This document shows positions 1 to 64,000 of a stretch of DNA of 64,000 nt, piece after piece. Origin of the DNA: Daphnia pulex. Taxonomy: Eukaryota > Arthropoda > Branchiopoda > Diplostraca > Daphniidae. How positions within the stretch are numbered: position 1 is the first letter of the stretch; every line of letters starts with the position of its first letter. The DNA is taken from contig NC_060019.1 in the NCBI RefSeq assembly GCF_021134715.1, positions 5,394,001 to 5,458,000 of the forward strand, in the 5' to 3' direction. The notes beneath the pieces were generated by a model. The model was not told the DNA's origin, searched no databases, and worked only from the letters and a program-made list of their open reading frames with translations. The position numbers and the translations under genes are program-made.

Positions 1-1772
1 TTCACGCCAGAGCACGCCAGAACACGCCAGAGCACGTCAATGCACGCCAGAGCACGCCAGTGCACTCCAGAGCACGCAAGTACACGCTAGAGCACGCCAA
101 TTCACACCATAGCACGCCAATTCACACCAGAGCACGCCAATTCACACCAGAGCACGCCAGTGCACGCCAGAGCAAGCCAGTGCACGCCAGAGCACACCAG
201 TGCACGCCAGAGCACGCAATGCACGCCAGAGCATGCCAGTGCACGCCAGAGCACGCCAGTGCACCCCAGAGAACGCCAATTCACCCCAGAGCCCGCCAAT
301 GCACGCCAGAACACGCCAGTGCACGCCAGAGCACGCCAGTGCACGCCAGTGCACGCCAGAGCACGCCAGTGCACGCCAGAGCACGTCAATGCATGCCAGA
401 GCACGTCAATGCACGCAAGAGCAAGCCAGTGCACGCCAGAGCACGTCAATGCATGCCAGAGCAAGCCAGTGCACGCCAGAGTACGCCAATTCACACCAGA
501 GCACGCCAGAGCACGCCAGTGCACGCCAGAGCACGCCAGTGCATGCCAGAGCACGCCAGTGCACGCCAGAGCACGTCAATGCACGCCAGAGCAAGCCAGT
601 GCACGCCAGTGCACGCCAGAGCACGCCAATTCACACCAGAGCGCGCCAGTGCACTCCAGAGCACGCCAGTGCACGCCAGAGCACGTCAATGCACGCCAGA
701 ACAAGCCAGTGCACGCCAGTTCACGCCAATTCACAGCAGAGCACGCCAGAGCACGTCAATGCACGCCAAAGCAAGCCAGTGCACGCCAGTGCACGCCAGT
801 GCACGCCAGAGCACGTCAATGCACGCCAGAGCACGCCAGTGCCCGCCAGAGCACGCCTGTGCACGCCAGAGCTCGCCAATTCACACCAGAGCACGCCAGT
901 GCACGCCAGAGCACGCCAGTGCACGCCAAAGCACGCAAGAGCACGCCAGAGCACGCCAGAGCACGCAAGTGCACGCCAGAGCACGCCAGTGCACGCCAGA
1001 GCACGCCAGTGCAAGCCAGAGCACGCCAGTGCACGCCAGAGCACTCCAATTCACACTAGAGCACTTCAGTGCACGCCAGAGCACGCCAGTTCACGCCAGA
1101 GCACGCCAGAACACGCCAGAGCACGTCAATGCACGCCAGAGCACGCCAGTGCACTCCAGAGCACGCCAGTACACGCTAGAGCACGCAAATTCACACCAGA
1201 GCACGCCAATTCACACCAGAGCACGCCAATTCACACCAGAGCACGCCAGTGCACGCCAGTGCACGCCAGAGCAAGCCAGTGCACGCCAGAGCACACCAGT
1301 GCACACCAGAGCACGCAATGCACGCCAGAACATGCCAGTGCACGCCAGAGCACGCCAGTGCACGCCAGAGCACGCCAATTCACCCCAGAGCCCGCCAATG
1401 CACGCCAGAGCACGCCAGTGCACGCCAGAGCACGCCAGTGCACAACAGTGCACGCCAGAGCACGCCAGTGCACGCCAGAGCACGTCAATGCACGCCAGAG
1501 CACGTCAATGCACGTCAGAGCAATCCAGTGCACGCCAGAGCACGTCAATGCACGCCACAGCACGCCAGTGCACGCCAAAGCACGCCAATTCACACCAGAG
1601 CACGCCAGTGTACGCCAGAGCACGCCAGTGCACGCCAGAGCACGCCAGTGCACGCCAGAGCACGCCAGTGCACGCCAGAACACGCCAGTGCACGCCAGTG
1701 CACGCCAGAGCATTCCAGTGGACGCCAGGACAAGCCAGAGCACGCCAGAGCACGCCAGTGCACGCCAGAGCA

Positions 1773-2046
1773 CGGTAGAGCACAGCAGAGAACAGCTCAG
1801 CACTTGAAGTTGCTATAATATTTTTTTTACTTGTTAAAACCGTTTTTTAATTACAGGATGTGTAAATCAATGTCCAATACACCATTTCAAGTCTATTGAA
1901 TCAATAAATTTATAAAGCAAATCATGAACAAAAAGTTTTAGAAAAACGCACATCACAGCACTTGAATTTTTAAAAATTATTCAAATTATTTGTGTTCTAT
2001 TGTCGGGTAGTGGATTTCTATTGTCAAGCACTTGAGTTCTGCATAG
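1773..2046 (-). repeat. Satellite spacer, forward block copy 1
   Basis: This AT-rich spacer of about 274 bp is bounded by CGGTAGAGCACAGCAGAG on the left and GTTCTGCATAG on the right. Relative to the spacers after 5,040 it is inverted. It carries three copies of the core CACTTGA (TCAAGTG on the other strand). It has no coding potential beyond chance ORFs. Confidence 0.92.
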
Positions 2047-3263
2047 CAGAGCACGCCAGAGCACGCCAGAGCACGCTGATTCACACCAGAGCACGCCAGT
2101 ACACGCCAGAGCACGCCAATGCACGCCAAAGCACGCCAGTGCACGCCAGAGCACGCCAATTCACACCAGAGCACGCCAGTGCACGCCAGAGTACGTCAAT
2201 GCACGCCAGAGCAAGCCAGTGCACGCCAGAGTACGCCAATTCACACCAGAGCACGCCAGAGCACGCCAGTGCACGCCAGAGCACGCCAGTGCATGCCAGA
2301 GCACGCCAGTGCACGCCAGAGCACGTCAATGCACGCCAGAGCAAGCCAGTGCACGCCAGAGCACGCCAATTCACACCAGAGCACGCCAGTGCACTCCAGA
2401 GCACGCCAGTGCACGCCAGAGCACGTCAATGCACGCCAGAGCAAGCCAGTGCACGCCAGTTCACGCCAATTCACACCAGAGTACGCCAGAGCACGTCAAT
2501 GCACGCCAGAGCAAGCCAGTGCACGCCAGAGCACGCCAATTCACACCAGAGCACACCAGAGCACGCCAATTCACACCAGAGCACGCCAGTGCACGCCAGT
2601 GCACGCCAGTGCACGCCAGAGCACGCCAGTGCACGCCAGTGCACGCCAGAGTACGCCAGTGCACGCCAGAGCACGCCAGTGCACGCAAGAGCTCGCCAGT
2701 GCACGCCAGAGCACGCCAATTCACACCAGAGCACGCCAGTGCATGCCAGAGCACGCCAGTGCACGCTAGAGCACGCCAGTGCACGCCAGAGCACGCCAGT
2801 GCACGCCAGAGCACGCCAGTGCACGCCAGAGCACGCCAGTGCACGCCAGAGTACGCCAATTCACACCAGAGCACGCCAGAGCACGCCAGTGCACGCCAGA
2901 GCACGACAATGCACGCCTGAGCAAGCCAGTGCACGCCAGTGCACGCAAGAGCACGCCAATTCACACCAGAGCACGCCAGTGCACTCCAGAGCGCGCCAGT
3001 GCACGCCAGAGCACGTCAATGCACGCCAGAGCAAACCAGTGCACGCCAGTTCACGCCAATTCACACCAGAGCACGCCAGAGCACGTCAATGCACGCCAGA
3101 GCAAGCCAGTGCACGCCAGAGCACGCCAATTCACACCAGAGCACGCCAGTGCACACCAGAGCACGCCAGAGCACGCCAGAGCACGCCAGTGCACGCCAGA
3201 GCATTCCAGTGGACGCCAAAGCACGCCAGAGCACGCCAGAGCACGCCAGGGCACGCCAGAGCA

Positions 3264-3536
3264 CGGTAGAGCACAGCAGAGAACAGCTCAGCACTTGAAG
3301 TTGCTATAATATTTTTTTTACTTGTGAAAACCATTTTTTTATTACAGGATGTGTAAATTAATGTCCAATACACCATTTCAAGTCTATTGAATCAAAACTT
3401 TATAAGGCAAATCATTAACAAAAAATTAAAGAAAAACGCACATCACAGCACTTGAATTTTTAAAAATTATTCAAATTATTTGAGTTCTATTGTCGGCTAG
3501 TGGATTTCTATTGTCAAGCACTTGAGTTCTGCATAG
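3264..3536 (-). repeat. Satellite spacer, forward block copy 2
   Basis: This is the second full spacer in the forward block. It is nearly identical to the one at 1,773-2,046, with a few substitutions and small indels. It has the same edges and the same three TCAAGTG cores read on the minus strand. Confidence 0.92.
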
Positions 3537-5035
3537 CAGAGCACGCCAGAGCACGCCAGTGCACGCCAGAGCACGCCAGAGCACGCCAGAGCACGCCAGT
3601 GCAAGCCAGAGCACGCCAGTGCAAGCCAGAGCACGCCAGAGCACGCCAAAGCACGCCAGTGCACGCAAGAGCACGCCAATTCACACCAGAGCACGCCAGT
3701 GCACGCCAGAGCACGCCAGTGCACTCCAGAGCAAGCCAGTGCACGCCAGAGCACGTCAATGCACGCCAGAGCAAGCCAGTTTACGCCAGAGTACACCAAT
3801 TCACACCAGAGCACGCCAGAGCACGCCAGTGCACGCCAGAGCACGCCAGTGCATGCCACAGCACGCCAGTGCACGCCAGAGCACGTCAATGCACGCCAGT
3901 GCACGCCAGTGCACGCCAGTGCACGCCAGTGCACGCCAGTGCACGCCAGTGCACGCCATACCACGCCAATTCACACCAGAGCACGCCAGTGCACTCCAGA
4001 GCACGCCAGTGCACGCCAGAGCACGTCAATGCACGCCAGAGCAATCCAGTGCACGCCAGTTCACGCCAATTCACACCAGAGCACGCAAGAGCACGTCAAT
4101 GCACGCCAGAGCAAGCCAGTGCACGCCAGAGCACGCCAATTCACACCAGAGCACGCCAGTGCACGCCAGTGCCCGTCAGAGCACGCCAGTGCACGCTAGA
4201 GCACGCCAGTGCACGCCAGAGCACGCCAGTGCACGCCAGAGCACGCCAGTGCACGCCAGAGCAAGCCAGTGCACGCCAGAGTACGCCAATTCACACACGA
4301 GCACGCCAGTGCACTCCAGAGCACGCCAGTGCACGCCACAGCACGTCAATGCACGCCAGAGCAAGCCAGTGCACGCCAGTTCACGCCAATTCACACCAGA
4401 GCACGCCAGAGCACGTCAATGCACGCCAGAGCAAGCCAGTGCACGCCAGTTCACGCCAATTCACACCAGAGCACGCCAGAGCACGTAAATGAACGCCAGA
4501 GCACCCCAGTGCCCGCCAGAGCACGCCAGTGCACGCCAGAGCTCGCCAATTCACACCAGAGCACGCCAGAGCACGCCAGAGTACGGCAGTGCACGCCAGA
4601 GCACGCCAGTGCACGCCAGAGCACGCCAGTGCACGCCAGAGCACGCCCGTGCACGCCAGAGCACGCCAGTGCACTCCAGAGCACGCCAGTGCACGCCAGA
4701 GCACGTCAATGCACGCCAGAGCAAGCCAGTGCACGCCAGAGTACGCCAATTCACACCAGAGCACGCCAGAGCACGCCAGTGCATGCCAGAGCACGTCAAT
4801 GCACGCCAGTGCACGCCAGTGCACGCCAGTGCACGCCAGTGCTTGCCAGTGCACGCCAGTGCACGCCAGTGCACGCCAGTGCACGCCAGTGCACGCCAGT
4901 GCACGCCATACCACGCCAATTCACACCAGAGCACGCCAGTGCACTGCAGAGCACGCCAGTGCACGCCAGAGCACGTCAATGCACGCCAGAGCAAGCCAGT
5001 GCACGCCAGTTCACCCCAATTCACACCAGAGCACG

Positions 5036-5045
5036 CAAGGGCACT
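5036..5045. other. Inversion junction of the composite satellite
   Basis: The 10-bp unit switches from the GCACGCCAG strand to its complement CTGGCGTGC within about 10 bp (CACGCAAGGGCACTGGCG). The full-length spacers on both sides obey the switch: two before it are inverted relative to all those after it. The junction is therefore a real head-to-head change of orientation, either biological or an assembly join. Confidence 0.85.
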
Positions 5046-5106
5046 GGCGTGCACTGGCGTGCATTGGCGTGCTCTGGCGTGCTCTGTCGTGCTCTGGCGT
5101 CCTCTG

Positions 5107-5189
5107 CTATGCAGAACTCAAGTGCTTGACAATAGAAATCCACTACCCGACAATAGAACTCAAATAACTTGAATAATTTTTAAAAATTG
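5107..5189 (+). repeat. Truncated satellite spacer next to the inversion
   Basis: Only the first 83 bp of the spacer are present, from CTATGCAGAACTCAAGTG to TTTTTAAAAATT. It then jumps directly into the 10-bp array. It is the only truncated spacer in the window and lies 60 bp from the orientation switch, so the two events may be linked. Confidence 0.88.
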
Positions 5190-7000
5190 GCGTGCTCTGG
5201 CGTGCACTGGCGTGCTCTGGCGTGTACTGGCGTGCTCTGGTGTGAATTGGCGTGCTCTGGCGTGCTCAGGTGTGCACTGGCGTGCTCTGGTGTGAATTGG
5301 AGTGCTCTGGCGTGCACTGGCGTGCTCTGGCGTGCACTGGCGTGCTCTGGTGTGAATTGGCCTGCATTGGCGTGCTCTGGCGTGCATTGGCGTGCTCTGG
5401 TGTGAATTGGCGTGCTCTGGCGTGCACTGGCGTGCTCTGTTGTGAATTGGCGTGCTCTGGCGTGCACTGGCGTGCTCTGGCGTGCACTGGCGTGCTCTGG
5501 CGTGAATTGGCGTGCTCTGGCGTGCATTGACGTGCACTGGCGTGCTCTGGCATGCTCTGGCGTGCATTGTAGTGCTCTTGCGTGCACTGGCGTGCTCTGG
5601 CGTGCACTGGCGTGCTCTGGCGAGCACTGGCGTGCTCTGGCGTGCACTGGCGTGCTCTGGTGTGAATTGGCGTGCTCTGCCCTGCACTGGCGTTCTCTGG
5701 CGTGCACTGGCGTGCTCTGGCGTGCACTGGCGTGCTCTGGCGTGCACTGGCGTGCTCTGGCGTGCACTGGCGTGCTCTGGCGTGCACTGGCAAGCTCTTG
5801 CGTGCATTGACGTGCTCTGTCGTGCACTGTCGTGCTCTGGCGTGCACTGGCGTGCTCTGGCGTGCTCTGGCTTGCACTGGCGTGCTCTGGCGTGAACTGG
5901 CGTCATCTGCTATGCAGAACTACAGTGCTTGACAATAGAAATCCACTACCCGACAATAGAACTCAAATAACTTGAATAATTTTTAAAAATTCAAGTGCTG
6001 TGATGTGCGTTTTTCTAAAACTTTTTGTTCATGATTTGCTCTATAAATTTATTGATTCAATAGACTTGAAATGGTGTATTGGACATTGATTTACACATCC
6101 TGTAATTAAAAAATGGTTTTAACAAGTGAAAAAAATATTATAGCAACTTCAAGTGCTGAGCTGTTCTCTGCTGTGCTCTACCGTGCTCTGGCGTGCACTG
6201 GCGTGCTCTGGCGTTCACTGGCGTGCTCTGGCGTGCTCTGGCGTGCTCTGGCTTGCTCTGGCGTGCATTGAAGTGCTCTGGCGTGCACTGGCGTGCTCTG
6301 GTGTGAATTGGCGTGCATTGGCGTGCTCTGGCGTGCACTGGCGTGCTCTGGTGTGAATTGGCGTGCTCTGGCGTGCACTGGCGTGCTTTGGCGTGCACTG
6401 GCGTGCTCTGTTGTGAATTGGCGTGCTCTGGCGTGCACTGGCGTGCTCTGGCATGAATTGGCGTCCTCTGGCGTGCATTGACGTGCACTGGCGTGCTCTG
6501 GCGTGCACTGGCGTGCTCTGGCGTGAACTGGCGTGCTCTGGCGTGCATTGACGTGCACTGGCGTGCTCTGGCGTGCACTGGCGTGCTCTGGCGTGCGCTG
6601 GCAAGCTCTTGCGTGCATTGACGTGCTCTGTCGTGCACTGTCGTGCTCTGGCGTGCACTGGCGTGCTCTGGCGTGCTCTGGCGTGAACTGGCGTCATCTG
6701 CTATGCAGAACTACAGTGCTTGACAATAGAAATCCACTACCCGACAATAGAACTCAAATAACTTGAATAATTTTTAAAAATTCAAGTGCTGTGATGTGCG
6801 TTTTTCTAAAACTTTTTGTTCATGATTTGCTCTATAAATTTATTGATTCAATAGACTTGAAATGGTGTATTGGACATTGATTTACACATCCTGTAATTAA
6901 AAAATGGTTTTAACAAGTGAAAAAAATATTATAGCAACTTCAAGTGCTGAGCTGTTCTCTGCTGTGCTCTACCGTGCTCTGGCGTGCACTGGCGTGCTCT

Positions 7001-7720
7001 GGCGTTCACTGGCGTGCTCTGGCGTGCTCTGGCGTGCTCTGGCTTGCTCTGGCGTGCATTGAAGTGCTCTGGCGTGCACTGGCGTGCTCTGGTGTGAATT
7101 GGCGTGCATTGGCGTGCTCTGGCGTGCACTGGCGTGCTCTGGTGTGAATTGGCGTGCTCTGGCGTGCACTGGCGTGCTTTGGCGTGCACTGGCGTGCTCT
7201 GTTGTGAATTGGCGTGCTCTGGCGTGCACTGGCGTGCTCTGGCATGAATTGGCGTGCTCTGGCGTGCATTGACGTGCACTGGCGTGCTCTGGCGTGCACT
7301 GGCGTGCTCTGGCGTGAACTGGCGTGCTCTGGCGTGCATTGACGTGCTCTGTTGTGCACTGGCGTTCACTGGCGTGCTCTGGCGTGCTCTGGCGTGCTCT
7401 GGCTTGCTCTGGCGTGCATTGAAGTGCTCTGGCGTGCACTGGCGTGCTCTGGTGTGAATTGGCGTGCATTGGCGTGCTCTGGCGTGCACTGGCGTGCTCT
7501 GGTGTGAATTGGCGTGCTCTGGCGTGCACTGGCGTGCTTTGGCGTGCACTGGCGTGCTCTGTTGTGAATTGGCGTGCTCTGGCGTGCACTGGCGTGCTCT
7601 GGCATGAATTGGCGTGCTCTGGCGTGCATTGACGTGCACTGGCGTGCTCTGGCGTGCACTGGCGTGCTCTGGCGTGAACTGGCGTGCTCTGGCGTGCATT
7701 GACGTGCTCTGTTGTGCACT
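7001..7720 (-). repeat. Perfect 360-bp tandem duplication inside a 10-bp array
   Basis: Positions 7001-7360 and 7361-7720 appear identical line by line, including rare variants such as GGCATGAATT, GAAGTGCTCT and GTTGTGAATT. A near copy also lies about 791 bp upstream (from 6,210), together with its spacer. Identity of the rare variants shows recent duplication in units of 36 decamers. Confidence 0.9.
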
Positions 7721-10700
7721 GGCGTGCACTGGCGTGCACTGGCGTGCTTTGGCGTGCACTGGCGTGCTCTGGTGTGAATTGGCGTGCTCTGCCGTGCACT
7801 GGCGTACTCTGGCGTGCACTGGCGTGCACTTGCAAGCTTTGGCGTGCACTGGCGTGCTCTGGCGTGCATTGACGTGCTCTGGCGTGCACTGGCGTGCTCT
7901 GGTGTGAATTCGCGTGCTCTGGCGTGCACTGGCCTGCTCTGGCGTGCACTGGAAAGCTCTGGCGTGCATTGACGTGCTCTGGCGTGCACTGGCGTGCTCT
8001 GGTGTGAATTGGCGTGCATTGGCGTGCTCTGGCGTGCACTGGCGTGCTTGGTGTGAATTTGCGTGCTCTGGCGTGCACTGGCGTGCTCTGGCGTGCACTG
8101 CCGTGCTCTGACGTGCTCTGGCGTGCATTGACGTGCTCTGGCGTGCACTGGCATGCTCTGGCGTGCACTGGCGTACTCTGGTGTGAATTGGCGTGCTCTG
8201 GCGTGCACTGGCGTGCTCTGGCGTGCACTGGCAAGCTCTTGCGTGCATTGAAGTTCTCTGGAGTGCACTGGCGTGCACTGGCATGCTCTGGCGTGCACTG
8301 GCGTGCTCTGGCGTGCATTGACGTGCTCTGGCGTGCACTGGCGAGCTCTGGCGTGCACTGGCGTGCTCTGGCGTGAACTGGCGTGCTCTGGCGTGCTCTG
8401 CTATGCAGAACTCAAGTGCTTGACAATAGAAATCCACTACCCGACAATAGAACTCAAATAACTTGAATAATTTTTAAAAATTCAAGTGCTGTGATGTGCG
8501 TTTTTCAAAAACTTTTTGTTCATGTTTTGCTCTATAAATTTACTGATTCAATAGAGTTGAAATGGTGTATTGGACATTGATTTACACATCCTGTAATTAA
8601 AAAATGGTTTTAATAAGTAAAAAAAATATTATAGCAACTTCAAGTGCTGAGCTGTTCTCTGCTGTGTTCTACCGTGCTCTGGCGTGCTCTGGCGTGCACT
8701 GGCGTGCTCTGGCGTGCACTGGCGTGCTCTGGCGTGCACTGGCGTGCTCTGGCGTGCACTGGCGTGCTCTGGCGTGCACTGGCGTGCTCTGGCGTGTACT
8801 GGCGTGCTCTGGTTTGAATTGGCGTGCTCTGGCGTGCACTGGCGTGCTCTGGCGTGCACTGGCGTGCTCTGGCGTGCACTGGAGTGCTCTGGCGTGCATT
8901 GACGTGCTCTGGCGTGCACTGGCGTGCTCTGGCGTGCTTTGCTATGCAGAACTCAAGTGCTTGACAATAGAAATCCACTACCCGACAATAGAAATCAAAT
9001 AACGTGAATAATTTTTAAAAATTCAAGTGCTGTGATGTGCGTTTTTCTAAAACTTTTTGTTCATGTTTTGCTCTATAAATTTACTGATTCAATAGAGTTG
9101 AAATGGTGTATTGGACATTGATTTACACATCCTGTAATTAAAAAATGGTTTTAACAAGTAAAAAAAATATTATAGCAACTTCAAGTGCTGAGCTGTTCTC
9201 TGCTGTGTTCTACCGTGCTCTGGCGTGCTCTGGCGTGCACTGGCGTGCTCTGGCGTGCACTGGCGTGCTCTGGCGTGCACTGGCGTGCTCTGGCGTGCAC
9301 TGGCGTGCTCTGGCGTGTACTGGCGTGCTCTGGTTTGAATTGGCGTGCTCTGGCGTGCTCTGGCGTGCTCTGGCGTGCACTGGCGTGCTCTGGCGTGCAG
9401 TGACGTGCTCTGGCGTGAACTGGCGTGCTCTGGCGTGCTCTGGCGTGCACTGGATTGCTCTGGTGTGAATTGGCGTGCATTGGCGTGCTCTGGCGTGCAC
9501 TGGCGTGCTCTGGTGTGAATTGGCGTGCTCTGGCGTGCTTTGGCATGCACTGGCGTGCTCTGGCGTGCACTGGCGTGCTCTGGTGTGAATTGGCGTGCTC
9601 TGGCGTGCACTGGCGTGCTCAGGTGTGCACTGGCGTGCTCTGGCTTGCACTGGCGTGCTCTGGTGTGAATTGGAGTGCTCTGCCGTGCACTGGCGTGCTC
9701 TGGTGTGAATTGGCGTGCATTGGCGTGCTCTGGCGTGCACTGGCGTGCTCTGGTGTGAATTGGCGTGCTTTGGCGTGCACTGGCGTGCTCTGTTGTGAAT
9801 TGGCGTGCTCTGGTGTGAATTGGCGTGCTCTGGCGTGCACTGGCGTGCTCTGGCGTGCATTGGCGTGCTCTGGCGTGCACTGGCGTGCTCTGGTGTGAAT
9901 TGGCGTGCTTTGGCGTGCACTGGCGTGCTCTGTTGTGAATTGGCGTGCTCTGCCGTGCACTGGCGTGCTCTGGCGTGCACTGGCGTGCTCTGGCGTGAAT
10001 TGGCGTGCTCTGGCGTGCACTGGCGTGCTCTGGCGTGCTCTGGCATGCTCTGGCGTGTATTGACGTGCTCTGGCGTGTACTGGCGTGCTCTGGCGTGCAC
10101 TGGCGTGCTCTGGCGTGCACTGGCGTGCTCTGGTGTGAATTGGCGTGCTCTGCCGTGTACTGGCGTGCTCTGGCGTGCACTGGCGTGCTCTGGCGTGCAC
10201 TGGCGTGCTCTGGCGTGCTTTGCTATGCAGAACTCAAGTGCTTGACAATAGAAATCCACTACCCGACAATAGAACTCAAATAACTTGAATAATTTTTAAA
10301 AATTCAAGTGCTGTGATGTGCGTTTTTCTAAAACTTTTTGTTCATGATTTGCTCTATAAATTTATTGATTAAATAGACTTGAAATGGTGTATTGGACATT
10401 TATTTACACATCCTGTAATTAAAAAATGGTTTTAACAAGTGAAAAAAATATTATAGCAACTTCAAGTGCTGAGCTGTTCTCTGCTGTGCTCTATCGTGCT
10501 CTGGCGTGCACTGGCGTGCTCTGGCGTGCTCTGGCGTGCATTGACGTGCTCTGGCGTGCACTGGCGTGCTCTGGCGTGCACTGGCGTGCTCTGGCGTTTA
10601 CTGGCGTGCTCTGGCGTGCACTGGCGTGCACTGGCGTGCTCTGGCGTGCACTGGCGTGCTCTGGCGTGCACTGGCGTGCTATGGCGTGCACTGGCATGCT

Positions 10701-13700
10701 CTGGTGTGAATTGGCGTGCTCTGGCGTGCACTGGCGTGCTCTGGCGTGCTCTGTCGTGCTCTGAAGTGCTCTGCAATGCAGAACTCAAGTGCTTGACAAT
10801 AGAAATCCACTACCCGACAGTAGAACTCAAATAACTTTAATAATTTTTAAAAATTCAAATGCTAAGATGTGCGTTTTTCTAAAACTTTTTGTTCATGATT
10901 TGCTATATAAATTTATTGATTCAATAGACTTGAAATGGTGTATTGGACATTGATTTACACATCCTGTAATTAAAAAATGGTTTTAACAAGTGAAAAAAAT
11001 ATTATAGCAACTTCAAGTGCTGAGCTGTTCTCTGCTGTGATCTACCGTGCTCTAGCGTGCACTGGCGTGCTCTGGCGTGCTCTGGCGTGCATTGACATGC
11101 TCTGGCGTGCTCTGGCGTGCACTGGCGTGCTCTGGCGTGCACTGGCGTGCTCTGGCGTGCACTGGCGTGCTCTGGCGGGCACTGGCGTGCTCTGGCGTGC
11201 TCTGGCGTGCTCTGTCGTGCTCTGAAGTGCTCTGCTATGCAGAACTCAAGTGCTTGACAATAGAAATCCACTACCCGACAATAGAACTCAAATAACTTTA
11301 ATAATTTTTAAAAATTCAAATGCTAAGATGTGCGTTTTTCTAAAACTTTTTGTTCATGATTTGCTATATAAATTTATTGATTCAATAGACTTGAAATGGT
11401 GTATTGGACATTGATTTACACATCCTGTAATTAAAAAATGGTTTTAACAAGTGAAAAAAATATTATAGCAACTTCAAGTGCTGAGCTGTTCTCTGCTGTG
11501 ATCTACCGTGCTCTGGCGTGCACTGGCGTGCTCTGGCGTGCTCTGGCGTGCACTGGCGTGCTCTGGCGTGCACTGGCGTGCTCTGGCGTGCACTGGCGTG
11601 CACTGGCGTGCACTGGCGTGCTCTGGCGTTCACTGGCGTGCTCTGGCGTGAACTGCCGTGCTCTGGCGTGCTCTGCTATGCAGAACTCAAGTGCTTGACA
11701 ATAGAAATCCACTACCCGACAATAGAACTCAAATAACTTGAATAATTTTTAAAAATTCAAGTGCTGTGATGTGCGTTTTTCAAAAACTATTTGTTCATGA
11801 TTTGCTCTATAAATTTATTGATTCAATAGACTTGAAATGGTGTATTGGACATTGATTTACACATCCTGTAATTAAAAAATGGTTTTAACAAGTGAAAAAA
11901 ATATTATAGCAACTTCAAGTGCTGAGCTGTTCTCTGCTGTGATCTACCGTGCTCTAGCGTGCACTGGCGTGCTCTGGCGTGCTCTGGCGTGCATTGACAT
12001 GCTCTGGCGTGCTCTGGCGTGCACTGGCGTGCTCTGGCGTGCACTGGCGTGCTCTGGCGGGAACTGGCGTGCTCTGGCGTGCTCTGGCGTGCTCTGGCGT
12101 GCTCTGTCGTGCTCTGAAGTGCTCTGCTATGCAGAACTCAAGTGCTTGACAATAGAAATCCACTACCCGACAATAGAACTCAAATAACTTTAATAATTTT
12201 TAAAAATTCAAATGCTAAGATGTGCGTTTTTCTAAAACTTTTTGTTCATGATTTGCTATATAAATTTATTGATTCAATAGACTTGAAATGGTGTATTGGA
12301 CATTGATTTACACATCCTGTAATTAAAAAATGGTTTTAACAAGTGAAAAAAATATTATAGCAACTTCAAGTGCTGAGCTGTTCTCTGCTGTGATCTACCG
12401 TGCTCTGGCGTGCACTGGCGTGCTCTGGCGTGCTCTGGCGTGCACTGGCGTACTCTGGCGTGCACTGGCGTGCTCTGGCGTGCACTGGCGTGCTCTGGCG
12501 TGCACTGGCGTGCTCTGGCGGGCACTGGCGTGATCTGGCGTGCTCTGGCGTGCTCTGGCGTGCTTTGCTATGCAGAACTCAAGTGCTTGACAATAGAAAT
12601 CCACTACCCGACAATAGAAATCAAATAACGTGAATAATTTTTAAAAATTCAAGTGCTGTGATGTGCGTTTTTCTAAAACTTTTTGTTCATGTTTTGCTCT
12701 ATAAATTTACTGATTCAATAGAGTTGAAATGGTGTATTGGACATTGATTTACACATCCTGTAATTAAAAAATGGTTTTAACAAGTAAAAAAAATATTATA
12801 GCAACTTCAAGTGCTGAGCTGTTCTCTGCTGTGTTCTACCGTGCTCTGGCGTGCTCTGGCGTGCACTGGCGTGCTCTGGCGTGCACTGGCGTGCTCTGGC
12901 GTGCACTGGCGTGCTCTGGCGTGCACTGGCGTGCTCTGGCGTGCACTGGCGTGCTCTGGCGTGTACTGGCGTGCTCTGGTTTGAATTGGCGTGCTCTGGC
13001 GTGCACTGGCGTGCACTGGCGTGCTCTGGCGTGCACTGGCGTGCTCTGGCGTGCACTGACGTGCTCTGGCGTGCACTGGCGTGCTCTGGCGTGCTCTGGC
13101 GTGCACTGGATTGCTCTGGTGTGAATTGGCGTGCATTGGCGTGCTCTGGCGTGCACTGGCGTGCTCTGGTGTGAATTGGCGTGCTCTGGCGTGCTTTGGC
13201 ATGCACTGGCGTGCTCTGGCGTGCACTGTCGTGCTCTGGTGTGAATTGGCGTGCTCTGGCGTGCACTGGCGTGCTCAGGTGTGCACTGGCGTGCTCTGGC
13301 TTGCACTGGCGTGCTCTGGTGTGAATTTGAGTGCTCTGCCGTGCACTGGCGTGCTCTGGTGTGAATTGGCGTGCATTGGCGTGCTCTGGCGTGCACTGGC
13401 GTGCTCTGGTGTGAATTGGCGTGCTTTGGCGTGCACTGGCGTGCTCTGTTGTGAATTGGCGTGCTCTGGCGTGCACTGGCGTGCTCTGGCGTGCACTGGC
13501 GTGCTCTGGCGTGAATTGGCGTGCTCTGGCGTGCACTGGCGTGCTCTGGCGTGCTCTGGCATGCTCTGGCGTGTATTGACGTGCTCTGGCGTGTACTGGC
13601 GTGCTCTGGCGTGCACTGGCGTGCTCTGGCGTGCACTGGCGTGCTCTGGTGTGAATTGGCGTGCTCTGCCGTGTACTGGCGTGCTCTGGCGTGCACTGGC

Positions 13701-16700
13701 GTGCTCTGGCGTGCACTGGCGTGCTCTGGCGTGCTTTGCTATGCAGAACTCAAGTGCTTGACAATAGAAATCCACTACCCGACAATAGAACTCAAATAAC
13801 TTGAATAATTTTTAAAAATTCAAGTGCTGTGATGTGCGTTTTTCTAAAACTTTTTGTTCATGATTTGCTCTATAAATTTATTGATTAAATAGACTTGAAA
13901 TGGTGTATTGGACATTTATTTACACATCCTGTAATTAAAAAATGGTTTTAACAAGTGAAAAAAATATTATAGCAACTTCAAGTGCTGAGCTGTTCTCTGC
14001 TGTGCTCTATCGTGCTCTGGCGTGCACTGGCGTGCTCTGGCGTGCTCTGGCGTGCATTGACGTGCTCTGGCGTGCACTGGCGTGCTCTGGCGTGCACTGG
14101 CGTGCACTGGCGTGCACTGGCGTGCTCTGGCGTTCACTGGCGTGCTCTGGCGTGAACTGGCGTGCTCTGGCGTGCTCTGCTATGCAGAACTCAAGTGCTT
14201 GACAATAGAAATCCACTACCCGACAATAGAACTCAAATAACTTGAATAATTTTTAAAAATTCAAGTGCTGTGATGTGCGTTTTTCAAAAACTATTTGTTC
14301 ATGATTTGCTCTATAAATTTATTGATTCAATAGACTTGAAATGGTGTATTGGACATTGATTTACACATCCTGTAATTAAAAAATGGTTTTAACAAGTGAA
14401 AAAAATATTATAGCAACTTCAAGTGCTGAGCTGTTCTCTGCTGTGATCTACCGTGCTCTGGCGTGCACTGGCGTGCTCTGGCGTGCTCTGGCGTGCATTG
14501 ACATGCTCTGGCGTGCTCTGGCGTGCACTGGCGTGCTCTGGCGTGCACTGGCGTGCTCTGGCGTGCACTGGCGTGCTAAGGCGGGCACTGGCGTGCTCTG
14601 GCGTGCTCTGGCGTGCTCTGTCGTGCTCTGAAGTGCTCTGCTATGCAGAACTCAAGTGCTTGACAATAGAAATCCACTACCCGACAATAGAACTCAAATA
14701 ACTTTAATAATTTTTAAAAATTCAAATGCTAAGATGTGCGTTTTTCTAAAACTTTTTGTTCATGATTTGCTCTATAAATTTATTGATTCAATAGACTTGA
14801 AATGGTGTATTGGACATTGATTTACACATCCTGTAATTAAAAAATGGTTTTAACAAGTGAAAAAAATATTATAGCAACTTCAAGTGCTGAGCTGTTCTGT
14901 GCTGTGATCTACCGTGCTCTGGCGTGCACTGGCGTCCTCTGGCGTGCACTGGCGTGCTCTGGCGAGCACTGGCGTACTCTGGCGTGCACTGGCGTGCTCT
15001 GGCGTGCACTGGCGTGCTCTGGCGTGCACTGGCGTGCTCTGGCGTGCACTGGCGTGCTCTGGCGGGCACTGGCGTGCTCTGGCGTGCTCTGGCGTGCTCT
15101 GGCGTGCTTTGCTATGCAGAACTCAAGTGCTTGACAATAGAAATCCACTACCCGACTATAGAAATCAAATAACGTGAATAATTTTTAAAAATTCAAGTGC
15201 TGTGATGTGCGTTTTTCTAAAACTTTTTGTTCATGATTTGCTCTATAAATTTATTGATTCAATAGACTTGAAATAGTGTATTGGACATTGATTTACACAT
15301 CCTGTAATTAAAAAATGGTTTTAACAAGTGAAAAAAATATTATAGCAACTTCAAGTGCTGAGCTGTTCTCTGCTGTGCTCTACCGTGCTCTGGCGTGCAC
15401 TGCCGTGCTCTGGCGTGCTCTGGCGTGCATTGACGTGCTCTGGCGTGCACTGGCTTGCTCTGGCGTGCACTGGCGTGCTCTGGCGTGCACTGGCGTACTC
15501 TGGTGTGAATTGGCGTGCTCTGGCGTGCACTGGCGTGCTCTGGCGTGCACTGGCGTGCTCTGGCGTGCACTGGCGTGCTCTGGCGTGCACTGGCAAGCTC
15601 TTGCGTGCATTGACGTTCTCTGGCGTGCACTGGCGTGCACTGGCGTGCACTGGCGTGCACTGGCTTGCTCTGGCGTGCACTGGCATGCTCTGGCGTGCAC
15701 TGGCGTGCTCTGGCGTGCACTGGCGTGCTTTGGCGTTCACTGGCGTGCTCTGGCGTGAACTGGCGTGCTCTGGCGTGCTCTGCTATGCAGAACTCAAGTG
15801 CTTGACAATAGAAATCCACTACCCGACAATAGAACTCAAATAACTTGAATAATTTTTAAAAATTCAAGTGCTGTGATGTGCGTTTTTCAAAAACTTTTTG
15901 TTCATGATTTGCTCTATAAATTTATTGATTCAATTGACTTGAAATGGTGTATTGAACATTGATTTACACATCCTGTAATTAAAAAATGGTTTTAACAAGT
16001 GAAAAAAATATTATAGCAACTTCAAGTGCTGAGCTGTTCTCTGCTGTGCTCTACCGTGCTCTGGCGTGCACTGCCGTGCTCTGGCGTGCTCTGGCGTGCA
16101 TTGACGTGCTCTGGCGTGCACTGGCGTGCTCTGGCGTGCACTGGCGTACTCTGGTGTGAATTGGCGTGCTCTGGCGTGCACTGGCAAGCTCTTGCGTGCA
16201 TTGACGTTCTCTGGCGTGCACTGGCGTGCACTGGCCTGCTCTGGCGTGCACTGGCATGCTCTGGCGTGCATTGACGTGCTCTGGCGTGCACTGGCGTGCT
16301 TTGGCGTGCACTGGCGTGCTCTGGTGTTAACTGGCGTACTCTGGCGTGCTCTGCTATGCAGAACTCAAGTGCTTTACAATAGAAATCCACTACCCGACAA
16401 TAGAAATCAAATAACGTGAATAATTTTTAAAAATTCAAGTGCTGTGATGTGCGTTTTTCTAAAACTTTTTGTTCATGATTTGCTCTATAAATTTATTGAT
16501 TCAATAGACTTGAAATAGTGTATTGGACATTGATTTACACATCCTGTAATTAAAAAATGGTTTTAACAAGTGAAAAAAATATTATAGCAACTTCAAGTGC
16601 TGAGCTGTTCTCTGCTGTGCTCTACCGTGCTCTGGCGTGCACTGCCGTGCTCTGGCGTGCTCTGGCGTGCATTGACGTGCTCTGGCGTGCACTGGCGTGC

Positions 16701-19700
16701 TCTGGCGTGCACTGGCGTGCTCTGGCGTGCACTGGCGTGCTCTGGCGTGCACTGGCGTGCTCTGGCGTGCACTGGCAAGCTCTTGCGTGCATTGACGTTC
16801 TCTGGCGTGCACTGGCGTGCACTGGCGTGCACTGGCGTGCACTGGCGTGCTCTGGCGTGCACTGGCATGCTCTGGCGTGCACTGGCGTGCTTTGGCGTTC
16901 ACTGGCGTGCTCTGGCGTGAACTGGCGTGCTCTGGCGTGCTCTGCTATGCAGAACTCAAGTGCTTGACAATAGAAATCCACTACCCGACAATAGAACTCA
17001 AATAACTTGAATAATTTTTAAAAATTCAAGTGCTGTGATGTGCGTTTTTCAAAAACTTTTTGTTCATGATTTGCTCTATAAATTTATTGATTCAATTGAC
17101 TTGAAATGGTGTATTGAACATTGATTTACACATCCTGTAATTAAAAAATGGTTTTAACAAGTGAAAAAAATATTATAGCAACTTCAAGTGCTGAGCTGTT
17201 CTCTGCTGTGTTCTACCGTGCTCTGGCGTGCTCTGGCGTGCACTGGCGTGCTCTGGCGTGCACTGGCGTGCTCTGGCGTGCACTGGCGTGCTCTGGCGTG
17301 CACTGGCGTGCTCTGGCGTGTACTGGCGTGCTCTGGTTTGAATTGGCGTGCTCTGGCGTGCACTGGCGTGCTCTGGCGTGCACTGGCGTGCTCTGGCGTG
17401 CACTGGCGTGCTCTGGCGTGCATTGACGTACTCTGGCGTGCTCTGGCGTGCTCTGGCGTGCACTGGATTGCTCTGGTGTGAATTGGCGTACATTGGCGTG
17501 CTCTGGCGTGCACTGGCGTGCTCTGGCGTGCACTGGCGTGCTCTGGTGTGAATTGGCGTGCTCTGGCGTGCTTTGGCATGCACTGGCGTGCTCTGGCGTG
17601 CACTGGCGTGCTCTGGTGTGAATTGGCGTGCTGTGGCGTGCACTGGCGTGCTCAGGTGTGCACTGGCGTGCTCTGGCTTGCACTGGCGTGCTCTGGTGTG
17701 AATTGGAGTGCTCTGGCGTGCACTGGCGTGCTCTGGTGTGAATTGGCGTGCATTTGCGTGCTCTGGCGTGCACTGGCGTGCTCTGGTGTGAATTGGCGTG
17801 CTCTGGCGTGCACTGGCGTGCTTTGGCGTGCACTGGCGTTCTCTGTTGTGAATTGGCGTGCTCTGGCGTGCACTGGCGTGCTCTGGCGTGCACAGGCGTG
17901 CTCTGGCGTGAATTGGCGTGCTCTGGCGTGCACTGGCGTGCTCTGGCGTGCTCTGGCATGCTCTGGCGTGCATTGGCGTGCTCTGGCGTGTACTGGCGTG
18001 AACTGGCGTGAACTGGCGTGCTCTGGCGTGCACTGGCGTAATCTGGCGAGCACTGGCGTGCTCTGGCGTGCCCTGGCGTGCTCTGGCGTGCACTGGCGTG
18101 CTCTGGTGTGAATTGGCGTGCTCTGCCGTGCACTGGCGTGCTCTGGCGTGAACTGGCGTGCTCTGGCGTGCACTGGCGTGCACTGGCGTGCTCTGGCGTG
18201 AACTGGCGTGCTCTGGCGTGCTCTGCTATGCAGAGCTCAAGTGCTTGACAATAGAAATCCACTACCCGACAATAGAAATCAAATAACGTGAATAATTTTT
18301 AAAAATTCAAGTGCTGTGATGTGCGTTTTTCTAAAACTTTTTGTTCATGATTTGCTCTATAAATTTATTGATTCAATAGACTTGAAATAGTGTATTGGAC
18401 ATTGATTTACACATCCTGTAATTAACAAATGGTTTTAACAAGTGAAAAAATATTATAGCAACTTCAAGTGCTGAGCTGTTCTCTGCTGTGCTCTACCGTG
18501 CTCTGGCGTGCACTGCCGTGCTCTGGCGTGCTCTGGCGTGCATTGACGTGCTCTGGCGTGCACTGGCTTGCTCTGGCGTGCACTGGCGTGCTCTGGCGTG
18601 CACTGGCGTGCTCTGGCGTGCATTGGCGTACTCTGGTGTGAATTGGCGTGCTCTGGCGTGCACTGGCGTGCTCTGGCGTGCACTGGCAAGCTCTTGCGTG
18701 CATTGACGTTCTCTGGCGTGCACTGGCGTGCACTGGCGTACTCTGGCGTGCACTGGCGTGCTCTGGCGTGCACTGGCGTGCTCTGGCGTGCATTGACGTG
18801 CTCTGGCGTGCACTGGCGTGCTCTGGCGTTCACTGGCGTGCTCTGGCGTGAACTGGCGTGCTCTGGCGTGCTCTGCTATGCAGAACTCAAGTGCTTGACA
18901 ATAGAAATCCACTACCCGACAATAGAACTCAAATAACTTGAATAATTTTTAAAAATTCAAGTGCTGTGATGTGCGTTTTTCAAAAACTTTTTGTTCATTA
19001 TTTGCTCTATAAATTTATTGATTCCATAGACTTGAAATGGTTTATTGGACATTGATTTACACATCCTGTAATTAAAAAATGGTTTTAACAAGTGAAAAAA
19101 ATATTATAGCAACTTCAAGTGCTGAGCTGTTCTCTGCTGTGATCTACCGTGCTCTGGCGTGCACTGGCGTGCTCTGGCGTGCTCTGGCGTGCATTGACAT
19201 GCTCTGGCGTGCTCTGGCGTGCACTGGCGTGCTCTGGCGTGCACTGGCGTGCTCTGGCGGGCACTGGCGTGCTCTGGCGTGCTCTGGCGTGCTCTGTCGT
19301 GCTCTGAAGTGCTCTGCTATGCAGAACTCAAGTGCTTGACAATAGAAATCCACTACCCGACAATAGAACTCAAATAACTTTAATAATTTTTAAAAATTCA
19401 AATGCTAAGATGTGCGTTTTTCTAAAACTTTTTGTTCATGATTTGTTATATAAATTTAATGATTCAATAGACTTGAAATGGTGTATTGGACATTGATTTA
19501 CACATCCTGTAATTAAAAAATGGTTTTAACAAGTGAAAAAAAAAAATATTATAGCAACTTCAAGTGCTGAGCTGTTCTGTGCTGTGATCTACCGTGCTCT
19601 GGCGTGCACTGGCGTGCACTGGCGTGCTCTGGCGTGCACTGGCGTGCTCTGGCGTGCACTGGCGTGCTCTGGCGTGCACTGGCGTGCTCTGGCGTGCACT

Positions 19701-20007
19701 GGCGTGCTCTGGCGTGCACTGGCGTGCTCTGGCGTGCTCTGGCGGGCACTGGCGTGTTCTGGCGTGCACTGGCGTGCTCTGGCGTGCTTTGCTATGCAGA
19801 ACTCAAGTGCTTGACAATAGAAATCCACTACCCGACAATAGAACTCAAATAACTTGAATAATTTTTAAAAATTCAAGTGCTGTGATGTGCGTTTTTCTAA
19901 AACTTTTTGTTCATGATTTGCTTTATAAATTTATTGATTCAATAGACTTGAAATAGTGTATTGGACATTGATTTACACATCCTGTAATTAAAAAATGGTT
20001 TTAACAA

Positions 20008-21260
20008 CCCAGGTAGCACACAGAGCTGTTACAGACTCCTGTAACCGATCTGTTTCACATACTTGTGAAACAGATCCGTATCAGGCTTGTTACATCTCTT
20101 TTTTACAGGAAATTTGTCTGGAATTTCTCTGTTTTACAGGATTTGGTTAAAGTTTGTTTCACAGATCTGTAACAGATCTGTTATCTTTCTGTAATACATA
20201 AATCTGGTTTTTAACTGTACTACAGACCTGTTACAGATCTGTTTTTTACTTGAGAAAATTGTTTCTGATTTAGCTATGTTTCCCATGTTTGTCACTTGTC
20301 TGTTTTTACTCTGTAGAAAGACATTCTGTTTTTCTTCTGTATTACAGATATGTCACATGCATGTTTTTACTCTGTATTACCGAGTACAATATGTTTCTGT
20401 TCTGTGTCTGTACTCCAGGTCTGGTACGGGTCTGTATTTCCCTTGTAAGACATAAGTCAGTAATAATCTGTTCTGAGTCTGTACCCCATGTATGGTACAG
20501 GTCTGTATTTTCTATGTAAAACTTAGTTCAGTGATTATCTGTTCTGTGTTTGTGCCCCAGGTATGTACGGGTCTGTATTTCCCTTGTAACACCTATAAGA
20601 CAGTAATCAAATTATCTGTGTCTGTATCCCAAGTATGGTACATGTTTGGATTCCCAATGGAAAACTGAATTAAACGTTTTCTTATATGTGTAATATCACT
20701 GCAATACCATGCAGTAAGAAGTTACACTCTAATAGTCAATGCAGGGCTAATAGCTATTAGTTTAGTTCAGTAGGCCTACTCGAACAACAACAATAGTTGT
20801 TTATCCACCGGACGGAGAAGTATCACCTAAATAGGTATAATAAAGACTTGTAATTGGTGTGGGGCACATCTTGGTCTTGTTACGATCGGAAGAGACCAGT
20901 GGTAGTCATATGTAGCAATCAGTTTCGTGAGAGAGACATGTCAGACTGTTTGTTGAATGTACAAGTGTAAAACTGTGAAATATAGATCATTATTAAATAT
21001 ATCTATTATCAAATATCGAATTATGGTGTAGTGGTTAGCGTACTGGCTTGTGAACTCAGAGGTTGATGGTTCGGTACCAGGGGAAGGCATATCTTTTTTT
21101 TCTTGAAAATCTGTTTTTGGTCTGTAAATGGTGATCCCGTTTTACGGATCTGTCACAGACCTGTATGACAGTCTGTAAAAGTGTGACACTACAAACAATT
21201 TACAGACTCTCAAAAACAGATCTGTAACAGACCTGAAACAGAGTCTGTGTGCTACCTGGG
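20008..21260. mobile_element. Non-autonomous TIR element (CCCAGGTAGCACACAGA ends) in a satellite spacer
   Basis: The element starts CCCAGGTAGCACACAGA and ends with the reverse complement TCTGTGTGCTACCTGGG. It splits the spacer motif AACAAGTG, giving AACAA before it and AAGTG after it, that is, a 2-bp AA duplication. Both ends are rich in the palindrome ACAGATCTGT and near variants, an array of subterminal sites like those seen in CACTA-type elements. Four tandem copies of a unit of about 71 bp lie at 20,396-20,663. A tRNA-like module and a T-run follow at 21,021-21,101. I see no transposase. The shared CCCAG terminus with the element at 32,849 suggests that family could mobilise it; this is inference. 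Confidence 0.88.
21021..21101 (+). other. tRNA-like module (His-type anticodon loop) with T-run
   Basis: An A-box-like TGGTGTAGTGG (21,024-21,034) and a B-box-like GGTTCGGTACC (21,069-21,079) are correctly spaced. Between them an anticodon-like arm has the 7-nt loop TTGTGAA, whose central triplet GTG would read as histidine. The acceptor and T stems pair poorly, so it is not a functional tRNA gene. A run of T (about 21,093-21,100) follows, as expected for Pol III termination. It lies inside the TIR element. Confidence 0.6.
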
Positions 21261-22384
21261 AAGTGAAAAAAATATTATAGCAACTTCAAGTGCTGAGCTG
21301 TTCTCTGCTGTGATCTACCGTGCTCTGGCGTGCACTGGCGTGCTCTGGCGTGCTCTGGCGTGCATTGACATGCTCTGGCGTGCTCTGGCGTGCACTGGCG
21401 TGCTCTGGCGTGCATTGGCGTGCTCTGGCGTGCACTGGCTTGCTCTGGCGTGCACTGGCGTGCTCTGGCGTGCACTGGCGTACTCTGGTGTGAATTGGCG
21501 TGCTCTGGCGTGCACTGGCGTGCTCTGGCGTGCACTGGCAAGCTCTTGCGTGCATTGACGTTCTCTGGCGTGCACTGGCGTGCACTGGCATGCTCTGGCG
21601 TGCACTGGCGTGCTCTGGCGTGCATTGACGTGCTCTGACGTGCACTGGCGTGCTCTGGCGTGCACTGGCGTGCTCTGGCGTGCACTGGCGTGCTCTGGCG
21701 TGCTCTGCTATGCAGAACTCAAGTGCTTGACAATAGAAATCCACTTCCCGACAATAGATATCAAATAACGTGAATAATTTTTAAAAATTCAAGTGCTGTG
21801 ATGTGCGTTTTTCTACAACTTTTTGTTCATGATTTGCTCTATAAATTTATTGATTCAATAGACTTGAAATAGTGTATTGGACATTGATTTACACATCCTG
21901 TAATTAAAAAATGGTTTTAACAAGTGAAAAAAATATTATAGCAACTTCAAGTGCTGAGCTGTTCTCTGCTGTGCTCTACCGTGCTCTGGCGTGCACTGGC
22001 GTGCTCAGGTGTGCAATGGCGTGCTCTGGTGTGAATTGGCGTGAATTAGCGTGCACTGGAGTGCGCTGGCGTGCTCTGGCGTGCACTGGCATGCTCTGGC
22101 GTGCACTGGCGTGCTCTGGTGTGAATTGGCGTGCATTGGCGTGCTCTGGCGTGCACTGGCGTGCTCTGGTGTGAAGTGGCGTGCTTTGGAGTGCACTGGC
22201 GTGCTTCTGCGTGCACTGGCGTGCTCTGTTGTGAATTAGCGTGCTCTGGCGTGGACTGGCGTGCTCTGGCGTGAATTGGCGTGCTCTGGCGTGCATTGAC
22301 GTGCACTGGCGTGCTCTTGCGTGCACTGGCGTGCTCTGGCGTGCATTGACGTGCTCTGGCGTGCTCTGGCGTGCACTGGCGTTC

Positions 22385-23305
22385 TGAATGTTTCTTGTTG
22401 AATTCGATAAAAAATGAAGAAAATAAAGGAAATAAATGCAATTTTTTGAATGTTTTTTGTTGAATGCGATAAAAAATGAAGAAAATAAAGGAAAGAATGC
22501 AATTTTTGGAATGTTTTTTGTTTGAATGTGATGAAAAATGAAGAAAATAAAGGAAATAATGCAATTTTTTTAATGTTTCTTGTTGAATGCGATGAAAAAA
22601 GAAGAAAATAAAGGAAATAATGCAATTTTTTGAATGTTTTTTGTTGAATGCGATAAAAAATGAAGAAAATAAAGGAAATAATGCAATTTTTGGAATGTTT
22701 TTTGTTTGAATGTGATGAAAAATGAAGAAAATAAAGGAAATAATGCAATTTATTTAAAGTTTCTTGTTGAATGCGATGAAAAAAGAAGAAAATAAAGGAA
22801 ATAATGCAATTTTTTAATGTTTCTTGTTGAATGCGATGAAAAATGAAGAAAATAAAGGAAATAATGCAATTTTTGGAATGTTTTTGTTGAATGCGATAAA
22901 AAATGAAGAAAATAAAGAAAATAATGCAATTTTTGGAATGTTTCTTCTTGAATGGGATGAAAAATGAAGAAAATAAAGGAAATAATGCAATTTTTTTAAT
23001 GTTTCTTGTTGAATGCGATGAAAAATGAAGAAAATAAAGGAAATAATGCAATTTTTTGAATGCTTCTTGTTGAATGTGATGAAAAATGAAGAAAATAAAG
23101 GAAATCATGCAATTTTTGGAATGTTTCTTGTTGATTGCAATGAAAAATGAAGAAAATAAAGGAAATAATGCAATTTTTGGAATGTTTCTTGTTGAATGCG
23201 ATGAAAAATGAAGAAAATAATGCAATTTTTTGAATGTTTCTTGTTGAATGCGATGAAAAATGAAGAAAATAATGCAATTTTTTGAATGTTTCTTGTTGAA
23301 TGCAA
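22385..23305. repeat. 60-bp AT-rich satellite, about 15 units
   Basis: Tandem units of about 60 bp contain GAATGTTTCTTGTTGAATGC followed by GATGAAAAATGAAGAAAATA and AAGGAAATAATGCAATTTTT, with small indels. The period is divisible by three, so the minus strand shows a long ORF with a 20-residue repeat, which I do not consider a gene. It directly abuts the 10-bp satellite and is interrupted at 23,306 by a TIR element. Further copies lie at 32,638-32,848. Confidence 0.93.
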
Positions 23306-23475
23306 CCCGAGAAGAATTTTTCCGTGCGGAAACGAGATTAAAATATTTCAAATCAATGCAAAAAGCGTTCGAAATCAATTCATAAAAGCGGATTTCAAAT
23401 TAGTAAAAAACGCTGTTGTTTCCGTTTTGAAACTATATTAAAACTGTAAATCGGACCATTTAAATCCCGTTTAAT

Positions 23476-24730
23476 TATTGTCATAAAATCAAATCGATAT
23501 TCAGTTTTTTAAACTTAAAATATCGATAATAAGTTTTAAAATTCACACAGCATTTTTAATGACAGATACTTTATTTTCCATTCATTTACAATAACATCTC
23601 GAGAGTGACATGATAGTAAAACGAAATCAGCAAACAATTTTACTATCAGTGAAATTCGTTAAATAAGTTCAAAATTTCGAAGAAGTCGAGTTGGTGGCGC
23701 ACAACTAATACATAGCAGGTGATAGTTATAATTACAAAGCCGGTATACATACTTTTTTACCAGTGTAGGAACGCTTATCGCTCGTCGAGCTGATCCTCAT
23801 CATCGTCCATAGCTGTCGCTTATCAATAAAGAGACTCGCCCATATATCTCGACGTGGTCTCCTAGCAACAGAATCAGACGGAAGTTGCCTGTTATGAATA
23901 ACAATAGAATGGAAAATGTCAAACAGAGGCACAAAAGAATGCAAAATTTAATTAAGGAAAGAATAATCATTAAAATCTGCGTGTGGTTAGCGAATCTTGT
24001 CGTCTGCTGTCGCTTTAGGAACAAGTTCTTTAAGAAAAGGGAAAGTAAAACAAAATCATATCTAATTGTGTCGCCAATTTCGACCAGTCGAGAAACGACA
24101 GATGGAGCGAATATAAAATTGAGTCTGCACGGCATATGGAATCCTGAGACCATCCGGTTGATGTGCACCACTGACAGCCGTAACCGAACATGTTGACCGC
24201 ATCATTACAAAAATCGACGCTCAAATCAGACCTGTTCATCTGCTCTTCACTTGCTTTTTTGTGTAATGTAAACAGGTGCAGAGTTGGACGTCGCATTCTC
24301 ACATCGTTCACATCCATCGAACTGATCGCTAGACGTTTGCCTTTTTAGTTATACGACTCCATTCCAGCACTTTCTCACGAAATTCCTTCCGCCTGCCCTG
24401 CAGCGCAAAGATAAAAAGATGGTTTTTCACGGTCGACTATATATTATGACGTCAGCTATTAAATTAACTTGACTCTAGACTATATAACGGCATACCCGGA
24501 TAACTGCGGATGGTTTACAATAGCTGGAAACAGCAGCAGTTCACATTCTTTTGTTTAATATCCAATGTGGAAATGCCGAAAAGGGACGAGTTGTGGAACG
24601 GCATCAGTTGCTGCCAATTTCTCCACTGCAACACGTCAGCTATAGCGAGACGTGCGATTGAGCGGAAAGTTCAAAGTGGTTGAAATGGTCAAATCGAAGC
24701 GGAAATTTAAATTGAAACTTTGGATCAAAA
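23476..24730. other. Unassigned left interior of the TIR element
   Basis: About 1.25 kb between the left terminal repeat and the palindrome arm. The short ORFs on both strands near 23,800-24,200 show no family signature I recognise and overlap each other antisense. I see no RNA gene or tandem repeat here. Confidence 0.5.
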
Positions 24731-24784
24731 TTATTTAGCGAGTGGCGGCTTGGTGTACGTTTCATCTTGCCTGTAAAAATTAAC

Positions 24785-25392
24785 CATGATTTAAGAATAA
24801 TTAGACCGTCCTGCTCAACAATCTACAATGGGATCTTACCTTATCTTTGTTGGCTGACTCAACTTAATGATGAGCATGAAACAGCTCCTGCTGGAACTTT
24901 GACTTCTCTTTCTTAGCCCTGAATGAGAAGTAAAATTGAATTAGTTTTAATCAATAAATGTAGTTACTTGCACTCAGATTAAAGTTAATATCGTGTTAAT
25001 ATTTACTGGAAAATATGTGAGGGACGCAACATTATTCTTTGCATGGTTTTTAATAAATGCCATGTCATAAGTTCCTTTATTAAGTTCTTGAATTCGACTT
25101 AAGTCATTTCTGAAATGAACTGAAAAATACCAACTTAACAGGTTACAGTTATTAATCAAAACACATTCAATATTAATTATCTTGCATATCAACTATTATA
25201 AGTCCAGCAAAACAATTATCCACTTATTTTCCATACCTGTGTTGAACTGTCATCAATATTTTAATTGTGATAATTAACAGCATCTGCTGCAACTTTGCCT
25301 TCTCTTTCTCAGCCCTGAATGAACTACTTGATGAATCTTTGCTGGAAGAATTATCAATTGGGTGTTTCTTAGCTGTTTATGAAATTTAACTT
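24785..25392 (-). pseudogene. Paramyosin exon fragments, left palindrome arm
   Basis: Read on the minus strand, 25,392-25,271 encodes a serine-rich run followed by FRAEKEKAKLQQ. The region 24,925-24,785 encodes FRAKKEKSKFQQEL, then a stop, then VESANKDK next to a GTAAG donor-like site. These resemble the coiled-coil block of arthropod paramyosin around the conserved KSKFQAEV...AQVESVNKEK region. Two partial copies in one arm, an in-frame stop and missing neighbouring exons show that it is a non-functional captured fragment. Confidence 0.6.
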
Positions 25393-25489
25393 CTTCGCCT
25401 AGATATTAAATAATAAATATAACTATATTATATAGAACACATTGGTGAAACTGAGCAGTGGCAGTCACTGAGCCTTTTTTCCATTATTA

Positions 25490-25606
25490 GAGTGGGCAAA
25501 CTTCTTGCAAGAAATAACCACATAGCCGGATTCCAAGAACCACAAAGGGGCTTCCGATATACCCAGCTCCTCCAGTGAATAACATCTTTTCAGTCAAACA
25601 GTCTTA
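25490..25606 (-). pseudogene. GALE-like N-terminal exon fragment, left arm
   Basis: On the minus strand this encodes MLFTGGAGYIGSPFVV followed, after a one-base frame change, by ESGYVVISCKKF. TGGxGYIGS is the NAD-binding Rossmann signature of extended short-chain dehydrogenases; the closest pattern I recall is UDP-glucose 4-epimerase. The histidine usual after GYIGS is replaced by proline, and the frame is broken. The opposite arm holds an inverted copy at 28,069. Confidence 0.6.
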
Positions 25607-26369
25607 AATGTGAAAACTTGTTTAGAGCTGATCACCAAGTTTGAGCAATACCTATGATAAGAAATATATTTATTTAAAAATATTTGTTCTAGCACAATAA
25701 ACAATTCTTACCTTTCCATTTCCAAATTAGGAAAACACAGACGTCTACACCAAGTTTCTTAGAAATGAAAACATATCGTCTGCTTCACAAACATAACTAT
25801 TGATTTGAAAACAAATGACAAACGACAGTCGTTTAGAACATTAAAAGAAACACAACTAACAAATTTACGAAGAAAACTTTCACCATGAAAATATGCTTGA
25901 ATAGAATATAATCAAGGATTCTGACAGATCTATCAATTGGCGACCACTCTGGTTGAACTGACATACACTACAGCAGACGACTGTTGAAAATTGTCAAAAC
26001 GTCAACAACAAGCACGCCGGATGGGTCTAATCAGCATATAGCTATAGAGCGCACTAAACCAAAAATATGAAAAAAACAAATCACTGAAATCAGTTGACAG
26101 TTATATTCTTGAAAATAAATAAGAAGTTAACAAAGTTAGATTCAGTTATGAACATTGTTATCATTGTGGCTTATGAGGCGATGAGGCAAAAATATAAAAC
26201 AAAAATAATTCTAAATCCTAAATGTACATATAGCTACGCCCTTTTTCTTTTTGTTGATTAATGCTATTTAGCTTATTATACCAAAGTATTGCTTTGTTTA
26301 GCTACCATTCGTTTCAAATTGCCGTTTCCTTTGTTTTTTCTACTTTACTGTGACGTTTAAAGGGATTTC

Positions 26370-26422
26370 TAGCTTAGAGGTATAGCGGTGGCATACGACA
26401 TCAATGAACTAGAGTTCGAACC
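26370..26422 (+). other. tRNA-like A/B box module, left arm
   Basis: The A box TAGCTTAGAGG (26,370-26,380) fits TRGYNNARNNG exactly and the B box GTTCGAACC (26,414-26,422) fits GWTCRANNC. The distance between them is that of a tRNA gene. Stems are poor, so it is a tRNA-derived promoter-like sequence rather than a tRNA. An inverted copy lies in the right arm at about 27,305-27,368. Confidence 0.55.
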
Positions 26423-26812
26423 GGGAAGAATACATAAAGCTTTATCACAAGTTTAATCAGGTGTGTTTTAGCGAATTATGTTGACACATCATAATTATTT
26501 TCAGCAATTTAACATTTCAAACATCGTGTGTTAAAAATTAACGTAATACGAAAATGTAAACAAAGATTTACTGCTTGTAAAAAATTCGAATGGAATTCAT
26601 TTATATCAAAATAAAAAACGGCAAATGTAAGTTTCTTAAAAATTTCAAAATAGATCCGATTATTTCGTGACCAAAAAATAGAAAATTGAGAATTCTGCTG
26701 AAAAAGCAAAAGCAACAGAAAAACTCTAATAAAACTCTTTCAAGACGCGTTTACTTTAAGTACAGCCGAACGGAATGGTCCTGCGACGCTAAAATTCTTC
26801 TCGGCCCGAGAA

Positions 26813-26892
26813 GTTGTCTTATGGCGCAAATGGGCTTTTCATATTGCTTTTTATATATTTAATTTTTTAGCCCATTTGCGCCATAAGACAAC
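26813..26892. repeat. Perfect 24-bp inverted repeat near palindrome centre
   Basis: The arm at 26,813-26,836 (GTTGTCTTATGGCGCAAATG plus GGCT) is exactly complementary to 26,869-26,892, around a 32-nt AT-rich loop. It begins right after the internal CCCGAGAAG terminus at 26,805. Confidence 0.9.
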
Positions 26893-26993
26893 ACGGCCGG
26901 CGTCGGAGTGATCCGATACTTTGTGCGCCACTTTTCTAGGCATAAAAAATAGGGGAAAAAATCTGAAAAAAATTTAGACAATAGAAAAAACGT

Positions 26994-27035
26994 AAAATGA
27001 CATAAATCCCAAGTTTGGTGAATTTATGTCATTTT
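26994..27035. repeat. Perfect 14-bp inverted repeat in palindrome centre
   Basis: AAAATGACATAAAT (26,994-27,007) and ATTTATGTCATTTT (27,022-27,035) are exact inverted copies around a 14-nt loop. It sits in the non-palindromic centre between the two large arms. Confidence 0.9.
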
Positions 27036-27304
27036 TTCGATTTTTGCCACCCGAAAAACCCATATGAAAAATACACGCCGCCTTATGGAACGGTGCGGGG
27101 TGATCCCATACTTATGGAGGGGACTGTAAATGAATTCCATTCGAATTTTTTACAAGCAGTAAATCTTTGTTTACATTTTCGTATTACGTTAATTTTTAAC
27201 ACACGATGTTTGGAATGTTAAATTGCTGAAAATAATTATGATGTGTCAACATAATTCGCTAAAACACACCTGATTAAACTTGTGATAAAGCTTTATGTAT
27301 TCTT

Positions 27305-27368
27305 CCGGGTCCGAACTCTAGTTCATTGATGTCGTATGCCACCGCTATACCTCTAAGCTAGAAATCCC
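27305..27368 (-). other. tRNA-like A/B box module, right arm
   Basis: Inverted copy of the module at 26,370-26,422. The B box region reads GAGTTCGGACC on the minus strand (one change from the left arm) and the A box TAGCTTAGAGG is intact. Confidence 0.55.
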
Positions 27369-28068
27369 TTTAAAACAAGTCACAGTAAAGTAGAAAAAAC
27401 AAAGAAAACGGCAATTTGAAACGAATGGTAGCTAAACAAAGCAATACTTTGGTACAATAAGCTAAATAGCATTAATCAACAAAAAGAAAAAAGGCGTAGC
27501 TATTAAGGATTTAGAATTATTTTTGTTTTATATTTTTGCCTCATCGCCTCATAAGCCACAATGATAACAATGTTCATAACTGAATCTAACTTTGTTAACT
27601 TCTTATTTATTTTTAAGAATATAACTGTCAACTGATTTCAGTGATTTGTTTTTTTCATATTTTTGGTTTAGTGCGCTTTATAGCTATATGCTGATTAGAC
27701 CCATTCGGCGTGCTTGTTGTTGACGTTTTGACAATTTTCATCAGTCGTCTGCTGTAGTGTTTGTCAGTTCAACCAGAGTGGTCGCCAATTGATAGAGCTG
27801 TCAGAATCCTTGATTATATTCTATTCAAGCATATTTTCATGGTGAAAGTTTTCTTCGTAAATTTGTTAGTTGTGTTTCTTTTAATGTTCTAAACGACTGT
27901 CGTTTGTCATTTGTTTTCAAATCAATAATTATGTTTGTGAAGCAGACGATATGTTTTCATTTCTAAGAAACTTGGTGTAGACGTCTGTTTTTTTCCTTAA
28001 TTTGGAAAGGTAAGAATTGTTTTTGTGCTAGAACAAATATTTTTATATAATTATGTTTATTATTATAG

Positions 28069-28374
28069 GTGTGTTGACTGAAAAGATGTTTTTCACTGGA
28101 GGATCTGGGTATATCGGAAGCCCCTGTGTAGTTGAGCTTATGGAACTGGCTATCTGGTTATTTCTTGCGAGAAGTTTGGGAAGATTGGCTGCTTCTGGAA
28201 GTGATAGCATTCAGCTAAGGTAAGAATTGTTTATTTTTTCTGTGAGAACAAATGTTTTATATATAATTCTGCTTCTGTTCTTTCAGCCGAGTAATAAAAG
28301 AAATAACCTTAACATTGCCAAGGAATAAGTCATTGGAAAGAATAATTCACTATACAGTAGCGAAGAAGTTAACG
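28069..28374 (+). pseudogene. GALE-like exon pair captured in the TIR element
   Basis: The first exon-like stretch (28,069-28,219) follows TATTATAG and ends at GTAAGA. It encodes MFFTGGSGYIGSPCVVELM, then continues in another frame as ETGYLVISCEKF. The second (28,287-28,374) follows TTTCAG and encodes RVIKEIT, like the ESLxRVxEIT segment that follows the Rossmann loop in UDP-glucose 4-epimerases. Retained intron borders show capture of genomic DNA, not of a reverse-transcribed mRNA. Frame breaks and absence of the catalytic domain (YxxxK) make it non-functional. Other extended SDR enzymes are an alternative source. Confidence 0.6.
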
Positions 28375-28416
28375 GTAATTTTTAGTTAAAGCGTTTTGAT
28401 GTGACAAGACGAGAAG

Positions 28417-29271
28417 GGTCCCGGACATTCAGGCCAGTGACATTCAGGCCAGCGACATTCAGGCCAGTGGCCTGAAAGTCCCCGCCACTGGCCTGAATAT
28501 CCAGATCCTTTCAGGCCAGTGGCTGCAGTAGGTAAATTTTCATTTTCAAAGTCTTGAGTCTCTACATACCGTGTTTTGGCGTTTTAGAAATATTTTTAGA
28601 AGTTGGGAAGGGGTCAGTTTCGTGTCGTCAGAAGAAGTCAGTTTTAGCATAAATTTAGGGAAGTTTTTCATTACAAGTCCCAACAAAACAATTTTGAGCA
28701 GAAAATACCAAAAACAAAAGAAAATCGTTACAAAAACAAACAAAAATAGATACAAAGTAACGTTGGGGTTGTTGATTGGAAGAATAGGTAGTAAGCGAGC
28801 TCTTCAATGTTCAATTCACATGAAGCTTTTAAATTTTATCTGAGACGACATCTTATCTCTGAAAGAGTTCCCGAGTTAAAATTTCTCACTGACATGCGAA
28901 ATTGAACGTAAATTTGATGAGGATAAAAAAATCCGTCAGATAAAGATTTACATTACAGAACCGTCGTGTGTTTGTAAAGTTCAAGTATTTTATAGTAATG
29001 GAGGTAATGGTTTAAAAAGTTCATGATACACTTCCTAACTTGCCATTCAACTAAAATTTAAAATCACAGACTATTTCAATAAAATTCGCTGCCTTTTTTC
29101 TTTAGTGTAGGAGGGTGATTCATTTAAGGCTAGAGTTATTATTATGGCAAAGGGGTTGGCTATATCTTACTGACCTGAAAGTCCCCTGGCACTGGCCTGA
29201 ATGTCTCCCGTTCAGGCCAGTGGCCTGAATGTCGCTGGCCTGAACGTCGCTGGCCTGAACGTCACACATCC
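28417..29271. mobile_element. 855-bp element with iterated GACATTCAGGCCAG ends
   Basis: Both ends consist of several head-to-tail copies of a motif of about 16 bp, GACATTCAGGCCAGTG, arranged as inverted ends. The element is flanked on both sides by GACGAGAAG (28,408-28,416 and 29,272-29,280). A 9-bp duplication fits a Mutator-like mechanism; 8-9 bp would also fit Merlin or hAT. The interior holds a 90-codon chance ORF with no recognisable domain. It interrupts the captured gene segment between the GALE-like and paramyosin exons. Confidence 0.75.
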
Positions 29272-30207
29272 GACGAGAAGAATAATTCTCTATTTTGAAA
29301 ATATCTAGGCGAAGAAGTTAAATCTCAAGAACAGAGCTGAGAAACGCCCAATTGATAATTCTACCAGCAAAGATTCATCAAGTAGTTCATTCAGGGCTGA
29401 GAAAGAGAAGTCAAAGTTGCAGAAGGAGCTGTTGTCTTCTGTTGTCTCTGCAGTCGAGCTTATTTCTCAAGTTGAGTCAGCCTACAAAGAAAGGGTAAGA
29501 TCCCATTGTAGATTATTCTTGAACAGGATGGAATAATTATTCTTAAATCGTTGTTTATTTTTCCAGGCCAGTTAAAACGTACACCAAGCAAGTAGAAAAG
29601 TTAGATTTGCAATTTCATGAGTACACACTCTAAGTGGAAGAGCTCAACAGCATATTATCGACATCAGCAGCCACAAAACTCGTTTGTATACTTTTAGACA
29701 ACGATTAATTTACAATTTGTTGAAGGAAAATGATCACAATAAATTTATTTGGTCAACAGGAAAAAATTGAAGCAAGGAAGTTCGATAGCTGAAATTCAGC
29801 TACGAAAATATCAGCTATATGAAGACCAACTCAGCTCAAGCCAAATCAATTCGAACATCTGCGTCGTCGCTTTGAAGACAAAGAACGCATCCAAGTAGGC
29901 CTACGAACCCAGCTAGCATGTCTTTATTGGTAAAATATTTTTTTCCGACAATATTCTTCGATCGATAACCCACATATTGGTATAATATTATATTATTACT
30001 TTGTTGCGACAAGGTGGCTGTCAAATTTTTTTGTTATTTTCCGAATAAATGACTATTATCAAAGATGAATAAATTAATATAATTTTTTTTATTTTCCCAA
30101 TAACGGATCATTAAATAAGGAATACATCGTTTTCTATGAAAAAGCTATAGTCTTTTACATTTACCACATGTTCAAAATCCTAAATGATTGGATAGCTGCT
30201 GCCTTTT

Positions 30208-30282
30208 AATCCGAGAGTGGGTTTGAACCATCGTCATTTATGTCACCAATCCAACACTATAACCACTACACCAGAAACGGTG
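30208..30282 (-). other. tRNA-like module, minus strand copy
   Basis: On the minus strand the A-box-like TGGTGTAGTGG is followed by TTATAGTGTTGGATTGGTGA and the B box GGTTCAAACCC. It matches the plus-strand module at 31,117 closely. It is probably tRNA-derived; the stems are degenerate. Confidence 0.55.
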
Positions 30283-31116
30283 ATGAAATTAAAGTCCCTA
30301 TGTGACCAGATGGATAGTGCATACTTACACATTGTCATGGTTATAGCCCAGCGTGAGCATAATCGATTTAATTTACATCAGTGTAGGGATTTATGATTAT
30401 TGAGACTATTTGTTTCATAAGTCATTTGTTTGCTGAAAGTGGGTTTGAACCAACCTCCATAGAGTTACCTATATGGATATATAATAATAGCAGTTTTAAC
30501 ATTTCATCTCCTTAACGTTTAAGATAAATTATATCACGTTAGCGTGAAGGTAGAGTTTTAAATTCGAAGTACGTAAGTTAGTTATTCGAGACTTGTGCAA
30601 GATTTGGATTTTAAGACAATTGGATTGTTCAGTTAGGCAATTGTATGCAGAACTAACGAATTGAATACGATATAAAACATTTAGGATTTTGAACGCATGT
30701 TAAATGTAAAAGACTATAGCTTTTTCATAAAAAAAGGATTTATTATTTTTTTAATGGTCCGTTATTGGGAAAATAACAAAAAGGTAATATTGATTTATTC
30801 ATCTTTCTTAATAGTCATTCATTGGGAAAACAACAAAACAATTTAACAGCCACCTTGACGCAGCAAAGTAATAATCTAATATTATACCAATATGTGGGTT
30901 ATCGACCGAAGAATATTCTTGGAAAACAATATTTTACCATTACGGGACTAGACTTATCCATTTTTTGGCCGTAGGGACATCCTTGGCGAGATCCTCTGCA
31001 TCTGTCTATTGCCTGTCGGGACAAACCCCTATAGGGAATCCCCTCTTAACCCTTGTTTACGTGGCTTCTAGAAGTTAAAAACTGTTATTGCCTCAAGTCG
31101 AAAAACATTCATAACA

Positions 31117-31178
31117 CCGCTGTTGGTGTAGTGGTTATAGCATTGGATTGGTGACTCAAGGTGTGATGGTTCAAACCC
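31117..31178 (+). other. tRNA-like module, plus strand copy
   Basis: A box TGGTGTAGTGG (31,124-31,134), an anticodon-like loop TTGGTGA (central GGT, threonine type) and B box GGTTCAAACCC are in order and spacing of a tRNA gene. The arms pair imperfectly. It lies inside the CCCAGCTAGCA-ended element. Confidence 0.55.
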
Positions 31179-32637
31179 ACTCAAGACCAAACACAAGAAC
31201 TTGTCTAATAACAAGTGTAAGATGAATAAATATTCCACGCTGGACTATATAATCATAAACACACCAAACAGATTACCGTTAAAATTTTAAAAGTAGTAAA
31301 ACTGTTATTTCACCAATAAAAGTAAAATAAATAAAACAAATTGAAAAAATATTGTGAGCCAACAAATTTGGGTGCAAAAATATATTGGAAAAATATTTAA
31401 AAAAATTATTTTACCAACATCTCAATTGTAGGAATATAATATTTTAGCAATATTTGGGAAATATACTCTGCTAGCTGGGTTACTACGCTTCAAAGAAAGA
31501 TAATCGTAACAAGGCGACAGATTTCCCATTTGACTCACGAACTGGACAAAACTTGCGAACTAAAAGATCAGCTTACCCGTGAAAACAAGAAATTGGGCGG
31601 TAAGTTCATATTTTCCGAGTTTCACTTGTTATTTTCTAACAATATTTCCTTTACTAGATGAGAACGCTGAGCTTAAGAGCCAGTACTCTGAACTCAACTG
31701 CAGATTCCATGAGTTAGAAATTGAATATCGCCGTCTAGAAAATGAACGTGAAGAGTTGGCATACAAAGAAATTCAGAGGCTGTACGTATATTGACATAAA
31801 ATGATTTAGATCATTTGATTAACAATTCTTTTTTTTATAACATTCAGGCTCGTAACGGTGAAGAATATCGCGTTCCACTCATGGAGTTGCAGCTGAGATG
31901 AACGAATTCATCTCGATATGGAACACTTCATGATAAGGAGGAAGAGCTCGAGTCTATCAAGTAATTTTATCGGCTTTAGCGCTAAAGTAATTCCATTTGA
32001 GTCACTTATTCACTCCCAAACGATTTTGAAAAGAAGCAAATGTCTATATCTAAATCAACCAGTTGAACTCTCGTCTTGTCCATGCGGAAACCAAGTTGAA
32101 AACCGAAATTCAGCGCATCCGGAAGAAGATGATGATCACAATCACCGAGTTGGAAATGACATTCGACGTTGCAAACAAAAACAACATATCGAGCAATCCC
32201 TGCAAATTGTCGTAAATTTTTAGGCAACTATCCAATTATCTGGTTTTTTGCATATTATCAGTTTCTACTCTTGATATGTTGTATTGAAATTTGGCAAAGT
32301 TTTCATTTTGTATAATTTAAAGGAAAACAATAAATATCTTGAGATTTATTTTTATCAAATCTGCTTTCCACCTCAGTGTAAGATCTATCGTATTAATTTT
32401 AGATCACATTGTTGAATTCATGTATAAAGCATTTAAAGATGGACTTGGAATGCAATTGTGTGTCAATTGAAGAATGGATTTAAATGGTCCGATTTACAGT
32501 TTTTATTCAGTTTCAAAACGGAAACAACAGCGTTATTTTACAGTTTATTATCCGCTCTTTCGTATACATTCGAAACGCTTTTCGCAGCGATTTGATGGAT
32601 AAAAAATTCGAATCCGGACGGAAAAATTCTTCTCGGG

Positions 32638-32848
32638 ATAAAAAATGAAGAAAATAAAGGAAATAATGCAATTTTTTGAATGTTTCTTGTTGAATGGGAT
32701 GACAAATAAAGAAAATAAAGGAAATAATGCAATTTTTTGAATATTTCTTGTTGAATGCGATAAAAAATGAAGAAAATAAAGAAAATAATGCAATTTTTGG
32801 AATGTTTCTTGTTGAATGCGATGAAAAAAAAAGAAAATAAAGGAAATA
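32638..32848. repeat. 60-bp satellite, right remnant (about 3.5 units)
   Basis: Same unit and orientation as 22,385-23,305. It is bounded on the left by the right end of the 9.3-kb element and on the right by the CCCAGGTAAC end of the next transposon, so two independent insertions hit one array. Confidence 0.92.
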
Positions 32849-33313
32849 CCCAGGTAACAATTTTCATGTCGTTTTGATGTGCTGTTGAAATACTTTTGAC
32901 ATCAACTTTTAGACAAAAAAAGATTGAAAAGAGTAATATCGTTTAGACATCAATGTTGTCCGCCCAACGAAGTTCGTTTGGACATGAAAAAATAACATCA
33001 ATTTTGTCACATGAAAATGAAGTTTGAATATATTACCTCGGTATGAAATTGAAACCACGTCTAATTATGTTTATAACAAAGATATACAAAACACTGCCTT
33101 AAATGGATGTCAATTAAACCGCAGGACATTGATATCAATAAAAATGCATGAATTAGATATCGTTTTAATGTTTCATTTTAAATATTTTTTAATATCAATA
33201 AAACATCCAAAAGACATGTTTTTTTTTTAAATCCGAAATATCTGTATTTTGCAAGAAATTCAAGTGTCAACAAATACAATAACTAAACAATTTAAAATAA
33301 ATTATTAAATTGT

Positions 33314-34904
33314 TTATTTGTTGGCGGCTTTCTTCATCTGATTCCTTGTTTTGGTGAAAACTTCAATACATTTCCCATGTATAGCAGTCACGGTCTCATT
33401 TGGAAATCTATTGCGGATCGCATCTGAAAAGTAATAGTAAAATTTTGTTAATTTGATTGAAATGCCTATACATTAACTAAAAATGATTACTTTCGATGCA
33501 TTGATAGACGTCAAGGCCTTTGAATTTGCGAACAACGGTTTCGCCAGCTTTGCTTTCTATCCCACAAAATGTGTAAAACGACCATAAATCAGGGCCAATT
33601 ACGTGTTTCAAAGTGTTGCTCACAGTTTTGTTGAAGTTCCCTTCCTTGCCACAAAATGCAAGTTCTAACTCTGTAAAAAAAGTGCATTGTTCATGACATA
33701 TATATAGAGATCTGCAATGTAATAGAAACTAATTTACCAATTTTCTTACGACTTTACGGTCCATTTTCAATAAATTATCCAACCTTTCTAATTCCGCAAT
33801 ATTGTTTAACGGCAACTTAAATTTGGAATCGCGAACAATATCATCGTCTTCAGGTTCATCACATGCTACTTTCCTAACATTAAGCAAAGTTTTCATTCCT
33901 ATTACGATAAAATAGTTGCAATTAGTGATATGATTCCATGAATAAATTGTAAGTTTAATGTTCTTTAAGTATGTAAGTTAAGGTCCATCTCAAAAAATTT
34001 TCTTTGCATGGCTTCTGGGCTACTACCAAACAAATTTTTCGTTAAACAATTAATATAACATTATATCAATCACAATTATTACTGTTAACTTACAGTACAA
34101 TCTGCGGACGTGACACAGACTTATCAGTAAGCAAACTCTCGTTGAAAGTATTCATGTTAGCAGGAGCTGCCTCGATTCTTCCTTTATCTCCCTCCTTGGT
34201 CAATTTCCTTTGGCTGTGTACAACATAATCATCTTCATCAGATCCGGATGAGTTATTGTCATCTATGAACCAAAAAAAAGTTGTAGTGAAGCGTTGAAGA
34301 CATAACATTCAACAAAGGGAAATTAACCTGACAAGTTTTCTTCGTTCCTGGTTTCTTCATACTTCTCTGTATCAGAGCTACCTGAACTGTTATCGTTGAC
34401 TCCATTGTAGCTTGGATCTTCCAAATCACTTTCCGTTCCAAGAGGCTGAGCATCTTGATCATGTTCATCAGCACGTAACTCTTCATGGACTTTCTGGGTA
34501 CTAGTAAGAAGAGGATCTCCAAGAACAGAAACAACTTGAGAGGCTGTGATATCTTCAAATACACCTGCAAAAATGTAATAAAATTAGTCATTGTTTTACA
34601 GTTTCATTATTCACTTTTACTGACCTAGTTCAGGGGTATCAGGTTTGTTAACTTTTGTAACACGAGTAACAGATTTAGGTTTTGAAGCTATTATTGTGTC
34701 ATTATCCTCCCCGAAAACGGCCTTTCTTTTTCTTGGCCGGCTCGATTGTCTAAGCGAAGTTGTGTGACCATCAGAAGAACCACCAGCTTTAGGAGAAGAA
34801 TTTTCTACGCGATTTTGTGAACTATTAGCTCGTGCACCTCCTCTGACTGTGATTTTAGCAACGGTTTTCTGTTGTTTCAGTGCTTTCCCCTTATTACTAC
34901 TCAT
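33314..34904 (-). CDS. DUF4806-like transposon accessory protein, spliced
   Basis: Likely exons on the minus strand: 34,904-34,625 (start MSSNKGKALKQQ, basic and serine-rich); 34,564-34,328 and 34,262-34,094 (acidic, serine-rich, DDNNSSGSDEDDY); 33,898-33,738 (FKLPLNNIAELERLDNLL); 33,670-33,491 (GKEGNFNKTVSNTLKHVIG); 33,423-33,314 ending KKAANK. The C-terminal pattern (hydrophobic-P-L start, acidic helix, G.....L, final V....I) fits DUF4806, a domain common in arthropod transposon-associated proteins. A short exon near 34,022 is needed to keep frame, but I cannot find its GT donor, so the gene may be broken there. Its role is unknown; the divergent pairing suggests it works with the transposase, for example as a DNA-binding partner. 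Confidence 0.55.
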
Positions 34905-35430
34905 CTTTCCTTTTGACGTTAACAATGAAAATGAGTACAATTGCGTCTTTCTCTTTCTTGACTTAAACAATATAAAATTAGTACAATGGCGTCTATAATA
35001 TCTCTCTAACTGAAACACTCGAAAATTGGTACAATGGCGTCTATCTCTTTTGTCACTGAAATAAGCCTTTGTTTGTCTTTTGTTGACAACGTTGCCATAT
35101 ATAATTATGATAAAATAAGATATTTTTGATTTAATTATTATACTTGGTTATTGTAAAATAATGTTTTTCAACTTATACTTCATAAATAACAAATAATTTA
35201 TTTATCAAATTATATTTTGAATTTCTTAAAAATAAGTTTTAAAAGCGAAAACTTAAAATGAATGTCCAATTTATGTTTCTGCGCCATCTATTGGTATTCG
35301 AGGTATGTATACTGCTCAAAAAAAGAATAAGCAATTTCCCATCTCTATTAGACGAGCTCAGTAGCTGTTTTCTGAAATTATAACTCGTGAATTCTCTATT
35401 AACTATCAAGAAAACAAGTGTCGTTTTAAC
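34905..35430. promoter_or_regulatory. Divergent promoter region of the transposon
   Basis: This 526-bp gap separates the start codons of the two divergent transposon genes. It contains three copies of a motif, GTACAATGGCGTCTAT at 34,981 and 35,029 and a variant at 34,935, spaced 46 and 48 bp. They could be binding sites for a regulator or for the element's own protein. No TATA box is called with confidence. Confidence 0.45.
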
Positions 35431-37999
35431 ATGAATAAGGATTATTCAAAAAGAACTTTGCGAAGATTAGTGACCAAGGAAATGAAACGGTTTAAAATGG
35501 AAGACGAAAAACATCTCATTGATAACACAATAAGCTCCCAAAGCAGTGATAATTCTGTTACAGCGGACACAGAAGACGTTTGTGAAAATAATTCTCTGTC
35601 AAATGATGAAACTCCAGAAGGTCTTGAAGAATACATTGAACGTCCCGAAGTTCAAGAAGATGTTTTCATCGGACGTGAAAGAATACATCTTGAAAAGTTC
35701 CAAGACTATCATACATCTTCAGACGAAACAAGTGACAACGACGACGATGGAAGTGAAAGCAGTGAAATGCCGAGTCAAATTCAAGGTAGGAAAACAAGTG
35801 ACACAATTCATTTCTTTTTTATAAAGCAATTTTCCTTGCAGTATATATATTTTTGAAATTAAATGGACATGAAATTGATATTTATTTTAATTTCTAATTA
35901 CATAGATGAATCCGGTTCTTTTGTACGATATATGAATGATGAAGACTATTTTGAGCGCAGCAATGACGACGCAAGCGCTTCTTCAATGGAATTCTCCAAT
36001 AATTATGTCATCAAAATGAATAATGAATTAAGAGGAAATGTGGCTCGTATTTCCTTGAAAAATAATTTAACGCATACTGCAACCAACGACATTTTGCGTT
36101 TGTTATTATCACTTGGCCATGACGTACCCAAAGATGCTAGAACTCTTCTTGGAACCACAACCGAAAAAAGCGACAGCAACTTCGAACACTTGATTGATAA
36201 ATGGAATTTTTAAAAAAATTAGACACGGTGTGAGTGATGATGTTCATTTCCTACAGTTGATCATCAACATCGATGGCGTTCCGCTGTATCGGTCATCTAA
36301 ATCAAACGTGATGTGGCCTATTCTCGGAAGAATCACAAACATCACCGACACTAAACCTTTCGTGATCAGCATTTACTACGGACATTCCAAACCACCTAAT
36401 TTAAATGAATTCTTGAGTCCATTCGTCGAGGAAATGAAAAAATTGGAAAACGGAATTTTAAAAGTAGACGGAAGATCATTCACCGTAAAATTAAATTGTG
36501 TCGTTTGTGACGCGTCAGCAAGAAGTTTTGTAAAAAAATGTGTTGGTCACGGTGTATTTTATGGATGCGAGCGTTGTGTTCAAAAAGGAGAGAAAGTAGG
36601 AGGTTCAATGACATTTCCAGCTACCAATTCTGATTTAAGAAGTAATATGTCGTTCCGACAGACAAGGAATAAACAACATCATCAGGGAACAAGTTCATTC
36701 ACTGAATTAAACATCGATATGATACATGGTAATACTTATATATCAGAATCAAACTGTATGTACTGTACATTTTTTAAACATAGTAATTCACGTGCACTTT
36801 AACATTTCGTAATATTCAATCCATTATATTGACATTGGCTGATTTTTATATGATATTCTAGTTTAAAAGTATAGAAAATTCATAATTTATACATTTTTTG
36901 CTATAGCTATGGTTATATTATATATTGCAAAATAATATCAATATTTATTTTAACTATTATATAGGTTTTCCTTTGGACTACATGCATTTAGTGTGCCTAG
37001 GCGTTATGAAAAAATTATTACTACTCTGGCGAGGGGAAAAAGGAAAGGCAACAGATAGGAGGCCTCGGAAAACAAGTCGTTCCAACAAACAAGCAAAGGA
37101 TCGCGTTTTTCGTCTTTCTTCTTCTTCACAGAAAACTATAAACGAGCGAATAACGACCTGCAGTAAGCAACTTCCAGAGGAATTTCAGCGAAAAGGGCGA
37201 AGTTTGAATGATTTAGAAGATTGGAAAGCTGTCGAGTTTCGAACATTTCTGTTATACACTGGACCATTAGTGTTGAAAGGCGTTCTTCCTGAGGAGCAGT
37301 ATGAACATTTCTTACATTTCCACGCAGCAATTAGAATTCTTTGTTCACCTTCGTCCACAGAAAGTCAGATTAATTATGCCGATGAATGTTTAAAATATTT
37401 TTCTTATCAATTCGGTGTTCTTTACGGACGATACCAACTAATTTATAACGTCCACACTCTTAGTCACTTGGCAAATGAATGTAGAATGTTAAAAGGACCT
37501 TTGGATTGTTTTAGTTCATTTCCATTTGAAAATTTTCTTGGACGATTGAAGGTTCTGTTGCGTGGAACCAGAAGGCCATTAGCTCAATTAAAAAAACGTT
37601 TGTCCGAAATTGATAATTTTGACAATTTCGTTGAGGGTGATGTTACAAAACATCATTATGGTCCATATGCATTTCATTTTGAATCAATTAAAGCAAGGCC
37701 AGCTGACTCTTTTGTGATTAGTAATAAATGTCGGGTCCTGAAGATAGAGGGAAAGACAAAAGAATTTCTTTCTTTCAAAGGAATATTGCTTAAAAGACGA
37801 ACGCGGAAATTTCATTAATTTATATGAATTCCCAATGAAGGCCCATCTTCTAAAAATCTTCGTCTGTGACACACATGAACAGGATGAAGAAGGAGATAAC
37901 ATTATTATGCCAATTGCTGATTGCAGTGATGTTGTGAAATGTGTTTCCTTAAATTACGAAAAAAGCCTTGTTTTTTCCACTTCTTCACAACCTCTATGA
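35431..37999 (+). pseudogene. TNP2-like transposase, three exons, two frameshifts
   Basis: Exon 1 (35,431-35,785) encodes an acidic N-terminus from MNKDYSKRTLRRL. Exon 2 (35,906-36,728) contains the catalytic-core region with IINIDGVPLYRSS and FYGCERC. Exon 3 (36,965-37,999) contains GFPLDYMHLVCLGVMKKLL, FLLYTGPLVLKG, YNVHTLSHLANE and FPFENFLGRLK, the pattern of animal proteins annotated as transposase-domain (TNP2/Transposase_21-like). The introns (35,786-35,905; 36,729-36,964) have GT-AG borders. The frame breaks in a T5A7 run near 36,205 and again in an A run near 37,790, after which the other frame continues sensibly to a stop at 37,997-37,999. Joined, it would be about 737 residues. Both breaks are in homopolymers, so sequencing error cannot be excluded. 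Confidence 0.8.
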
Positions 38000-38619
38000 T
38001 TTCATTTTTGAACCCTTTTTTTATAATTCCCAGCAACTAATTGTCTTAAAATTGTTATCTCTGAGATAGGGTTTGCTTTCGGTAACTATTTTCCCCTAAA
38101 CAAAGACATACTTAAAAAATTTTATGATTAATACAGAATTTTGGTTCACTGCACGTCAGTTTCATGTAATCTATCCTTTCAATTTTATTTGGGCAGTTAA
38201 AAAAATATATATGTTATTGGTAAAAGCAGTGGAAGATTAATGTGTGCGTTTCATATTTCAAAAAGGATGTTAAACAATAGCATTAATTTATTTATTAAGA
38301 TGTCCATTTTCTATTTGAAAATGTTATATAAAAAATAGTACATCATTTAAATGTCCGTTTCATAGCATAAATTGTAAAAGAAAAACGATGTGAACAAAAT
38401 TTGTAAAGTACGTGTCTATATTTTTTATTCGGAAAATGATATAACAAAAAGCATGTCAATAGTAAGTTATTTTCTTATTTGAAATATTATGTCAATATTA
38501 ATATATCAATTTCATGTCAATATTGCATTTCAAGAATTTATTTTGGAAAACGTTACATCAAAACCATGTCGTTATGATATTTTAAAAATTATGTCGAATT
38601 TTCAACATGTCCTCTCCGA
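38000..38619. other. 3' non-coding and subterminal zone of the transposon
   Basis: AT-rich, with no ORF of note. Repeated short motifs such as ATGTCAATA, ACATCA and GAAAATGTTATA mirror those at the left end of the element. The terminal CCTGGG expected from the left end is missing. Confidence 0.5.
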
Positions 38620-38677
38620 CTTAGGACAAGTCTTTGTCTGAAACTTTGTCATGTAACAGACAAAGACATGTCTTAAG
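38620..38677. repeat. 21-bp inverted repeat
   Basis: CTTAGGACAAGTCTTTGTCTG (38,620-38,640) and CAGACAAAGACATGTCTTAAG (38,657-38,677) pair with two mismatches around a 16-nt loop. It lies just beyond the decayed right edge of the transposon and could be its remnant end or a small foldback element. Confidence 0.75.
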
Positions 38678-38710
38678 TTTTCCCTATTTTTATTACATTG
38701 CCTCCTTATA

Positions 38711-38935
38711 CAGTACCCACCAAACTATTAGGTACACCCCCCTATTTTCAGTGCATTCTTATGGCACTACGTGTCCTAGAAAAAATGCAATAACTCTTGA
38801 ACCGCTTGGGCTAGATTTTTTTCCTTTTGGCCCTGAGTAGATCTAATGATGATCTACATTTTTTCTACACATGAAGTTGTCGTAGGATTAACCCCCACGG
38901 CGCTACGGTATCGTTCAGTTTATTAGGTACACCCA
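38711..38935. mobile_element. Tc1/mariner-like terminus remnant
   Basis: After a TA the sequence CAGTACCCACCAAACTATTA followed by GGTACACCC resembles Tc1/mariner inverted ends. A second partial copy, CAGTTTATTAGGTACACCC, lies at about 38,908. The other end and a transposase were not found. Confidence 0.5.
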
Positions 38936-39920
38936 TTTTCCCCCATATGCGCCGTGTTAAATACGGCGTTTTCAAAAATTTACAAAAAATACTAAAAGTA
39001 AAGCTAAAATTTTTTTCTTGGTGCCAAAAGATGCAGAATTCTTCACTCTATACGAATATAAAGAATGATTTACGACAAAATCAACTCAGAGAACCCTTCC
39101 CTATACCCTAAAGTTTTCCACTTCAAAATTTGTACTTTTTACTACACACTTGCACTGTCGCCCCCATAGGCATTAGAAATTTCGACAAACGCGGAATAAT
39201 TACGGCCAATCAAACGAACAAACGGATTATCAACAAGAGCGACGGCCAAGAGAGAATCAAACCCAGAGAAAAGATGGCGGGCGCGCAACAAGTGGGCCCC
39301 TCAATATAGACACGACAATGAATCACACAACCCAAAAAAAAATGCAATATGAAAAACAGTGGGTGAATGTGTGTAATATTCCAACTATGATCGACGGATT
39401 GGATAACTCGCAGGACCACAAAAGAACACAATATGCAGCACACGAGACAAAGGAAACAAGATGGCGGCCCCCACAAACCACGCTGGTTGCTGGGAGGGGG
39501 TGGTTAGCAGCAATGGGCGCACCCAAGGGCCGGGGAAATCAACTAAAAACAAAATAAAACTGAACGAAAACACTGAGGGATGGAGTGACGAGAGCAGGGA
39601 GAACGAAAAGGCTCGAAAACACAATCAACTGCGCCATAGAATGAAGTCTGAAAGAGGCTGAATTCGAGAGCGATACAGGCTTGTATTAACTCTACCAACA
39701 AGACGAGACCAACTTACTCTCTGATCAGAAGGAGGGGAGGGGGGCGACGTTGCCAAGTCATAGCACTAAACATATGTTTGGGAGAGTGTCGTGGCATCCA
39801 ATTCTAGCGGCTTGCGTCAGCACCGTTCTGCCTTCCGTTGAAACTACATCGACCGTTTGCAGTGACGTCCAAATTGACCGCCAAGGCGTAAGTCAAATAA
39901 TGTAATACGCTACGATTGTA
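38936..39920. other. Unassigned repeat-like DNA
   Basis: GC content is higher near 39,200-39,760. Overlapping ORFs on both strands (39,210-39,661) have no recognisable domain and mirror each other antisense, so I do not call a gene. It may be further decayed transposon DNA. Confidence 0.4.
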
Positions 39921-40672
39921 TTTGTCTCATACGTTGACGTTGACCTTGTGTTAAACCAGTAAATCGATGGCAGACCTTTGGTAGTTCCACCACCTGGTAG
40001 AAGTTCAAACACGCGTGTAAAAGAGCAGTTCGACCCAATGTGATGTCGTGATTCTCTAAATCTCCATCGCGACGGATCAACACTTCGACGGCTTCAATCC
40101 AGCGAACTAGAACGGTTGTACTGCAGGAAATAATGAAGAGGTGTCCGGTATTTTTCGTCACTCTGATTTGGATCAGCATCTGCGAGGAGGAAAAATATAT
40201 AAACTGTGACTATAAATACAGACAAGATTTATGAAAAATTTATTTCCGTGTCGTCCAATCATGGAATAACTATGTCAAATATAAGGAATAACTAACGTCA
40301 TATCATGGATATACCCGATCAATTCGGGTAGATTGTCTTCGTGATAATGAAGAGCAATCAAATGAAGTGCTTTTTTTTGTGCATAGCTCCGTAATTGATG
40401 CAAGTAGCTTTGGCACTCAGCAATTGATCGATTACGTCACCCAAATCAGGGCGTTGGTAAAAGAGGCAGACGTCGTGAAGAGCCGTGATGTTCTTGTCGT
40501 CACGAATATTGGCATCGGCTCCGTGTCGGACCAAAACCGAAACAGCCCTGATAAGACGCTCATCGTGATGGGTGATGTGGTGATCCGACACAAACAATGC
40601 AATGCAGTTCAGTTTTCTATCGTTTTTGCATGGAGACTGGCCCAATAGGACAGGCAAAAATACATCTGGCAC
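39921..40672 (-). pseudogene. Ankyrin-repeat protein pseudogene fragment
   Basis: On the minus strand, 40,672 down to about 40,290 encodes VSVLVRHGADANIRDDKN and ITALHDVC, typical ankyrin-repeat helices. The frame breaks in an A run at about 40,370, after which the other frame gives ALHLIALHYHEDNLPELIGY. A second exon-like stretch (about 40,179-39,921) after a CGCAG acceptor gives DADPNQSDEKYRTPLHYFLQ. It shifts frame near 40,105 to IEAVEVLIRRDGDLENHD and GRTALLHACLNFYQV. At least three repeats are visible. Two frame breaks and no clear start mark it as a decayed fragment. Ankyrin genes form large families in crustaceans, so the parent is uncertain. Confidence 0.7.
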
Positions 40673-40917
40673 AGGAGCTTAATCCACTGCCCGTACGAAA
40701 CTTTTACCTTATAATTTTAACTGTTAGCTATAACAGCTCACGCTGTGCTAGGCTAAAAAATCAAACCACTATATATATTTGAAATAAATATTTGGTGGTA
40801 TTATAATTTTGTCGATAATTCTTCACATAGACTTCTAATTAAAAAATTAATGAAAAACTTAAATAAAAATAAACCATTTTTTATTTTTAAAAATATTTTC
40901 AAAATTTCACCTATTGG

Positions 40918-41035
40918 TAGTGTTGGGCCGTTAACTTTCACGATTAACGAAAACCTCCGTTAACGGAGCTTTTTTGGTCCTGTTAACTAACGAATAACGT
41001 AACGATGCAAATGAAAAACATCGTTATTTTTTTTC
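40918..41035. mobile_element. hAT-like terminus remnant
   Basis: TAGTGTTGGGCCGTTAAC followed by purine- and pyrimidine-rich GTTAAC/TTAACG repeats is characteristic of hAT element ends (YAGTGTTGGG). I did not find the matching right end, and no transposase is present. Confidence 0.5.
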
Positions 41036-41719
41036 TTTATTTACAAAATAAAATAAGGAGTAAATAGAAAAATTGGTTTTGAAAAAAAAAGATAAAGGTG
41101 TAGCCACTAAGATAGGGTCTGGGTCCCTATCATTGTAAACGTCCCTACCGTGTTAACAAAAAAATATCGCCATTTCCTGCCCCAAGGGAAGAATGGAAAG
41201 AAGAGACGAAGGAAGAAACTAAGAGGGGACAAAGGGGTGGCGCGGGGTTCTCTTTCCTCGGGGCAGGATATAGTCTTTGAAAACATAATGCCTTTTACTT
41301 AAATTAATTATAAAAATCTATAATAAATAAACTACAATGACTATCGAGGGGAAATAAATCTTAAAAGATTACCTGATAGCTAAGAAATGAAGTTATCTAA
41401 TTAAGAATAGCAACTGAAGACGACTGAAATGGGAAATTAAAAACTAAAACTAAAACGGGCGAAACTCCATAAGCCGCCATGCAAGAACTATTACTGGTTC
41501 GTGTCAAATCGATTTTTCTCAATTTCATCGAACTGGCAACTTCGGACGTTAGCCAACTCTATTCCTTTTTTTTACTGAAAGTGTTTCCAATATCCCACTT
41601 CCCAGCTCTTAAAAGAAGCGCCGCAGCGGGTGTGTTGGGAAATAAGGAATAGTTTTGCTGAAGGTTTGCTTGGTCTAACCGCAAGAGGCGCTTACGATAG
41701 AGGATAAATATCGATATAC
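41036..41719. other. Unassigned non-coding stretch
   Basis: No ORF, RNA gene or tandem repeat that I can support. It includes AGATAGGGTCTGGGTCCCTA and a purine-rich part near 41,180-41,260. Confidence 0.4.
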
Positions 41720-41975
41720 TAGAGACTGAGCCCCGGTCGAATTCGGGGAACTTTGGCCTAGCGTAAAGTCGGACTCTTTTGCTATTCGGTTTTCTGTAGC
41801 TTAATCATCTGCCCATAACAGATTTTATCGTGGGAAATCTGCCCAGTCAATACCTAACTTGAAGATTGCGTCATCACGGCGATGCTTTAGACATCTGGTG
41901 GTGATGCTGGTTGTTGTGTCATGGTTGGGACATCAAAGATTGCGTCATCTGTCTTACACAAAAACTCGACACTGT
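41720..41975. repeat. Dispersed repeat with CCCCGG...CCGGGG-type hairpin, copy 1
   Basis: It starts near a GAGCCCCGGTCGAATTCGGG hairpin, followed by ACTTTGGCCTAGCG and AATCATCTGCCCATAACAGA, and ends in CATCTGGTGGTGATGCTGG. The same order recurs at 43,853-44,060. The hairpin followed by CTAG recalls a Helitron 3' end, but the repeat continues past CTAG in both copies, so I do not place a terminus there. Confidence 0.6.
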
Positions 41976-41999
41976 CGCACAACAATCAATTTCATTTGA

Positions 42000-42175
42000 T
42001 TGCGAGCCCGAAGGGCGAAGCTAATAATCGCATACGCAGAAAAAAAAAGCCATGTCACTTTGTCTGTATGTGTGTATGTCCCGCTCCATAGCTCGGGCGT
42101 TTTACGACAGATTTCAGACTTTTGGTCTTACACAAAAAATATGCGGCGCGACCAGAACAAAAATAATTTCATTTA
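42000..42175. repeat. Repeat with CCCGAAGGGCGAAGC head and TCTGTATGTGTGTATGTC
   Basis: The stretch GCGAGCCCGAAGGGCGAAGC followed by TGTCTGTATGTGTGTATGTC and GCTCGGGCG resembles terminal parts of Helitron-type elements I have seen in animals. ACAAAAAATATGCGGCGCGA at its end recurs as ACAAAAAATATGCGGTGCGA near 42,923. The family assignment is tentative. Confidence 0.35.
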
Positions 42176-42177
42176 CT

Positions 42178-42820
42178 TAATTAGTTCTCCCGTAATTAAT
42201 GAAAAACTGCTAAAATAATTGTTTAACGACTAGTGACATCTGACGGTGGCGACTACAACTTTTTCACCTTAGGTTTAAATTCCAGTTTCCACTACATGTG
42301 TAAGCTTGTCATTTACTAAACGTGTTAAGTTTAAAATTAATCCTTTTCGTCGAATATTTTTTATTGAAATATATTCGTAATGTATGGTTAAACATGAGTA
42401 AAATAATATTACGAATATATACCGCCCAAATAAATCCCCACCAGATGTCCATAGCATCGCCGTGATGGCGCAGTCTTTGATGACCCAACCATGACGCAAT
42501 AACAAGATTTGTATTTAAGTTTTGCAGTTTTTAAACTAAAAGATGGTTATTTTTAAATTAAATTATTGAACTTTATTTGTAAAAATGGGAACATATGAGT
42601 TGAGCAAACTAAACGTAAATAACTTGCAATGATATTGAACTGTGACAGAAAAATCCCGTTTTAAGACCGAAAAGTCTGTGAAGAAAAGTGTGAATTGTGA
42701 ATAAGTCCGACTTAACAATAGACCCTAAATTTTTCATTTAAGACAGCTTTCAACTGGCTTACGACTATCCCTTCGGCGAGCTGATAAGCTTGCTTTTCTA
42801 TCTTGTTGTTGTGACTAAGT
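42178..42820. repeat. Direct repeat unit A, copy 1
   Basis: From AATTAGTTCTCCCGTAATTA to GAGCTGATAAGCTTGCTTTT plus CTATCTT. It is repeated at 43,368-43,846 with moderate divergence and small deletions. The right end holds a potential stem (GCGAGCT-GATA-AGCTTGC). Confidence 0.75.
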
Positions 42821-43367
42821 TGTGACTACAACTTTTTCCCCTTAGGTCTAAATTCCACTTTCCATTATAGCTTCCCTTGTTTTGGGTTACCTTTACTTTT
42901 TTTACTTTTTGGTCTTGAAAATTAGACAAAAAATATGCGGTGCGACCAGAACAAAAACAAGACCCTTCCAGGTTCGCCCTCGGGTATTATCGGTCATGAA
43001 ATCACAAGACATCAACAGACTGTCAACAGACAACCTAATGGGTTTTGTGGTTGTCCTAAGTCACAAAAAGCTAATGACTAAATCCGCATAAAAATAAATA
43101 AAATTTAGTATTACCAAATGAATCGAAACTTACCTAAACGCTAAGATAAATTACTGTAAGTTTACACAAAAAGTTTAAAGATAATCGATGCAGTAGTTTA
43201 GTTTTCTATAAATTTATTCAGATTCTGAATTTAAGGTTCTGGAAGCCTGGCCAGAACAGCGTACACTCCCCCACATCCCTCCCCCTCCTACACACACAGA
43301 CACCCGCATTTACTTTAATGCCTTCTGGTAGTACAAGTACTACCCTCAGGGATAATTTCATTTACTT

Positions 43368-43846
43368 AATTAGTTCTCCTGTAATTAATGAAAAACTGCT
43401 AAAATAATTGCTAATACGACTAGTGACATCTGGCCGTTGCGACTACAACTTTTTTCAATTTAGGTCAAAATTAATCACCACCAGATGTCCATAGCATCGC
43501 CATGATGACGCAATCTTTGATGTCCCAACCATGACGCAACATCCAGATTAGCATTTATGTTTTGCAGTTATTTGACTAAATGATGGTTATTTTTAAATTC
43601 AATTATTGAACTTTATTTGTAAAAATAGGAACACATGAGTTGAGCAAACTAAACGTAAAAAACTTGCAAGGATATTGAACTGTGACAGAAATTTCCCGTT
43701 TTAAGACCAAAAAGTCTGTGAAGAAAAGTGTGAATTGGGAATAAGTCCGACTTAACAATAGGCCCTGAATTAGTCATTTAAGACAGTTTTCAACTGGCTT
43801 ACGACTATCCCTTCGGCGAGCTGATAAGCTTGCTTTTCTATCTTAT
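43368..43846. repeat. Direct repeat unit A, copy 2
   Basis: Second copy of the unit at 42,178-42,820. Both end at CTATCTT, after which the sequences differ. Here the next bases begin another repeat with the CCCCGGTCAAATCCGGGG hairpin. Confidence 0.75.
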
Positions 43847-43852
43847 ATAGAC

Positions 43853-44060
43853 GAGTAACCTGAGCCCCGGTCAAATCCGGGGAACTTTTGTCTAGCCTAA
43901 AGTTGGACTGTTTTTCTATTCGCTTTTCTGTAGCTTAATCATCTGCCCGTAATAGATTTTATCGTGGGAAATCTGCCCAGTACCTTACTTGAAGATTTCG
44001 TCATCACGGCGATGCTATAGACATCTGGTGGTGATGCTGGTTGTTGCGTCATCAAAGGTT
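43853..44060. repeat. Dispersed repeat with CCCCGG hairpin, copy 2
   Basis: It carries CCCCGGTCAAATCCGGGG, a perfect 6-bp stem with a 6-nt loop, then TTTTGTCTAG. It continues as in 41,720-41,975 up to CATCTGGTGGTGATGCTGG. Confidence 0.65.
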
Positions 44061-44199
44061 GTGTCATCACGGCGACGACATCTGGTGGTTATTTGCGACT
44101 TACCAATCACAGCGTTCGCATTGCGACATGAATAAGCTCCCCCTCCAAATGTCCGTGACAGACACAGGCTCTTCCCCCGAAAGCTTTTGGGGGAGGAGC

Positions 44200-44400
44200 C
44201 TGAGGATCGGGTGTTTTTTACCCTTTTCGCAGGTAGAAAACGGTCGACCAATCACAGCGTGCGCTCATCCGGACTTTCAAACACCCAGACAGATACACAC
44301 ACAAACTCCTCCCCCTTTTCGCCCTTTTCGTTTTATTAGTTAGGGACTAGTAAATTTTAGCCCGTCAAGGGCCGGTCATCAGTGGGGCTAGTGTAATTAT
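44200..44400. repeat. Dispersed repeat unit B, copy 1
   Basis: CGGGTGTTTTTTACCCTTTT, GGTCGACCAATCACAGCG, ACACACAAACTCCTCCCCCT and GTTTTATTAGTTAGGGACTAGT appear in order, then GCCCGTCAAGGGCCGGTC. Copies lie at 45,325-45,490 and 45,985-46,135. Confidence 0.7.
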
Positions 44401-44693
44401 GCCCGTTATGCAAATTCCCTTTCCCGTTCTGTTTCCCTTGCCCGTGAATCATTTTCCCGCGAGCGATCTAATTGTTTTAGCTTTTAGGCGGCGTTTTAGT
44501 TAAGCCGTCGTTGGTGCTGCCAATTTTATTTTTGACTTTCAACGATTTAATTTTTCTGTTGTTAGTACACACTCTGCCGTCATTGTCATCTTGCCCGTTA
44601 CGTCGCGTTACGTGAAGTTGTTTGTCTAATTTTACGGTTTACATCTTGCCCGTCCTTGTTATATTGCCCGCCGAGTATAAATTTTTGTTTACG

Positions 44694-45105
44694 CATGGCC
44701 TCCGGCGGTCAATTTGCCAAATAGAGGTTGTATCGCATTGCCTCCGGCGGTGAATTTGTAGGGTTGAGAACGTTCAAGCATTTTCTCTGTTAGTAAAATG
44801 TTTTTGTATAGATTTCTTACACACATGGCCTCCGGCGGTAAATTTGCAGGATAGAGAATATGCATTCTCATTTTCTCTGGTGGTAAATTGGAAGTGTAAA
44901 ATATTCACTCATGGCCTCCGGTGGTAAATTTGCAGGATAGAGGTTGTATCGCATTGCCTCCGGCGGTAAATTTGTAGGGAAGAGTATATTTACGCATTTT
45001 CTCCTTCGGTAAATTTGTAGGGAAGAGCTTTTCACGCATGGCCTCCGGTGGTAAATTTGCAGGATAGAGGGATATTCACGTATTGCCTCCGGCGGTAAAT
45101 TTGTT
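44694..45105 (+). repeat. Minisatellite, 42-44-bp unit with CCTCCGGCGGTAAATTT
   Basis: About ten tandem units contain CATGGCCTCCGGCGGTAAAT followed by TTGCAGGATAGAG. GC-rich and AT-rich halves alternate, and some units diverge (CATTTTCTCTGTTAGTAAA). Two more units lie at 45,265-45,330, next to repeat unit B. Confidence 0.85.
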
Positions 45106-45264
45106 TTTTAAAAATTTTTACGCTTAGCCACCATGTTTTTTCTGTTAATTCTATGATTTTTCTTTTTAATTTTGTAAAAAAAATATTTTTTCGGGAAATT
45201 TTGACTTGTCTGAGTGATGGCTAACAAAAGAACCGGTTAAAACAATAATATATACTTAAAAATG

Positions 45265-45490
45265 ATTATTCTTCGGCGGTAACCTTGTAGGATAGAGGTG
45301 GTGACGTATTGCCTCCGGCGGTAAGCTCGACGACCAATGACAGCGCGCGCTCATCCGGACTGACAAACAAACAGATACACAAACAAACTCCGCCCCCTTT
45401 TCCCCCATTCCGTTTTATGAATAAGGGACTAGTAAACCGGATGCCCGTCCAGGGCCGGTCTTTAGTTGGGCTAGTGTAAATTAGCCCGTT
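45265..45490. repeat. Two minisatellite units joined to repeat unit B, copy 2
   Basis: ATTGCCTCCGGCGGTAAGCT runs directly into GACGACCAATGACAGCGCGC and the rest of unit B, ending near GGGACTAGTAAACCGGATGC and GGGCTAGTGTAAATTAGCCC. Confidence 0.7.
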
Positions 45491-45724
45491 ATGCAAATTC
45501 CCTTGCCCGTTGTTTTTCCCTTGCCCGTGGATCTCTTGCCCGCAATGTAAATCCTTTGTTGAAGGTTATTCCCTTGCCCGTGATTTGTCAAAAATTTAGT
45601 ATAATAATAGCGTCACGTGAAGTATAATTAATCTAAATGAGAGAAACAGAATAAATAAAAGTAAATGAAAATGGAATAACAGCAAGATTTGGTTTAAAAT
45701 CCAACTAGCCATTTCATATCCGTT

Positions 45725-45815
45725 CATAATGTAGTGGTTAGCGTACACGATCAGGGAATGTTTGCCGCGCACTCATCCCCGTCGTGTATTCGAAGCCATG
45801 GTTCAAACCCAACAT
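45725..45815 (+). other. tRNA-like module with extended anticodon arm
   Basis: The A-box-like TAATGTAGTGGTTAGCG (45,728 onward) and the B box GGTTCAAACCC (45,800-45,810) are separated by a longer than usual middle. TACACGA and TCGTGTA form a perfect 7-bp stem there. It looks like a tRNA-derived sequence with an insertion in the anticodon arm. It is not a canonical tRNA gene. Confidence 0.45.
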
Positions 45816-45984
45816 TCGTCAAGACATTTAATAGAGGACAATGAAATTGCCAATGGAAAAATCTTCTCCCACATTGTCCGAGGTGAGTGTGTGTGTGTGT
45901 GCGTCAACCCTCAGCCCCCCTGAACGATTGTATCCCCGGCCGCCCCGGGTGATGTCGACCTTTTTGGTCGATAAGGGCGAGGTC

Positions 45985-46135
45985 AGACGTAGCCTCGGGT
46001 GTTTTTTACCCTTTTCGCAGGTAGAAAACGGTCGACCAATGGCAGCGTGCGCGCAACGACACTTAGAAACACACAGACAGATACACACACAAACTCCTCC
46101 CCCTTTTGGGCCTTTGCGTTTTATTAGTTAGGGAT
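45985..46135. repeat. Dispersed repeat unit B, copy 3
   Basis: Third copy of the unit, ending at ATTAGTTAGGGAT. The Helitron protein fragment starts immediately after it, so this repeat truncates that gene. Confidence 0.7.
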
Positions 46136-48382
46136 TCTCTTCGACGCTTTCTCCAGTAGGCGTCACTGCCAGTGACATTGGCTGTATAGGAGTACATTTT
46201 GCTGATGACCGAGTCAAGTTGACCTTTGGCAGCCATGGCCTTAATTTCCTCCATAGACAATGCAGCTTCTTCGGGATTTTGTCTCAGAAAAACGGAACAC
46301 TGCCCAAGGGCTCGATGGCGTCGTATGCGATCAACCATCCAAAAACAGAAGCGCTCATGTTCAGCAAACGGATAATACGAATACCCGTTTGAATGAGATT
46401 CGTCGGGTTCCTTTGTACAATCAATCTCGGCATATTTCATCAAGTGGTTAGAAGCAATGAGTTCGGATAGGTCTTGTCTGCGACCTTTCTTTGTTGGGTC
46501 AGCTTGCCCAAGAGGAAATAACTTGATGAAAGCCAGAGATACAAGACGAGACATGACCTCAAATTCATTGATAGGCTCAGTTGAAATGGTTGGCCAATTA
46601 ACCGGATCGAGTGCATTTAATATTTCATTTTGTTGAGGAGGCCTGATGTTGTTTGAAATGACGAAAGCGACATCAGGAGGTTGTGGCTGATCAAGAATGT
46701 CTTCTGGTGGAACATCCCTTGTCATGGCTCCTTCGTCAGTGACATTCAATTCATCGTTGTCGCTGTCCATCGTCGGAATATTTAACAAAAGTCCATATTC
46801 GGGCAGCAAATCACATTTGTCTGGCTAAAAGTGATGCGATGTGAAGCAAAGCCTGGATGGTTCTTTATGAGAAATCGGCCAACTTCTTCAACGCGTTTAC
46901 GGCAAACTTTGAATTCGGCACAGGTGTTGTCCACACCTCTCCTTCTTATGACGAGGCACGGAAGTTGCGCTGCTGTGAGAGGAATCTCTCTGATGATTCC
47001 GGCTACGTCTTGTTTGAAATTTGCCACGTAGCCACGAGAAACATGTCCACCAGTAGGTAGCCGGAATACAGACATGATGGAAATTACTGGTGAGAAAAGC
47101 ATTTCTTCAATAGGAGTAAGTTCCCGAATGTGCTTCTGAATTGCTAGTGGAATAGATGAAAAATCACGAACCCTTTAATTTTGAATTCCAAAAGGATTGA
47201 ATTCCTTAAGTTTCTTGCAGTGGCAGCAAATGTAGGGATCGACAATTGCATCTCTTGTAGGCCACAATTCTCGACAGTGCAATTCAGAGTGGAATGTTTG
47301 CATATGCTTGTCGACGAAAGGTTGCGCATGAAGCGGTCCATGGACGGAAGCATCAAAAACATCTAAATATTCTGCTTTGGAGGTTTGACGGGTTTCCCTA
47401 GATCGTCGCTGAACACTTGCATTACTTTGTCGCCTATCGTTAGCTTCATCTTGGGTTTAAATTGGATATAGCATGGACTACTTAAGCTAGAGGACAGGAC
47501 TCTCGTCCTATATCCCGCCGTGTTATAGCTTGTCGGGTGGATTTTTAATCATAATTTTTGAAGAAGGGTCAATCAATAGAGATTTAAAAAGCTATTATAA
47601 GTCTCCAATGCACATTTCTTGTAAATATATATAGATAGATAGATATTTGCGTTTTAATTTTGAGAGGACGGGAGAGGTGTTCGTTGGTTGTCTCCACCTA
47701 GCGCTAAGAATTCTAAACTCTTCCATGGTTTTTAGAAAGAGAACAAACAGAATCCAGAGAATCACCAGAGAATCACAGATAGCAGACCCACCTAATCATA
47801 CCAAACCAAACCAAAAACAGAGAATCACAGAGTGGTCAACCAACAATCACCGCTAGATGGCGACAACCAACGAACACCTACGTCGATTTCTAATTAAAAT
47901 ATCACCGAAATTAAATAATTCCCGCATAGGGATAATTTAATAGACTCCAGCTCATTTTTGAAGCTCGATTCATTAAAGTAACAAAAAAAATTGTAGCCGA
48001 CATAGGATTTGTCAAAGTGACCCGTCCTCTAGCTTAAGTAGTCCATGGATATAGTGGCAGCAAATCGAGAAGCTCAAGCAGCAAGTCTAGCAGCAGTTTG
48101 TTGAGGACACTCGGCTTCTCTGGCGATTGCATGCCTCAGAGCATCTTCAGCACGACGATTAACAGTCTGTTGTTCAGACTCGGCTGATCGTGCTGCAGCA
48201 TTCCTGACAGCATTTGCTTCAAGTCGAGCACACAGCTGTACTTCAGACTCGGCTGATCGTGCTGCTGCATTACTGACAGCCTTTGCTTCAAGTCGAGCAC
48301 ACCGCTGTTCTTCAGATTCCGTTGCTCTACGTTTGGCTTGCCTAGCTGCAAGTTCATCCTTTCGTTTTCTTTTAGAAGACAT
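46129..48382 (-). pseudogene. Helitron replication/helicase protein, N-terminal fragment
   Basis: Minus-strand pieces follow the order of a Helitron protein. The start is at 48,382 (MSSKRKRKDELAARQAKRRA) with repeats of the type ESEEQRCARLEA. A spacer with DVFDASVHGPLHAQPFVDKHM and two CxxC pairs lies at 47,362-47,180. LTPIEEMLFSPVISIMSVFR and RLPTGGH lie at 47,130-47,040. The Helitron-like N domain (46,800-46,140) has LFPLGQADPTKKGRR, YPFAEHERFCFWMVDRIRRH and GSDAYWRKRRRE. Stops and frame changes occur at about 47,180 and 46,800. The HUH nuclease and helicase domains are absent. A 575-bp TIR element interrupts it, and repeat unit B cuts off the 3' side. Confidence 0.85.
47472..48046. mobile_element. 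575-bp TIR element within the Helitron fragment
   Basis: The ends ATGGACTACTTAAGCTAGAG and CTCTAGCTTAAGTAGTCCAT are inverted copies of about 26 bp. GGATATAG flanks both sides (47,464-47,471 and 48,047-48,054), an 8-bp or perhaps 9-bp target duplication. A second inner inverted pair (GTGTTCGTTGGTTGTC and GACAACCAACGAACAC) surrounds a possible chance ORF. It is non-autonomous; 8-9 bp duplications fit hAT, P or Mutator-like families. Confidence 0.85.
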
Positions 48383-48439
48383 TTCGACGTTCGATAACCT
48401 GGGAATAGATTTAACTCTAACTTAACTCTTAACTTCTAA

Positions 48440-48810
48440 ATTAATCCCGGTCAAGACCAGGGACCTTGGGTCTATCTATAAGGTTGTTGATGGAGAAATG
48501 TTATGTCTTGTCTTTTGTGTGGTAAAAATAATCAGACAGAAATGGTGTGTGTTTTACACTCTTTAAAATAACCAAGGTTGTTGATGGAGCAATGTTCTTT
48601 CTTGTTTTTTTGTGTGATAAAAACAATCAGAAAGAAACATTGTGTGTTTGGCAGCCTTTAAAATCAATTTTTCCTTGTTTTTTTGTATGGTAAAAACAAT
48701 CGATATTCTGGGAATAGATAATCATCAAAGTGTTACCTTCGAAAGTTTTACCTTCTTTACTAGTTACTTTATACCCGGTCAAGACCGGGGTACTTGGGTC
48801 TAGCTTTAAG
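48440..48810 (+). repeat. Tandem units with CCCGGTC-AA-GACCGGG hairpin
   Basis: Hairpin-bearing starts at 48,446 (CCCGGTCAAGACCAGGG) and 48,774 (CCCGGTCAAGACCGGGG), each followed by TTGGGTCTA. Between them are two units of about 93 bp that begin GGTTGTTGATGGAG, and a third partial unit. The repeat resumes after the hAT insertion at 50,058. Confidence 0.75.
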
Positions 48811-50057
48811 TAGGGCTGTGGCCCGGGCCATGAAAGCCCGGGCCAAAGTTCGGGCTAAAGGAAAAAAAAACCCAACCCGACTCAACCCATCGAGGCATTT
48901 TTTTAACGGGGCGGGTGATGGGTCGAACCGCCGGGTCCGCTGCTCAACCCGAGATGTGGCGCCATCTATTGGTCAAATAAAGAATCTCACAGCTAGAAAG
49001 TGCCAGAAAGATCTGGAGGGATAGGATAGCTTAAATCCATGCATTGCAGATGCAGAGTTGCACACATTCGATGTTCAGTCATCACGTTTTAAGTAGACGC
49101 TGACACGCGCTAGAGCTTCAAAAGGCAGAACACATGAAGTGGTGAAGGCTGTATGTCTAAACGTAAATCTACTTCTAATAATGGCGAGCAGTTATCGCGT
49201 AAACCTCAAAGTTTGTCTAAATCGAGCAATTCTACTGGGAAAAAGAGAAGTTTACCAATTAACATTAGCATTGAAAGTGATGATGAGAATGAGATGGATG
49301 ATGCAGATGAACTTCCTGCAACAAGCACAGAAATAACCAATCAGTCGAGTTCAGCTCCATTGAAAGTTATCAATTAGTCTATCTTTTAATTTGCTGTTTA
49401 ATGGCTAGAGATCTCCTCAGCATTCCAGCGACAAGCGCAGCTAGCGAGAGGGCCTTTACTGTTGGCAAGGATATTTTTGGCATTTCGAGAATGAGCTTGA
49501 AGCCTGAGACCGTTGAAGCCCTAATCTGTCTACGTTCATGGTACAAAGCAGGATTAGTGGGGGTAAAACAAGTCTACGATTTCTTGGAAGAAAACTTTGA
49601 TACCTTACTTTTCAACTTTTGGAAAACGAAGAAGAAGATTTTTAAAAACAATTTTTTGTATTTGTTCGATAACTACAGTTAATTCGGATTTTTACTTCCA
49701 ACACTTACTTCCAAGTTTCTTTTCGTTTCATTGATGTATGTTTGTTTACATCAATTCTCATGTATTAATTTTTTTTTTTGGTTCATTTAAAACAGAATAA
49801 AAATTCAATTTTTATACGTTAGGAAATTTTTCCATTTATTGATAAACAGACTGAAAAGATGATGAAAAAGTATGATTGACCCGTTAAAAACCCGGGCCGT
49901 GACCCATCCTGTTAATATTTTTTGACCCATGGGTTGGCCCGGGCCGAACCCATTTACTCTGTTGGCCCAACCCACTCCAACCCGTGTTTGAAGAAAAACC
50001 CATCTAGGCAACCCATTAAAAAAAAACCCGCCCAATAAGCTCCGGGCCACAGTCCTA
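48811..50057 (+). mobile_element. Internally deleted hAT element with 8-bp target duplication
   Basis: The ends TAGGGCTGTGGCCCGG and CCGGGCCACAGTCCTA are inverted repeats. GCTTTAAG is present on both sides (48,803-48,810 and 50,058-50,065), the 8-bp duplication of hAT elements. The subterminal zones are rich in CCCGGGCC and AACCCATxxx motifs. It encodes only the N-terminal lead and the C-terminal dimerisation part of a transposase, so it needs a helper. Confidence 0.9.
49153..49682 (+). pseudogene. hAT transposase remnant (N-terminal lead and dimerisation domain)
   Basis: The ORF at 49,153-49,377 (MSKRKSTSNNGEQL) is a low-complexity lead like that before the BED finger. The ORF at 49,401-49,682 holds the hAT C-terminal dimerisation motif, LLSIPATSAASERAF, GISRMSLKPETVEALICLRS and W. 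The BED zinc finger and RNase H-like core are missing, which shows an internal deletion of roughly 1.5-2 kb relative to a full transposase; that estimate comes from usual family size. Confidence 0.85.
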
Positions 50058-50108
50058 GCTTTAAGGTTGTTGATGGAGCAATATTCTTTCTTGTTTTTTT
50101 GTGTGGTA

Positions 50109-50209
50109 GTTGTTACGCTTGACCACCTATATAGTCAAGATCCTTTGTTCGACAAGCAGTCGGTTCTCGTCTCGTCTCATGCTCTACATAGGTGGTCAAG
50201 CGTAATAAC
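50109..50209. mobile_element. 101-bp foldback/MITE-like hairpin
   Basis: GTTGTTACGCTTGACCACCT (50,109 onward) pairs with AGGTGGTCAAGCGTAATAAC (to 50,209) with one mismatch in 22 bp. It interrupts the GTGTGGTAAAAACAATC repeat seen at 48,500-48,700. Confidence 0.75.
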
Positions 50210-50341
50210 AATCTTAGTTCTGCTATCGGCCGCTGTGGTGCGCATCGGCGTAAACTGCGCACGACTTTTTGGCATGTCTACTACTTTTTCATTGGTATAA
50301 CATCTATACTTGCTTATGTGATGTATTTTTATGTTTTACAG

Positions 50342-50774
50342 ACAAGCATCTTATGCCAGAATGATCGGTCAAATTTCCCAATGTGAATTTGCTGCCACAA
50401 AATCCTTGAGGTGCTGTGAAATGAACACTGCAGAGCATTAACACTATATGATGACCTTTACAACCAGATTGAAGAAGGAATTGTGTCAGCTCAAAAAGAC
50501 ATTGAAGCAACCAAGAAGGAGTTGCAAGAAGCAAGACAGATTCGTAGGAATAAAATGAAATATGATGCTTTGGCTGCCATTATTCAAACACAGCCTGATT
50601 GAAAGAGCACCGGCCCAAGAGAAATTATCTGTATTGCGACAGGTACTGGAAGCCTCAGAATGTGAATGTCAGAAATTGGAAGCTAGATTAAAACAAAGAC
50701 GCAAACAATTTCACTTACTCATTTCAACTATCCAAGGATTACAGCAACTTCTCAACAATGATGAAGCATCCTAA
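50342..50774 (+). pseudogene. THO complex subunit 7 (THOC7)-like fragment with two frameshifts
   Basis: After a TTTTACAG acceptor the sequence encodes YARMIGQISQCEFAATKS, then (frame change near 50,440) YDDLYNQIEEGIVSAQKDIE, LQEARQIRRNKMKYDALAAI and IQTQPD. After another frame change near 50,600 it gives LKQRRKQFHLLISTIQGLQQ and LLNNDEAS. This matches the order of the THOC7 coiled coil, a subunit of the mRNA-export THO/TREX complex. The N-terminal part (about 60 residues in the family) is absent, and only transposon DNA lies upstream. A poly(A) signal AATAAA follows at 50,866. The two frame breaks argue for a pseudogene or partial duplicate; nearby intact genes make general sequence error less likely. 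Confidence 0.8.
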
Positions 50775-51820
50775 TTGTTTATTTAGTATGCATCCATATT
50801 CTCTATTTTTGAATAATAATGCTTACAAATACAAATCATTTGAAACACAAAAAAATCTATGTATGAATAAACTATCCAACCGATACATATCCGACAAGGA
50901 ATGCCACAGAAGAATGCTTTAAAAAACACCATCAGTTCTTCTTGAGAGGTCGAATAGATGGATTAAAGCATTTTCCACCAATACCTCGTCACACATGACA
51001 ATCTAAATAATAAGGAAAAATCAATTACCAAGTGTTTCAGTGGGAAAATGTTAAAAATTATAAGTAAACTATACATGTTTGGGTCCTACATATGTAAACA
51101 ATGCCCATATGCCCTGTACAAAACCATTTAATTAATATGACTTCCACTACTTCAATAGTGGAAAACTTAGATGCTACGGATTACCTGAATGATGTAGTAT
51201 TTTTCTATATTTTTCTTTGGTCGAAGTTGTTATCCAGCTCAGAGAAAAAACCCTTTGAAAAAATACTTCCATAAGAGCCCATGTAAAAAAAGGGTGTGGT
51301 TTTATTAATATGGCGGATTGCAGCGTTGTCGGACTACAAGAATCCTGCTATCCGCACGGTGCAAGCAGAGGTCTATACTAGAATTACCTGAAACAGTTAG
51401 GAAATATATTAAGGGGGGGAATTCGAGCTGATTTTAACGTTAGATTTTTCAAGCAAGATAAGAAAACGCCCTAACTTGGAAAATAAAAGCTGGTATCTGC
51501 TTTAAAAAAAGTGGAGCGAAACCCTAGATTAAAACTTCCATACTGGAATTAGCTTACAGTTAGGAAATATATTAAGGGGGAAATTCAAGCTGGTTTTAAC
51601 AAGCAATCTCCCACTCAACCGCACCGAAATACCCCCTTTTTTCCGGAGGTCGTTTTGGGATCGTAATCCGGAAAAGGACTCTAAAAATCCGGACTAGGTC
51701 TATTCTGCTCGGAATCGCAAGGCGATTCTAACGCACGGACACGCACGCACGGACTTGCGTCCTGCTCCGGCTTTTTCTTTCAATAAATTAAACAATTTTA
51801 AAGAATTTCGATTCAAGACA
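50775..51820. other. Convergent intergenic region
   Basis: No supported gene. AATAAA at 50,866 probably serves the THOC7-like copy. A 45-bp direct repeat (CAGTTAGGAAATATATTAAG followed by GGGG and AATTC) occurs at about 51,391 and 51,554. A GC-rich stretch at 51,640-51,775 (CCGGAGGTCG, CACGCACGGAC) looks like another repeat. A minus-strand open stretch around 50,925-51,000 after TTATTTAG has GGKCFNPSIRPLKKN, but I cannot assign it. Confidence 0.4.
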
Positions 51821-51828
51821 TTTATTTA
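51821..51828 (-). terminator. Poly(A) signal of the queuosine salvage gene
   Basis: AATAAA on the minus strand lies about 95 bp after the stop codon of the gene at 51,921-53,415. Confidence 0.5.
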
Positions 51829-51920
51829 TGATTCTGTTCCTCAATTTCCTTCGCAAATCGCAATTTCCATTCACTTTCGTTTCCTTATCAAGTAACATGT
51901 TTCAACATATAAAATTTTGA

Positions 51921-53415
51921 TTAATAATATATGCAACGGACCTTGTGGTAGGGAACTTTGGCAAGAGTTTGAGCAAAACGCCTCCGGTATTCCCACAAGA
52001 AATAATCAATCATGGCACTGCAGTTTTATGTAAAAAATAATTAACAACAAAAAATTTTGAAATAATAAATGCAATTTAAAAAAAATACATACCTGTTCAT
52101 TGGTAAAGAATTTGTCGTTGTATTAACCTGATGTGATTTTAATTCTTCCTTTATTAATTCCACCGACTAAAAAATTTAATTCATGTTAGTTATAACGAAT
52201 TGCTTTTTTTTTACTTCTCAATCGTATTATCGTTAGCATACGTGAATCGAGCACCCACGGATTTCCATTTCTTCCCGATCTCCATTTAAAAACATATGAT
52301 TAGCCAATAACAATCCATGAAGTCTATCGGAATAAGCCATTGCCCCAAAATGAACCAGCGACTGAGGGACCCTGTAATCTGCAAACATGGTGATGGAATC
52401 TACATCAGTAAAATTTCCGAATCCCTAAAAAGACATAGATTTAGTAAACATTTTTATTAATTAAAAAGTTGAATTTTTCTTCGAATACCTTCCCTTTGAA
52501 TATACTCCAAATGTCGGCAACAAGAATTTGTGCTCGCTTGTAAAAGGAAACCTTTTTTCCTTCAATGACCCCTTCATCTCGAAATGATGGGAAGTTTGAA
52601 ATAATTAAATTTAAAAGCTTTGTGGCACTGTTTGCCGATTGCTTGATGCAATTATAAAATTTCCCATCAAATTTCTCATTTAGGATTTTCCCACATTCTT
52701 GCAAAATTCTCCATCTCTCTTCTAAAAGTGGAATAGACTCGCCGGTGCTAGAAATAAATATTTTATCCACTTCTTCTTTTGTTATAGTGGCATAATATTG
52801 TGACGATGTTATTGGAATGTCAGCCTACGCAAAAACAATGAAAAATACAACAAGCAATGCAAACAAAATAAGTTACTTTATTATTTAAAAGAAGTTCTAA
52901 CGCAAATTTATAGATATCACTTTCTACCTCCAGTGCTTTAGTAATCGCAGCGCATAAAGCCATATAACCAGTATACTGTTTTTCGTGGAGCTCAACAGAA
53001 TAGTGTACATTTTCTTCTAAAGCCCAAAATGAAAAATTTAGAGCATCAGCTACAAATAACCTAAGATTTATGTTTTATTAAAACAGACCGATAAAAATCT
53101 TTTTTTTTTTTTTTTATGAAAATACCATTCAATACTTGAAACATCTTCAGTAACAGGCAGTGGATAGGAATGGATCATCATATTGCTTGGTTCGAACTCA
53201 CGTGAAGCGATTGCTCGTGAAATCTAAAGCGAAAATATGTTTAGACCATGGTCTTTTTGTACTACGACTATTGTACTACAACCATCTCTTTGTCGATACA
53301 AAACGAATGTGAAAAGGAATAATACCTCTGATGCAATTTTTCTAATGCCATCTGGATTGATTTCAACGTCCTTTGACACAGAAGCAATGAAAGCAGCAGA
53401 TTCTCTCGGATTCAT
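51921..53415 (-). CDS. QNG1: Queuosine 5'-phosphate N-glycosylase/hydrolase (queuosine salvage protein, DUF2419), complete
   Basis: The enzyme releases queuine base from queuosine 5'-phosphate so that it can be re-used for tRNA modification; eukaryotes obtain queuine from food or microbes. Seven exons on the minus strand: 53,415-53,326; 53,223-53,126; 53,060-52,877; 52,824-52,489; 52,424-52,242; 52,166-52,093; 52,017-51,921. They sum to 1,062 bp, in frame throughout, giving 353 residues (human protein 341). Family landmarks in order: [10 protein letters not shown] at the start, [81 protein letters not shown] (its aspartate is in the active site in the family), [10 protein letters not shown], and the C-terminal HKVRCIYY. 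The start ATG precedes NPRES as in relatives; an in-frame upstream extension is possible. The next gene is divergent. Confidence 0.93.
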
Positions 53416-54963
53416 CTTGCTCAGAGGTACCGTTAGTATACTAGCCTTATAAAAAAAAAAAAAAAAACATTAATTTTGTTATTTGTTGTTGTTTTGTTTT
53501 TTTTCTGATTACAAATGAAACACAATTTAGTTTTTTATTTCATACATGCCCAGACATAATTTTTACGTTTTTACATACCAAATGAAATAAATTGTCCGCT
53601 TCGCATGAAGCACCTAATTAGACAGTGTAGCGATTGCGTTATTGTTTCCAGGCATTACTTTTTTTTTTTAAATGCAATTTGCGATTACTTGAGCAGTTAC
53701 TTACATATGAGAAGCAAATCAATTTTCTATGCACACGACATAAATGGGAACGATTGGCAGTTATAGACTGTTTATTTGTCATACGATAAGGTATGATGGC
53801 CTGTCTTTAACGTGATAGTAACTGAATATAATCTCCATCCAATAAATCCAATAGCCGAAGTGACAGCTGGAATATTCGTCCTGCTTCGTCCAGATTGCTA
53901 AGGCTGTTGCCAAGTCTATTCCGATTAATTAGGGTGACACCTCAAGAGCACCTCACACAAATGTCAAATTATTTTTGTCAGCTGCAAGGTGCTCTAACAC
54001 CTAACAGTATAGCCATAGTCTATACTGTCTATACTATAATAAATAAATAGACCTGGATCATATGCTGAGATACAAGTGTCTCAAATTAATGGTGGTTTTT
54101 TTGCCTCTTGGGATTTTTATCTCTTATCTATACAACTTGGAAACAAATGACGCCATTTTTTGTGTCAAGTGCATTGCTTTTTTATTTCAAATGTAATTTC
54201 AATTAATAGTGGTTGGAGGTGGAAATTCTTTTTACATGTCACGAATGCGTTTTGAACGAATTACCGGCGGACTGCCGGCTGGTAGAGGTTACGTTTTATG
54301 ACTTAGGCCGCTCGGGTTAAAATGTAGTAATTATTATATTCTAGCTTGCTTCTAGCAAAAAAAAAAAAAAAAAAAAAAAACAAATACAAAACAAAAACAA
54401 AACAGAAACAATTAGTTACCCGAAAAATTGTTGGCCAGAGAGCTTGAGAGCTTGAGAAAGCAGTGAGAGCTGTGGACGGCTGTGGACCTGTGTGGTGAGT
54501 GGTGAGAGGCCAGTCAGGCCACTGAGACTGCTACGTACTGACAGCACAGGAGACCATGTTGCGGAGACCATGTTGAGTCAGGAGCACGAGCACTAGAGCA
54601 TTAAATTATGGTTCTGCACTGCGCATCCAAGTAAAATTAAATTAGTGTTGGCAGAATACTCTTTTGCTTTTGCTTATGCTTTTGCTTTTGCAATGTCAAT
54701 TCAAATAATCAAATTTCAAATGCTATAAAAATAAAGTTTTGAGACATTTGGCAACATGGTGGCAACAAGTCTTTGTTTGGGAGTTTGGGAATTTACTCAT
54801 TTAGGATCTTTTTCTTTTTGCATTTTTTTTTCTACAGGCTGACTAAACTTATAACATTAGTTATAAACTGTATTGAAGTTCAAGTATATACCGAAGTTCG
54901 CTATTTATTGAATTCTTCCAATCTTTCTGATGGTGAAATTCATTCCCTGCCCCATTTTTTAGA
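53416..54963. promoter_or_regulatory. Divergent intergenic region between QNG1 and the type I receptor gene
   Basis: This 1.5-kb gap separates two divergent start codons and must hold both promoters. Visible features are a long A-run at 54,357-54,380, a TTTTGC-type microsatellite near 54,665-54,700, and a small imperfect foldback at 53,930-54,005 (AGAGCACCT and AGGTGCTCT). Purine-rich direct repeats lie near 54,435-54,520 (GAGCTTGAGA, GGCTGTGGAC). No TATA box was assigned. Confidence 0.45.
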
Positions 54964-57532
54964 ATGATTTATTCAAAGGCACTGCGAATTTTTAGTTTTT
55001 CACTGCTTGTATCTACATGCGTTGTCTCTGACGACGACGGTTCCAGTGAAGGTAGGCCTGTGTATCAATATTCTATATTTTTGTGAATTGTCTGTTATTT
55101 AAATCGGTAATATGTAACAACTGTTGATTCATTGATTTCAGATTTAGTTTTTTCAAGCTCTTTACTGGAAAGTATGCCAAGTTTTCCAATGGGTATGTTT
55201 GAAGATGATGAAGAAAATAGCCTCCCCATATCTGGAAATGGAACATTTGGTATACCTAACTTAAACAAGCATCATCCTAAATATCAATGCCATTCCTGTG
55301 AACAGCCAGACTGTTCAGAAGAAACCATTTGCAATAATGCCTACCAGGTCTCATTATTGTACTTTAATTCTGTGTAAAATTTATTTACTAATTTTTATCC
55401 ATTAATGATTAGTGTTGGAAATCTCGTGTTCGAGATATTTCTGGGGTTGAATCAGTTTCTAAGGGTTGTACTACAAATGCAGAACAAGTTGTACTTTATT
55501 GCAATACTTTGTCATTTGATGGAAATGGAGAAATTCAACAGGAAAGCAGCTCTTATGCCATAGAATGTTGTGAAGGAAATTTTTGTAACAATGGCACTTT
55601 TCCCATGCTCCCTACCACTCAATATTCAGGTAAATAGAAAGGCTACAATGTGGTTCTAAATCCATATTTATTGCTTAATTTGGCTACATCATTTTTTGTC
55701 CCCCCCCCCCTCCCTTCTTTTGCAGACAACTCAGAAGATGAAGAATACTATGCAACTGTTTTACGCTTAATGCTAGCTATTCTGTGCCCTGTTGTGATTT
55801 TGGGCATCGTTCTGGCTGTAATTCTATTAATGATGCGGCATTGGCACAGACGCCGAATGGCTCGGCTCACCACTATGGAAGGTTCGCAAGATCCTGATTA
55901 CACTTACAGGGATGAGTTACGAGTGACAGCTGCTGGAGACAGTACTTTAAGGGTATTTAAAATTATTATCATTTCTTTCTATATATCTAACATCAAATTT
56001 TGAAAAATAGGAAGTTTTCGAGCATTCCGTTACATCTGGAAGTGGCTCTGGAATGCCTCTACTTATTCAGAGAACTTTGGCCAAACAGGTATTCCATGCC
56101 GTTTTCTACGTTCTTGATGGAGATTAAAATTTTTCTTGTCCAAATTTACAGATTACTCTAGGCGAATGTATCGGAAAAGGACGTTATGGAGAGGTTTGGA
56201 GAGGATTGTGGCATGGAGAAAGCGTTGCTGTTAAAATTTTCTTTTCTAGAGATGAAGCATCATGGACAAGAGAAACAGAGATTTACAGGTATTCGTCAAA
56301 TTATCTTTTTAGTTCCAAATTAATTTAAATAATACATTTTATTCCACATAGTACAATGTTGTTTCGCCATGAGAATATTTTGGGATACATTGGATCTGAC
56401 ATGACGTCTCGTAATTCTATTACGCAATTGTGGCTCGTTACCCATTATCATCCCTTAGGTTCTCTCTATGACCATCTGAACCGCCATTCGCTTAACCATG
56501 TCCAACTGTTGCATTTATCTATATCGGCTATCAGTGGCATTCTCCATCTTCACACTGAGATTTTTGGAACCCAGGTACCAAATTCATCTCTGTTGTTCCT
56601 TCTTCACTTTGAATGTTTAATGCGATCTAGCTATGTTTTTTTTATTATTATTATTATTATTATTTTCTTGTGGTAGCACATTCGTTTGTTCAATTTTATA
56701 TTTATTTAGGGTAAACCTGCAATTGCTCATCGAGACATTAAAACGAAAAATATTCTGGTCAGATCGAATGGAATGTGCGTTATAGCGGATTTTGGTTTGG
56801 CAGTTACTCACACTCAAACAACTGGTGAAATGAATGTTGCCAACAATCCTCGTGTGGGCACTAAACGCTATATGAGCCCTGAAGTGTTGGATCAAACGTA
56901 ATTACCTATTAATTTTTCGCATTGTATATGGAAACATTTTTAACTTTTTTCCTTTCTCTGTTTTTCAAAACAGAATCAATATGAGTATTTTTGAATCTTT
57001 TCGACGGGTGGACATGTATGCTTTTGGTGCGTCTTCGTTAACATTTTTAGAATTCTTTTATTATTTTGTCTATATTTTTTATTGTGTTTTCATAGGTCTT
57101 GTTCTGTGGGAAATGTGCCGACGTACCGTGTCGTCAGGATTTGTTGAGGAATACCGGCCTCCCTTTTTTGATATGGTGCCGTCAGATCCGAGTTTTGAAG
57201 ATATGCGTAAAGTGGTTTGCATTGACCAGTATCGACCAGTTATTCCTATGCATTGGGAATCAGATCCAGTAAATATGTGTTTTTCAACACCTTCATAATT
57301 TTATGAAAATCTCTACCTTTTTATACTCTATTAGATCGACTCATACTGTGAGTGGTTACGCTAACTATGTTCTTATCCATTATTTCTGTAGATTCTGTCG
57401 GGCATTTGGCACTTAATGAAAGAATGCTGGCACCAAAATCCCAACGTCCGACTCCCCGCACTTCGATTAAAGAAATCTCTGTTGAAACTAGCTATGCAGG
57501 ATCCATCTCTGAATTTTAGACTTGATTTTTGA
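54964..57532 (+). CDS. sax: Type I BMP/TGF-beta receptor serine/threonine kinase, Saxophone (ALK1/2) class, complete
   Basis: Membrane receptor that binds BMP-type ligands with a type II receptor and phosphorylates receptor SMADs. Eleven exons: 54,964-55,051; 55,142-55,347; 55,413-55,629; 55,726-55,952; 56,011-56,088; 56,152-56,288; 56,352-56,574; 56,710-56,897; 56,974-57,026; 57,096-57,268; 57,392-57,532. They sum to 1,731 bp, 576 residues, with consistent phases and GT-AG borders. Seen in order: signal peptide ([16 protein letters not shown]), an acidic stretch, a cysteine-rich ectodomain ending [10 protein letters not shown], a transmembrane helix at about residues 178-203, the GS motif [60 protein letters not shown]. 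The L45 loop [13 protein letters not shown] is of the ALK1/ALK2/Saxophone type, not Thickveins or Baboon, which supports SMAD1/5-type signalling. Confidence 0.93.
56638..56664. repeat. (ATT)n microsatellite in an intron
   Basis: A run of about eight ATT units within intron 7 of the receptor gene. Confidence 0.85.
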
Positions 57533-60500
57533 CAAGCCAAAAGTGGTTGGAGTGGCATGAATTTCAATGAATCTCTCCAAGCAGTTATCAAAATCATGTC
57601 TCAAAAATAGGTATCCAGTCTGTCTGTTATTCTACGCTTTTCTGCTACTATTGGCAGATTCTTAATATAAAAACGTCGCATCAAGAACCGGACGAGGGTC
57701 GTGACAGCCTGATTTTGCATACGGGCAAAAAATGCAAGTGCCATTAAAGGGTTGTATTTGCCTTGCTCATTGAAAGTAATATTTTGTGTGTTGTTGACTA
57801 TTGTGTGCCATAAGTGACATTGTTAGAGCGAGAATTCATCGACGTGTTTTACGCGCTAAACGATTGATTATCCTTATTGTATCGAAATCGAATTCCTTAT
57901 TACTAAAATTATTGCTTACTGAAAGTTTTTCATTTTTTTCCATCGTACCTATAACTATGACCCGAAAAGAAATTCTGTTGACAATAGAAGGCATGAAGGT
58001 AGGGTCAATTATGAAATTTATTGTATCGTCCTTTCATGAAATTTTGTTTAGTTTACATTTTTTGATGAGTCTGACGTAATCTCGTTGAAAATATATCCGA
58101 TTTTTTATGCAAAATTATTTATAAAATGAAAAAAATCACTGAATTAGTGCGGCGGCCCAAAAAGATTGTGGATCACATCACCCAACCCCCAAAAATGCAT
58201 GGTTTTTAACTAATTCGCTGACGTTACCTTATTACGTTGATCTTAAAACCGGAGTAAACTTTCAAATTAGTTTGTCTAGCGAACTTAAAAATTATTTTGT
58301 ACTTCCAGCTACATTGAATTAAGCAAAAAAAAATTATTTTATTTTCACTAATTCTGAATAAGGAGGGGATTTCAGTTATTTTATGTAGTCGTATATCTGA
58401 ATCTGACTGAATTAGCTAACAAATTCCAAAAAATATGGAATCTTCCTAAAATCCTACCTTACGGAATATTTTTTGTTGTTTCTTCTAAAGTGGAAAATTG
58501 ATGTTTAATGAAAATTTTAATTTCTAGCGATGACTGGATATTAATAAAGACACACTAATAAGGATATTTATTTGATTAATGAAAGAAATTTAAATTCTTT
58601 CTCATTAGTATTCAACACGCCCGCTAGAGATGAGAGTTCCTACGCGAGTTTATAGATGTTGGTTGTATAAAAAAACGAACTAGAAACTTCTGAAGATCGC
58701 CAACACTTTTTTATGAGATTTTAAAAGAGACTATAATTTTAAGATCCCATTCATAATTATTATGAGACGGATTTTCCACTGTCTATTGAGTGGCTCATCT
58801 CCATGTCTCTGTTTCTCCTGTCCCTCTGGCGGCCATACTCCGACATACGTGGAGTGCTGTTTATTAGTTCTTGTCGGCTGAGACAGTAGAGTGTGGAAAT
58901 CGTTTATTCTCCAATGGAGTTTGTCTTAATTTTCTACCGTTTATCTTCCCCTCAGGTAAATTAAACACGAATCTATTAGATTGTCATACCTTGGCGTAAT
59001 CCCCGTTGAACAGCAGCAACTGATTGGGTTTATAAATATCTGTATTGGGCGTTAGTTTCGACTTTCACTCGGGTCTCGGGAAAGTATAATTTCGGCTGCT
59101 ATGGTCTTGCAAAATCAATTTTTGTTTCTGCCTTTGTTGAATTAGGCCCAAATAATGCTGAATTAGGCCCAAATAATGCAAAACATCCATATTTTGGCAA
59201 AGGCACTAGCATTGTTCCAAAGATACGCGATTGACATGTACTGTCAAGTAAAAAATATTAGTTTTGGAGTGATTTGTATTTAATCAATATACGCGAAAAG
59301 CGAACAACTCAGCATTAGACATCTGAATTCAGCTTAACATACTGCTGTTTAATGGGATTGTTTATTGTTTTACTCCTTAAATAATGAAGAAAACCCTTAT
59401 GCTCATTTTCTGTTAGTCTATCAATAGTTACTTTAATTTTGTCAACAGTCAAACACTAGAACTACACAGATGCTTCCACCATATGTTTTCATTTTCACAT
59501 AGTAATTAATTAAGTATTTTATGCAAGTTCCAATTGTTTTGAGAACAATATTTTCTAATATGTGTATATATATATTGAAGTGGTTCATTTATAACTTCAT
59601 GTGTATATATTAAATAATTAAATGATTCTGCATAATATTTCAACAATTAGTGATGAATTATTTCAGTTATAATGTACATTGAGGAACGTTAGAGACTTGC
59701 ACGTTACTTTGATGTATGCGATTATTGACATTTAGCTGATTTCAAGGCTCAGCTATTCATTTCTTCTTCCTGTACTTTGCCAAGTAGTAATTACGAAACG
59801 CCAAATTAAATTACTGCAGTAGGTTGATGAGAAATCGGGTACAGCAGTTTTGTTGGTATGTTTCTTGTCAAGTACGTATCGATATCAATCTGGAGCTTTA
59901 TTGTTGAAATTCATTGGCATTGTGGAAACAAGATAGACGTCGCTAAACCGTAATCATTTACTGGATGTAATTGATATCATCTTCTAATTATAACCATAAC
60001 ATTTTTTTTTTTTTATCACTCCCCTTTAGCTTCAATAGGTTGTTTCCCGAGGTCCAGTTAAAACGGAGATTAACCGTTTAAAATAGCCTCAACTCTCCTT
60101 TCCTGTACATTTTTCGCTCATGGATTTAATTCCATTATATGTTGAGTTCTAATTTATCAGTCAACCAATTGGAACCAGAATGTTGACGCTGTAAGGATTT
60201 TCGTCAAAACCTTTGAAGTTTATCCGAGTCTTAAAGTAATCTTCTTTAAATTGTCTTATACATTGTTCAAACGATGCTCTAAGAACACTTGAATTAGGAA
60301 TCGCTCACATCCCATTGGTTTTCTTACCACAGTAACTGTTTTGCATTCCAAGATGCTGAAGAAGTTATTGGTAGCATCATTTCTGGTTAAGTTACACTGG
60401 TTTTATTTAAGGGTCTAGAAACAATTTGAGCCTGTACAGCGTCTTACCGAATCGAAGCTGCTAGTGCTTGTTATCAGATACTTGCAGCACAGAATTAAAG

Positions 60501-61360
60501 TTATTAATTCGGGATCTTGTCTCGGTAATTGTTACGCATAGCATTCTTCATTTTTATTTCATGAGACAGTCGTGATCTATAGTACATCTGACGTGCCCTT
60601 AATTAAATTTTGTTTCCTCGAGCCCACGCCTACCCGTTGTACATACGCAATTTATTGATCGGTTTCTTTTTGCTCTGCATTGCACCGACGCCATTACCCT
60701 TTGTATACACACACAACATGTTTATACGCCTTTTTTCGGGTAGTTTCCCTCCGTAGTTACGATATTGCAATTTTTGTATCTAGAGATTAGTTCTAAATAA
60801 TAGGGAATCTATCGATGCCATGTTTCAGGATAATTTTGAGTCGTCATCAACCTGTTAACGGGTATTACATACCGTACTAATACAGTAAATGTATTTTGTT
60901 TTTATACACTTGTGGTGCGGATACTATTTTTGATCACCGTTATTATGTGTCAGCTATAATATATATAATATATAAATAAGTGCTAAATCTCTAATTTCAT
61001 AAAGAATTAGTTTATTTAAGAAAATTAAATTACAGATTTTTTTATTTATATTCAGACTGTTTTTGTGGAACTAATTTTGATTACACCATTGAATCAATAC
61101 TATGTGATTGCTCGAGAAGGGGCAATGCTAGCTCGTTGGGTACTCGGTAATAATCATGAGCGTCTTTGATCCAAAAATTGGTGCTAGGTTAAATCATAAT
61201 TTTTTTAAAGCCGCAAATACCACTTGTTATTGCTTAATATATAATATGTAGTACCAGTATCGTACATATTATAATTTTAATGTTTCTTTCACTGTTAAAA
61301 TTAAAATAGAAATCTTTAATCTTTCCATCTCTCATCGAATAATACATATATATATATATA
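57533..61360. other. 3' UTR and long non-coding stretch
   Basis: After the receptor stop codon no ORF with a recognisable domain is found for nearly 4 kb. The first several hundred bases are probably its 3' UTR; a candidate AATAAA lies near 58,549. A 21-bp tandem duplication (GAATTAGGCCCAAATAATGC twice) lies at 59,142-59,180. AT microsatellites occur near 59,565 and 60,958. It could hold distal enhancers or introns of a gene to the right, which I cannot show. Confidence 0.4.
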
Positions 61361-61364
61361 TATT
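61346..61364. repeat. (AT)n microsatellite
   Basis: A short alternating AT tract followed by a T-run and CATTGCAG, which would serve as a polypyrimidine tract and acceptor. Confidence 0.8.
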
Positions 61365-61378
61365 TTTTTCATTGCAGT

Positions 61379-61580
61379 AAATTGTTTTTCATGACAGCTG
61401 CGTCGCCTTCTAGAGAAATTCAGTGCACATCACCGATTATACCTTTCAAGTTAAAAGTGTATCGATTTATTAATTGGCACTTCGTTTCCAAAAGCAGAAT
61501 CGTAGATCAGGTGTAACATTATTCCCAAAATTGAGCTTCTTTCTGGCATTGGCATTTCTTCGGATCTTTCATTACGAAGG
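61379..61580 (+). other. Candidate non-coding (UTR) exon
   Basis: A good acceptor (TTTTTTTCATTGCAG) lies just before this stretch, and a consensus donor (GAAG|GTAAGT) ends it near 61,580. There is no long frame in it. It may be a 5' UTR exon of a gene to the right or part of a non-coding RNA. Confidence 0.25.
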
Positions 61581-61979
61581 TAAGTCGTCGTTGTTTTTCA
61601 ATTCCTGATTCTTTCATAACGTGATTACGATAAGTTACACACAGAGTCGAAATGTCGGTTTTCTTTCCAATATTGCCGCCCATTGTGCTCCTCCTCCACT
61701 ATGTCTTTGTCCAATGCCTTCCATGTGATTTCAATGTGTAACGCTGTCTGTGTATACATTTCTGTGTGTTTATGATGTTCGGTAATTTGTGACCCGGTTC
61801 GAGGACCTTGAGGGTTCAACAATAATGTATTGTTCTGCATCCGGATACAAGTTCAGTAACTTGCGTTAAATAAGTGGAAATGCTGGAAATGTTTGATTGC
61901 TTTCCAACGTGAATAACGCAATTGTCTCGTGTAAAAGAGTGGCATTTTTAACCTTAACCCTGAACGATTGCGCCGAGTG

Positions 61980-62051
61980 ATGTGTGCCAGTGAATCACGG
62001 AAGAAAAAGCCGTCCATCAAAATACATAAACTGAAGAAAAACAACAAGCCG
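61980..62051 (+). CDS. Candidate short first coding exon
   Basis: An ATG opens a 24-codon frame, MCASESRKKKPSIKIHKLKK then NNKP, very rich in lysine, and ends exactly at a consensus donor CCG|GTAAGT. No partner exon is identified in the window. It could also be chance within a 5' UTR. Function unknown. Confidence 0.22.
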
Positions 62052-63655
62052 GTAAGTTTTCTAATTGACTTTAATGCTATTCAATTTGTTTTGTTTTATT
62101 TTGTTTTGTTTTTGTTTTGTTTTTGTTTTGTGTTTTGAAATTTCGCGTGTAGATAGGAGATGCTATTCACGGTGATATTCTTCCCCAAAGTTAGACTTGG
62201 TAGTATTTGTCCAGTAATTATCACAACTTTGCGCCAAGTTCACGTTATTAGAAGCGAGCGAGCCAAGTGAGACCTTTATTCAGGAAAACAATGCTTGTTT
62301 GCAATGCTCGGCTTAGTTGGCACTGCGGAATCGTCGGTGCAGTTGGTGCTGTCTTACGAAAAATAACAGAAACTTGAGAAAGATTTTTTTATTTGATTTT
62401 TGCGTCGCTGAGCTGTCAGCTTGTCGCGTTGCGTCGATTCCCGACGTGCTGCGCCGCGTGCCTGCATTGTGGCCGGGCAGTCCCGCAGAAGCCAAGGCGA
62501 ACAATTCTTCAAAGAAAAGAAGAAGCAAAAAAAAAAAAAAAAAAAAAAAAGGACTGAATCGTTAGTCTGCGGTTTGCGGCCGCAAACTGCTGACGGCGCT
62601 ATCGATTTCTCACGCCGAGACTGCGACGTTCACAATGTTGTGTTTCTCTCCTCTTTTCTCCGTTTGGTCGAGATGGGGCCTACGCCAGTCGATAGGTGCC
62701 GCCTTATGCTCTTTTTCGCCTTGTCCATTTCTATTCTGCCTTCGTTCCTCTTAAAGAGTTTTTTTTTTCTCTCTCTCTCCATTTCTTAAATCCACTGTCA
62801 ATGACATGGCCGGGGGCTGGTTAATTTGTTGTTGCTATAAATCAATTACGTGAACTGCTCGGGCGATCACCGCAGTGATCGCTTTGGCTCTTTTGCAGGC
62901 CAACCGCGTTTGAGACATCCACCAAAGGGGTTAACGTCGGTCGAGCAGACAAAGACTGGCAAATTGTTTTCGATAAGTGATATCGATTGTGGATGTGCGA
63001 CGGAGGGAGGCTGTGCTGCGCAACGTCTTAACTTGAACTTGTTTGATCTGCGGCGTGCGACCTGTTTAATGGACTTGTTGAAACTGTCGCCCAAGGTGTT
63101 TGCCTTTTCAGTTTTCCAATTAAAAATCATAATCGACGCGGTAGGGATAGGATGATGCATCGATGCTGCTTGGCTATTCATGAATCATGATCCTCGCCGA
63201 CGTTTCTCCTCAATGGCTTTGACAATCTATTAAGATTTGGCAGACACAATCGCTAGCAGGGTTTGCTCGTCGTTTCACTCTCCGCCATCATTTGGCGAGG
63301 AAGGGGAGGGGTCCAATGTTTGACGTAGGCGTAGATGGATAGGAGAGGAGAGCGTCGTCATCGACAGCGTGGAGCTCGATTGGAGAGACGCCTTGAGCAA
63401 CGTCGAAATGACCCGGTTCTGCAGTGTTGTCAGAGCCGCTATATATATGACGAGTGGCAGCAGCACAGACGCGAAAATCGATTCACCACCTTGGAGTGTG
63501 TATGTGTGTGTGTGCGCGCTTCTACCTCATCCGGCTGTTGACTCTGCGGAGAGGAGAATCAAGAGGGAAGAATACGAGAGATGAGAAAAGGAGATAGAAT
63601 CAAAAAGGGGTAAAGAATGGCGACTGAAAGAGAAAGAAATTAAAAAGCGCACTAG
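62052..63655. other. GC-richer region, possible promoter/5' UTR
   Basis: Contains TTTTG repeats at 62,090-62,135, an A-run of about 26 at 62,528-62,550, CpG-rich stretches (62,400-62,480, 62,570-62,640, 63,290-63,420) and a GTGTGT tract near 63,500. Several overlapping ORFs lack domains. The base composition and position fit a promoter and untranslated leader of a gene that extends beyond the window, but no transcript evidence is visible. Confidence 0.3.
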
Positions 63656-63659
63656 AGGA

Positions 63660-63893
63660 ATGATCCGATTTCGCTTCTTTCTCTCTTTAGTCTTGCTGCT
63701 ATCGGGGTACTGGTCGATTGATGTACGCCTTCGAGTGGCCAGTCAGAATGCCACGCCAGTCAGCGCAGGCGTCCCCGAGTTTCTGACTTCATTCAGTCGT
63801 CATTTTTTTGTTTTTTTCTTCAAATCGACATTTTTTGCTTTTCAATCAAAAAAATTGTTTCATGTTGATTTTTTATTTTTGTTGCTGTCGTAG
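63660..63893 (+). CDS. Candidate signal-peptide-bearing first exon
   Basis: The ATG at 63,660 opens MIRFRFFLSLVLLLSGYWSI, a textbook signal peptide shape (basic start, hydrophobic core). About 25 more plausible residues follow, then a T-rich stretch that looks intronic. I see no strong GT donor, so the coding end is unknown. A secreted or membrane protein gene may start here; chance is a serious alternative. Confidence 0.25.
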   Translation: MIRFRFFLSLVLLLSGYWSIDVRLRVASQNATPVSAGVPEFLTSFSRHFFVFFFKSTFFAFQSKKLFHVDFLFLLLS

Positions 63894-63968
63894 TGCGCTT
63901 CCCTATTTTAGATTTGCTGGCTTCTGCTTATTTTTATTATGATTTTTGTTTCCCTTGTGTGCGCCGAG

Positions 63969-64000
63969 ATGGATGCCAACCGTGAGCTGATTAAGATTGA
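63969..64000 (+). CDS. Possible exon start at the window edge
   Basis: After a pyrimidine-rich tract an open frame begins MDANRELIKI and runs off the window. It could be an internal exon or a start. Too short to identify. Confidence 0.2.
   Translation, partial: MDANRELIKI

Follow-up and report, generated by a model that had tools for sequence, protein, structure and literature searches.

Architecture of the locus

The window is a stretch of 64,000 nucleotides of Daphnia pulex DNA (NCBI RefSeq assembly GCF_021134715.1, contig NC_060019.1, positions 5,394,001 to 5,458,000 of the forward strand), and bare coordinates below refer to it. The region from 23306 to 32637 consists of two inverted members of one transposon family and three later insertions, which account for ~2.7 kb of the span (26814-27126, 28417-29271 and 29908-31479). 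The features are:

22385..23303, unstranded: 61-bp satellite array, left (Tandem Repeats Finder)
23306..26804, + strand: complete left member of the family, 3,499 bp, running from outer terminus A to inner terminus B
23306..23467, + strand: terminus A of the left member, starting CCCGAGAAGAATTTTTCC
23781..24750, + strand: third capture, the first coding exon of a C10 host gene with its 5' flank, 77% to donor
24685..24738, + strand: captured start codon and 16 codons, then a stop (MVKSKRKFKLKLWIKII; donor MAKSKRKFKLKLWIKIIQ)
24769..25038, - strand: paramyosin fragment captured by the left member, 83.5% identical to the gene
25276..25322, - strand: second short paramyosin piece, left member, 47 bp, 91.5%
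25468..25576, - strand: GALE exon captured by the left member, 76.5% identical to the C7 gene
26791..26804, - strand: inner terminus B of the left member, AAAATTCTTCTCGG on the + strand
26805..26813, + strand: remnant of the right member's inner terminus B (CCCGAGAAG)
26814..27126, unstranded: central insertion in place of the right member's B end; related sequence in L043
26805..32637, - strand: right family member, B end truncated, three insertions inside
28086..28178, + strand: GALE exon captured by the right member, 78.7% identical to the C7 gene
28417..29271, unstranded: later insertion, 9-bp target duplication GACGAGAAG; site empty in L040
29387..29888, + strand: captured paramyosin block 1, right member, 80%
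29908..31479, unstranded: later insertion, high-copy 1,572-bp element with CCCAGCTAGCA inverted ends
31481..32263, + strand: captured paramyosin block 2, right member, 84%
32476..32637, - strand: terminus A of the right member
32637..32848, unstranded: 61-bp satellite array, right (Tandem Repeats Finder)

The inner ends of the two members abut at CTTCTCGG/CCCGAGAAG (26797-26813), and this head-to-head junction, CTTCTCGGCCCGAGAAG, is symmetric except for its middle base. The outermost 162 bp are inverted termini (23306-23467 vs 32476-32637, 79-80% identity), and the pair interrupts a 61-bp satellite, found by Tandem Repeats Finder at 22385-23303 on the left and 32637-32848 on the right, which continues beyond the pair almost in register. 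The two sides of the window pair share no flank repeat of 2-3 bp (AA vs AT). The palindrome is made of two abutting members, and not of one element built mostly of long inverted repeats, as a Foldback would be.

Its near-perfect part pairs 25732-26603 with 27127-27993, and identity between the inner arms is 98-99%. The right arm has a mosaic make-up: its inner part shows 0.7-3.1% mismatches to the left arm, and its outer part 0-2% to the element L040 and 12-24% to the left arm. The arms are also unequal, the left one holding short paramyosin sequence and a piece of ~970 bp from a C10 locus, the right one two long paramyosin blocks; when the C10 piece was sought in the right arm, no match was obtained. 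GALE-like exon sequence and paramyosin-like sequence with introns follow the same outer-to-inner order in both arms, and in this, as in the matched termini that interrupt a satellite, our analysis agrees with a first-pass annotation made from the letters alone.

Captured sequences and their donor loci

The cargo of the window is ~76-84% identical to its donor loci. The first-pass annotation had named two captured genes, GALE and paramyosin, both of which stand, and had missed the third donor represented at 23781-24750. On seeking and aligning the intact parents, as it had advised, we found paramyosin intact on C3 (donor C3:5473389-5475310, 47 kb from the window pair) and a GALE match, the donor gene, on C7; the third donor lies at C10:16175117-16176115 on the minus strand. 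In the stretch read, the paramyosin gene is intact, a 731-aa query giving 100% identity over 100% to D. pulex paramyosin. Myosin heavy chain gave the top matches among solved structures, but paramyosin is absent from that library even at E 10, and this candidate was displaced by the protein search, which named paramyosin.

Other members of the family carry other cargo. L044 holds a fibrillin-like gene (donor C5:9220563-9223240), L046 and L047 a PPR/LRPPRC-like gene (donor C1:496951-498826), and L075 probably nucleoporin TPR (donor C3:7495707-7498152). The family has drawn on five, probably six, unrelated host loci, and some elements hold two or three donors at once. Donor sequence was read at the paramyosin gene, the GALE exon and the C10 locus, and over 601 bases at C1. 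Among the 87 family terminus sites checked (see below), no two enclose a donor locus; the site nearest to the C7 GALE gene, which has one mismatch, is 9.9 kb off.

The pieces in the window hold stop codons and indels, which rules out an intact local gene. Stop codons in the paramyosin cargo occur at 5 of 353 aligned codons in L040, 3 of 273 in the window right arm and 1 of 25 in the left arm. Compared with the gene, L040 paramyosin differs at 31/362, 24/364 and 47/362 sites for codon positions 1, 2 and 3, and at 68/517 intron sites. This substitution pattern fits constraint on the parent only, and the paramyosin cargo diverges as expected for a dead copy of a constrained parent. Not every captured piece is visibly dead, since the L047 cargo keeps frames of 248 and 210 aa open.

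Since the captured paramyosin has kept its introns, the template was probably DNA; with these introns, and with a splice-acceptor-like site that persists in L075, RNA-mediated capture is not favoured. In L044 and L075, however, pieces separated in the other locus by 66, 953, 564 and 832 bp adjoin within 2 bp in the element.

Family termini, copies and flank repeats

The family termini are CCCGAGAAGAATTTT. Genome-wide, the terminus motif was found at 87 sites with at most one mismatch (18 exact), compared with 15 for the reversed motif; the termini are thus repeated elsewhere, at some sites with other captured genes. A free-standing copy of the left member, 99.3% identical, lies at C9:5911881-5915384 with the 3-bp flank repeat TAT, and the right half is found by itself on C10, as an element of 3,905 bp (C10:5919405-5923309). 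Relatives of the right member without inserts at the sites of its insertions are present on C10 (two), C4 and C2, among them the C10 element just named, C10:7749373-7752084 and C4:2367803-2369328. Both termini together with cargo were read in the window left member, L039, L040 and L044, and one terminus with cargo in L041, L043, L046 and L047; L075 is tied to the family by its end motif only. Matches end at the terminus in unlike surroundings when the window left member is compared with L039, the right member with L040 and L041, and L046 with L047. L041, L042 and the solo fragment C9:5671047 are truncated or rearranged. A second head-to-head pair of family-like ends lies at L047:1809-1841.

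Of 9 independent sites, 6 have identical flanks, over 2 bp at four of them and over 3 bp at two; the control gave 10 of 72 mismatched pairings, and 25 of 10,000 permutations reach six. The three sites with no flank repeat include two that bear cargo (L044 and 73/74, that is, L075), which leaves one cargo-bearing site in three with a repeat; L039 alone is reliable among those with both ends read. The GG repeat of L040 was left out of the count as unreliable, because its flanks are unrelated, with an element on one side and satellite on the other.

No transposase domain was detected in the 10 ORFs scanned, which came from five sources. Transposase_21 (PF02992) was considered as a partner but was not linked to the family termini: the three places found for it, with genes at C7:6379177 and C8:6104333, are all at least 84 kb from every terminus site checked. 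CACTA elements make short target duplications. The termini studied here begin with CCC, as in the animal CACTA (TRC) branch, and the repeats at 6 of 9 independent sites correspond to the 2-3 bp target duplications of TRC type. Termini and flank repeats resemble those of animal CACTA/TRC transposons, a branch to which the family is not assigned here. As in Pack-TIRs, TIR ends enclose non-TE host sequence, the parent lies outside the same TIRs, and copies occupy several unlike sites.

Origin of the pair

Taking into consideration that the donors lie elsewhere, that the exons here are broken and that the termini recur with other captured genes, the gene capture proposed in the first-pass annotation is supported. 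We are confident that the pair represents two copies of a non-autonomous, multicopy, Pack-TYPE-like TIR family that captures host loci, placed head to head in the satellite. In this reading members have taken up genomic segments, exons with their introns, between their termini, and the loaded elements have then multiplied by transposition. Capture may proceed by DNA template switching or gap filling, in repair or replication of the element, and a CACTA/TRC-type transposase acting in trans could provide mobilisation. The pair most likely arose by insertion of one member beside another's end, after which gene conversion would have homogenised the inner ~850 bp of the arms.

The 98-99% identity of the inner arms, the junction symmetric save for its middle base and the other head-to-head pair of family-like ends (L047:1809-1841) would also suit an inverted dimer produced in one aberrant transposition, with later loss and gain of captured pieces; we regard this as unlikely, since in their outer parts the arms fall into different subfamilies and carry different captured cargo. 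Less probable still is that the copies are segmental duplications or unprocessed pseudogenes with TIR ends, made with no transposition. Alignments end at the terminal motif with unlike surroundings, flank repeats in the family are above chance and differing donors lie inside related termini, although the truncated or rearranged state of L041, L042 and C9:5671047, the unlike flanks of L040 and the missing flank repeats of L044 and L075 would agree with duplication.

The first-pass annotation had described one 9.3-kb TIR element, and the nearly in-register satellite and the outermost 162-bp inverted repeats are what entry into the satellite as a single unit would give. This description could not be upheld: a family terminus lies at 26791-26804, each half stands alone elsewhere, no joined-pair copy appears among the matches listed and the 2-3 bp flank repeat is missing, which makes entry as a single unit very improbable.

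In the left arm, the plus strand matches a paramyosin exon exactly in antisense over 34 and 24 nt, and the right arm has exact sense matches of up to 53 nt; no exact GALE match of at least 16 nt was found to the exon stretch read. The hairpin or antisense silencing raised by the first-pass annotation is possible. A role for the pair as a hairpin-RNA locus that acts on paramyosin or GALE is nevertheless the least credible alternative, for although these paramyosin matches lie in opposite arms and the captured 5' gene end points into the palindrome, the near-perfect palindrome (25732-26603/27127-27993) is outside the captured exons and GALE gives no such match. It is just as doubtful that the C10 gene 5' end could serve as a promoter for a palindrome RNA, antisense and then sense to paramyosin, that enters small-RNA control; if true, the hairpin RNA would take part in regulating, through small RNAs, a muscle gene that lies 47 kb off.

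Comparison with known systems

Most work on the capture of gene fragments by TIR transposons concerns plants, and few multicopy cases are known from animals. The kind of element that we favour for this locus, Pack-TYPE, is already known, and the Daphnia family adds another case. Tan et al. 2021 (PMC8277862) counted 370 Pack-TIRs across 100 animal genomes and found none in insects; four cases were multicopy, besides Ssk-FB4. Neither crustacea nor arthropod appears as a word in the main text of that paper, and its animal counts fit the earlier remark that such capture is rarely documented. A survey of Daphnia pulex DNA transposons (PMC2884549) lists ten CACTA families in the species; its main text contains neither cccg nor captur as a string, and its supplements hold its sequences, so the present family may be among them. 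No title among the matches listed, with supplements and subscription papers outside their coverage, concerned TIR-element gene capture in Daphnia. The family offers one animal system with five, probably six, donor loci, in which donors, copies and divergence can be read in a laboratory species with a 133-Mb genome, and the capture route (gap filling vs fork switching) and cargo expression are directly testable in Daphnia.

In TRC, the animal branch of CACTA (DeMarco et al. 2006, PMC1636069), termini begin with CCC and 2-bp direct repeats were reported at 7 of 14 copies, about half; the Daphnia family likewise has termini that begin with CCC and direct repeats at only part of its copies. TRC elements encode Transposase_21 (PMC1636069), whereas none was present in the ten Daphnia-family ORFs scanned. 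Like plant Pack-CACTA and Pack-TYPE elements (PMC8903248, PMC1947982), the family carries host gene fragments within TIR elements; unlike plant Pack-CACTA, it has an animal host, its termini are CCCGAG and not CACTA, and no partner transposase was found. It resembles the animal Pack-TIRs (PMC8277862) in having TIR ends that enclose duplicated non-TE host sequence whose parents can be identified; the multicopy cases among those Pack-TIRs are thought to have been amplified by transposition, as we propose here. Those elements are mostly hAT or TcMariner and single-copy, whereas the Daphnia family is multicopy, with five, probably six, donors.

Structure of the span

The first-pass annotation had taken window positions 23306-32637 for a single 9.3-kb terminal-inverted-repeat (TIR) element holding captured exons of two host genes. 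The window itself corresponds to C3:5394001-5458000. A search of the whole genome (133.2 Mb, 13 contigs) resolved this 9,332-bp span into several parts: the left half stands alone on contig C9, a relative of the right half stands alone on C10, and a family terminus lies at 26804, so that the single-element reading was abandoned.

3-22382: roughly 20 kb in which a GC-rich 10-bp repeat (CGTGCTCTGG; higher-order periods 441-475 bp) is abundant, adjoining a 61-bp satellite
23306-26804: left member; 99.3% copy on C9 (L039, C9:5911881-5915384), bounded by both termini
26805-32637: right member, inverted relative to the left
28417-29271: insertion with a 9-bp target duplication; its empty site is present in L040
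29908-31479: high-copy insertion of 1,572 bp with CCCAGCTAGCA ends and internal inverted repeats (82-90%), of a separate CCC-ended family; at least 25 further near-full-length copies at ≥91% identity among the matches listed

The inverted repeats form the outermost 162 bp of the span, which interrupts the 61-bp satellite; this ends at one outer terminus and restarts at the other. With the two insertions set aside, the right half aligns to the 3,905-bp element L040 (C10:5919405-5923309), to L041 (C10:7749373-7752084) and L042 (C4:2367803-2369328) and, more distantly, to L048 (C2). The left member ends at 26804 in the family terminus AAAATTCTTCTCGG, and the two members meet as CTTCTCGG abutting CCCGAGAAG, the remainder of the right member's inner (B) end being replaced by the central insertion. 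About 390 bp of L040 is missing from the window where 29908-31479 inserted. A second head-to-head abutment of family-like termini (CTACTCGGGGCCCGAGTA) was observed at 1809-1841 of L047, a member on C5.

Apart from the block bordering the central insertion (10.6%), mismatches in the inner right arm amount to 0.7-3.1% to the left arm, 0-2.9% to L039 and 2.7-25.0% to L040 (25.0% over 32 columns); outside about 25757 they are 0-2% to L040 and 12-24% to the left arm. The simplest account of the mosaic is gene conversion between the arms, although the right member may instead be a recombinant.

Family termini

Genomic places that carry CCCGAGAAGAATTTT with no more than one mismatch number 87, compared with 15 when the motif is reversed. 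Both flanks were read at 11 sites beyond the window pair, namely L039, L040, L044 (C8) and eight end pairs matched by distance and orientation, among which 73/74 was the sole pair with its interior read. Two sites were left out of the count: pair 69/70, which mirrors 71/72 and shows no repeat, and L040, with a GG repeat in flanks unrelated to each other. Identical 2- or 3-bp flanks were found at 6 of 9 sites; mismatched pairings gave identity in 10 of 72, and six or more matches arose in 25 of 10,000 permutations. Sites without the repeat are 63/64, 73/74 and L044; among sites known to carry cargo it is present at L039 and absent at L044 and 73/74 (L075, on C12). Two related end pairs, C11:6503953-6506569 and C11:6515304-6517171, have mirror-image flanks, which suggests an inverted duplication of that region.

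Captured host genes

Gene capture itself stands, and is wider than the two genes originally recognized: the donors number five, probably six, and include loci on C10, C5 and C1. The GALE cargo is an N-terminal exon of the C7 gene, with 76.5% identity in one arm and 78.7% in the other, and is found also in L044 (77%) and L048 (73%); the stretch read of a second GALE gene, located on C5, did not match. Positions 23781-24750 are 77% identical to C10:16175117-16176115, where a host gene with no Pfam match has its first coding exon; the piece takes in this exon and DNA upstream of it. In L044 the piece from C5:9220563-9223240 spans 1.6 kb (77-82%); its frames are broken, and it codes for an EGF domain and a part resembling fibrillin. 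L046 (C11) and L047, which have 148 bp of terminus in common with the window members and relatives (69-75%), carry 1.9 kb at 78% from C1:496951-498826. This locus encodes a PPR protein whose structure matches are mostly PPR proteins, designed or otherwise, with one stretch matching the mitochondrial leucine-rich PPR protein LRPPRC (5e-7); two frames, of 248 and 210 aa, are still open in L047. L075, with CCCGAGGAGAATTTT ends, contains parts of a nucleoprotein TPR gene at 79-88% to C3:7495707-7498152, and TPR is probably the sixth donor, L075 being tied to the family by its end motif alone.

In L075 (at 3431 and 3768) and L044 (at 3748 and 4370), captured pieces that the other locus keeps separated by 66-953 bp are directly joined, and in L075 the reading frame stays open across both joins.

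Host pieces were present in 12 of 12 long members examined (window left and right, L039-L044, L046-L048, L075), which is not a rate, nearly all having been picked by likeness to the window span; L041, L042, L043, L046, L047 and L048 had one terminus or none passing the motif search.

Origin and fate of captured paramyosin

The paramyosin gene lies just beyond the window (C3:5473389-5475310), about 47 kb from the captured pieces. A 731-aa query from it was 100% identical over 100% of its length to Daphnia pulex paramyosin, the next-best matches being D. magna and D. sinensis (95%), which identifies the source as D. pulex or a very close relative. The captured pieces are 80-84% identical to the gene, with one 47-bp piece at 91.5%, and introns are kept. 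Their divergence is pseudogene-like: the captured sequence in L040 departs from the gene at 8.6% of first, 6.6% of second and 13.0% of third codon positions, and at 13.2% of intron positions. Sites unconstrained in both lines are about twofold more diverged than second positions, which are constrained in the parent, as predicted for a dead copy of a constrained parent. The same pattern was found in the window right arm, L041 and L048; it was not seen in the left-arm paramyosin (4/27, 2/27 and 0/26 at positions 1, 2 and 3; 80 sites) or in L045 (12, 9 and 9 of 143, its 140 codons being free of stops). L045 is a solo paramyosin fragment (C9:5671047-5671832) resembling block 2 of the right member at 90%, with no terminus passing the motif search within the 9.9 kb read. 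Since copies within a subfamily show far fewer differences to each other than to the gene, capture preceded spread. The plus strand of the left arm has exact matches of 34 and 24 nt that would be antisense to a paramyosin exon.

Comparison with known elements

No Transposase_21 was found near family termini; all three genomic places found lie at least 84 kb from any terminus site, and the family is therefore not classed as CACTA/TRC. At C7:6379177 and C8:6104333, a pair of open frames for Transposase_21, each 783 aa long and equal in score, suggests recently copied CACTA elements. Animal CACTA-type (TRC) elements start with CCC, and 7 of 14 copies had 2-bp repeats (PMC1636069); by analogy with these features, we think that the family is mobilized by a CACTA/TRC transposase. 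Gene-capturing TIR families are of a kind already known, and this one is notable for being in an animal; its likeness to TRC elements lies in the CCC at the start and the short flank repeats, both of which the Daphnia family also has.
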